Shown here piece by piece: positions 1 to 35,680 of a stretch of DNA of 35,680 bases. Numbering within the stretch: position 1 is the first letter of the stretch; each line of letters starts with the position of its first letter. This DNA is from a virus. The stretch is from the IMG/VR virus record IMGVR_UViG_3300027759_000228, positions 1 to 35,680 of that record; one strand, given 5' to 3'. The position numbers and the translations under genes are program-made. Below the pieces are notes generated by a model. That model was not told where the DNA came from. It saw only the letters and a list, made by a program, of their open reading frames with translations, and did not search any database.

Positions 1-1
1 A

Positions 2-91
2 ACAGGTCTTTTTGGTTGTTTTGGATTAGAACTAAAACAGAAGTTGTCCGACTTCACGGGTGTTGATGATTTACCCTTCCAAAAACAATAA
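2..91 (+). CDS. C-terminal end of an unidentified protein (5'-truncated)
   Basis: An open frame enters from the window edge and stops with TAA at 89-91, leaving 29 codons that end in DDLPFQKQ. The other two forward frames do not give a better tail, and a strong intrinsic terminator follows 30 bases later, as expected at the end of a transcription unit. The piece is too short to name. Its position just before two fibre-like genes suggests a structural gene, but this is inference. Confidence 0.5.
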   Translation, partial: TGLFGCFGLELKQKLSDFTGVDDLPFQKQ

Positions 92-122
92 TCATACATC
101 TTTGTCCTGACGGGGACATTCG

Positions 123-155
123 GGGAGACACGACGGTGTCTCCCTTTTTTTTTTT
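123..155 (+). terminator. Intrinsic terminator
   Basis: Perfect 9-bp stem GGGAGACAC (123-131) / GTGTCTCCC (136-144) with GACG loop, followed by an uninterrupted run of 11 T. It ends the unit containing the truncated first gene. Confidence 0.9.
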
Positions 156-185
156 ATTTTTTTTTTGTTTTTTTTGTTTTTCTTA

Positions 186-193
186 TATTTATT
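186..193 (+). promoter_or_regulatory. TATTTATA-type putative late promoter
   Basis: TATTTATT lies 15 nt before the ATG at 209 and just after a terminator. It is one of about 15 octamers of this type placed in sense orientation before start codons in the window. Confidence 0.5.
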
Positions 194-208
194 AATAAAT
201 AAAAAAAT

Positions 209-601
209 ATGGCAACACTATCAGTAGCATATAATCCAACATCTGAATTTATAGCAACATGCTCGAATTACGGTCAAATATCTGTCGGTAAATCCGGACC
301 AACTGAATCCATTTTAGATTTCAGTCAAGAACCAGGGGGTATTAGATGGTGGAAAACACCTAATTATACAACCGGAACTGTAGTGTGTTTACCTGTACCT
401 ACAGGTAACCAACCAAACGATGCTGGTGGGAGTGCTTACGTTGGATTTTATAGGGCAGCAAGTTTATCTGAGGAAGATTATGTTTATTTAACTAACTATG
501 TTTTAGGAGCGGCTCCAAATTTTACTTGTTTTACTGCAGGAGATTGTAATAACTATATTCAGTATACTCTTAACGGATGGTCATCATATCCAGGTTTTTA
601 A
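209..601 (+). CDS. Small fibre-like/surface protein, paralogue of the next gene's N-terminus
   Basis: 130 aa without signal peptide or membrane segment. The whole protein aligns by eye with residues 1-125 of the next gene. Shared features are the start MATxxxxYNP, GGI/VRWW or QWW, P--TTG, a P-rich turn, VGF(Y/W)R, an acidic D-(Y/F)-L-NY segment and a C-terminal NG(W/Y) block. I do not recognise a named domain; repeated small domains of this kind are typical of phage fibre or decoration proteins. It has its own TATTTATT box and is closed by a hairpin terminator, so it is probably a single-gene late transcript. Function as a virion surface component is inferred. Confidence 0.75.
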   Translation: MATLSVAYNPTSEFIATCSNYGQISVGKSGPTESILDFSQEPGGIRWWKTPNYTTGTVVCLPVPTGNQPNDAGGSAYVGFYRAASLSEEDYVYLTNYVLGAAPNFTCFTAGDCNNYIQYTLNGWSSYPGF

Positions 602-631
602 TAGATGACTATTAAATCAAAATTTTAAAAT

Positions 632-668
632 AAAAAAAAAGGAGACTTAAAAAGTATCCTTTTTTTTT
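632..668 (+). terminator. A/T-flanked hairpin terminator
   Basis: An A9 run, GGA-ACTT / AAGT-TCC stem with one mismatch, AAA loop, then T9. The A and T runs extend the stem, so it can work in either direction. Confidence 0.75.
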
Positions 669-681
669 GTGCCATTTTAAC

Positions 682-689
682 TATTTATA
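682..689 (+). promoter_or_regulatory. TATTTATA putative late promoter
   Basis: Exact TATTTATA 13 nt upstream of the TTG start at 703 and just downstream of a terminator. Confidence 0.55.
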
Positions 690-702
690 GTTAAATCATA
701 TT

Positions 703-1971
703 TTGGCAACATTTAATCCACCATTCGCATATAATCCTGGAGCACCGATTTCAGGGACAACACAATACGACGATTTAGTCGTTGGTAATGTTGATATAGA
801 CTACAGTAACAACTATGGAGGAGTTCAATGGTGGGCATCACCTGAAGAAACGACTGGTTATATTATTGGAAATACGAGACCGTCGGGTCAACCTGTTCCT
901 TCAGGAGTTATAGGAACAGCTCAAGTTGGATTTTGGAGGTCAAAAGGAAGAACAGACCAAGATTTTTTAGATTTGGCAAATTACATCGGAGCCAAAAATG
1001 GTCAACCAACTTTTACAACAACAAACGAAGCGGAAATATGGTTGGAATCTAATGGATATTATACAAGTTTTAACTTACCAACACCGACACCAACAATTAC
1101 TCAAACACCGACTAATACTCAAACACCGACTCCAAGTATAACCGCTAGTCAAACTTTAACACCAACACCTACACAAACTCAAACACCGACTAACACTATT
1201 ACCCCTTCAATTACACCATCAGTAAGTCCGACAACAACAAGGACCCCAACACCAACAAGAACTTCATCAACACCAACTCCGACGGCAACTCCAACACTAA
1301 CTCCAAGTCCTACACCATATCAAACATTGGAAGGTAGTTTACTATTCAACGGTAGTAATCAATCATTAGGATTAAGTCCTGGTGTAACTTTTGGAGCAGG
1401 TGCATTCACACTTGAAGGGTGGTTTTATAATAATTCTAATTTTAATTCTAAAGGTGTAGTAGGTTCTCCTGTAAGTAGCCCTACAGGATGTATGAATTTA
1501 TATTTTGCTAATAATACAACAATTAGTTCTGACAAAAACGGTGGTGGAGGTGCATTCTCCTATACAATGGCTACAGTAATTACTACAAATGCGTGGCACT
1601 ATTTAATTTATAATAGAAATTCTGATGGAACCACTGCGGTTTATATTGATGGAGTAAGATGTACTGCAACTTCTCTTGATACGCTTAATTATAACACTGC
1701 AACTGACACTATTGGTAGATACTACGGTGGATATTGGCCAGGTTATTGGACTAATATGAGAATGACAATTGGAACTGCGGTGTATAATTCAAATCTAACA
1801 ACTCAATCAACACCAAGAGGACCTCTTACATCGTTGGCAAACACCAAATATTTGATGTTGGGAGCTGTGGTGACAACTGATAGTTCAGGAACACAAACAG
1901 TGACAAATACTAATGGTGTGACACAGACAAGCGTTAAACCATTCACTCCTCCCGCAAATCCTCCGTTTTAA
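703..1971 (+). CDS. Fibre-like protein with Pro/Thr linker and C-terminal LamG-like domain
   Basis: 422 aa in three parts. Residues 1-125 repeat the domain of the preceding gene (QWW, PEETTG, AQVGFWR). Residues about 126-204 are a low-complexity linker rich in TPT, TQTPT and SPT. Residues about 207-400 look like a concanavalin A/LamG jelly roll: FTLEGWFY near the start, a central [21 protein letters not shown] and [12 protein letters not shown]. LamG-type domains bind carbohydrate or protein ligands, which suits a receptor-binding or decoration fibre. The start is TTG; the sequence around it closely matches the ATGGCAACA start of the paralogue, so TTG is a believable initiator. No signal peptide is visible. 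Confidence 0.8.
1078..1314 (+). repeat. Pro/Thr-coding low-complexity linker repeat
   Basis: Imperfect repeats of a caaacaccgacta-like unit encode TQTPT-type peptides between the N-terminal domain and the LamG-like domain. Such tracts expand and contract easily and probably act as a flexible, glycosylatable spacer. Confidence 0.7.
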
Positions 1972-1995
1972 TTGAGGAATTTGAATTTTAAACGA

Positions 1996-2003
1996 TATTT
2001 ATA
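1996..2003 (+). promoter_or_regulatory. TATTTATA putative late promoter
   Basis: Exact TATTTATA 22 nt before the ATG at 2026. It is followed by the leader element at 2006-2025. Confidence 0.55.
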
Positions 2004-2005
2004 GG

Positions 2006-2025
2006 TAAGTAAATTACCAAATATT
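2006..2025 (+). promoter_or_regulatory. mRNA leader element shared with 8371-8387 and complementary to the RNA at 26714-26797
   Basis: TAAGTAAATTACCAA (2006-2020) is identical to + strand 26747-26761. With one gap the similarity continues to the ATG. GGTAA-GTAAA-TTACC (2004-2018) can also form a small hairpin in the leader. The element covers the region where a ribosome would bind. Confidence 0.45.
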
Positions 2026-2277
2026 ATGAAAAAATTCTTTGCACAGTTGTTTAACGACAACAACACAATCAACGAAAAATCTGTTGTAGGCTTTTTAGCA
2101 TTTGTTATGATGACAGGGTTTGCAATTGCAGACATTGTTACAGGTTCATTAGGAAAAGACCTAGTAATCAACGAATTCATTTTTAATGCGTTCTTATGGC
2201 TAGTTTTAGGTTCTTTCGGAATCGGTTCCGTAGACAAATGGATTAACAAATCAAAAGGAGACTCAACAGAAGAGTAA
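2026..2277 (+). CDS. Small two-helix membrane protein, possible holin
   Basis: 83 aa. A short charged N-terminus (MKKFFAQLF) is followed by two hydrophobic segments, about residues 19-40 (VVGFLAFVMMTGFAIADIV) and 48-69 (INEFIFNAFLWLVLGSFGIG), then a hydrophilic KSKGD tail. Size, two helices and charged tail fit a class II holin or a small phage membrane protein. It is not beside the endolysin, and a second holin-like gene lies at 11712, so the role is uncertain. The gene has a late-type box, a conserved leader element and its own terminator, so it is a single-gene unit. Confidence 0.7.
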   Translation: MKKFFAQLFNDNNTINEKSVVGFLAFVMMTGFAIADIVTGSLGKDLVINEFIFNAFLWLVLGSFGIGSVDKWINKSKGDSTEE

Positions 2278-2288
2278 ATTAATTAAGT

Positions 2289-2313
2289 CCCCACTCACAA
2301 GGTGGGGATTTTT
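2289..2313 (+). terminator. Intrinsic terminator
   Basis: CCCCAC (2289-2294) / GTGGGG (2302-2307) stem, 7-nt loop, then ATTTTT. It follows the small membrane gene by 11 nt. Confidence 0.85.
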
Positions 2314-2325
2314 GTTTATGGTAGG

Positions 2326-2333
2326 TATTTATA
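2326..2333 (+). promoter_or_regulatory. TATTTATA putative late promoter
   Basis: Exact TATTTATA only 5 nt before the chosen ATG at 2339. If initiation follows the T4 late-promoter geometry, the transcript would be nearly leaderless. Confidence 0.55.
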
Positions 2334-2338
2334 AAGGT

Positions 2339-3391
2339 ATGAAGGATTCTATTAAGTCGGTACTTAGAAAGTATATTACAGAACAAAAGGTTAATTGGAT
2401 TAAAGAGCATTGTAATAACTCTTTTAGTGAAAAATCTGAAAGAATGTTTTGTTATGCTGCAACAAAGGCAATTAAAGATGATTATAGTTTACAAGAAGAT
2501 TTAAATAAGTCCTTGAAAAAATTTATTGAAGTTTATAGAGATACCATTAATAATCTTAGAATGGAAACTCTAACGCAAGAATCTCAAACAGCGATAGATG
2601 GGTTAGAAGAATTAAGGTGGGTTAATACACATGGAAAAGAATTATGTCCAAATATAAAATTTAATATACTTAAGATTTATAATAACTTAATGAATGGTAT
2701 TTATGTTTTTTATGCTGACCCAACAACAGGTGAATATCACCCTATTAACAGATTAGATACAAACTATTCAGCATTGGCGGTAATGATTACAGAATATTAT
2801 AGAGATTTAGGCGTGATTGAAGATTTACAAACTAAAGGTGTTAGATATGAAAAAGGGTGGGAAAAGGTTGCCGAGTATTTAGTTAAATTTGTGATTTATC
2901 CATCAGTATTCCATCCAAATAATTCTAACATAGATGTTTTAAAGAAAATTAATGTTGACCAAAAACCTTTAAAATACATTTACGAAAAACTCCTTAAGAA
3001 TTTGGATTCTAAGATTTCAAAAAAGACCTACCAAGTATTATCAAATGTTAGAGAGGCTGGATTTGAAACTGAAAGAAAATTTATAAACCAACTTGAAAAA
3101 TATGGTATAACTTATAAAAATTTTGGTAAAGATTATGGATTTGTTGATAGGTTTTTAGGTATTGATTTATTCATTAAATTAAATGATGGTTGGTATCCTA
3201 CACAGGTGAAAAGTTCGGAAAGGGAGCAAACATTAATTACTAATTTAAAATGTGAGGGTGCTATTGTTGTTTATCCCGACGATAATGGCAATTTTTGGGT
3301 TGGTAATATATCCTTTGAAAGATTTTTTTGTAAAATGAATAAGGTTTGTAAAGAAAATGATGAAGAAAATCCCGAAGATTTTGAATTTTAA
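2339..3391 (+). CDS. Tagged PD-(D/E)XK nuclease-like protein
   Basis: 350 aa from the ATG after the TATTTATA box; an upstream in-frame ATG at 2312 would overlap the terminator and box. The N-terminus MKDSIKSVLRKYITEQ is a short amphipathic helix ending in ITE, like the tags on other late proteins here. A helical middle part of unknown fold follows. The C-terminal third has the layout of a PD-(D/E)XK nuclease: helix with E243 (GFETERKF), GID with D276, then Q289-V-K291 (QVKSS). QxK replaces ExK as in Mrr-like enzymes. DNA cleavage is inferred from these residues only. The late-type promoter and tag suggest a packaged protein rather than an early restriction or repair enzyme. Confidence 0.65.
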   Translation: MKDSIKSVLRKYITEQKVNWIKEHCNNSFSEKSERMFCYAATKAIKDDYSLQEDLNKSLKKFIEVYRDTINNLRMETLTQESQTAIDGLEELRWVNTHGKELCPNIKFNILKIYNNLMNGIYVFYADPTTGEYHPINRLDTNYSALAVMITEYYRDLGVIEDLQTKGVRYEKGWEKVAEYLVKFVIYPSVFHPNNSNIDVLKKINVDQKPLKYIYEKLLKNLDSKISKKTYQVLSNVREAGFETERKFINQLEKYGITYKNFGKDYGFVDRFLGIDLFIKLNDGWYPTQVKSSEREQTLITNLKCEGAIVVYPDDNGNFWVGNISFERFFCKMNKVCKENDEENPEDFEF

Positions 3392-3394
3392 TTT

Positions 3395-3402
3395 TATATT
3401 TG
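3395..3402 (+). promoter_or_regulatory. Host-type -7 box TATATTTG
   Basis: TATATTTG fits TAnnTTTG and lies 4 nt before the ATG at 3407. No TTG is found at the expected -33 distance, so the promoter is only half supported. Confidence 0.4.
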
Positions 3403-3406
3403 TATT

Positions 3407-3664
3407 ATGGCAGTGTTAGTAAATTCAAAAGAAGTCATAAAACCGACCAAATGGGAGGTTGTTTATGAAGATGAGGATTGTATATCCATTTGGAGATATA
3501 ACTCAAAAATAACGACCGCAGGACCCGTAGAAGTGGAATATAAGTGGAAGAGACACTTTAATCCTTGGGGTCAAAAGAAAAAGACTTTGGGTGAATTGGC
3601 AAAAGAGGAAAAAAAGAAAAAGAAATTAGAGAAGTCTCAACTTGGAATCAATTATTCTTCTTAA
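3407..3664 (+). CDS. Small basic protein of unknown function
   Basis: 85 aa. The N-terminal half looks like a small beta domain (WEVVYEDEDCISIWRYN, then VEVEYKWKRHFNPWG). The tail is strongly basic, with a run of KKKKK. No known family is recognised. It follows the nuclease-like gene by 15 nt and has a TATATTTG box of its own, hinting at host-type transcription. The 3' end overlaps the convergent gene on the other strand by 39 nt. Confidence 0.6.
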   Translation: MAVLVNSKEVIKPTKWEVVYEDEDCISIWRYNSKITTAGPVEVEYKWKRHFNPWGQKKKTLGELAKEEKKKKKLEKSQLGINYSS

Positions 3665-4282
3665 TTCTAAAAGAGTTTTTTTATCTAAGGATTTAACAAC
3701 ATCTCGGGTATTTTCAACTACAAGTCTACCCAATACAGATTCATTTTGAGGTTTGTTTTCGTTAACTTCATATACATCACCAAAACTATAATCGCTCTCT
3801 TCAAAATTTTCATACTCTGTATCTCTCCTCTCGCTACCCTCCCACATATTCCAATTACCATCGCTATTTTGTTGTTGTGCTGAATCTTTTACCCATTCTT
3901 CATCGTAAGAATCAAACTCCTGTACCATATAATTGGTGAAGCTACAACTACCCCAACTACTATAATTTAAATTGTAACTTTTTGCCACAGGGATAACTAA
4001 TTGTTCAAATAATTCCCTGTTTTTCATTTCTTCCTTATTATTTGCAAAAAGGTCGGCAATTAAATCATCGTTAATCTGTAAAAGTTTTGCAAAAAATTCA
4101 ACATCTTCATGAGTTGCACTAATGTCAAAATATTTTGAAACTTCTTGTAAAATATTGAATGCACTATCAAAATCACTATCATAAGGATTTCCAATAGGAA
4201 AATCTTCATCAACTAATTTTTCACAAATGAATACTAATTGTTTTTTTGACAATTTTGAAAATTGACTTTGTTCCGCTGCCAT
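3626..4282 (-). CDS. Acidic protein of unknown function
   Basis: 218 aa, acidic, without signal peptide or membrane helices. The N-terminal 90 residues are predicted helical (LSKKQLVFICEKLVDEDFP, then FDSAFNILQEVSKYF). The middle has an aromatic and Asp/Glu-rich stretch (WNMWEGSERRD, EESDYSFGDVYEVNEN). The end is a helical LLELRRIIDSKLRLL. No family is recognised. A TATAAATA on the + strand (TATTTATA on this strand) sits only 3 nt before the ATG and overlaps the terminator of the operon upstream. The gene therefore seems to be transcribed separately, as a late gene. Confidence 0.7.
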   Translation of the reverse strand: MAAEQSQFSKLSKKQLVFICEKLVDEDFPIGNPYDSDFDSAFNILQEVSKYFDISATHEDVEFFAKLLQINDDLIADLFANNKEEMKNRELFEQLVIPVAKSYNLNYSSWGSCSFTNYMVQEFDSYDEEWVKDSAQQQNSDGNWNMWEGSERRDTEYENFEESDYSFGDVYEVNENKPQNESVLGRLVVENTRDVVKSLDKKTLLELRRIIDSKLRLL

Positions 4283-4285
4283 GAT

Positions 4286-4293
4286 TATAAATA
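4286..4293 (-). promoter_or_regulatory. TATTTATA putative late promoter
   Basis: Exact TATTTATA in sense for the gene starting at 4282, 3 nt before its ATG and just after the T-run of the preceding terminator. Confidence 0.55.
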
Positions 4294-4294
4294 T

Positions 4295-4322
4295 AAAAAA
4301 GGTGAGATTTCTCTCACCTTTT
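4295..4322 (-). terminator. Intrinsic terminator of the 6405-4321 operon
   Basis: GGTGAGA (4301-4307) and TCTCACC (4312-4318) pair around a 4-nt loop, flanked by A6 and T4. Read on the minus strand, the stem ends in T6. Confidence 0.85.
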
Positions 4323-4662
4323 AATCATTTAGTCTTTCTTTATGACTATTTAAGATTGCCAATATGTTTTCTCTACCTACAGGATTTGCTGAATGACAGT
4401 TAAATTCGGGTAATGGTAAACCGTTAGTCCAACAATAATCACACATCCATTTAGCTGCATCATATCCTGTTTTTTCCTCATACTTGAAACTTTCGGTATA
4501 GGTTTTTGGGTCATAATGAATTTCTGCTAAATCATGGTCAAAAGATACTTGATTAGGTAACCCATTTTTTGTAATCCAACTCACAAAATCATCGTAAGTT
4601 CTAACGATATCCCACCCTTCAGTTTTTGGACATCTCACATCATCAAGATATAGTTTTTTCAT
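4321..4662 (-). CDS. Cyclic-phosphate processing receiver-like protein (cREC)
   Basis: 113 aa. The sequence begins KKLYLDDVRCPKTEGW, then SFDHDL near residue 40, GYDAAKWMCDY and ends with F-CHSANPVGRENI. The LDDxR--P plus SxDHDL pattern is the mark of the receiver-like cREC domain, which lacks the usual phospho-relay context. In the literature it is predicted to act on or bind cyclic phosphates, often near RNA-processing enzymes. It is the last gene of an operon with a metallophosphoesterase two genes upstream, which suits a role in nucleotide or RNA-end metabolism. The exact reaction is not known. Confidence 0.75.
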   Translation of the reverse strand: MKKLYLDDVRCPKTEGWDIVRTYDDFVSWITKNGLPNQVSFDHDLAEIHYDPKTYTESFKYEEKTGYDAAKWMCDYCWTNGLPLPEFNCHSANPVGRENILAILNSHKERLND

Positions 4663-4869
4663 TTATTTTTTACTTTTTTTGTAAGATTCGTTACCAACGA
4701 CTTGATATGCTTCGGCTAAAGACATTACCGCATCATCAATAAGTTTTCTTGCTTTTTTTATTTTTTTTGTTAACGGATGACTAACTAAATGGTCATCTAT
4801 CATACATGTTTGTACATGTAATCTATCCATTAATTCTAAATAATGGCCGTCGTTTATTTTATTTTTCAT
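4663..4869 (-). CDS. Small helical protein of unknown function
   Basis: 68 aa, rich in Lys and probably all-helical: YLELMDRLHVQTCMIDDHL, then KKARKLIDDAVMSLAEAYQ. It begins 4 nt inside the end of the phosphoesterase gene (ATGA-type coupling) and abuts the cREC gene, so all three are probably translated together. No family is recognised. Confidence 0.65.
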   Translation of the reverse strand: MKNKINDGHYLELMDRLHVQTCMIDDHLVSHPLTKKIKKARKLIDDAVMSLAEAYQVVGNESYKKSKK

Positions 4870-5540
4870 GGGTAATCAATTTGTTTTGTTTCAATGTCAA
4901 AATCTACAACAATTGGTTTGTTTGAATATTCATATCTTTCATCAAGAACAGATGCGTTTAAGAATTCAACACCATTAAAGTTTTTTTGTCCGTAAGCACA
5001 ATGGATGTGCCCACAAACATGAATCTTTGGTTGAACTTCCATTATTCTGTGAAATAAATCCTCACAACCAACTCTTTGTCCACTTGGGGTCCAATCTAAC
5101 ATTCCGTGAGCAGGTCCGTGAGTGATTAAGATGTCAGTATTACCAGGGATTTTGGCCCACTTTTCAGCAAGTTTTTCTCCTCTTGGTAAGTTGAATGCCC
5201 AATCATAGAATTCAGGTTGCCAAGGACTACCGTAAAACTTTACCCCGTCAATTACAACCTCACTATCAAAAAGGTAGATGATACCTCTTTCTTTGAACTC
5301 TTCTGCGATGTCGGTGTGCATCTCAAAACCAAAATCGTGGTTACCAGCAATAAAGATTTTATGTTTAAAATCAGTCATACCAAACCAATTCAAGAAGTTT
5401 GTAATTTCATGACTTTTACCCATACTGGTACAATCACCAGCGTGTACAAGTACATCACCACTTCCAAGAATGTTGTTATAAGCATTACTTGTTAAATGAT
5501 TATGTTTGTTATGTGTGTCACTGATAAATGTAATTTTCAT
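4866..5540 (-). CDS. Calcineurin-like metallophosphoesterase
   Basis: 224 aa with all metal-binding motifs of the family in order: D8-T-H10 (FISDTHNKH), GD at 35-36 (VHAGDCTS), GNHD at 66-69, LITHGPAHG and GHIH near the end. The order and the C-terminal LNASV match the small MPPED-like phosphodiesterases. These hydrolyse phosphodiester or phosphomonoester bonds using two metal ions; the substrate here is unknown. It sits in a minus-strand operon with the cREC protein, and a second, different phosphoesterase is encoded at 25761-26435. Start ATG overlaps the stop of the 52-aa gene upstream. Confidence 0.9.
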   Translation of the reverse strand: MKITFISDTHNKHNHLTSNAYNNILGSGDVLVHAGDCTSMGKSHEITNFLNWFGMTDFKHKIFIAGNHDFGFEMHTDIAEEFKERGIIYLFDSEVVIDGVKFYGSPWQPEFYDWAFNLPRGEKLAEKWAKIPGNTDILITHGPAHGMLDWTPSGQRVGCEDLFHRIMEVQPKIHVCGHIHCAYGQKNFNGVEFLNASVLDERYEYSNKPIVVDFDIETKQIDYP

Positions 5541-5695
5541 AAAATATCGTTTTTATCTTCTTCGTCAATTCCCCAATCTAAAAAGTCTTCACCTTTATAG
5601 TCAGGATGGTTTTCTTTCATGTAATCGATTCCTCGTACCCAAAGGTACGAAATTATTGCAACAACAAAGTACATTAATAAAAGCGCTTTCCACAT
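5537..5695 (-). CDS. Small single-pass membrane protein (52 aa)
   Basis: Codons from ATG at 5695 to TGA at 5537 give MWKALLLMYFVVAIISYLWV, a hydrophobic helix, followed by an acidic tail (NHPDYKGEDFLDW). The stop overlaps the ATG of the phosphoesterase gene (ATGA), the usual sign of translational coupling. Likely an inner-membrane peptide with a cytoplasmic acidic tail; function unknown. Confidence 0.65.
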   Translation of the reverse strand: MWKALLLMYFVVAIISYLWVRGIDYMKENHPDYKGEDFLDWGIDEEDKNDIL

Positions 5696-5714
5696 ATTAT
5701 TTTAAATTTAAATT

Positions 5715-6317
5715 TTAATCCCACCAACTTTTCATTCCTGACCCATCAAACCAATCGTTCCAAACGCCCTCATCTTGTTTTTCTTCATCGGTTTTACTGT
5801 TGTAAATTTTACTAAACTCCTTCATGTCTTGTCCGTGAACAATTAACCATAGTTCTTTCCATTCAGATATTTCAATTTCTCTGGCTCTCTCAAACACTTT
5901 TTTATTATGGATTCTTTCTTCATCAGTGTCTTCTCTATCAGTCCATAACCAATCTGAGTTTTTTATTTTACCTAATTCTTTTTCAGCATTCCTAACATAC
6001 TCATCACTACGAACATTCTTAATTAATTGAATGGTTCGTTTTATCTTTTCAACCTTTTTCATTCTTGATTCTTCTACCTCATGTCCGTGATGTTCAATTG
6101 TGTCTACGGTTTTTTCTAATGAACGACGGAACAAATCAAGATTAAACGAATAATCCCAAGAACGAAACGCATACAATTCTTTTCTGAAAAACCAAATGTT
6201 TTCTAAAAAATATGGTAAGTCTCTACGAAAAAATTCATAGGTTTTATACCACCAAGTTTCATGTCTTGATAATGTTTTTAATGATTTCCAAAAACTATCT
6301 GCAAATTCTACTTTCAT
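5715..6317 (-). CDS. Conserved-type phage protein of unknown function, Trp-rich
   Basis: 200 aa, soluble, strongly charged and rich in Trp and Arg. The N-terminal part (ETWWYKTYEFFRRDLPYFLENIW, shortened: FFRRDLPYF) leads to FRSWDY--LDLFRRSLE and a long charged helix with IEHHGHEVEESRMKKVEKI. The C-terminus has ELWLIVHGQDM and ends GSGMKSWWD. I believe similar proteins occur in other phages but can assign no function. It is the second gene of the operon driven by the host-type promoter at 6410-6439. Confidence 0.7.
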   Translation of the reverse strand: MKVEFADSFWKSLKTLSRHETWWYKTYEFFRRDLPYFLENIWFFRKELYAFRSWDYSFNLDLFRRSLEKTVDTIEHHGHEVEESRMKKVEKIKRTIQLIKNVRSDEYVRNAEKELGKIKNSDWLWTDREDTDEERIHNKKVFERAREIEISEWKELWLIVHGQDMKEFSKIYNSKTDEEKQDEGVWNDWFDGSGMKSWWD

Positions 6318-6321
6318 AATA

Positions 6322-6405
6322 TTATTTTGTTGGTCTTTTAAAAATATAATAAGTTATTCCAAGACCTATTATAATCATTGAAAATCCTATAATTTTGACT
6401 AACAT
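6322..6405 (-). CDS. 27-aa membrane micro-protein
   Basis: ATG at 6405 directly follows a TATATTTG promoter box. The peptide is MLVKIIGFSMIIIGLGITYY plus IFKRPTK, a single hydrophobic helix with a basic end, and the stop lies 4 nt before the next gene. Its placement as first gene of an operon, with a promoter 4 nt upstream, argues that it is translated. Function unknown. Confidence 0.55.
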   Translation of the reverse strand: MLVKIIGFSMIIIGLGITYYIFKRPTK

Positions 6406-6409
6406 AATG

Positions 6410-6439
6410 CAAATATAATAAAAAAATAAGACCCGACAA
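6410..6439 (-). promoter_or_regulatory. Host-type promoter, TTTG-N19-TATATTTG
   Basis: On the minus strand, TTG at 6439-6437 and TATATTTG at 6417-6410 are 19 nt apart, the Bacteroidetes housekeeping sigma spacing. The -33 box lies inside the terminator hairpin of the operon upstream. Confidence 0.7.
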
Positions 6440-6460
6440 AATAAATTTCGCGGGTCTTTT
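6428..6460. terminator. Bidirectional-type hairpin terminator
   Basis: AAGACCCG (6428-6435) pairs with CGGGTCTT (6451-6458) across a 15-nt loop. On the minus strand the stem is followed by A then T7, ending the 7177-6541 unit. Confidence 0.8.
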
Positions 6461-6540
6461 GGAAAGGGATATATGAGAACACTCTTTCGAGTGATGTACA
6501 AATAAATATATTCAAATTATAAAAATATACTTTTACAATA

Positions 6541-6954
6541 TCAAGAGAACAACTTTTCTACTCTTTTTAACAAATTTTCATCAAATTTAATACCATGTCT
6601 CTCCTTAAAATTCTTTAAAAGTGATTTTATTGAGTTGGTATATCCTTTTTCTTTTAATAAAAGATATGCACCTAAATCTGCATCTAATTCATCCTCCGAA
6701 ATTCTTGGACCATTATGACCTAAGATTACGTGAGAAATCTCATGAGCCTCAATAAACTTTAAAACATCAACATTAAAATTATCTAATATGTTTTCACCAT
6801 CTATTATAACTAAGTTTTTGTTTGGTACCATAAAACCGTAGCCATATTCCTCAAACATAGGAAGTAATTGTTCGTATTGAGGGTTATCTCCAAATACAAC
6901 TGCGATGGTTATTTCAGGTAAAAATTCACTGTTATATGATAGAGGTTGCGACAA
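6541..6954 (-). CDS. Zinc metallopeptidase-like protein (HEISH)
   Basis: 137 aa. HEISH at residues 71-75 within FIEAHEISHVILGHNG is a textbook HExxH zinc motif. The following EDELDADLGAYLLL (about 87-100) supplies an acidic third ligand, as in M48/M78-like and ImmA-like peptidases. The small size leaves room only for a catalytic core, without the DNA-binding domain of ImmA partners. The start is probably TTG at 6954, since no ATG precedes the domain; it overlaps the upstream gene by 23 nt. It is in a two-gene host-type unit, so it likely acts early in the cytoplasm. Target unknown. Confidence 0.75.
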   Translation of the reverse strand: MSQPLSYNSEFLPEITIAVVFGDNPQYEQLLPMFEEYGYGFMVPNKNLVIIDGENILDNFNVDVLKFIEAHEISHVILGHNGPRISEDELDADLGAYLLLKEKGYTNSIKSLLKNFKERHGIKFDENLLKRVEKLFS

Positions 6955-7177
6955 ATTGAACGTTTTTGTTTTTATATGTAGCCCAAAAATTACTTTTTAA
7001 GCGATTTATAGTTGATAACTCGGATATGGTTAAATGATTTCCAATATGTTTTCTCTCCCAAAGTTCAAAGCATTTTAGTACAGTATCCATTTGAGTTTTA
7101 GATTTAGCGGATTCCAAAACACGGATAATCCACTCAAAATCCTGAAATGCGTTTTTTAAATTAAATTGTATTATCAT
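6932..7177 (-). CDS. Small protein of unknown function
   Basis: 81 aa from the ATG that follows a TATCTTTG box; a longer upstream reading (to 7270) would run into the endolysin gene and is not used. Mostly helical and charged: NAFQDFEWIIRVLESAKS, ELWERKHIGNH. It overlaps the start of the metallopeptidase gene, so the two may be translated together, possibly as partner and peptidase. No family is recognised. Confidence 0.65.
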   Translation of the reverse strand: MIIQFNLKNAFQDFEWIIRVLESAKSKTQMDTVLKCFELWERKHIGNHLTISELSTINRLKSNFWATYKNKNVQFVATSII

Positions 7178-7188
7178 AACTTTTTTTA

Positions 7189-7196
7189 CAAAGATA
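7189..7196 (-). promoter_or_regulatory. Host-type -7 box TATCTTTG
   Basis: TATCTTTG on the minus strand, 11 nt before the ATG at 7177. No clear TTG at -33. The same octamer precedes the genes starting at 26435 and 31804. Confidence 0.5.
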
Positions 7197-7202
7197 AGGA
7201 AT

Positions 7203-8045
7203 TTACGCAAGTAATTTATAATATTCTTTGAAATGTTTGATTCTGTCAGGTAAACCAATAGTACCTCCATTTACTCTCTTTGTGATTTGTGTTACTACTG
7301 CATCAGTTGCTCCACCATCAGCCATTTTATGTAATCCGTTTTTACTAAAGAACCAAGCAGCAGATAATAAAGCATAATGAGTTGAAACTTTTTCAGGGTT
7401 TGCGGTCATATCCTCATTAATTGATTTACCAAAAGCAACGTAATTATCTTTTCCTGTTAATTGAATATATCCGCGTCCACAATATTTTGAACCGTCTCCT
7501 GAAGATTCAGGACCATTACCCATTCTACCACCATAAACTCTGTTTGCAATTTTTTCGGGTTTTCTTTCATACGATTCAGCTAATCCTGCTTCTTTAAAAT
7601 ATTTTAAGAAAATACCTTTTAAACCTTTTGCGGAATAGTTTAGATTTTCTTTAGTTAATCTAAATCCACCTGACTCGTGACCACATTGTGCTAAAAAGTG
7701 AGCTAATCTTAATGGTGTATTGATTTCGAATTTAGCTGCGGTGTCAGGAATCTGTGCAATTACCGCATCAGGAATGTGACCTTTTAAATTCTCTAATTTT
7801 AATCCGCCAACAGATGCAACTGGTTTAACAACAGGTATAGAAGGTTCGGTAATCAATTGTTGAGAACCAAACATTTTATTCCAAGTACCTTCACCAACAA
7901 TTCCATCGGCTGCAAGGTCATTATCAATTTGCCATTTCTTTACTGCTTTTTCAGTACCAGGTCCAAAGGCACCATCGGCATTAAGACCTAATTTTTCTTG
8001 GAGTTTTTTAACGTCATCTCCTTTTGACCCAATTTTTAGTAGCAT
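7203..8045 (-). CDS. Endolysin: peptidoglycan-binding domain plus GH19 chitinase/lysozyme domain
   Basis: 280 aa. Residues 1-60 are a PG_binding_1 domain (SKGDDVKKLQEKLGL, DGAFGPGT, then DGIVGEGTW). After a Pro/Val linker, residues about 85-280 are a glycoside hydrolase family 19 domain. It has HESGGF with the likely catalytic E124, the helix NLNYSAKGL, GRGYIQLTG at 190-198 and a closing KRVNGG region. GH19 phage enzymes cut the glycan chains of peptidoglycan. There is no signal peptide, so release needs a holin; candidates are the membrane genes at 2026, 8085 and 11712. A TATTTATA box 16 nt upstream indicates late expression. Confidence 0.92.
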   Translation of the reverse strand: MLLKIGSKGDDVKKLQEKLGLNADGAFGPGTEKAVKKWQIDNDLAADGIVGEGTWNKMFGSQQLITEPSIPVVKPVASVGGLKLENLKGHIPDAVIAQIPDTAAKFEINTPLRLAHFLAQCGHESGGFRLTKENLNYSAKGLKGIFLKYFKEAGLAESYERKPEKIANRVYGGRMGNGPESSGDGSKYCGRGYIQLTGKDNYVAFGKSINEDMTANPEKVSTHYALLSAAWFFSKNGLHKMADGGATDAVVTQITKRVNGGTIGLPDRIKHFKEYYKLLA

Positions 8046-8061
8046 AGTAATTTACATTTAC

Positions 8062-8069
8062 TATAAATA
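8062..8069 (-). promoter_or_regulatory. TATTTATA putative late promoter for the endolysin
   Basis: Exact TATTTATA on the minus strand, 16 nt before the endolysin ATG. The leader that follows contains GTAAATTAC, as in the leader at 2006. Confidence 0.6.
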
Positions 8070-8084
8070 CTTTTATAGTTGGGT

Positions 8085-8294
8085 ATGAAAGTATTACTGT
8101 CACTTTTTTTGATTTTTTTAAGATTATGGATTGGATACCATATCATATCTTGGTTAGTCGGAGAATATTCTCATCCTGAATTTCACTCAATATCAGAAAT
8201 AGAATTTTATTTAGTCGTGATGGTATTTGATGGTTGGATTGGAAAATCCCAAGACAATATAGAATTAAAAGTTACCAAAAAAGAAGAAGATTAA
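8085..8294 (+). CDS. Small membrane protein next to the endolysin
   Basis: 69 aa from the ATG at 8085; a TTG at 8079 is less likely. Residues 1-27 are hydrophobic (MKVLLSLFLIFLRLWIGYHI, then ISWLV), followed by a Glu-rich region, a second mildly hydrophobic stretch (EFYLVVMVFDGWIG) and a charged tail. It is divergent from the endolysin, with only 39 nt between the starts. That location makes a holin or holin-modulating role possible, but there is no sequence signature for it. Confidence 0.6.
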   Translation: MKVLLSLFLIFLRLWIGYHIISWLVGEYSHPEFHSISEIEFYLVVMVFDGWIGKSQDNIELKVTKKEED

Positions 8295-8362
8295 TATTAT
8301 GGTTTGATGCCGTAATAATTTCAAAAAATCCCAATTTTATAGAAAAATAGTCAAGTTAATAG

Positions 8363-8370
8363 TATTTATT
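8363..8370 (+). promoter_or_regulatory. TATTTATT putative late promoter of the exported-protein operon
   Basis: TATTTATT directly precedes the leader element at 8371-8387 and lies 20 nt before the ATG at 8391. Confidence 0.5.
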
Positions 8371-8387
8371 ATTACCAAGATACTATC
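8371..8387 (+). promoter_or_regulatory. Leader element, 17-nt match to the RNA locus at 26754-26770
   Basis: ATTACCAAGATACTATC here is identical to + strand 26754-26770, so the minus-strand RNA at 26714-26797 is its exact antisense. It ends 3 nt before the ATG at 8391, where pairing would block initiation. Confidence 0.5.
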
Positions 8388-8390
8388 GCA

Positions 8391-8885
8391 ATGAATAAAG
8401 TTTTTCTATTCGTTATGAGTGCACTTTTATGTGTATCCCCTCATAACAACTCACAACAGACTCAAGAGATATGGGTGGATGCTGTCACGAACAAAATCCA
8501 AATAGGGTCTCTTGCGGGTAATCGAAACTTAGAGTTCGGTGTAAGAAATATCGTTGAAGAATTCTTACAAGAAAAAGACTACGACCTTAATCCTAATGCA
8601 AAAAATAAACTATCCGTTGAGTTAGTTTATTTGGACGTGCTCAAAACAAAATCTAACATATCTGTTTTTCACAAAAACGAAGAGTCTGTTGTAATCAGAC
8701 TCAAAGGTATATTAAAAAACGATAATAAAAAAATAAAAGAGGTGATTGTCGAAGAGGAATCATCGGAAATCTCTATGTCCACATTGATTGTGGATAATGG
8801 GGGTAAATTCAACCAAACATCGTTAAGTAATGCAATTAAAAAAGCTAGCGATAAGTTGGTTACTAAAATATTTGAAACAAAATAA
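8391..8885 (+). CDS. Exported CsgG-like protein (diverged paralogue of 12628)
   Basis: 164 aa with a signal peptide (NKVFLFVMSALLCVS) and probable cleavage near residue 21. The mature part shares GVRNIVEEFLQ, a VELVYLDV strand and a C-terminal FNQTSLSNAIKKASDKLV block with the CsgG-like protein at 12628 (GVTNIVLEYLD, VEIECYDY, FNQSTISISTKKALD). CsgG forms the outer-membrane export pore for curli subunits; a phage homologue could form a pore or assemble in the periplasm. This copy is shorter than usual and lacks the lipobox cysteine of true CsgG. First gene of a long late-type operon. Confidence 0.65.
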   Translation: MNKVFLFVMSALLCVSPHNNSQQTQEIWVDAVTNKIQIGSLAGNRNLEFGVRNIVEEFLQEKDYDLNPNAKNKLSVELVYLDVLKTKSNISVFHKNEESVVIRLKGILKNDNKKIKEVIVEEESSEISMSTLIVDNGGKFNQTSLSNAIKKASDKLVTKIFETK

Positions 8886-8888
8886 AAA

Positions 8889-10997
8889 ATGAAGAAATTT
8901 TTAACTTTAGGACTCTTATTAATGTCCTTAACATCATTTAGTCAAATTAAGTTTAAGTTTCCTGATACAAGAGTTCTTACCGATATAAATGGAGGAGTTA
9001 TTGATAGAGGAGACCAATTCGACGTTATGGTTCATGCGAACGGTAATGGAGATGCAACCACAAGACAATTAATGTTTGACCTTCAGTACGACCAAACAAA
9101 TTTTGAGGTAATCTCAATTAACCACACCGGTACGGGTGGAAATGGCGGAGTACTTCCTGCAGGTTCAAATATACAATTATCGTGGCAGAACTATCCAGGG
9201 TATTCTTACGCAGGAAATAGCACTTTTACAAACGGTACACAAAGATATGTTTCTAACGCAACATATGTTTACAACGCTACAGGGTCTAACGCAATTCTTA
9301 GGGCAACTTTAACATGGGCGACAAATTCAGCAATGCCCTTTAACGCTTATTCACAAATAATAATTGTGAGATTTAAATTAAAAGCGGGCTCAACATCAAA
9401 TTCATTTAACCCTGTTAAATTAAACTTTGTTGCGGGATGGAATGGTCAAGGAGTTGGTGTTGAAACATTTATGGATACTCCATTATCAACTGAAATTATA
9501 ATGAACCAAAACACTGGTAAACTTATAACGGCTAAAGTTGATATTAGTTCTAATTTATTTGCGTTATCAGATGTTAAAGTTTCCTTCAGAGATACTCTTA
9601 GTGGTATCGGACAATTGTTTAATGTTTTATCTAATGGTAATGTTGATATTAATCAATCATTGTTGGCTGAAAACAAAGTTTATGAAGTGTCTGTAATGCA
9701 TAGTTTGGATAAAACATATGCAATATACAACGGAGCAATTACAATATCGGATTTTACAACAGCACAAAGTGAATTTACATCAATGGGTTTAGATGGTAGT
9801 AACGGTCAGATATTAAAAACAGGTCAATCATTATACGCGGCAGATATTAATAGAAATAAAATTATAGATGGAGGAGATTTACCAAGATTATTAGGTCAGG
9901 TTGTTGGAATAGACACCCTTGTAACTGTTCCATCAGGATATGCGATGGGTAGTAACGGGTTTATGAGTTTACCTACTTGGAGAGCAACAGATGCGACAAG
10001 TATTGCAGGTTCAACTGAATGGTGTGTGGTAAATGTTAATGGATATGGTTCAGGTCAAGCAAGAGTTTACATTGATATGAGAGAATTTAACGGAATAAAT
10101 ACATTACCTGAACATATTAAAAGTTTACAATTGTTTGATTTGTATTCAGGACCTGTTGAGTTTATGAGTAAAGATGCTTCGTGGGCATTTTACAAAGTAC
10201 CATCAACTTTCTCAAATTTATCAACCTCAACATTTGCACCTTACATTAGAACTATGGGTAATAATGATTATGGTATTAAAGCAGAATTTTCGTTTAATAC
10301 TGACCCTTCTAATTCATGGGGTTCGATAACATCTTCTAATTGGAAGAATATAACATACCCTAAAACATATGTTAAAACAGGAGTATCAGGAACAAACGAA
10401 ATTGTTGATTTAAAATACCTTTTGTGGGCTGATGTGAATCGTTCACACTCTTCACAAGTTGTTACTACTTCAAATGGTACTAGTACTGTTCAAACAAACG
10501 CTGTGAATAGTTTAATGAGTAATACTGCGTTCATAACTATGTCAACACAGGCAGCATCGTTTATTAATACACCAAATGATGTTTCATCGATTGATGTTAA
10601 TTTATCTAATATAACTGTAACATCAAACAATGTTGAAATACCGGTATCACTTAACACTAATGGAATTTCTGTTGGGGGATTACAATTTGAATTTCAATAC
10701 GACCCATCAAAAATTAAATTTGAAGAGTTAAAATCAGAGGTTCCAAATTCTTGGTATGTTTTTGTTAATTCAAAAGACGGTAAAGTTAAGTTCGGTGGAA
10801 TTGACCAAAACAATAAACCAATAAACGGAACTAACATACCATTCAAAGTAAGATTTTCAACAATTGGTAATGGTGTTGACCTTTTAACATCGGTTAAAGT
10901 TTCTCCGACAATGGATGCTAGTGATTCCAAAGGAGTTCAATTAGGAATCAATTTAAATTCAACACAAATAAAATTAACAGGATATAAAAATTTTTAA
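8889..10997 (+). CDS. Large exported protein with cohesin-like and dockerin-like modules
   Basis: 702 aa. Residues 1-19 are a signal peptide ending SFSQ. About residues 25-205 form a cohesin-like beta sandwich (GDQFDVMVHANGNG, FDLQYDQTNFEVISI). At 317-340 lies one dockerin-like calcium loop and helix, ADINRNKIIDGGDLPRLLG, with D/N at loop positions; LLWADVNRSHSS later may be a second half. About residues 570-695 are a second cohesin-like domain (VEIPVSLNTNGISVGGLQFE, shortened here, then YDPSKIKFEEL). Cohesin-dockerin pairs join extracellular proteins. Having both in one chain suggests self-assembly or attachment to host surface scaffolds. No membrane anchor is visible. It starts 3 nt after the preceding gene. 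Confidence 0.75.
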   Translation: MKKFLTLGLLLMSLTSFSQIKFKFPDTRVLTDINGGVIDRGDQFDVMVHANGNGDATTRQLMFDLQYDQTNFEVISINHTGTGGNGGVLPAGSNIQLSWQNYPGYSYAGNSTFTNGTQRYVSNATYVYNATGSNAILRATLTWATNSAMPFNAYSQIIIVRFKLKAGSTSNSFNPVKLNFVAGWNGQGVGVETFMDTPLSTEIIMNQNTGKLITAKVDISSNLFALSDVKVSFRDTLSGIGQLFNVLSNGNVDINQSLLAENKVYEVSVMHSLDKTYAIYNGAITISDFTTAQSEFTSMGLDGSNGQILKTGQSLYAADINRNKIIDGGDLPRLLGQVVGIDTLVTVPSGYAMGSNGFMSLPTWRATDATSIAGSTEWCVVNVNGYGSGQARVYIDMREFNGINTLPEHIKSLQLFDLYSGPVEFMSKDASWAFYKVPSTFSNLSTSTFAPYIRTMGNNDYGIKAEFSFNTDPSNSWGSITSSNWKNITYPKTYVKTGVSGTNEIVDLKYLLWADVNRSHSSQVVTTSNGTSTVQTNAVNSLMSNTAFITMSTQAASFINTPNDVSSIDVNLSNITVTSNNVEIPVSLNTNGISVGGLQFEFQYDPSKIKFEELKSEVPNSWYVFVNSKDGKVKFGGIDQNNKPINGTNIPFKVRFSTIGNGVDLLTSVKVSPTMDASDSKGVQLGINLNSTQIKLTGYKNF

Positions 10998-10999
10998 TT

Positions 11000-11371
11000 A
11001 TGAAAAGAATAGATAGAATATTAGGTTTAGGGTTTTTAGTCGCCCTTTTAGCTTTGAGTTGTAAAAAGGCGGTTTTACAACAACCACAAATTATTGACTT
11101 GGGTACTACCTCAACATCAACAGCAATTAAATCGATTGCCCAAACAGGTAACATAGTAACGGCTGAATTTGAAACAACAATAGGTGCAAAGTATTCAGTA
11201 CAAATAATACCTTTTGGAAGCGAAACACCTTCAAAGAAAGAAGGATTTACCGCAACTGAAACTGTTACAAAGAAAGTATATGATTTATCAGAATTATCAA
11301 AAAAAGACTATGACTTGGTGTTCATAGACATCAGCGGTAAGGAAGTAAAATACCCAATCGTAATAAAATAA
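11000..11371 (+). CDS. Lipoprotein of unknown function
   Basis: 123 aa. The N-terminus MKRIDRILGLGFLVALLALS is followed by CKK, a lipobox with the lipidated Cys at residue 21. The mature part is a single beta-rich domain (TAEFETTIGAKYSVQIIPF, EVKYPIVIK) resembling a small Ig-like fold. It begins 2 nt after the cohesin-like gene, so the two products may work together at the outer membrane. A phage lipoprotein in a late unit near an endolysin could serve as an outer-membrane spanin subunit, but it is larger than usual. Confidence 0.7.
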   Translation: MKRIDRILGLGFLVALLALSCKKAVLQQPQIIDLGTTSTSTAIKSIAQTGNIVTAEFETTIGAKYSVQIIPFGSETPSKKEGFTATETVTKKVYDLSELSKKDYDLVFIDISGKEVKYPIVIK

Positions 11372-11389
11372 AAATAAAAAAATAAAAAA

Positions 11390-11707
11390 ATGTCAGAAGA
11401 AGAAAAATCAGAAAGTACCGGTGGTTCAATGAAAAATATAATCATCGGATTTATTTCAACCATCACATTAGGTGTAGGAGGTTGGATAACAACTAAATTA
11501 ACAGGTGGAGAGGAAGAAAAACCTGCAACTCAACAAGCAGCACCTGTAATCAACATTACAAACTCTAATCAACAAGCGGCAGGTAAGACTGTAATTGTTA
11601 ACGGAGGTGGTGGAAATGGAACTAAAGTATCAAATCCTGCACCTGCACCAAAACCTAAACCTAAAAAAGATGGTGACGAATTCAAAGAGGAAGCACCTAA
11701 ATGGTAA
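11390..11707 (+). CDS. Single-pass membrane protein with Gly/Pro/Lys tail
   Basis: 105 aa. An acidic N-terminus (MSEEEKSEST) precedes one hydrophobic helix at about 16-36 (NIIIGFISTITLGVGGWITT). A disordered region with QQAAPVINITNSNQQAAG, a GGGGNG turn and a PAPAPKPKPKKD linker follows. The linker type is typical of periplasm-spanning proteins. It could bridge inner membrane and cell wall or outer membrane in the same operon. No family assignment. Confidence 0.65.
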   Translation: MSEEEKSESTGGSMKNIIIGFISTITLGVGGWITTKLTGGEEEKPATQQAAPVINITNSNQQAAGKTVIVNGGGGNGTKVSNPAPAPKPKPKKDGDEFKEEAPKW

Positions 11708-11711
11708 TTTT

Positions 11712-12254
11712 ATGAGTAGTAATCAACAACAAACAGGATTTAAAGATTTATTATTTTCGGTAATGCAAAGAAGATGGTTTATTACTGCCATCGTATTATT
11801 CACCTTTTTTGGTACAATCCTTGCAATATTTGCAGCAATTTTAGGTAAGACTCCAATGTCAGGTGAGTGGAAAGAACTATTACTTTTATTGTTGGGAGCA
11901 TTTATCGGAAGTTATGGTAAAATCATAGACTACTGGTTTAGTGACCAAGATAAAGATAAGATGTTAGTTCAAAAAATGGATGAAGAGGATGGAATGTCAT
12001 TATCAGACACAGGTGCTGGAGGACCTAAAACTCCGTTACCAAGTATCATAGTTAGTCCCATAGAAAATACCATAGATAAAGGAGTTGAAATAGACGAAGA
12101 TGGTGATGGTGTAATGGATGGGATTGATAACGATGGCGACGGTGTTATTGATGAATATTTTGACCATAGAAACTGTCAACACGTATGGGGTGACTCAGAC
12201 GGAGATGGTGATGAAGAGTGTTTGATTTGTGGTAAAATCAAAGACGTAGAATAA
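11712..12254 (+). CDS. Holin-like membrane protein with calcium-loop and CxxC tail
   Basis: 180 aa from the ATG 4 nt after the preceding gene. Two hydrophobic helices lie at about 21-44 (FITAIVLFTFFGTILAIFAA) and 51-72 (ELLLLLLGAFIGSYGKIID), a holin-like pair. The tail has thrombospondin-3/EF-hand-like Asp repeats (DEDGDGVMDGIDNDGDGVID) and then CQHVW--DGDEECLICGK, a possible zinc ribbon of CxH and CxxC type. Calcium-binding repeats on a holin-like protein are unusual. Membrane insertion is well supported; a lysis role is inferred. Confidence 0.65.
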   Translation: MSSNQQQTGFKDLLFSVMQRRWFITAIVLFTFFGTILAIFAAILGKTPMSGEWKELLLLLLGAFIGSYGKIIDYWFSDQDKDKMLVQKMDEEDGMSLSDTGAGGPKTPLPSIIVSPIENTIDKGVEIDEDGDGVMDGIDNDGDGVIDEYFDHRNCQHVWGDSDGDGDEECLICGKIKDVE

Positions 12255-12272
12255 AATTAAAAACTAAAAATT

Positions 12273-12503
12273 ATGAAAACAATAAGTTTAAACAGATTAA
12301 ATGAATTAATGGTATTGGGCTTCTTAAAGTTATGTGTACTTTGGGTAGTATCGGCTCTTTGTTTCCAAATATTTTGTATGTATTTGGAATTTTCAGGACA
12401 AGAACAAAGACAAAGAGATATGATTAATAAAATGGAATGGAAATTCGATGGAGCGTTTAAAAACAGTCCTGATAACATTTGGTACGAAGCACCTAAAAAA
12501 TAA
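12273..12503 (+). CDS. Small membrane protein
   Basis: 76 aa with one hydrophobic segment at about 11-39 (LMVLGFLKLCVLWVVSALCF, then QIFCMYLEF) followed by a hydrophilic tail (QEQRQRDMINKMEWKFDG). No signal-peptidase site. It sits in the middle of the late-type envelope operon. Function unknown; an antiholin or a lysis accessory are possibilities without specific evidence. Confidence 0.6.
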   Translation: MKTISLNRLNELMVLGFLKLCVLWVVSALCFQIFCMYLEFSGQEQRQRDMINKMEWKFDGAFKNSPDNIWYEAPKK

Positions 12504-12507
12504 TATT

Positions 12508-12621
12508 ATGACAAAGATAAAAGAAATTGCAAAATTTACATTAACAACAGGTATTGTTGTGTTTGGAATAATCATACTCTTACTTGGTTTTAGTTTTATA
12601 TTAACTCCATTTTTTAATTAA
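12508..12621 (+). CDS. 37-aa membrane micro-protein
   Basis: ATG at 12508 to TAA at 12621. A basic start (MTKIKEIAKF) precedes one long hydrophobic helix (GIVVFGIIILLLGFSFILTP). It begins 4 nt after the previous stop and ends 6 nt before the next start, so it fills the only gap in the operon exactly. Function unknown. Confidence 0.55.
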   Translation: MTKIKEIAKFTLTTGIVVFGIIILLLGFSFILTPFFN

Positions 12622-12627
12622 ATTAAA

Positions 12628-13347
12628 ATGAAAAAAATATTATTTTTCTCATCAGTATTACTGTTGAGCACGGGAGCTTTTTCCCAAACAATAGGTAAAA
12701 CCAAAACAGAAGATTACAAAGCTTCGTTTGAAACAAAAAGTGATATCTCACAATTTTTGGATTATGACGGACCAAAAAAGAATATTCAACTTCTGAAATG
12801 TGGGATTAACGATGAGATGTATGAGATGTATCCTGAACTAAAAGAAAAAAGAGTTGGTTTGGGTGTTACAAATATCGTATTAGAATATCTTGATAATTTA
12901 AATCGTTTTGAATTTACAGAAGACAAAACAGAAATAAAAAACAGAATGGTTAAACAATTTCAGGCTTCTCAAGCAGGAATTTCTGAAAACAAATTAGATG
13001 GTAGAGGTAAGATTAAATTAGCTCATTATTTTGTTGAGATTGAATGTTATGACTACTCTGTTTCTGAAGACGAAACTGTGAATTTAAAAGACGGTGTAAA
13101 GAATATATTAGTAACTCGTATTGGTTTACAAGTTAGATTTACCGACGCAGAAAACGGTACAATCATTGCTGCATCAGGTTTAGGTGAGGCAAAAACAACA
13201 AGAGAATTGACTTTCTTATCTGATGCAACTGTTGACCCAGTTAAATTCAACCAATCTACAATTAGCATTTCAACCAAAAAAGCTTTGGATATTGCATGCG
13301 CTAACATTTTAGGTAAAATGGTTAAAAAAGGAATATTCGTTAAATAA
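12628..13347 (+). CDS. Exported CsgG-like (curli-transport family-like) protein
   Basis: 239 aa. Residues 1-19 are a signal peptide ending AFSQ. The mature part resembles CsgG-type domains: GVTNIVLEYLDNLNRF, a long helical and linker section with KMVKQF-type residues, then strands VEIECYDYSV and GLQVRFTDAENGTIIAASGL. It ends with a helix containing KKALDIACANILGKMVKKG. CsgG assembles as an outer-membrane channel for amyloid subunits and is normally a lipoprotein; no lipobox Cys is present here. It is followed, with a TAATG overlap, by a beta-barrel-like protein and probably acts with it. The paralogue at 8391 opens the operon. Confidence 0.7.
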   Translation: MKKILFFSSVLLLSTGAFSQTIGKTKTEDYKASFETKSDISQFLDYDGPKKNIQLLKCGINDEMYEMYPELKEKRVGLGVTNIVLEYLDNLNRFEFTEDKTEIKNRMVKQFQASQAGISENKLDGRGKIKLAHYFVEIECYDYSVSEDETVNLKDGVKNILVTRIGLQVRFTDAENGTIIAASGLGEAKTTRELTFLSDATVDPVKFNQSTISISTKKALDIACANILGKMVKKGIFVK

Positions 13348-14597
13348 TGAAAAAATGGTTTAGTGTATGTTTGTTTTTACTCTTTTTTCTGAAAGGTTCA
13401 GGACAAGTTGTAACGCAAACATACATAGACCCATGTGATTTAAAGACTTATGTGGTAACAATACCCATCACTAATACTGGTGGTGTTACAGTTATTATTA
13501 GAGGTAAATCCAAGGTATTCACTTATGCACAATTTTCAAGTGGAGAAGTTGACCAATGGATAAAAGGAATATTCGCAACGCCATGTCCATCAAGTTTAGT
13601 AGTTCAACAAACAGTAACAGCTGCGGTATCTCAAGCGGCATCTGCAGCGGCATCTTCAGCGGCAAGTTCGGCAGCGTCATCTGCCGCAAGTTCAGGTGCT
13701 GCTGGGGCGGCGTCATCGTCGGCTTCGAGTGCTTCATCGTCCTCGGCATCCAGTTCATCTTCCTCCCAATCATCCTCATCATCTGGGGAATCCTCATCAT
13801 CAGAGGGTGGGTCTGGAAGTTCAGAAGAAGGGGGAGGTTCGGAATCAAAATCTGACGAAAAAAAAGAAGAAAAAAAGAACGATAAAAAAGAAGAAAAGAA
13901 AAAGTCTGTTGCAACAAACCCAATGTTAGTCGCTTCTGACCTAACAACAGCTCAAGGACCTGACTTCAAATATAGTGCGATAGTATCTTTTGGTGTAAGT
14001 AAATCGTCAATGGTTGGGAACGAGAGCTGGGGGGCAACAGCACTAATATGGAGCACTTTAAGACAATTTGCTCTTAGTGGTGGATATACCAAAATGGATT
14101 TTAATAAGGGACAACTTAATGCTATCCACTCATACTCCGTAACAGGAGCATATTTGGAAGGAAATTATATGAGTCTCGTTGGTTACACCTATATCAAACC
14201 ACACCCTAAATTCGGTACCTACGGGTATAATTTAGGAGCCATAACTTTATTGTTAAAAGACACTAAAATAATAAATAATAAAACTGGTGAGACAAAAGAG
14301 ATATTCAACATATCCTTTTCAACATCAGTAGTTTCATTTTGGACAAAACCATATCCTGTAAATAATAAGATTACCCTATCCCCACAGGTATTCTTAATGA
14401 ATTCACCAATAAGTTGGAATTCAAAAACAGGAGAAACAACTGTAAGTAGACAATTTGGATTTTTGGCTGGGTCGTCATTTGACTATAAAATAAGTAAGAG
14501 ATTTGGGTTTAGTTTCAACTACAAACTCTCAGGTTCAACTCAAAAAGGAGCACCATTACTTAGTAATTTCTTGATAGGTTCAAGAGTAATACTTTAA
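13347..14597 (+). CDS. Exported Ser/Ala-rich protein with C-terminal outer-membrane beta-barrel-like domain
   Basis: 416 aa. Residues 1-19 form a signal peptide ending GSGQ. About 21-90 is a small domain with two Cys (C30, C80). Residues 95-165 are almost pure Ala, Ser and Gly, and 166-187 are Lys/Glu-rich. About 190-416 consists of alternating strands (FKYSAIVSFGVSKSSM, GGYTKMDF, FGFLAGSSFDYKISKRFGF) like a small outer-membrane barrel. The Ser/Ala part is an extended linker. The nucleotides coding for it are clearly GC-richer than the surroundings and open long false frames on both strands. It overlaps the CsgG-like gene by one base (TAATG). Confidence 0.7.
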   Translation: MKKWFSVCLFLLFFLKGSGQVVTQTYIDPCDLKTYVVTIPITNTGGVTVIIRGKSKVFTYAQFSSGEVDQWIKGIFATPCPSSLVVQQTVTAAVSQAASAAASSAASSAASSAASSGAAGAASSSASSASSSSASSSSSSQSSSSSGESSSSEGGSGSSEEGGGSESKSDEKKEEKKNDKKEEKKKSVATNPMLVASDLTTAQGPDFKYSAIVSFGVSKSSMVGNESWGATALIWSTLRQFALSGGYTKMDFNKGQLNAIHSYSVTGAYLEGNYMSLVGYTYIKPHPKFGTYGYNLGAITLLLKDTKIINNKTGETKEIFNISFSTSVVSFWTKPYPVNNKITLSPQVFLMNSPISWNSKTGETTVSRQFGFLAGSSFDYKISKRFGFSFNYKLSGSTQKGAPLLSNFLIGSRVIL

Positions 14598-14601
14598 TAC
14601 T

Positions 14602-15228
14602 ATGAAAAAGATATTAGATGTAAGACATTTTATAATTTTGGGTTTGATAATAACATTAGTTCTATTACAATCAGACAACAAACCAAAAATAAAAGAGGTG
14701 ATTAAAGAAGTTCCATCAGAACCAATTCACGATACCGTTTCTGTTGAGGTTGAAGTACCGTATGCCGTTAAAGGTGAGGATATCTACCACGACACTACAA
14801 TTTATGTTCCAACATATGTAAAAGTAGATACGGCGTCAATTCTTCGAGCTTATTATTTTACCAACTCATTTATCGACACATTAAAGTTGAATAATAACCA
14901 AGGGTTTGTATATTTGAATCAGACAGTTTCTGAAAATAAAATTGCATCAAGAAATTGGTCGGCAACAGTTAAACCTAAAATTGTGAGAGAACCTGCACCT
15001 GAACCACCACCGATTAAAAACCAAGTATTCTTGGGTATTAATGGGGCGATAAGTAGAGAAGATTGGGTGAACTCATTGGGAATGGGAGTTATACTTAAAA
15101 CGAAAAAAGACCACCTATATCAACTCGGTGCAGGTGTTGCTAATAGAACTGTAGATGGAGTTTCAGGTGAATTTAGACCTTATATTGGTGGTGGGGTTTA
15201 TTGGAAGATAAAAGTTAAAAAAGATTAG
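14602..15228 (+). CDS. Membrane-anchored protein with beta-rich C-terminal domain
   Basis: 208 aa. A short basic start and hydrophobic helix (HFIILGLIITLVLL) give an N-terminal anchor without an obvious cleavage site. A periplasmic region with repeated VKEVP/VEVEVP-like strands follows. A Pro-rich linker (PAPEPPP) leads to a Gly-rich beta domain (VFLGINGAISRED, YQLGAGVANRT, PYIGGGVYWKIKV). The inner-membrane anchor plus Pro linker plus outer-membrane-like domain suggest a protein that spans the envelope, as spanins do. That reading is inference. Last gene of the exported-protein operon; a late-type box starts the next unit 3 nt downstream. Confidence 0.65.
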   Translation: MKKILDVRHFIILGLIITLVLLQSDNKPKIKEVIKEVPSEPIHDTVSVEVEVPYAVKGEDIYHDTTIYVPTYVKVDTASILRAYYFTNSFIDTLKLNNNQGFVYLNQTVSENKIASRNWSATVKPKIVREPAPEPPPIKNQVFLGINGAISREDWVNSLGMGVILKTKKDHLYQLGAGVANRTVDGVSGEFRPYIGGGVYWKIKVKKD

Positions 15229-15230
15229 AG

Positions 15231-15238
15231 TATTTATA
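15231..15238 (+). promoter_or_regulatory. TATTTATA putative late promoter
   Basis: Exact TATTTATA, 13 nt before the ATG at 15252. Confidence 0.55.
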
Positions 15239-15251
15239 TTAAAATACCTTT

Positions 15252-15797
15252 ATGGGTTTGCGTAAATTAATTAAAGAAACATTAGAGCAGCAGTTAAACA
15301 AATCTTTAATATTAAAAGAAGATATTGAAATTTCAAACGCGTTACAATATCATATTGATAATGGAATGACCTTAACTGAAAACGCATTTATGTTTTATTC
15401 TGAAGGGTATTTTAATTTGGTTAATGAAGTTAGAGATTTGTGGAAAGAAGGTAAAATTGAACTTAATGAAAACGATATCCTAATGGTTGAATCTGATTTA
15501 GGTATCAAAGTTAAGATTGGTAAGGAGTATGTTTATTTAGATGCTCCTTATATCTATGAATCTGAAGAGGATATTTTATCTGAAGGTAAAACTTCAGAAA
15601 GACCTAAGAAATTTGCGGTTTATACTAAGAGTAAAACAGAAGGGATTAAGAAGATAACTTTTGGTAACTCTAATTTAATATTGAAAGAAAGTCGCAACTG
15701 TTCTCAAAAAACGGATAGAACAACGGCAGGATATTGGTCTTGTAATGTTGGTAGATATACTAAACAATTAGGACTATCTTCATCAAATTCTTGGTAA
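15252..15797 (+). CDS. Tagged virion-type protein with C-terminal Cys motif domain
   Basis: 181 aa. The N-terminus MGLRKLIKETLEQQLNKSLI plus LKED is an amphipathic tag with LKE at 21-23, matching the L/I-x-E pattern of tags here. The middle is helical and acidic. The C-terminus RPKKFAVYTKS, IKKITFGNSNL, CSQKTDRTTAGYWSCNVGRY resembles the small KKF-VYV / FGD / TAGYWSC domain seen in many environmental phages (DUF5872-like, from memory). Two Cys may bind a metal. Late-type promoter and tag suggest a virion protein. Its stop overlaps the next start (TAATG). Confidence 0.65.
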   Translation: MGLRKLIKETLEQQLNKSLILKEDIEISNALQYHIDNGMTLTENAFMFYSEGYFNLVNEVRDLWKEGKIELNENDILMVESDLGIKVKIGKEYVYLDAPYIYESEEDILSEGKTSERPKKFAVYTKSKTEGIKKITFGNSNLILKESRNCSQKTDRTTAGYWSCNVGRYTKQLGLSSSNSW

Positions 15798-16111
15798 TGG
15801 AAATAGAAAAACTAAAAAAATATTTACAAGTTTATCTTGATGATATTATAACACCAGAACTTAATCGTGAGTTGGTTGGAGAAGATGATGAACCTATCAC
15901 AGTAAAAGTTCATGATATTAAAGAAAAGGAACATATTTCAGATGAAGCTGTTGTTTTTTTGGATATAAATCCACCATGGAGTGGTAGTATAATATTCAGA
16001 GTGAATGATGATATTAAAAGATTTATAGTGATGGTGCTTGGGTATAAAAAAATAATAACTATTGCTTGGAACAAAAGAACAGAATCAATACATGAACCTA
16101 GAAAAAATTAA
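15797..16111 (+). CDS. Small protein, tandem duplicate A
   Basis: 104 aa from the ATG at 15797, overlapping the previous TAA. It begins MEIEKLKKYLQVYLDDIITP, matching the next gene's MNLEKIKNYLQTYLDDVILP. Both share a layout of helix, acidic turn with DDEPI, beta strands and an ending AWNKR or HWNKR. A recent tandem duplication is clear from the sequence. Function unknown; co-transcribed with the tagged virion-type gene. Confidence 0.7.
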   Translation: MEIEKLKKYLQVYLDDIITPELNRELVGEDDEPITVKVHDIKEKEHISDEAVVFLDINPPWSGSIIFRVNDDIKRFIVMVLGYKKIITIAWNKRTESIHEPRKN

Positions 16112-16406
16112 AAATTACTTACAGACTTATTTGGATGATGTAATTCTTCCTAGAATAAATGATGAATTTACATCTGAAGAAAATGATGAACCAATTAAAA
16201 TGGAAGTTTTTCAGGTTTTGAAAGGAAGTTATCAACCACCAATATATCATGTTTTTATTGATGTTGAACCTCACGATATGTTAAAAATTATGTTAAAAAA
16301 AAGTGAGGAGGACATTACTGATTTTTTCAAAATTTTTTCTATTAATAATAAAATAAAAATTCATTGGAACAAACGACCTGCATTCAAAGACTCACAGTTA
16401 TACTAA
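16092..16406 (+). CDS. Small protein, tandem duplicate B
   Basis: 104 aa from the ATG at 16092, overlapping the end of duplicate A by 20 nt. It has the same helix-acidic-beta layout (NYLQTYLDDVILPRINDE, NDEPIKMEVF, IKIHWNKRP). A longer frame starting at 16062 exists but would lie within duplicate A, and it would place the conserved start motif inside the protein. Function unknown. Confidence 0.7.
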   Translation: MNLEKIKNYLQTYLDDVILPRINDEFTSEENDEPIKMEVFQVLKGSYQPPIYHVFIDVEPHDMLKIMLKKSEEDITDFFKIFSINNKIKIHWNKRPAFKDSQLY

Positions 16407-16437
16407 ATTTAGAATAAAAGATAATGTGGATAATTTT

Positions 16438-16468
16438 TTGCCGAACAAATTTCTAATTGCCGAACAAA
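16438..16468 (+). repeat. Direct repeat TTGCCGAACAAA
   Basis: The 12-mer occurs at 16438-16449 and 16457-16468, 19 nt apart, and both copies are followed by a TCTAA. It lies between convergent genes. A protein-binding pair or a remnant of duplication are possible; there is no hairpin. Confidence 0.45.
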
Positions 16469-16493
16469 ATCTAATACAAATTGTGTTTATATT

Positions 16494-17552
16494 TTAAGCT
16501 CTCATTGTTGGGACATTAGTAATTTCAGGTCTTAATTCTCTGAATCGTCCATTAACTTCAGCAGGTTCTGGTAACATCTCACTAAGTAATTCATTTAACG
16601 TATTCATTTCTCTTTGATAATTAGGTGTAGGAGGCTCTGGTTGTTCCATAGCTTGTTCATCAAGTGGAATTGTTTCATCTGGTTGGTCCATTGGATGTTC
16701 ATTAACAAACTCAAGTCTCATTTTTTCATATCCAGTTAAACATTCGGTATGAACTTGTTCTTGAATTTCGTCAGAACATAAATTCTTATTTGTTTGTTCT
16801 GATTTGAAAATTTTTCTTACAATTGGGAATAAATAATCGTCAGCTTCAACCTCAAGATAGTCTGTTCTATTGTCCTCGGCGTTCCAAAAACTAAATTCTG
16901 AATCCCCATCTATCCCTTTATACCCTGCAAATTTATAACCCGTCTGTTTGTTGATGAAGTAAACTAAAATACCTCTTCTCCAATATTTTTCAAAATAGTT
17001 TTTTTCTCTTTGGTAAGTTGTACACCATCTTGTCGATGAGCCATATTTTGCGGAGGCTGAAAAAGTTAAAGGTCTAACAGCAACCCACCTTTCATCTTCA
17101 TATTCTTTAATAACCTGACCCTCAAGGTCTTTAGTTAATTCTTTCATTGAAGCTAAGGTTACCGCACCTCTAACATCCTCAAGGTCTTTATAGGTCGATA
17201 CGTCCTTATTTTCAATGTGACCTTTATCCATATAATCCATAAACTCTTTTAAGGTGGAGTAGGTGTCACTACTGAAATGTTCTGCAAGATAATTTGCCAT
17301 ATAATACATCTCACCATCATTAAGTTCATCGGTTGAAATTCCTTTATTAATTAACATTGCTTGAATTTCCAACATACCTCCTGGATAATCAACCTTACCC
17401 CAAAGTTTTTTTGGGTTAAATTTACTACCAAATATTTTACACATTAATGGAAGATACTTGTAAGACTTGGAAGTATCTAACCTATTCATCATGTCAAACA
17501 TTGTGACATTTAATTCAGGGTATTGTTTTTTTAATTCATCTAAACGAGACAT
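16494..17552 (-). CDS. Phage protein with a conserved GSSTRWC motif, function unknown
   Basis: 352 aa from the ATG at 17552, following a host-type promoter; the in-frame upstream extension would cover the promoter. The N-terminal 130 residues are helical (SRLDELKKQYPELNV). The core has WVAVRPLTFSASAKYGSSTR then WCTTYQ, NYFEKYWRRGILVYFINK and GYKFAGYKG, a pattern I recall from other phage proteins (T-x-WC, then Y---G-L-Y-I). The C-terminal 80 residues are Pro/Glu-rich and disordered (PLDEQAMEQPEPPTP), ending TMRA. The WC-motif core is probably an enzyme or binding domain but I cannot name it. Confidence 0.7.
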   Translation of the reverse strand: MSRLDELKKQYPELNVTMFDMMNRLDTSKSYKYLPLMCKIFGSKFNPKKLWGKVDYPGGMLEIQAMLINKGISTDELNDGEMYYMANYLAEHFSSDTYSTLKEFMDYMDKGHIENKDVSTYKDLEDVRGAVTLASMKELTKDLEGQVIKEYEDERWVAVRPLTFSASAKYGSSTRWCTTYQREKNYFEKYWRRGILVYFINKQTGYKFAGYKGIDGDSEFSFWNAEDNRTDYLEVEADDYLFPIVRKIFKSEQTNKNLCSDEIQEQVHTECLTGYEKMRLEFVNEHPMDQPDETIPLDEQAMEQPEPPTPNYQREMNTLNELLSEMLPEPAEVNGRFRELRPEITNVPTMRA

Positions 17553-17565
17553 ATTTTTCTTTTTA

Positions 17566-17598
17566 CAAAATATAGGTAAAATAAAAGTTTGAGTCAAA
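17566..17598 (-). promoter_or_regulatory. Host-type promoter, TTTG-N20-TATATTTTG
   Basis: Minus strand TTTG (17598-17595), a 20-nt spacer, then TATATTTTG (17574-17566), one T longer than the consensus -7 box. The -33 box lies in the T-run of the tRNA terminator. Confidence 0.55.
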
Positions 17599-17621
17599 AA
17601 AAAAACCCTCATTTCTGAAGG
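17596..17621 (-). terminator. Terminator of the tRNA cluster
   Basis: On the minus strand CCTTCA-GAAA-TGAGGG (6 bp with one G-U pair and a GNRA loop) is followed by T10. It lies 10 nt after the last tRNA-like gene. Confidence 0.75.
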
Positions 17622-17630
17622 ATTTTAAGG

Positions 17631-17802
17631 CTGTTAGAGTAGGAGTCGAACCTACAAACGGAGATTCAATAAGTAACATAAGTGCTTGCAAGCAGGTGGT
17701 CTACCCCAGTATTACTTATCTATTTCTTTGTCCGTGCCCTCGGGACTGGAGGGTGTGTTTGCCAAGGTCATAACTGAGACAACCTAATTTCACCACCTAA
17801 CA
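17631..17802 (-). tRNA. Oversized tRNA-like gene (172 nt), anticodon not assignable
   Basis: The 3' part is a good tRNA end: T-arm GTAGG-TTCGACT-CCTAC (17655-17639), acceptor strand TCTAACA (17638-17632) and discriminator G. The only matching 5' acceptor strand, TGTTAGG, is at 17802-17796, followed by TG and a Leu-like GGTGAAATTAGG. Between lie about 130 nt instead of about 45-60. Helices possible inside are CTCCAGT/ACTGGGG (17751-17745 with 17710-17704, one G-U pair), ATAAGTAA/TTACTTAT (17719-17712 with 17676-17669) and TGCT-TGCA-AGCA. The first two interleave like a pseudoknot. It could be an intron-containing tRNA, a decayed gene, or a tRNA-like structured RNA. The neighbouring gene begins 7 nt away, which supports the limits. 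Confidence 0.45.
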
Positions 17803-17809
17803 ATTTTTG

Positions 17810-17951
17810 CAATCAAGATAGGATTTGAACCTACAAATCATTTCGTGTTCTTCCATACCACTACGTGACATACCTAATGTGAACCTGCGGGAAGAAATCG
17901 TCCATCTTTCGATGCCTACATTAGGTGTGTATACCACTACACTTCTTGACT
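17810..17951 (-). tRNA. Oversized tRNA-like gene (142 nt), anticodon not assignable
   Basis: Acceptor strands AGTCAAG (17951-17945) and CTTGATT (17817-17811) pair with one G-U. The D-arm is perfect (GTGT-AGTGGTAT-ACAC, 17942-17927), and so is the T-arm apart from one G-U (GTAGG-TTCAAAT-CCTAT, 17834-17818). Discriminator is G. Between D-arm and T-arm are 92 nt instead of about 22. They hold ACCTAATGT (17926-17918) pairing with ACATTAGGT (17880-17872), TTCTTCC (17896-17890) with GGAAGAA (17854-17848), and a CATC-GAAA-GATG hairpin. The two long helices interleave. No normal anticodon stem-loop was found. It is 4 nt from tRNA-Ser. Confidence 0.5.
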
Positions 17952-17955
17952 GTTG

Positions 17956-18041
17956 CGGAGAGAGTAGGATTCGAACCCACGGACCTGTTACAGTCTACAG
18001 TTTTCAAGACTGTCGCGATAGACCAACTCTGCCATCTCTCC
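17956..18041 (-). tRNA. tRNA-Ser(UGA)
   Basis: A complete class II tRNA: acceptor GGAGAGA (18041-18035) / TCTCTCC (17963-17957). The anticodon arm is ACAGT-CTTGAAA-ACTGT with U33 and anticodon UGA. The long variable arm has GAC/GTC pairing, the T-arm is GTGGG-TTCGAAT-CCTAC, and the discriminator is G. CCA is not encoded. First gene of the minus-strand tRNA unit. Confidence 0.92.
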
Positions 18042-18049
18042 AATTTTTT

Positions 18050-18079
18050 TTGTAATCTTTAACAAAAGTAGTATATTTG
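18050..18079 (+). promoter_or_regulatory. Host-type promoter, TTG-N19-TATATTTG
   Basis: TTG at 18050-18052, a 19-nt spacer, then TATATTTG at 18072-18079, 4 nt before the ATG at 18084. One of the clearest Bacteroidetes-type promoters here. It overlaps the divergent tRNA promoter. Confidence 0.75.
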
Positions 18080-18093
18080 TTGTATGAAAACAA
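18063..18093 (-). promoter_or_regulatory. Host-type promoter of the tRNA cluster, TTG-N20-TACTTTTG
   Basis: On the minus strand TTG at 18093-18091, a 20-nt spacer, and TACTTTTG at 18070-18063. Transcription would start near 18058 and read tRNA-Ser first. Confidence 0.65.
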
Positions 18094-18524
18094 TAATTAT
18101 CTCATTATTTTTAATTTTGTCCATTTCGGCAAAAAGTCAAACCACTGATGTTATGTGGGTACCAGACCAAAATACTTTGGTTGCATCCTATAATAGTTAT
18201 TCACAAATTGGATGGTACCTTGGTGGTTATTACACCACTTCATTTCCCGCACCATTCATTTATACCACACCAGCATCGATTATCAACCGAGGTGGTCTAA
18301 CGTTCACAAATAGGAAGAACACTTATAGTATTATGGGTGGTGTGTTTGTTAAAAACGCGTCAGTGAATCAAATTGAATATACACCTGATGTTTGGTTTAA
18401 AGTTTATCCTCTTAGGTCTCTATTGAAAACCTCAAGAGGTCCTGATTTTGCTGTTGGAATAAATTATACCGATGAATTAAGGGTGGGTGTTGGATTATCT
18501 ATACCATTAGGTATTTATAGGTAA
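18084..18524 (+). CDS. Exported small outer-membrane beta-barrel-like protein
   Basis: 146 aa. Residues 1-19 are a signal peptide (KTIIISLFLILSISAKSQ). The mature protein alternates strands with aromatic girdles (IGWYLGGYYTTS, RKNTYSIMGGVFVKN, EYTPDVWFKVYPL) and ends RVGVGLSIPLGIYR, like a small porin-type barrel. It has a strong host-type promoter, unlike the late exported cluster, so it may alter the host surface early. Superinfection exclusion is a possible but unproved role. The stop overlaps the next start (TAATG). Confidence 0.65.
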   Translation: MKTIIISLFLILSISAKSQTTDVMWVPDQNTLVASYNSYSQIGWYLGGYYTTSFPAPFIYTTPASIINRGGLTFTNRKNTYSIMGGVFVKNASVNQIEYTPDVWFKVYPLRSLLKTSRGPDFAVGINYTDELRVGVGLSIPLGIYR

Positions 18525-19510
18525 TGTATGACGATGTTTTAGATAGAGCCAATAAATTCTTTGAAAATCACACTTTTGAAGTGTATCACCTTTTCGATTC
18601 AGAAGGGGAGCCTATTGCACCGACAAACGTTAAGATTAAACTCACAGGTGTAAAAGATTTCATTTCGATGGGTGATTATAAACCCTTCATATTATACACC
18701 GCTTACATTTTACCGACAAACGAAAAATCCGATAAATTCAATTCAATATTGAGTGCACATTTTGGTCGTGAAACAGAAATTAAAACATTTGACCAAGGGG
18801 CTTATGGGAATTTTACGTGGGTTATGACAAAAAAATTATCTGAACTTTTGAAATATTTTTCATTACCTGAGGCAATGCTCACTAAAGTTGTTAACGAAGT
18901 TGAACCTATGAAAATGAACGAAAGTTTAATTGTTGAATCTAAAGTAGATGGAGCTGTAAGGAAAGTGGTTAAAGACATTTTGGAGTTGATTAAATTCCAA
19001 AGAAACGGAGAATTTGTTTTGCCTGAAGATGCCAGAATCGAAGATAATACCTATAAGTTTTCGAATTTACCTGAATTTACAATTGAGTTAGAAGTTATAG
19101 AAAGTGATGTTGTTGATAGATTTGACGTTGAATGTGCTTATTATAAGGAAGATGATGTGATAACGGTTGACATTGTTATTAATCCTGATGTAAGGTATTC
19201 GATACTATACGATATTGTTGGTGAGTTAAATGAACAGTTAAGACATGAAATGGAACACATGATTCAAAATGTTCGTGGAGTGGAATTACCTGACAAAGAG
19301 CCAAAGTCGCCTTCAAAATATTATTCCCAACCACATGAAATCGGTGCACAAGTTGCTGGTTTTAAAAGAAAGGCAAAGATAACAAAACAACCATATGAAA
19401 AAGTGGTTAGAAACTGGTTCGAAGAAAACAAACACAAACATAAATTAAACCCAAAACAATCTGAAAAGATTATTCAAAAAATATTGGACGCAACAAATGG
19501 TATCAGATAA
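18524..19510 (+). CDS. HExxH metallopeptidase-like protein with internal tag-like sequence
   Basis: 328 aa. Residues 1-128 form an alpha/beta N-terminal domain of unknown type. MKMNESLIVESK at 129-140 resembles the tags on other proteins and holds an IVE site. The C-terminal part has HEMEH at 241-245 (NEQLRHEMEHMIQ) and SQPHEIGAQ at 268-276, giving the zinc ligands His, His and a downstream Glu, as in gluzincin-like peptidases. If the maturation protease cuts after E138, the peptidase domain would be freed. Its target is unknown. It overlaps the preceding gene by one base and the next gene by 14 nt, so all three are co-translated. Confidence 0.7.
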   Translation: MYDDVLDRANKFFENHTFEVYHLFDSEGEPIAPTNVKIKLTGVKDFISMGDYKPFILYTAYILPTNEKSDKFNSILSAHFGRETEIKTFDQGAYGNFTWVMTKKLSELLKYFSLPEAMLTKVVNEVEPMKMNESLIVESKVDGAVRKVVKDILELIKFQRNGEFVLPEDARIEDNTYKFSNLPEFTIELEVIESDVVDRFDVECAYYKEDDVITVDIVINPDVRYSILYDIVGELNEQLRHEMEHMIQNVRGVELPDKEPKSPSKYYSQPHEIGAQVAGFKRKAKITKQPYEKVVRNWFEENKHKHKLNPKQSEKIIQKILDATNGIR

Positions 19511-20216
19511 ATTAATCAAGAAAATTTTAGTTGGACAAACATTCCAAGAAAATACTTTTGAGTATACATTCAAGAATATTCAATTAAATGAAAACGAATT
19601 TGCTTATGATATTTCAGTACATGTTGAACTTCCAAATCCAAATCAATCATATGTTGCGGAGGTTTTTATTAGTGATATCCACAATTATTTGTCTAACATG
19701 TGGCAGTATATTGGAGAATCTTTTTCGTATTCCTTGGTTGTTACTACAAATGCACCACATAAACTTGAAGCTTATGTTAGTCCTGAAAAATATGATGAGA
19801 TTGTTGAAGCAGTAAATGCCAAATACAGACATGTTGAAACAAAAGAAGGTCATAGTTTTGACGTTGATTTATCTCCATTGAAAACCCAAAAAGGGTTTTT
19901 TGTTATGAATGACAACTATCTTGAATTTTATTTTACTGTTAGATTGGGTGGATTTGAGTATAACGGCAAGAGTGTTGAAGTAAAACCTGAAATGATTAAT
20001 GAATTTTGTGGTATTTTAGCTGATGAATTGTATGATTCTGATAACTTTAAAGTTGCAATTGAAGATACAATTTATGAAATATTAGAACCTGAAATTCACA
20101 TAAAAGATGTTGAAGTTTATATCAATGCGTTATTTCATGTTACTCATTATAATGGAGAAAAGATTGAACCTCACTGGCATCACACTTCAATTGACCCGAA
20201 TGTGTTCTTTATTTAA
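19497..20216 (+). CDS. Protein of unknown function following the metallopeptidase
   Basis: 239 aa, soluble and beta-rich. It begins VSDKLIKKILVGQTFQENTF, followed by FAYDISVHVELPNP, YNGKSVEVKPEMINEF and a C-terminal EPHWHHTSIDP with clustered His. No family is recognised. The start ATG lies inside the end of the peptidase gene. The two may form a pair, for example substrate or inhibitor and protease. It converges tail-to-tail with the minus-strand gene ending at 20209, overlapping by 8 nt. Confidence 0.65.
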   Translation: MVSDKLIKKILVGQTFQENTFEYTFKNIQLNENEFAYDISVHVELPNPNQSYVAEVFISDIHNYLSNMWQYIGESFSYSLVVTTNAPHKLEAYVSPEKYDEIVEAVNAKYRHVETKEGHSFDVDLSPLKTQKGFFVMNDNYLEFYFTVRLGGFEYNGKSVEVKPEMINEFCGILADELYDSDNFKVAIEDTIYEILEPEIHIKDVEVYINALFHVTHYNGEKIEPHWHHTSIDPNVFFI

Positions 20217-20829
20217 ATTTTCTAATTAGTTTTACCATTAACGCTGATAATGTTTCAGCTCCCATTACTACTACACCTGAAGCAATTAATCTTTCAAGAA
20301 TTATCTTTCCTGTTTCTCTTGGGTCACCACTATTTGAAATATAATGTTGAATATCGGTAATGATTGGAATTAAAAAAGCATATGCAACTGTATCCAAAAA
20401 TGTCCCTACACTAATCTTAAGACCATTTAAAAATCCAATAAAGGATTCTTCCAATTCTTCCGCCTTTCTTAAAACATTATTAAACGTATCTTTTAACCCT
20501 TCCTCATTAATTTTTTTAATGAGTTCTTTGGTTGTTTTTTTATTGTTGAAAAATAAAATTGATGCAATTCCTGCTAAAATAAGGTAACGTTGGTCGTCAG
20601 TAACATTAAAACTACCATTACGTATGAAGTTGTCTAATGGTAGAATTAATCCACCAACTGATGTACCCCAAGTCAAAAACATTTTTACATTTAAATCGTA
20701 TTTTTTACCAACTCTGTTAACAACTTCTTTTGTAAACGAATAAAGTCGTTTCATATAGTTTGTCATCTTAGATTCGTCTTGTTCTCTAAGGATTGCTCTC
20801 AGTTGATTTTCATTAATAATAAAGTCCAT
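20209..20829 (-). CDS. Tagged membrane-associated protein
   Basis: 206 aa. The N-terminus MDFIINENQLRAILREQDES is one of the clearest tags, with INE at 5-7 and LRE at 14-16. Behind it are hydrophobic segments near 55-70 (WGTSVGGLILPL), 80-94 (RYLILAGIASILFF), 130-156 (FLNGLKISVGTFLDTVAYAF and on) and 180-197 (LIASGVVVMGAETLSALMV). The protein could insert into the host membrane during DNA entry if it is packaged. No family is recognised. It is divergent from 20864, with late-type boxes for both genes in the 34-nt gap. Confidence 0.7.
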   Translation of the reverse strand: MDFIINENQLRAILREQDESKMTNYMKRLYSFTKEVVNRVGKKYDLNVKMFLTWGTSVGGLILPLDNFIRNGSFNVTDDQRYLILAGIASILFFNNKKTTKELIKKINEEGLKDTFNNVLRKAEELEESFIGFLNGLKISVGTFLDTVAYAFLIPIITDIQHYISNSGDPRETGKIILERLIASGVVVMGAETLSALMVKLIRKFK

Positions 20830-20835
20830 ACAGAA

Positions 20836-20843
20836 TATAAATA
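20836..20843 (-). promoter_or_regulatory. TATTTATA putative late promoter
   Basis: Exact TATTTATA on the minus strand, 6 nt before the ATG at 20829. Confidence 0.55.
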
Positions 20844-20852
20844 TCCAAGATA

Positions 20853-20860
20853 TATTTATT
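20853..20860 (+). promoter_or_regulatory. TATTTATT putative late promoter
   Basis: TATTTATT 3 nt before the ATG at 20864, back-to-back with the minus-strand box at 20836-20843. Confidence 0.5.
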
Positions 20861-20863
20861 AGT

Positions 20864-21469
20864 ATGAAAGGACAATTAAATCCACCAGTAAAACCAGGAG
20901 ATAAAATAGTTTGTTACCACATGGATGGTGAAACAGGTGTTCCTGCAGGAACTTTTGGTGTTGTAAAAACCGTAAGTCGTGACCCATTTGAAACAGAGAC
21001 TGACGGTCAAATTATTGGTGTTAATTGGGAAAACGGTAGTAAATTATCTTTATTAACAACTACCGATGCTTGGAAAAAAGTTGTGGAAGAGATTCAAGAA
21101 CAAACAGGTTCTCCCGAGTATGATTTTTTTTCAAAAAACCCTGAAATATTCGAAAATTTTGAATATAAGTTTTTTAAAAAATATTTACTAAAACTTAGAG
21201 AATCTGGTGTCATTAATATGTTTCAAGCATCTCCTTTTTTATATTCAGGTAGAGAATGGATTGATAGATATCATGGAGAGAATCAAGAAGATAATGAGGC
21301 ATTCCAAGAAGTTTTAGAAATGGCGGAAAACGCTAAAAACAAAATGATTCAAGGACTTTTAAAATATATGGAATCAAAAAATATGGATGTTGATGATATG
21401 TCTAGAGTAAATAATTTGATTAATAGATTTGCGATGAAAATTAATCAATTTTATATGACTTTTGCTTAA
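20864..21469 (+). CDS. Phage protein with N-terminal SH3-like domain
   Basis: 201 aa. Residues about 5-70 (PPVKPGDKIVCYHMDGET, AGTFGVVKTVSRDPFE, GVNWENGSKLSLL) have the spacing of a small SH3/KOW-like beta barrel. The remainder is helical (FKKYLLKLRESGVINMF, AFQEVLEMAENAKNKM). I recall similar proteins in T4-like environmental phages but cannot assign a function. It has a late-type box 3 nt upstream of the start and converges with the metabolic operon on the other strand. Confidence 0.65.
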   Translation: MKGQLNPPVKPGDKIVCYHMDGETGVPAGTFGVVKTVSRDPFETETDGQIIGVNWENGSKLSLLTTTDAWKKVVEEIQEQTGSPEYDFFSKNPEIFENFEYKFFKKYLLKLRESGVINMFQASPFLYSGREWIDRYHGENQEDNEAFQEVLEMAENAKNKMIQGLLKYMESKNMDVDDMSRVNNLINRFAMKINQFYMTFA

Positions 21470-21482
21470 TTAAACAATTAAG
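21465..21482. terminator. Weak AT-rich hairpin between convergent units
   Basis: CTTAATT-AAAC-AATTAAG, 7 bp, overlaps both stop codons. There is no clear T-run on either side, so terminator function is doubtful. Confidence 0.3.
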
Positions 21483-21691
21483 TTAAGTATGGTTTTGGTC
21501 TCCTCTTTTATTATTTTATAGTCTTTTAAATAACGATTATCTAAATATATTGCATACTTTTTTAAATTGATAATTGGTTTATCAATGTTTTCTCCTTTAA
21601 TGTTTCCTGTGATTGATTGAGGTTCAAAATCAATTCCAATATTTTGCCATTCATCACCAATAATTTCTGGTAGTATTATTTGATATTCCAT
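21470..21691 (-). CDS. Small protein of unknown function, end of metabolic operon
   Basis: 73 aa, beta-rich (MEYQIILPEIIGDEW, IGIDFEPQSITGN, INLKKYAIYLDNRYL). No family is recognised. It starts 4 nt after the previous gene and is the last gene of the operon that begins at 26435. Confidence 0.55.
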   Translation of the reverse strand: MEYQIILPEIIGDEWQNIGIDFEPQSITGNIKGENIDKPIINLKKYAIYLDNRYLKDYKIIKEETKTILNLIV

Positions 21692-21695
21692 TATT

Positions 21696-21881
21696 TTAAT
21701 TTGCCTTTTGAATTTTTTCTATTGTTCCGTCTTTCCAATGTTTAACAATCCAACCATCATCATCTAAATAAACCATTGGCATACCTTTATCCCACGTTTG
21801 TTCCTCGACCCTTTTTTTGAAAGATTCTCTGAATTGTTCAGACCTTAAGTGATTGGCTAATTTTTCTTCTTCTATATCCAT
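21696..21881 (-). CDS. Small acidic/basic protein of unknown function
   Basis: 61 aa. Helical first half (EEEKLANHLRSEQFRESF) and a second half with MVYLDDDGWIVKHWKDGTIE. It follows thyA with only 1 nt between stop and start, so it is translated with it. No family is recognised. Confidence 0.6.
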   Translation of the reverse strand: MDIEEEKLANHLRSEQFRESFKKRVEEQTWDKGMPMVYLDDDGWIVKHWKDGTIEKIQKAN

Positions 21882-21882
21882 T

Positions 21883-23049
21883 TTAATTACTCAAAGGAGC
21901 TTTAATTTTTGGGTGTGATTCATATCCTATTAATTCAAAACAATCGGGTCTATAACTTTTAAGTTTCTCATCCAAAGTTTTTTCACCTAAATGTTCTTTT
22001 ACTTTTTCATGCATGTACCAATTACGTTCAGTTATCTTAACTGTTGGTAATTCATAAGGGGTTCTACCTATTTGTTCTTTCGCTTGTTCGATGTGATTTG
22101 AATATAAATGAACATCGCCTAAATTGCCAATCAATTCATCAGGCACCATATTCACTTCTTTGGCGATTATTTCTAATAACAATCCGTAAGATGCAATATT
22201 AAATGGTAAACCCAAAAACGTATCTACTGAACGTTGGTTCCACATTAAAGAGATTGCTCTGGTTGGTACGTTTTCTTGGTTCATCTCTTGTACAATGTGG
22301 TCATGATGCATATGTGAATCAATCTTGTTACCGTACCAATTAAATCTTTCACTTTCACTCAACTCTCTTGTATAAACTTGAAATCCATAATGACAAGGTG
22401 GTAAAACCATTTGGTCTAACTCACCAACATTCCAAGCATTAACCATCAATCTTCTACTATCAGGATTTGTTTTAAGTTCATTGATTAGGTTTTGGATTTG
22501 GTCTATACCTCCTTCCATAACAAACTTAGAATATGGTATGGGTTTTTCATAAAATCTTTTACTAACTCTTTGACTACCCCAATCTCTCCATTGTTTACCA
22601 TAGATTGGTCCTAAATCACCCCATTGTTTAGCAAATGTTTCATCCGTTTTGATTTGCTTAACAAATTCTTCTTTTGTGTATAATCTTTTATCTTCATGAA
22701 AACAATTCATTGTAGTATTGGGACCATACAATTCATAGTTAATCGGGTCAATTGGGTTTCCCCAATGTGTAACATATCTTTTATAAGCATCACCATCCCA
22801 AATATGACAATCATAATCCAATAGAAATTTGATATTTGTCTCACCTCTTAAGAACCATAATAGTTCTGTTACTACTGAATTCCAATGCATTTTTTTAGTA
22901 GTCAGTAATGGAAATCCTTCACTCATTTTATGACGAATTTGTCTACCAAATACTGATATGGTACCAGTCCCTGTTCTATCTTTTTTTTCTACACCCCACT
23001 GAAGTATGTCTTCAAGTAGTCCTTGATATCTTGCATCTAAATTGTTCAT
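21883..23049 (-). CDS. thyA: Thymidylate synthase
   Basis: 388 aa. It converts dUMP to dTMP with methylene-tetrahydrofolate and supplies dTTP for phage DNA. RTGTGT at 25-30 and the phosphate loop begin the protein. PPCHYGF with catalytic C219 follows, then the dUMP-binding SRRLMVNAWN (198-207) and NQRSVDTFLGLPFNIASYG (271-289). It is about 120 residues longer than E. coli ThyA because of an insertion near 115-175 and extra sequence at 225-260. Such long forms exist in other bacteria and phages. The ATG at 23049 overlaps the previous stop and is preceded by AAGGAGGATTATT, a rare strong Shine-Dalgarno-like sequence in this window. Confidence 0.95.
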   Translation of the reverse strand: MNNLDARYQGLLEDILQWGVEKKDRTGTGTISVFGRQIRHKMSEGFPLLTTKKMHWNSVVTELLWFLRGETNIKFLLDYDCHIWDGDAYKRYVTHWGNPIDPINYELYGPNTTMNCFHEDKRLYTKEEFVKQIKTDETFAKQWGDLGPIYGKQWRDWGSQRVSKRFYEKPIPYSKFVMEGGIDQIQNLINELKTNPDSRRLMVNAWNVGELDQMVLPPCHYGFQVYTRELSESERFNWYGNKIDSHMHHDHIVQEMNQENVPTRAISLMWNQRSVDTFLGLPFNIASYGLLLEIIAKEVNMVPDELIGNLGDVHLYSNHIEQAKEQIGRTPYELPTVKITERNWYMHEKVKEHLGEKTLDEKLKSYRPDCFELIGYESHPKIKAPLSN

Positions 23050-23291
23050 AATAATCCTCCTTCTTGTTTCCACTCTTCTTTCATTTGGTTTCTATCTGAA
23101 TTGTAATTACCGAAGTCACCCCAATTCTCCAAAAGGTCTAAGAATGTTTTTTTTAATTTATTATATTTTTCTTCACTTTCATTTTTACCTAGCATATATG
23201 ATTGATACATGCAACTATCTATAGACCTTTTATCTAAAAAGGAATGATGTGGTATGGTGTGTTGATATATTTCTTCTAATTTTTCTTTCAT
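23046..23291 (-). CDS. Small protein of unknown function
   Basis: 81 aa, helical and charged (MKEKLEEIYQHTIPHHS, EEKYNKLKKTFLDLLENW). It overlaps both neighbours by 4 nt (ATGA type), so it is locked between the RNA ligase and thyA genes. Its last codons contain the GGAGG that serves thyA. No family is recognised. Confidence 0.6.
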   Translation of the reverse strand: MKEKLEEIYQHTIPHHSFLDKRSIDSCMYQSYMLGKNESEEKYNKLKKTFLDLLENWGDFGNYNSDRNQMKEEWKQEGGLL

Positions 23292-24373
23292 GAATCAATC
23301 TCCTTTTGCCAAAATGGCTTTGAATATTTCGGCTTAATTAACTTCCAAATTATTTCATCGACTTTTTCGTTATTTTTATTCCACATTGCAAACATAATTG
23401 CATGTAAAACTTCTTCTTGTTTCATCACGAATTCAGCAAATTCCTTTTTAGTTGGTTCAGGGTCCACATCACCAAATTTTCCATAACGAAATCCATCGTG
23501 AAGTTTTCCTGCTCTTTCTCTTAATTGGTAAGAACCGTACCTAAGGTCTCTGATTGTGGTTCTAACCCATTTATCAAATTCATCGGGAACTCTGTCAAGT
23601 AACTCATCAATGTTTTTTCCGTCTTTAAGGTATTCCCATATGTCCACATTTGAGAATCCAGTTAATATCCTATGGAGACGAACGTATTCTTCCCCCTTTA
23701 TCTTCATTCTGAACCCATTTCTGAAACGGATAACATAACCTTCTCGGTCTTTGGATATCAAAGATTTGAGAGTCTTGTAGTCGTTAATAGCATCGTACTT
23801 CTTAACGACTGGCATTCTGGTTTCATCGCTGATGTATAACAAAGAAGTGTAATCTAACTCTTTTCCTGAAGAGTTGTTTATCATAGATAAAACAACCAAA
23901 GATTCTTCATTACCATATGTGCAAACAATTCTGTTTTCAGGGTATATTATTTCCACCAAAGTGGTATATCCTTTCGGTATTGGTTCAAAGTTGTATTTCT
24001 TAAGAATTTCTCTTCCTTTGATTGCTTGTTCGGAAACAAATGAACCTTTGGTCGCTAACATCCATTTTCCTTGATACCAAAATAAAATCCCTAATGAACC
24101 GTCCAATTTTTCAAAAACTTCAAATGGTTCATTTGGGATTTCTTCTGGATTGTGTTCTTCCATATTGAAAAATTTATCAAAACCTTTGGCAATAACATTT
24201 CCTTCTTGGTCCAAAATAAGACCACGGCATGCTTTGGTAATTTCATCCCATTTATTTTCATACTGACAAGTACGAGAATAGTTGTAGATAGAAATAGGAA
24301 GAGTTGGATGGTCATTTTTGACCACCAACCCATCACTGATGTATTTGTTCAATATGTTTAAATCTAAGGTCAA
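23288..24373 (-). CDS. RNA ligase, T4 Rnl1-like
   Basis: 361 aa. ATP-dependent ligase that joins 5'-phosphate and 3'-OH RNA ends. The nucleotidyl-transferase motifs are in order: motif I EKLDGSLG with adenylated K89, preceded by CRGLIL; a WMLATKGSF strand; a LVEIIYPENRIVCTYG block; motif IV EGYVIRF; and motif V RMKIKGEEY. A helical C-terminal domain follows, as in T4 RnlA, and the length matches (T4 Rnl1 is 374 aa). In T4 this enzyme repairs host tRNA cut by anticodon nucleases. Here it shares an operon with a kinase and a phosphoesterase, giving end-healing and end-sealing together. Confidence 0.9.
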   Translation of the reverse strand: MTLDLNILNKYISDGLVVKNDHPTLPISIYNYSRTCQYENKWDEITKACRGLILDQEGNVIAKGFDKFFNMEEHNPEEIPNEPFEVFEKLDGSLGILFWYQGKWMLATKGSFVSEQAIKGREILKKYNFEPIPKGYTTLVEIIYPENRIVCTYGNEESLVVLSMINNSSGKELDYTSLLYISDETRMPVVKKYDAINDYKTLKSLISKDREGYVIRFRNGFRMKIKGEEYVRLHRILTGFSNVDIWEYLKDGKNIDELLDRVPDEFDKWVRTTIRDLRYGSYQLRERAGKLHDGFRYGKFGDVDPEPTKKEFAEFVMKQEEVLHAIMFAMWNKNNEKVDEIIWKLIKPKYSKPFWQKEIDS

Positions 24374-24374
24374 T

Positions 24375-24593
24375 TTATTTCTTAATTAACATGTTTGTGT
24401 TTGCGATTGGAAAACGAGCAACTGGGACTCTTTTTTCTTCTACTGAAGTACTATCTACTTGCATTACTTGATAATAACCGTCTTCGATTTTTACGGTTGG
24501 GACATCGTTAAATGTGTAAAGAATGTTTCCTTGTTCTACTCCTTCATAAAGTTTTGCTGACTTTGTTGATGTGTTGAATACTAATGTTTGCAT
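24375..24593 (-). CDS. Small beta-rich protein of unknown function
   Basis: 72 aa from the ATG at 24593 (MQTLVFNTSTKSAKLYEG); an upstream ATG at 24617 would overlap the preceding gene. Strands continue with ILYTFNDVPTVKIEDGYYQV and VPVARFPIANTNM. I recall similar proteins in other phages, with no known role. It lies 1 nt from the RNA ligase gene. Confidence 0.6.
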   Translation of the reverse strand: MQTLVFNTSTKSAKLYEGVEQGNILYTFNDVPTVKIEDGYYQVMQVDSTSVEEKRVPVARFPIANTNMLIKK

Positions 24594-24603
24594 GTGTTTG
24601 TTT

Positions 24604-24837
24604 TTATAATTTTTCAAATTTTATTGTGTCGTCTTTTTTAATGTCGTCAAAATCTCTCCATTGAGTAAACTTTCTACCTACTCTCGGTAAACTATGGTGC
24701 TCTCTGTGTCCACACCAATGGCATTCTCTAACTACTACTCTAATAACATCCCTACCTTGAGGATGGTTTTCTACTTTGTGTTTTTCTTTACGGTATTCCC
24801 AATTATGAATACCAATATAACAAAATGGGGTTATCAT
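24604..24837 (-). CDS. Small putative zinc-binding protein
   Basis: 77 aa from the ATG at 24837, 1 nt after the kinase stop; an alternative ATG at 24855 overlaps the kinase gene. FCYIGIHNWEYRKE near the start and RECHWCGHREHH in the middle give a C-x4-H-W and CxxC arrangement like small zinc ribbons (DUF1660-type, from memory). A related C-H-W / CxxCG pattern occurs at the end of the holin-like gene at 11712. Function unknown. Confidence 0.6.
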   Translation of the reverse strand: MITPFCYIGIHNWEYRKEKHKVENHPQGRDVIRVVVRECHWCGHREHHSLPRVGRKFTQWRDFDDIKKDDTIKFEKL

Positions 24838-24838
24838 A

Positions 24839-25252
24839 TTATAATTTAATTTCAAATCTGTTTTTCATAATTTGGAGTTTGTCTTCAGGTACTCCATGAA
24901 CATTCTGTCCACCGTGTCTATTTTCAATAATCAAAGATACAACTTTATATCCATATTTTTCAGCTAATTTGAAATAATCTTCCATTTCCCATTCTTGAGT
25001 AAAAGTGTTTGAAACGGCAATCTCAGGATAATATTGTTGGTTATTTTGATGGTCAATCATTTTGGTTTCTACTTCATTTTTACACCAAGCGTGAGCCTCC
25101 TTTAATTTTGACCCGTCAAAATTGTAGTTACCTTCTTTATCATAAAAAAATTTATCCGCCTCGCAAACGGCATAATCATTCCAAATTGCCGATGCAAATG
25201 ATGTCTTACCTGAACCAGGTAAGCCTCTTACTAAAAATAGTACTCCACTCAT
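24839..25252 (-). CDS. P-loop polynucleotide kinase (N4BP2-like)
   Basis: 137 aa. The Walker A motif GLPGSGKTS is at 10-18. CEADKFF and YNFDGSKLKEAHAWC follow the pattern of the AAA/PNK-type kinases related to T4 polynucleotide kinase and N4BP2. NTFTQEWEMEDYFKLAEKYG and the lid NVHGVPEDKLQIMKNRFE complete it. It should phosphorylate 5'-OH ends of RNA or DNA. Unlike T4 Pnkp there is no C-terminal phosphatase domain; the phosphoesterase at the head of the operon could supply that step. A Lys, Asp and lid Arg all appear to be in place. Confidence 0.85.
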   Translation of the reverse strand: MSGVLFLVRGLPGSGKTSFASAIWNDYAVCEADKFFYDKEGNYNFDGSKLKEAHAWCKNEVETKMIDHQNNQQYYPEIAVSNTFTQEWEMEDYFKLAEKYGYKVVSLIIENRHGGQNVHGVPEDKLQIMKNRFEIKL

Positions 25253-25253
25253 A

Positions 25254-25439
25254 TTAATATCCTTTTTGAATTGTTAATCCGTATGCAAAGTTAAGAAAAG
25301 AAATTTGAATTCCAAAGGCAGGGGAGGTAATCCCAGTCTCAAAAAAATAGTATTTATCGTACCATATCGATATACAAGGTATTAGCCAGTATTTTCCTCT
25401 TATTCTAACAAACCTGTTATTTTCTACAAACCATTTCAT
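25254..25439 (-). CDS. Small hydrophobic protein of unknown function
   Basis: 61 aa, aromatic-rich (KYWLIPCISIWYDKYYFF, then FGIQISFLNFAYGLTI). The central part may be a membrane hairpin or a small beta sheet. It overlaps the preceding gene by 4 nt and ends 1 nt before the kinase. No family is recognised. Confidence 0.5.
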   Translation of the reverse strand: MKWFVENNRFVRIRGKYWLIPCISIWYDKYYFFETGITSPAFGIQISFLNFAYGLTIQKGY

Positions 25440-25768
25440 AAATTGTTATTTAAATTGTTATCAATATTCCATATGTTAAAAAAATCAAATTCGTTTTCTT
25501 TTCCCCACCCATATAATCTCATACTAATTTCGTTTCGAGTCTCCAAAGATAATACTTTTGAGATAACTTCTCTACTAACAGGATGAATCATTTGAACCAT
25601 CGTTACAAAATCACAACCTTCATTTTTTAAATTTTTTACTCTATCAATTTTTTCTTCTACATATTCAACCTCATCAAAAGTCCTCCAAAAGCGAATACAA
25701 ATTGTTCGTAATTCTTCAAAGCATTCGTCTTTTGGAGGTGTATAGAATAATTTAACTGACTTATCCAT
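25436..25768 (-). CDS. Protein of unknown function in the RNA-repair operon
   Basis: 110 aa from the ATG at 25768 (MDKSVKLFYTPPKDECFEEL), which overlaps the stop of the phosphoesterase gene by 8 nt; an in-frame ATG at 25789 is less likely. A predicted helical region, VEYVEEKIDRVKNLKNEGCD, is followed by FVTMVQMIHPVSREVISKVL and RLYGWGKENEFDF, ending in an Asn-rich tail. Function unknown. Confidence 0.6.
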   Translation of the reverse strand: MDKSVKLFYTPPKDECFEELRTICIRFWRTFDEVEYVEEKIDRVKNLKNEGCDFVTMVQMIHPVSREVISKVLSLETRNEISMRLYGWGKENEFDFFNIWNIDNNLNNNL

Positions 25769-26435
25769 TATCTTTATTTGCAAGGTCATCTAAATGGTGG
25801 TCGTTCTGAATTTCAGAAAGTTTGTCTCTGTGTCTTAACAAAGGAACTACTTCACGATATACGTTGTAAGGTCTAAACTCAGGGTGACCATCCATTCCAA
25901 CATCCATTCTTTGACCTTTACCAAATCTTAAATTTGTTGGTAAGTGACAGTGCCCGTGTAAGTGCATTACACCCTTATTAAGACCATCCCAAGAACTTAT
26001 GGGATAGTGCATCAAACGAAATTTGAACTGACCTAATTCAAGGGTATTATAGTGAGATACAGATTTAAATAACCCTTGGGCTCCATCTCTATTGTTTTCT
26101 ATGTGGTGGTCGTGATTACCTAAAACTAAGTGAATATTTTTACATATGAGTCTATCCCAAAATTCACGTATTTGGTCATATCCACCAAAAGACCAGTCAC
26201 CAAGGTGAATTAATATATCATCTTGACCAACAACTTCATTGATGTTGTTGACTATGGTTGCATTCATTTTTTCTATGGTAGAGAAGTCGCGAGTTTGGGA
26301 TACAGGTATTTCACCTTCTTGGGTTCTCCAAGCTGTAACTCCACGACATATATTCTTGTGAGAATAGTGGGTATCAGAAGTTATCCATACATTAACTTCT
26401 GGGATATTTTTGATATCTACAGGTACTTTTATCAT
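25761..26435 (-). CDS. Calcineurin-like metallophosphoesterase (second copy)
   Basis: 224 aa with D21-T-H23 (WITSDTHYSHKN), GDWSFGG, GNHDHH, MHYPI and HGHCH, the full metal set. It resembles the bacterial small phosphoesterases with the DTHxxHxN signature. It is not a close copy of the phosphoesterase at 4866. First gene of the operon with kinase and RNA ligase; in bacterial Pnkp a domain of this superfamily removes 2',3'-cyclic phosphate and 3'-phosphate before ligation, so a similar end-healing role is plausible. The promoter TATCTTTG lies 4 nt upstream. Confidence 0.88.
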   Translation of the reverse strand: MIKVPVDIKNIPEVNVWITSDTHYSHKNICRGVTAWRTQEGEIPVSQTRDFSTIEKMNATIVNNINEVVGQDDILIHLGDWSFGGYDQIREFWDRLICKNIHLVLGNHDHHIENNRDGAQGLFKSVSHYNTLELGQFKFRLMHYPISSWDGLNKGVMHLHGHCHLPTNLRFGKGQRMDVGMDGHPEFRPYNVYREVVPLLRHRDKLSEIQNDHHLDDLANKDNG

Positions 26436-26439
26436 AACA

Positions 26440-26447
26440 CAAAGATA
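26440..26447 (-). promoter_or_regulatory. Host-type -7 box TATCTTTG of the metabolic operon
   Basis: TATCTTTG on the minus strand, 4 nt before the ATG at 26435, heading an operon of about 11 genes. The -33 position reads TTT rather than TTG. Confidence 0.55.
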
Positions 26448-26452
26448 GGGAA

Positions 26453-26707
26453 TTATTCTGAAATTAAAAAAACTGGATTTTGGTCTCCAGCAAATAAACC
26501 TAAAATGTTGTATTCGTAGAATTCAACAGCGTCAATAGAGGACATCCCGTCCCTCTCTTCAAGAATACGAAGAATTTTGTTTTTGGAGTATAAGATTCTC
26601 GGCCCATTACCGAATTCTTCAACAATTCCGATAATTGCGTCATCCAAACCGTCTAAAATAACGGCTCCTTCGGCAAATTCGTGTATATCGTAATTGTTGG
26701 TTATCAT
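26453..26707 (-). CDS. Conserved-type small acidic protein, function unknown
   Basis: 84 aa from the ATG at 26707; the longer in-frame reading crosses the RNA element upstream. DIHEFAEGAVILDGLDDAII and GIVEEFGNGPRILYS then SKNKILRILEERDGMSSIDA and FYEYNILGLFAGDQNPVFL match a small protein I recall from many phages and bacteria, with no known role. The gene follows a structured RNA with a T-run that ends 7 nt before its ATG, so it may be controlled by attenuation. Confidence 0.7.
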   Translation of the reverse strand: MITNNYDIHEFAEGAVILDGLDDAIIGIVEEFGNGPRILYSKNKILRILEERDGMSSIDAVEFYEYNILGLFAGDQNPVFLISE

Positions 26708-26714
26708 ATAAATA
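26707..26714 (-). promoter_or_regulatory. TATTTATA overlapping the start codon
   Basis: Minus-strand TATTTATA whose last A is the A of the ATG at 26707. It matches the late octamer but leaves no room for a transcript start, so it may be chance sequence after the T-run. Confidence 0.25.
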
Positions 26715-26797
26715 AAAAAAAAACAAGTGAATTCCATTCGAGGCGATAAGTAAATTACCAAGATACTATCAAGAGGAAGGAGAGGTTCACTTGTTTC
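26714..26797 (-). ncRNA. Putative small RNA or leader attenuator, antisense to two late leaders
   Basis: After a host-type promoter the predicted transcript begins near 26797. AAACAAGTGAA (26796-26786) pairs perfectly with TTCACTTGTTT (26731-26721), and T10 (26723-26714) follows: an 11-bp closing stem with terminator. The loop of about 54 nt holds a pyrimidine run CCTCTCCTTCCTCTT and GATAGTATCTTGGTAATTTA (26770 downward). The latter is complementary over 17 nt to 8371-8387 and over 15 nt to 2006-2020, both just upstream of start codons. It may be a trans-acting RNA that silences late messages, an attenuator for the gene at 26707, or both. No coding frame of note lies in it. Confidence 0.55.
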
Positions 26798-26801
26798 TAT
26801 A

Positions 26802-26833
26802 CAAAAGTAGAGTTAATTCAAAATAATGTCAAA
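26802..26833 (-). promoter_or_regulatory. Host-type promoter, TTTG-N20-TACTTTTG
   Basis: On the minus strand TTTG (26833-26830), a 20-nt spacer and TACTTTTG (26809-26802). The same -7 octamer serves the tRNA cluster. It drives the putative small RNA. Confidence 0.7.
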
Positions 26834-26856
26834 TGTAAAAAATGAAAATTTTAAAG

Positions 26857-26864
26857 TATTTATA
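26857..26864 (+). promoter_or_regulatory. TATTTATA putative late promoter
   Basis: Exact TATTTATA 12 nt before the ATG at 26877. Confidence 0.55.
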
Positions 26865-26876
26865 ATAAAATAATTT

Positions 26877-27926
26877 ATGAAAGGATATTTTGGATTAGGT
26901 CAGATGTCTACAAATGAAAAGTCAAACATTTTAGACCAACACAGACAAGTATACAATGGTTACAGAACAATGCAACCAGAGGTTTCAAACACACAACCAT
27001 TATACGTGCAAGATTTTGCCGGAGATAAAAATGGTATTACAATAAATAATAAAGGAGAAATGAAACATTATACTAACGTAGGAATTAACGAAAGTATTGA
27101 GGAGGGTGAAATGTGTGAACAATGCGGAGGTCAAATGAACGAAGGTATTTGTGAACAATGTGGTAGCGGTATGATGAATGAAAATGATGAGTGCTCTGAG
27201 TGTGGTGGTATGATGTATGATGGTGAATGTTCTGAGTGTGGATATAAAGGACAAATGGATGAAGAGACAGGACATTTAGATGACATTTATAATGAAAAAG
27301 ATTTAAACCTTAAAAACGGTGATTTTGACTATGTTGAAGGTGGTGGTAATGATTATGGTACATTTGAAGGAATGCATCATATGAAAGAACAAGCTGATGA
27401 TTATGTTAATTATGAAGATAATTTAGATGAGCAAGGTGGAAACGCTGATGATATGGATGTTGATGATGTTGAACCAGCATATAATTTTGATTCTAACGGA
27501 CCAATGGATGGTGGAGACACTTATCCTGTAACTGAAGAAGGAAATATGGATGAACCTGAAATTACTTACGACGCTATGGAGTCGGCATTTAACGATGAAG
27601 AAGAAATGGAGGAACAAGATGTATCAGGAGTTCAAGGAATCTATAACGATATGGACCCAGCGTTTGATTTTGATAGTGAAGGTCCAGGAAAAGCAGGTCC
27701 TTACCAACATAGTCAATATGAGGGTGAAGATGAAGACGATTTTGATGAAGATGAGTTAGAAGTTGATTTCGATGAATTTGACCCAAGAGACAAATCATGG
27801 GAGGAAATCACGGCTCATACTGGAGACGATGAGTTTGGTAATGTTGATGAGGATATTAGAGAATCCTTAATGACACAGAAAAACAGAATCATGGAAATGA
27901 TGAATAGAATGAAAGTTATAAAATAA
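26877..27926 (+). CDS. Acidic virion-type protein with two zinc-ribbon-like CxxC pairs
   Basis: 349 aa, very acidic. MKGYFGLGQMSTNEKSNILD and QHRQVYNGYR form the N-terminus, with NEKSNIL like the tag at 34760. NVGINES at 67-73 holds an INE site. Residues about 80-125 contain CEQCGG--ICEQCG and CSECGG--ECSECG, two short zinc-ribbon-like units. The remainder is Asp/Glu/Gly-rich and probably disordered, ending in a helix (LMTQKNRIMEMMNRMKV). The layout, acidity and late-type promoter suggest a head-core or packaged protein. I recall similar proteins in environmental phages but have no functional assignment. A terminator follows 6 nt after the stop. Confidence 0.7.
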   Translation: MKGYFGLGQMSTNEKSNILDQHRQVYNGYRTMQPEVSNTQPLYVQDFAGDKNGITINNKGEMKHYTNVGINESIEEGEMCEQCGGQMNEGICEQCGSGMMNENDECSECGGMMYDGECSECGYKGQMDEETGHLDDIYNEKDLNLKNGDFDYVEGGGNDYGTFEGMHHMKEQADDYVNYEDNLDEQGGNADDMDVDDVEPAYNFDSNGPMDGGDTYPVTEEGNMDEPEITYDAMESAFNDEEEMEEQDVSGVQGIYNDMDPAFDFDSEGPGKAGPYQHSQYEGEDEDDFDEDELEVDFDEFDPRDKSWEEITAHTGDDEFGNVDEDIRESLMTQKNRIMEMMNRMKVIK

Positions 27927-27930
27927 AATA

Positions 27931-27956
27931 ATCCCCTCCAAAAGAGGGGATTTTTA
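27931..27956. terminator. Bidirectional terminator between convergent genes
   Basis: ATCCCCTC / GAGGGGAT stem (27931-27938 with 27944-27951) around CAAAA, then T5 on the plus side; on the minus side the stem is followed by an AT-rich tract. Confidence 0.85.
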
Positions 27957-29123
27957 TTATATTAAATCCGAAATATATTTGTGTTTAATCTCCAACCAAG
28001 TAAAAGATTTTGGTTCCCCAAAATCAAAAGTTATTATGTCTTCATTTAACAGATAGAGATTCTTAATTATCTTTTTTAATTCACGATATCCATATATTTT
28101 TTGAAACTCCTCAAGTGATTTATAATCACCATATAAAATATTTTTTGGAAGTATAATTGTATTTTCATCAATTTTGTTGATGGAATTTGTAAGAAATGAA
28201 ACATTAATTGTTTGAAAAAAATCTCCATCATTAGTGATGTCTTTAGTTTTTATTAAGATATTTCTTTTCCAATTTCTGCGAACAGGTTGTTCGGGTAATA
28301 AATAAATATTTTTTGGTAAATCTCCCTCATAATCCATTAGTGAATATTCGTCTTGTAAATCAGGAGATTTTATTGGTACTAAATTATTCATTTTAAGTTT
28401 TAAATCTTTAATTGAATATTCCTTACCGTTTATTAACTCTAATTTTTTATGTACATTCCCAAGGTCTTCAAAATGAGAAAAATGCCACCCGCTATCTAAG
28501 AATAAATTATTTGAAAATTTCTTACTAGATTTTAAATTATAGATATGTTCTAAAACTAATGGGTTTCGTGAAATTTTGGTATATTGATGACAAGATGTAC
28601 CAAACGATAAATCTTTATCAATATACTTTGTTGTCCAAAAAAATCTTTTTTGTCTTAAAATTATTGAATTGAATATAAGGTAGTCATCAATTAAATCTAA
28701 AGTTTTAAAATCGGGTATTTCATCAACATCGGAAAACATTATAATATCTTCAAAATCTAACTCTAAATGAGATAATGTTTCAACCAATTTAACCATCATA
28801 TAAAAAATAATATTATCTTTATTAATGGAGTCATCATTAATATTTCTATTTTTATATTTTGAATATTTTTTTACATTTATTTCACTAATGAGTTCTGGTG
28901 TTAATTCAGGACAATCAATACGTATTATTTTTTCTTTCCAAGGATTAAATCTATCTTTATTTAATTCAAATATTGAATCTTTTTTATTACCGGCAAAATC
29001 AAAATCTGAATCTAAAACAATAAAATAATCTACATGCTCATTTAATTCGGTTAATCTAAATTCGAGCATGTCAAGTTCATTGTAAAATAAAAAACAATCA
29101 ATTATTTTGTGTTTATTTATCAT
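27957..29123 (-). CDS. Glycosyltransferase family 17-like protein
   Basis: 388 aa. KIIDCFLFYNELDMLEFRL at the start, VDYFIVLDSDFDFAGNKKDS, FEDIIMFSDVDEIPD (the DxD-type sugar-nucleotide site) and GWHFSHFEDL are the usual signs of GT17, the family of the eukaryotic bisecting GlcNAc transferase. The 90 C-terminal residues are variable. Phage GT17 enzymes may modify virion proteins, host glycans or DNA; no acceptor can be read from sequence. It is a single gene that diverges from the oxygenase at 29180 and has no clear promoter box in the short gap. Confidence 0.85.
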   Translation of the reverse strand: MINKHKIIDCFLFYNELDMLEFRLTELNEHVDYFIVLDSDFDFAGNKKDSIFELNKDRFNPWKEKIIRIDCPELTPELISEINVKKYSKYKNRNINDDSINKDNIIFYMMVKLVETLSHLELDFEDIIMFSDVDEIPDFKTLDLIDDYLIFNSIILRQKRFFWTTKYIDKDLSFGTSCHQYTKISRNPLVLEHIYNLKSSKKFSNNLFLDSGWHFSHFEDLGNVHKKLELINGKEYSIKDLKLKMNNLVPIKSPDLQDEYSLMDYEGDLPKNIYLLPEQPVRRNWKRNILIKTKDITNDGDFFQTINVSFLTNSINKIDENTIILPKNILYGDYKSLEEFQKIYGYRELKKIIKNLYLLNEDIITFDFGEPKSFTWLEIKHKYISDLI

Positions 29124-29179
29124 TTATGTTGAAATTTTGTTTTAAGTTAATTATACTTAAAGTAATAAAAAAATTACAA

Positions 29180-29779
29180 ATGTCATCAAAAAACTATTTT
29201 TTAAGAGACCAAAGAAATAATGTTAATCATTTAAATTATTATTATTTCGTGAATGCCTTTACACCTGAAGAAATTATAACAATAAGAGAAATTGGAGATG
29301 ATGCTCCTAAACAAACAGCAACCGTGGTTGGAGATGATGGAAGTGAATCAGCTTCAGAGTACAGAAAAAGTGAGATTGCATGGTTAGGCGAAAATCCTGA
29401 GACTTATTGGATTTATGAAAAAATTGTAGATTATGCAAAAATTGCCAATAAAGAAATGTGGAATTTTGATATTTGGGACTTTCATGATAACCTTCAATAC
29501 ACAACATATTTTGACGATGGTGGTCATTATGATTGGCACGCTGATTTAGGACCTGGTATTTCAAATAGAAAATTATCAGTAGTTTTACAATTATCTGACC
29601 CTTCAGAATATGAAGGTGGTGAATTACAGATGAATCCAGGGGGTAATATTTTAACGGTAGAAAAAGGATTAGGTACAATATGTTTTTTCCCTTCATTCTT
29701 ACTTCATAGAGTGGTTCCTGTTACATCAGGAGTTAGAAAATCTTTGGTTACATGGTTGTGTGGAGCTAATTTAAGATAA
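29180..29779 (+). CDS. 2-oxoglutarate/Fe(II) oxygenase, prolyl-hydroxylase/PKHD type
   Basis: 199 aa from the ATG at 29180; the frame continues upstream without support. The iron triad is H120-A-D122 (DWHADLG) and H176 (LLHRVVPV), with R186 (GVRKSLVTW) for 2-oxoglutarate. The strand SVVLQLSDPSEYEGGELQ is typical of PKHD-type hydroxylases. These enzymes hydroxylate protein side chains or small molecules. It is next to the GT17 gene, and hydroxylation followed by glycosylation is a known protein modification route, but that link is inference. The stop overlaps the next start (TAATG). Confidence 0.88.
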   Translation: MSSKNYFLRDQRNNVNHLNYYYFVNAFTPEEIITIREIGDDAPKQTATVVGDDGSESASEYRKSEIAWLGENPETYWIYEKIVDYAKIANKEMWNFDIWDFHDNLQYTTYFDDGGHYDWHADLGPGISNRKLSVVLQLSDPSEYEGGELQMNPGGNILTVEKGLGTICFFPSFLLHRVVPVTSGVRKSLVTWLCGANLR

Positions 29780-30234
29780 TGATAAGACAAGAAGTTTTAA
29801 TAAAAGATTTTTATAGAATTGCCAAAGAAAATGAATATTTTCTTTGGCATTTTTTACAAAAAGAACAGGAGGCAACAAGACTTTCAATATGGTCTATTTT
29901 TAAAGAAAATACTGCCGTTAATAAAGATTTTGATAATGCTTTAATACATATTTTAGATAAAATTAATATTCCTTACTTTGAATCATATACTGAAGATTCA
30001 ATTGATTTTTTAATGGATATTGGTTTAGATGGTAAACTATTGTGGTCTTCAAAGAATTTTAAAAATTGGTATGTTGATAAGAAATATAATTTTAATCCTA
30101 TTATTATTGGATTTAAAAAAGGTAAAATAATAACGTCAACATTTGAAGAGGGAATTTGTTATTGTCCTACCGGAATTGTTGAACTAATAGGAAAATTAAA
30201 TCCTGAATTTTTACTAAATTCTAAATTAGATTAA
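29779..30234 (+). CDS. Protein of unknown function coupled to the oxygenase
   Basis: 151 aa, soluble. A helical first half (DFYRIAKENEYFLWHFLQKE, then EATRLSIWSIFKENT) and a beta-rich second half (NFNPIIIGFKKGKIITST, EEGICYCPTGIVELIG). It starts on the stop of the oxygenase gene (TAATG), so the two are translated together. No family is recognised. Confidence 0.6.
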   Translation: MIRQEVLIKDFYRIAKENEYFLWHFLQKEQEATRLSIWSIFKENTAVNKDFDNALIHILDKINIPYFESYTEDSIDFLMDIGLDGKLLWSSKNFKNWYVDKKYNFNPIIIGFKKGKIITSTFEEGICYCPTGIVELIGKLNPEFLLNSKLD

Positions 30235-30240
30235 TAAAAA

Positions 30241-30263
30241 AACCCCGAAATTTCGGGGTTTTT
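30241..30263. terminator. Bidirectional terminator
   Basis: AAAAAACCCCGAAA / TTTCGGGGTTTTTA perfect palindrome centred at 30250/30251. It serves both convergent genes. Confidence 0.9.
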
Positions 30264-30265
30264 AT

Positions 30266-30847
30266 TTATCGTTCTGTATTGAAAAAGAATACTTGGAATA
30301 ATCTTCCGTCATGCATATCTTTACCAAAATAGTCTAAAGATACGTGGTAGTTATCGGCTCTATACATAATTAACCTATTAAAAACATTACCAACTCTATC
30401 GACCATTTCCCATTTAGTATAATCTTGCATCTCATCTCCTGGAGGTCCTGATTCTTTATATCCTGGTTCATTTTCTCTTTTATAATCATAATGTTGCCAA
30501 CCAGTTGCTTTGTGTCTGAAAATACCTGTACCCGCACTTACAGGTGCATTAGGTGTTAAATAACAAACAGCTGCCCAATCAGTTGTTGAGTCGGCGTGAA
30601 TCCATGACCTATCTTGTGCAGTTGTATATTGAAATGAACCTGTATATTCTCCACCCCAATTTGTAACCTCACCAGCAAATGGATAAAGAATATCTCTTAA
30701 AGTTTTTTTAATAGAATCGTTAAGGAATGATTCCGTTCTTTGACCTGGATAATTACCTCTTACTTTAAATTCTTGTTTAAGTGCGAATTCTCTTACGTCC
30801 ATTGGGTTGGAGTAAAAATCATCGATAGTTAATGAATTAAATCTCAT
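30266..30847 (-). CDS. DUF6445-type oxygenase-like protein
   Basis: 193 aa. FYSNPMDVREFALKQEF, NYPGQRTESF, SFQYTTAQDRSWIHAD, WAAVCYLTPNAP, GTGIFRHKATG and VGNVFNRLIMYRADNYHVSL, then GRLFQVFFF, follow the DUF6445 pattern, which resembles the 2-oxoglutarate/Fe(II) double-stranded beta helix. HAD supplies the H-x-D pair, with a distal His (YHVS) and Arg (GRLFQ). The catalytic activity and substrate are not known. A TATTTATG box lies 16 nt upstream. It is the second oxygenase-type gene within 1.7 kb, next to a glycosyltransferase. Confidence 0.8.
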   Translation of the reverse strand: MRFNSLTIDDFYSNPMDVREFALKQEFKVRGNYPGQRTESFLNDSIKKTLRDILYPFAGEVTNWGGEYTGSFQYTTAQDRSWIHADSTTDWAAVCYLTPNAPVSAGTGIFRHKATGWQHYDYKRENEPGYKESGPPGDEMQDYTKWEMVDRVGNVFNRLIMYRADNYHVSLDYFGKDMHDGRLFQVFFFNTER

Positions 30848-30863
30848 AAAATTGTTTTAATAC

Positions 30864-30871
30864 CATAAATA
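30864..30871 (-). promoter_or_regulatory. TATTTATG putative late promoter
   Basis: TATTTATG on the minus strand, 16 nt before the ATG at 30847. Confidence 0.45.
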
Positions 30872-30953
30872 TAAAATATTAAATGATAAAAAAAATAGAG
30901 ATTTAAATGACTTTTGCTTTGTTTTATACTATTTCTTAATAAATTAAAGAATT

Positions 30954-31256
30954 ATGGAAATTAAAGAAATTTTATCATACTTTCTGAACAGTGATTCAAA
31001 TATTTTGGAAGTATCATTCAGAACTATTGAAGATAATGAAGACGTATTAAGAATGGATAATATAAATTATTCAATTGTTAGTGAATACGGATTTGAATTG
31101 GAAACTGAAACATTCGATTTTTTTGGTGAAGAATTTGATGAAGAATTGGGTGATGACAATGAAAAAATTGAGCTCGATGAAGAAGAGCTTGTTAGTTTTT
31201 TAAACGAATATTACACAATTAATCAGGATTCCATACCAAGAGCAGAACTTTATTAA
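30954..31256 (+). CDS. Small acidic protein of unknown function
   Basis: 100 aa, very acidic (FDFFGEEFDEELGDDNEK, IELDEEELVSFLNEYY). It begins MEIKEILSYFLNSDSNILEV, a pattern I recall from other phages. Such acidic proteins may mimic DNA or bind basic partners; nothing specific supports this. The stop overlaps the convergent lipoprotein gene by 4 nt. No clear promoter; TATTTCTT lies 25 nt before the start. Confidence 0.6.
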   Translation: MEIKEILSYFLNSDSNILEVSFRTIEDNEDVLRMDNINYSIVSEYGFELETETFDFFGEEFDEELGDDNEKIELDEEELVSFLNEYYTINQDSIPRAELY

Positions 31257-31804
31257 GGTCCAACTCTTGTTAAAGTGAATATTAGTTTATATTCTGGTCC
31301 ATTTTTACCATAAGGTGCAAAATCAAGTCCTGATAGTTGAAGACTTTCAAATAAATCACTATCAACGTGTAATGTAATCCTTCTGTACGATTTTTCGTTA
31401 ACAGGTTTATAATCAAATTGGATTGTGCCTAAATCGTATGCGTTATAACTATAAGGTAATCGATTGTAAAATATTTCATTCGGTGATTCACCATACTGCC
31501 ACATATCTCTTAAGGAACCTGTGGTTGTTCTTTTTACCCAATTCATTCTTACTGATGCATAATCAAAATGCATATAGAAATCATTAATTTTAATATAATT
31601 AAATGGGTGTGGTAACATGGTATCACGAAAGATAGTATTAGACAAGTAAGTACTATCTTTAGTAACCGCGTGGGAGGTTGTTATAATTGTCATTTTACTG
31701 ACAACATATTTTCCACTTAAAGTTAAATCACTAATGTTTGTGGTGTACTTCTCGCAAGAAGAAAAACACCCTAAAATGAATGTAAATAGAATAAACTTTC
31801 TCAT
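31253..31804 (-). CDS. Lipoprotein of unknown function
   Basis: 183 aa from the ATG at 31804, which follows a TATCTTTG box. MRKFILFTFILGCFSSC is a signal peptide with lipobox and Cys17. The mature part is beta-rich (LTLSGKYVVSKMTIITT, FNYIKINDFYMHFDYASV, RRITLHVDSDLF), like Bacteroidetes lipoproteins of the lipocalin or small-sandwich kind. The host-type promoter suggests early expression, so the product could change the cell surface, for example to exclude other phages. That role is inferred. Confidence 0.75.
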   Translation of the reverse strand: MRKFILFTFILGCFSSCEKYTTNISDLTLSGKYVVSKMTIITTSHAVTKDSTYLSNTIFRDTMLPHPFNYIKINDFYMHFDYASVRMNWVKRTTTGSLRDMWQYGESPNEIFYNRLPYSYNAYDLGTIQFDYKPVNEKSYRRITLHVDSDLFESLQLSGLDFAPYGKNGPEYKLIFTLTRVGP

Positions 31805-31808
31805 AATG

Positions 31809-31816
31809 CAAAGATA
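31809..31816 (-). promoter_or_regulatory. Host-type -7 box TATCTTTG
   Basis: TATCTTTG on the minus strand, 4 nt before the lipoprotein ATG at 31804. The -33 position reads TTT. Confidence 0.55.
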
Positions 31817-31840
31817 AGGAGTTTTTATCAAATAGAAAAA

Positions 31841-31848
31841 TATTTATC
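31841..31848 (+). promoter_or_regulatory. TATTTATC putative late promoter
   Basis: TATTTATC 4 nt before the ATG at 31853, divergent from the host-type box at 31809-31816. Confidence 0.45.
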
Positions 31849-31852
31849 TTAT

Positions 31853-32176
31853 ATGAATTTAGACGTAGATTTCTTAATAGACTTTTTTCGCAAGCACACT
31901 CCTGTTAAAAAGAACAAACCTTTAGATGAACAAGATGCCCCTGCGGCAGCACCAGCACCTGAACCAGCGGCAGCACCAGCAGGTGGAGCGGCACCAAGTG
32001 GTGGTGGTAAAACACCTAAAAAGTGGGAGACAGGATTAACAAGAGGAAAGGCTAATCAAATCGCTAACACAAAATGGGAAAGCGGAAGAACGTTAGGAAA
32101 GACATATATGAACGACCCTCATTACCAATGGACATCAGGAAGACAAATGGGTAGTACGGGAGGTTCCGATTACTAA
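31853..32176 (+). CDS. Tagged small protein with Ala/Pro linker and three W-G repeats
   Basis: 107 aa. MNLDVDFLIDFFRKHTPVKK plus NKPLDEQD forms a tag with LDE at 24-26. An Ala/Pro/Gly-rich linker (residues 29-53) follows. Then come three short repeats: KWETGLTRGKAN, KWESGRTLGKTY and QWTSGRQMGSTG, that is W-(E/T)-(S/T)-G-(R/L)-x-x-G. The repeats may bind a repeating partner such as DNA or another virion protein. Late-type box 4 nt upstream. No family is recognised. Confidence 0.65.
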   Translation: MNLDVDFLIDFFRKHTPVKKNKPLDEQDAPAAAPAPEPAAAPAGGAAPSGGGKTPKKWETGLTRGKANQIANTKWESGRTLGKTYMNDPHYQWTSGRQMGSTGGSDY

Positions 32177-32184
32177 AAACGATA

Positions 32185-32192
32185 TATTTATA
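32185..32192 (+). promoter_or_regulatory. TATTTATA putative late promoter
   Basis: Exact TATTTATA, 19 nt before the ATG at 32212, followed by an AAT-repeat leader. It may serve the three genes to the window end. Confidence 0.55.
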
Positions 32193-32211
32193 AAATAATA
32201 ATAATAATAAT

Positions 32212-33534
32212 ATGGAATTAGATTTTTACATTTCAAAAAATGGTAGATATATGATGTTAGAAGACAACATATATGATAAAGCACTTAACAGATATGCAAA
32301 TATTAATGAAGTAAGTTTTTCTGATTTAATAGATATTGTTGGCGAAAACATGGCGTTTTTGGCTCAAGACGTTAAGTCAAATTTAACAGAGATTTCATCT
32401 ATTACAAGAAAACACGCTTATCGTGTCTTAGAATGTTTTACAGAAACAGATAAAAAATTATCATTAATGATGGAATATGAAGTAAAATTTGGTAGTTCAT
32501 TATTAACAGAATCTGTTGTTAACCCTAACGCAATTGTTGCTGAAACATGGGGATGGATAAAAGAACAAGCATTAATTTTAGAATGGACATTAAATCCTTT
32601 CAATAAAGATTTTTATTCAGGTTCAAACTGGAAAGCTGTTGGTAAAAGTGCTGTTGATACTGCAAAATCAGTGGGTAATAGTGTTGTTAGCGGTGCTAAA
32701 GCTGTTGGTAATGCTATATTACATCCAATTGATACTTTAAAGGCAGGGTGGAATTGGGTTAAAGAAAACGGCCTTGGAGCTTTAATGGAAAAAATCAGAG
32801 ATGGTCTTTATAGTGGTATCGGAACTGCGATTCAAATATTTTTACAATTTACAGGAGTAGGTAATGTTGCTGTCGGAATTGTGTGGGGATGTATGTTAGT
32901 TTATGATTTGTATAAAGTTTTTGCAGGAAAAGATTGGAGTTGGATGGATATCCTGTTCGATATTTTAGGTATTGTTTCTACAGGTGCTGTTAAATTACTT
33001 AAGGGGGCTATGGGTGTTGCAGGTGTTAGTAAATCAATGCCCATGGCGGCGGCGGTTGAAAAACTATCGGCAAGTCCTGCAACAAAAGGAATTATGTCTA
33101 CAATAGGAAAAGGAATTGGAAAAGTTTTTGGTATGATTAAAAGTGCTGGAACTTGGTTAGCAGAAAAATTGGGATTAAAATGGGTTGGAAATGTAATGAC
33201 TAAAGCTGAAACTTGGTTATCTGAAAATCTTTTAAAACCTATTGGAAATGCGGTGGGATTGAAAAGTGTTGGAAATAAAGCGTTATCTAAAGCAACAGGT
33301 GCTCCAACAGTTGGACAGGCGGCTCGTCAGGCAACTGCAGGTGGTGCTGCTTATAGTGCAAAAAATAACTATATTTATAGTCCAGGAATTGAAAAAGGTC
33401 AAGAATTAATTAATAAGGCTAAACAATCATTTACAGGAAAAGGTGCTGCAGGTGCTACGGGTGCTGCGGCTCCAGCGGTCGCTTCAAACACTCTGTATGG
33501 TTTAACTGCCGACGAACTTGCAGCATTGGCATAA
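32212..33534 (+). CDS. Virion-type protein with membrane-active Gly/Ala segments
   Basis: 440 aa. The N-terminal 120 residues are hydrophilic, with LTE at 98-100 (SSLLTESVVN). From about 140 there are alternating amphipathic Gly/Ala/Val helices and hydrophobic stretches (GIGTAIQIFLQFTGVGNVAV, WMDILFDILGIVSTGAV). Repeated W--EKLGLKWVGNV and LKPIGNAVGLKSVGN units follow. The C-terminus is Ala/Gly-rich and ends ADELAALA. The composition suggests a protein that inserts in or crosses membranes, such as an ejected internal protein. It has a late-type box and stands with other tagged genes. Exact function unknown. Confidence 0.65.
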   Translation: MELDFYISKNGRYMMLEDNIYDKALNRYANINEVSFSDLIDIVGENMAFLAQDVKSNLTEISSITRKHAYRVLECFTETDKKLSLMMEYEVKFGSSLLTESVVNPNAIVAETWGWIKEQALILEWTLNPFNKDFYSGSNWKAVGKSAVDTAKSVGNSVVSGAKAVGNAILHPIDTLKAGWNWVKENGLGALMEKIRDGLYSGIGTAIQIFLQFTGVGNVAVGIVWGCMLVYDLYKVFAGKDWSWMDILFDILGIVSTGAVKLLKGAMGVAGVSKSMPMAAAVEKLSASPATKGIMSTIGKGIGKVFGMIKSAGTWLAEKLGLKWVGNVMTKAETWLSENLLKPIGNAVGLKSVGNKALSKATGAPTVGQAARQATAGGAAYSAKNNYIYSPGIEKGQELINKAKQSFTGKGAAGATGAAAPAVASNTLYGLTADELAALA

Positions 33535-33559
33535 TTATAGAACGAATAAAAATAATAAT

Positions 33560-34744
33560 ATGAACGATAATAATAAAATGTTAGAAAGAGTTTTACTGAT
33601 GATGAAATATGATTCAAGTAAAACGTTGACGGAAAATTCAGACGTAGTTAAAAATGAATTTAGCCAACTATTAAGCGAAAAAGGAGCTCCACGAGGTACT
33701 AAAGTAAAGGTAACTAAAACTAAGGCAACTAAATCAGCGGCTCCTGCTCCACTTAAACCACCACCAGGTATGACACTTAAACAAGCCGAATCACTTGGAA
33801 ACTATAAATCTAGTTATACAGCACAATATGGTAAACCCCCATCAAAAGCCGAACTAAAGGCTTTTCAAACTAATGGATATAAAGCACCTAAAGGTGGAAC
33901 CGTTAATATTAACGCACCCGCAACTTCTAAAGTTACAGTACAACCTGCTGGAGCAAAAAGTACGGGAAAAGGGTCAAGAAACGCAACACCTAAAGATAAA
34001 AGTATTTTATCTAAAGCTCGTACATGGGCAGGAAAAAACCCTTGGAAAGTGGTTGGAGGATTAGGATTAACTGCTGCGGGAGCTTGGTATTTCCTTAGAG
34101 ATAATACTTCAATATCGGCATGTTTACTTGATAGTTTGACTGAAGAAGAACAAGCAAACATAGCTGCTGGAGGAGGAACTACAGGTCAATTAACAAGAAC
34201 TCAAGTTGGTAATAAAGTTGCGGATTTGAATGGAGGTGTTGTATTCAATATGGATAATAATCAACTTGTTACTGGTAACGGAAAATTTAAAGGTACTTAT
34301 AGTTGTGAGGGTAATGGTATTAAAATATCGTTAGATGGGGCAGAACCTTTTGTTGTTGGTGGAGGCGGAGGTGCTGACACAGGAACTAGTGGAGGTGGAG
34401 GAACTAGCGGCGGTGGTGGAGGAAGTCGATACAAACAATGTGATGAGACATTCCCAATTGCAATGTATTGTAAAAACTCAACAATCGCAAGAGTACAAGG
34501 ATGTATTGGTGTAACACAGGATGGTGCATTCGGACCAAAAACATCTAGTGCTTTAGTTGCTAAAGGAGTTGATGGAAGTTCGATTACACAAGCGTCTGTT
34601 GATAAAGTATGTGGACCGGGAGCGGCCGCAAAAATTGAGAAATTAGGACAAGATGTTGATGTAGAGGATATGGGTGGTAATAATACATCAAATAATGTTA
34701 ATATTAAATCATCCGATAGTTCTGAGGATGGAATTGGTGGATAG
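33560..34744 (+). CDS. Tagged virion-type protein with PG_binding_1-like C-terminal domain
   Basis: 394 aa from the ATG at 33560. The N-terminal MNDNNKMLERVLLMMKYDSS plus KTLTEN is a tag with LTE at 23-25. A Lys/Pro/Ala-rich linker follows, then one membrane segment (NPWKVVGGLGLTAAGAWYFL) at about 157-176. A Gly-rich linker leads to a domain with IARVQGCIGVTQDGAFGPKT and SSAL, the pattern of peptidoglycan-binding domain 1. A membrane segment plus a cell-wall-binding domain in a packaged or tail protein would suit passage through the envelope during infection. No promoter box of its own; probably co-transcribed with 32212. Confidence 0.7.
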   Translation: MNDNNKMLERVLLMMKYDSSKTLTENSDVVKNEFSQLLSEKGAPRGTKVKVTKTKATKSAAPAPLKPPPGMTLKQAESLGNYKSSYTAQYGKPPSKAELKAFQTNGYKAPKGGTVNINAPATSKVTVQPAGAKSTGKGSRNATPKDKSILSKARTWAGKNPWKVVGGLGLTAAGAWYFLRDNTSISACLLDSLTEEEQANIAAGGGTTGQLTRTQVGNKVADLNGGVVFNMDNNQLVTGNGKFKGTYSCEGNGIKISLDGAEPFVVGGGGGADTGTSGGGGTSGGGGGSRYKQCDETFPIAMYCKNSTIARVQGCIGVTQDGAFGPKTSSALVAKGVDGSSITQASVDKVCGPGAAAKIEKLGQDVDVEDMGGNNTSNNVNIKSSDSSEDGIGG

Positions 34745-34759
34745 TAAAAAAAAACAAAT

Positions 34760-35680
34760 ATGAAACGTATATTAATTAATGAAATTGAAAAAAACGAAAT
34801 CTTAAATCAACATAAAGATTTTAAAAAAATATTAGAAGAAAAGAAAATAAACCTTGATAAAGGTCTTATGATTGAACAACGAGTTCAAGACCCAATATTT
34901 TTGGATAAGTTTACTATTAGTCAAGTAATAGCTAAATGTGTATCAAATCCTAATATTAAAGCGGTTAACTACTTATTTAAAGGTAAACCGGCTATCAAAG
35001 TAGTTTCAGGGCCTGATAATGTTAAAGTTTATACAAATGAACCTAACACTAATTTTGGTGGATATAATTCTTACATTCTTAATACTGAGGAAACTAAAAT
35101 TTTGAAAGGACCGATGTCTTGGAAATGTAGTAAATTATATGCTGAAGATGATGCTCAAACAGCCGCTGCTAAAGAAGCTGAAGCTAAGAAAAAAGCTCAA
35201 GAACTAGCGAGTTTAGATTCGGAACAAAAAGAATTTATTAAGATGTTAACTGACCAAAAATATATTATTAACCCAACACCAAGTAAAATTGCATCCAACG
35301 GACTTGAACCAGTACAACTTGGAACAATACCTAATCTTGAAATATATTTCCCTAAAGGTTTAAATGTTTACTACGACCCAACTAATAGAAGTACATCAAA
35401 TGCTAAGGCATACCAAGAAAGAGCATCTAAAATGGTTGCTGATGTTAACACATGTAAAGAAATCATTCAAACATATTGGGATGATTATAGTGGTGGTGGA
35501 AAAGGTGACTTAACAGATACTCAATTTTTAGATACTAAAAATCAAGCTCAAGCTTGTGCTAACAAATACTATCCTAAATGGAATGGTTTGGAAGGTGGTG
35601 TTTTAGGTATTGGTACTGGTCAAAATCATTTAAATGATATCATAGACGTTTTAACAGGACGTAAAAAAGATTATAAAGGA
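34760..35680 (+). CDS. Tagged protein, 3'-truncated by the window edge
   Basis: 307 codons open to the last base. MKRILINEIEKNEILNQHKD plus FKKILEEKK is the clearest tag in the window, with INE at 6-8 and LEE at 25-27. A beta domain with FKGKPAIKVVSGPDNVKVYT follows, then an Ala/Lys/Glu helix (AAAKEAEAKKKAQELASL) and a globular region with scattered Cys (EVQLGTIPNLEIYF-like strands, CKEIIQTYWDDYSGGG, ACANKYYPKWNG). No known family can be named. It starts 15 nt after the previous gene in the same late-type unit. Confidence 0.65.
   Translation, partial: MKRILINEIEKNEILNQHKDFKKILEEKKINLDKGLMIEQRVQDPIFLDKFTISQVIAKCVSNPNIKAVNYLFKGKPAIKVVSGPDNVKVYTNEPNTNFGGYNSYILNTEETKILKGPMSWKCSKLYAEDDAQTAAAKEAEAKKKAQELASLDSEQKEFIKMLTDQKYIINPTPSKIASNGLEPVQLGTIPNLEIYFPKGLNVYYDPTNRSTSNAKAYQERASKMVADVNTCKEIIQTYWDDYSGGGKGDLTDTQFLDTKNQAQACANKYYPKWNGLEGGVLGIGTGQNHLNDIIDVLTGRKKDYKG

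Follow-up and report, generated by a model that had tools for sequence, protein, structure and literature searches.

The window, which is the whole 35,680-nucleotide stretch of viral DNA that was analysed (positions 1 to 35,680 of IMG/VR record IMGVR_UViG_3300027759_000228), carries on its minus strand a compact small-RNA locus with its own promoter and terminator. The elements of this locus are as follows.

26830-26833, minus strand: TTTG, the -33 element of a Bacteroidetes-type promoter
26802-26809, minus strand: TACTTTTG, the -7 element of the same promoter, 20 nt after TTTG and conserved in relatives
26714-26797, minus strand: predicted small RNA of about 84 nt
26786-26796, minus strand: 5' arm of the closing stem, AAACAAGTGAA
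26721-26731, minus strand: 3' arm of the closing stem, TTCACTTGTTT
26744-26770, minus strand: conserved antisense loop, GATAGTATCTTGGTAATTTACTTATCG
26714-26723, minus strand: T10, the end of the intrinsic terminator, 6 nt before the ATG at 26707 of the downstream gene (P0001, encoding an 84-aa protein)

The RNA folds at -20.3 kcal/mol, compared with -10.6 +/- 2.6 kcal/mol for dinucleotide shuffles (z of -3.8, with 0 of 200 shuffles as good). A search against Rfam release 15 identified only a tRNA in the window, a tRNA-Ser (UGA) gene at 17955-18041 on the minus strand; the best match at the RNA has an E value of 4.1, far below the gathering threshold. The loop is complementary to leaders elsewhere in the window, and the features of these leaders and their genes are as follows.

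8363-8369, plus strand: TATTTAT box of the 8391 operon
8371-8387, plus strand: 17-nt target site before the ATG at 8391
8391-8885, plus strand: target gene encoding an exported protein with a predicted LptE/PelC-like fold
1996-2002, plus strand: TATTTAT box of the 2026 gene
2006-2020, plus strand: 15-nt target site before the ATG at 2026, from which pairing can extend towards the ATG
2026-2277, plus strand: target gene encoding an 83-aa holin-like protein with two hydrophobic segments
8063-8069, minus strand: TATTTAT box of the endolysin gene
8037-8055, minus strand: weaker target site spanning the endolysin start codon, GTAAATTACTATGCTACTA aligned to the loop complement
7203-8045, minus strand: target gene encoding an endolysin (PG_binding_1 and GH19)

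The 17-nt and 15-nt matches are exact and are the two longest complements among 73 ORF leaders. A sequence-only reading of this DNA had described the promoter, the stem, the T-run and these two matches, and its observation is confirmed: every element lies where it was placed. The one correction is that there are more than two targets, as the endolysin site had been missed. That reading had named matches no better than shuffled controls as grounds for rejecting its proposal; none of 300 shuffled RNAs gave any leader match of 15 nt or more. The TATTTAT sequence is a directional box in these phages, being found in the 45 nt upstream of 68-94 of about 330 ORFs in each ~320-kb relative, compared with 18-25 for the opposite orientation and 1-5 inside ORFs.

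To assess whether the RNA is conserved, IMG/VR was scanned for the 17-mer and for the downstream protein. These scans gave about 45 distinct RNA sequences with the same anatomy, all from uncultured phages. The stems differ widely, for example ACAAGTGAG/CTCACTTGT, AGGGAGAGATTCA/TGAATTTCTCCC and GACAGGTTGGTCTA/TAGATTGACCTGTT, yet they always pair. A MAFFT alignment misaligned the 3' arm, so that RNAalifold found no pairs, and an arm-swap test was used instead: own arms average -19.1 kcal/mol, whereas arms swapped between dissimilar sequences average -10.2 kcal/mol. The loop core AGTATC(T/C)TGGTA..TTA is invariant in 45 sequences. Part of this invariance is by construction, since the first scan required an exact 17-mer, but the copies found through the downstream protein were not selected in this way. 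A TTTGAC/TAnnTT-type promoter lies upstream of all 45 aligned RNAs and a U-tract is present in most relatives. The hits at loci L003, L004, L039 and L139 lack the hairpin and were taken as chance matches, and three other loop-like hits are not hairpins of this kind. No isolate phage in INPHARED carries the loop. A single hit (L281) was obtained among 84,980 bacterial and archaeal genomes; it lacks an obvious closing stem and looks like chance. The counts come from related sequences and are therefore not independent, and the contigs are mostly fragments. The persistence of the closing stem in relatives had been set out in advance as a condition for the proposal to stand, and the stem is kept, with compensation.

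The genomic context bears on whether the hairpin could instead be a cis-acting leader or attenuator of P0001, with the matches elsewhere being incidental. The short distance between the T-run and the ATG, and the presence of P0001 downstream in most relatives, are consistent with such a role, and attenuation of this gene had been raised as a side idea in the sequence-only reading. However, the linkage is not constant: a phosphoesterase gene, a 172-aa gene or a 71-aa gene can also follow the RNA, giving at least four downstream gene types, and P0001 relatives occur without the RNA in 33 contigs. Closely similar loci with and without the RNA between promoter and downstream gene (L070 and L072 versus L092) suggest gain or loss of the RNA as a unit. 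The RNA is therefore an independent unit; attenuation of P0001 is not needed to explain it and the cis-acting reading is very unlikely, the more so as the matches to other leaders are far beyond chance and gene-specific.

The target sites were then examined across relatives. In 48 RNA-bearing or related contigs, the pattern TATTTATN{0,8}ACCAAGA (class 1) was found in 24, against two matches of the reversed control, nearly always with exactly 4 nt between the box and ACCAAGA. Raw k-mer enrichment behind TATTTAT was dominated by redundancy and was not used. IMG/VR-wide, 73 TATTTATNNNTACCAAGATACTA sites lie before 58 homologues of the 8391 gene, seven genes for a 100-aa protein with one hydrophobic segment and a coiled-coil-like tail, five PAS-like genes and three others or unresolved. 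Ten of 14 further contigs with a target site had no strict loop match, although most are fragments; one contig of 162.8 kb (record G080, locus L295) has a class-1 site but no strict loop match and may be incomplete or carry a diverged RNA. A second site (class 2), TATTTATTGGTAAGTAAATTACCAA, was matched in 17 of the 48 contigs, with no control matches, and in most of these it precedes homologues of the 2026 gene. In the records G039 and G017 this slot holds a different, nonhomologous small membrane protein behind the same kind of site. In L176, L182, L184, L186 and L174 a sense-strand loop-like sequence (GTAGTATCTTAGTAAAGTTTT or similar) lies just upstream of the promoter box of the holin-slot gene. 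A third site, AAATAAATTACTATGATACTA and relatives, lies across the endolysin start. When aligned to the complement of the loop, holin-like leaders match up to 22 of 23 positions and endolysin leaders 19 of 21.

The specificity of pairing was assessed by scoring duplexes with the TATTTAT leaders of three ~320-kb genomes. In the whole records G034 and G029 (130 and 142 leaders) the three best duplexes are the holin-like, 8391-type and endolysin leaders, at -20.9 to -27.3 kcal/mol; the next best are -13.5 and -16.0, and the best of 2600 and 2840 shuffled leaders are -18.7 and -19.6. In the third, G017, only the 8391-type leader (-18.8) stands out, with the holin-slot leader scoring -14.4 and the endolysin absent from the top 12. 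In the window, genome-wide duplex energy without a promoter filter was too noisy, and the endolysin pairing is weak, with cofolding predicting no net gain, although the site is stronger in relatives. Relatives without the RNA keep the genes but not the sites: endolysin leaders score -4.8 to -9.6, against mostly -14 to -23, and holin-like leaders -10.8 to -15.1, against -19.6 to -29.6. Some RNA-bearing phages also have endolysin leaders without the site (L148, L150, L157 and L167). Where the loop has U instead of C at one position endolysin leaders have A, and where it has C they mostly have G (7 of 10 against 0 of 7; p of 0.01), although these counts were collapsed by hand and are not corrected for relatedness. 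A natural loop variant (L092, AGTATCCTGGTA) was checked for a matching TACCAGGATACT target; none was found in IMG/VR, and in its own 53-kb contig only the RNA locus itself matched, so that this comparison was uninformative. Retention of the complementarity in related phages, the absence of which would have counted against the sequence-only reading, is observed.

These comparisons also bear on the possibility that the shared TACCAAGATACT element is a DNA-level extension of a promoter subclass (an initially transcribed sequence or activator site) that the RNA loop resembles for another reason. The 4-nt spacing from TATTTAT is consistent with this. However, the second site class uses a different part of the loop with different spacing, the endolysin site spans the start codon, the sites are missing in RNA-less phages that keep the genes and mostly the TATTTAT box, and the loop lies in an RNA hairpin kept by compensatory change. 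We consider this explanation very unlikely.

The identities of the targets point to lysis. The window endolysin has PG_binding_1 and GH19 domains (Pfam) and matches PHROG 181 endolysin at 1.2e-70. The homologue of the 2026 protein in the cultured Flavobacterium phage immuto 2-6A lies immediately upstream of the endolysin and holin genes. The 8391 protein looks exported, and its AlphaFold2 model, of moderate confidence (mean pLDDT of 72), has an LptE/PelC-type fold (Foldseek E value of about 1e-5); its role in lysis is a guess from position and co-regulation. The 8391 gene lies next to and divergent from the endolysin gene in the window, G034 and G017, and begins an operon (8391-12254) of exported, lipoprotein-like and membrane proteins, the 702-aa member of which has a cohesin domain match. 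In some phages a spanin-like protein is added: the 100-103-aa protein (L155, L157, L146 and L114), which resembles Rz-like spanins only weakly (PHROG 739, E value of 0.04), has the site at the 5' end of a structured leader. In L159, L162 and L165 (records G004, G024 and G003) a PAS-domain gene carries the same TATTTAT-NNNT-ACCAAGATACTATC leader followed by a hairpin, mostly 87 nt or more before its start, and may be a phage sensor in the same regulon.

Taken together, the data are best explained by an independent, trans-acting antisense small RNA gene of phages that are probably virulent and probably infect Bacteroidetes, to which we assign a probability of roughly 0.74. In this view, a host-type promoter makes an ~84-nt hairpin RNA that presents one nearly invariant loop of ~24 nt, and leaders transcribed from TATTTAT-type phage promoters in front of the lysis genes carry complementary copies of that loop on or just before the start codon. 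The 8391 type would use the 5' half of the loop, the holin type nearly all of it and the endolysin nearly all of it with the AUG inside. Pairing would most likely block ribosome entry and keep lysis proteins low until target mRNA from the phage promoters exceeds the RNA or the RNA declines, acting as a lysis-timing threshold. The pairing and the targets are well supported comparatively. The RNA family, stem compensation, loop and site conservation, target identity and co-occurrence are demonstrated here at the level of sequence, whereas transcription, duplex formation in the cell, repression rather than activation and early versus late timing are inferred. Transcription from 26797, the remaining condition named in the sequence-only reading, was not examined, no reporter data were available and chaperone dependence (Hfq or other) was not measured. 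The host and the virulent lifestyle are inferred from the promoter type, Flavobacterium-phage relatives and the absence from bacterial genomes, and the assignment of TATTTAT as a late promoter rests on its resemblance to T4-type late boxes. The interpretation put forward in the sequence-only reading, a phage RNA from a host-type promoter masking late start sites as a timing switch, is supported, and fits the three main targets, in which the duplex covers or abuts the AUG. In the spanin-like and PAS minority, however, the site is mostly 42-89 nt from the ATG, so that masking of the start codon is not the whole story.

The main alternative is that the RNA pairs with the same leaders but activates or stabilizes the mRNAs, for example by protecting their 5' ends. 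Class-1 sites keep a fixed distance from the promoter box, and hence from the likely 5' end of the transcript, while the distance to the ATG varies from 26 to 89 nt or more; spanin-like and PAS leaders have hairpins near the site, and the 2026 leader can form a small hairpin that pairing would open. On the other hand, the predicted hairpin of the 2026 leader does not include its start codon, and the position of the duplex at the start codon in the main targets argues against activation, which we regard as unlikely. It is also conceivable, but very unlikely, that the RNA acts mainly on a host RNA or protein and that the phage-leader matches are secondary. Some invariant loop positions are unpaired in any one target, and host RNAs were not tested, but the union of the phage target sites covers the invariant loop core and the loop is absent from bacterial genomes apart from the one chance-like hit.

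A broader reading, judged somewhat more likely than not, is an RNA-based lysis timer in which the one conserved loop acts as a shared antisense key for the lysis gene set (endolysin, holin-like, spanin-like, exported LptE-fold protein and, in some phages, a PAS-domain gene) of a group of large phages probably infecting Bacteroidetes, extending even to the nonhomologous holin-slot genes of G017 and G039. Lysis timing in virulent phages is usually explained by holin properties and antiholin proteins. A conserved RNA that pairs with endolysin, holin-like and exported-protein leaders would be an RNA layer of lysis control, a new RNA family with a clear target set and an example of antisense regulation in phages of hosts that generally lack Hfq.

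Antisense RNAs of phages are already known, and a 2025 review of phage sRNAs (PMC12197685) lists PAK_P4as15, sar, OOP, aQ, VpdS and PreS; in the sections examined, none is described as a short trans-acting RNA with a conserved lysis target set, and literature searches, confined to a partial collection of open-licence papers, found no RNA of this kind. PAK_P4as15 of Pseudomonas phage PAK_P4 is likewise proposed to repress an endolysin and delay lysis, but it is about 550 nt long and cis-encoded over one gene, whereas the RNA described here is a short hairpin encoded at 26714-26797, away from its several lysis-type targets at 2006, 8045 and 8371. P22 sar RNA and lambda OOP RNA are also short phage antisense RNAs that act on phage mRNAs (PMC12197685), but they have one target each and serve temperate-phage decisions, whereas here there are several lysis-type targets in phages that are probably virulent. 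VpdS of phage VP882 and PreS of lambda are trans-acting phage small RNAs (PMC12197685), but they are Hfq-dependent and their described targets are host sRNAs, dnaN and other phage or host mRNAs rather than a lysis set. Among protein lysis timers, the T4 antiholin RI acting with holin T (PMC11413866) similarly delays lysis in a large virulent phage, but through protein-protein control of the holin, in contrast to the RNA pairing to several mRNAs proposed here.
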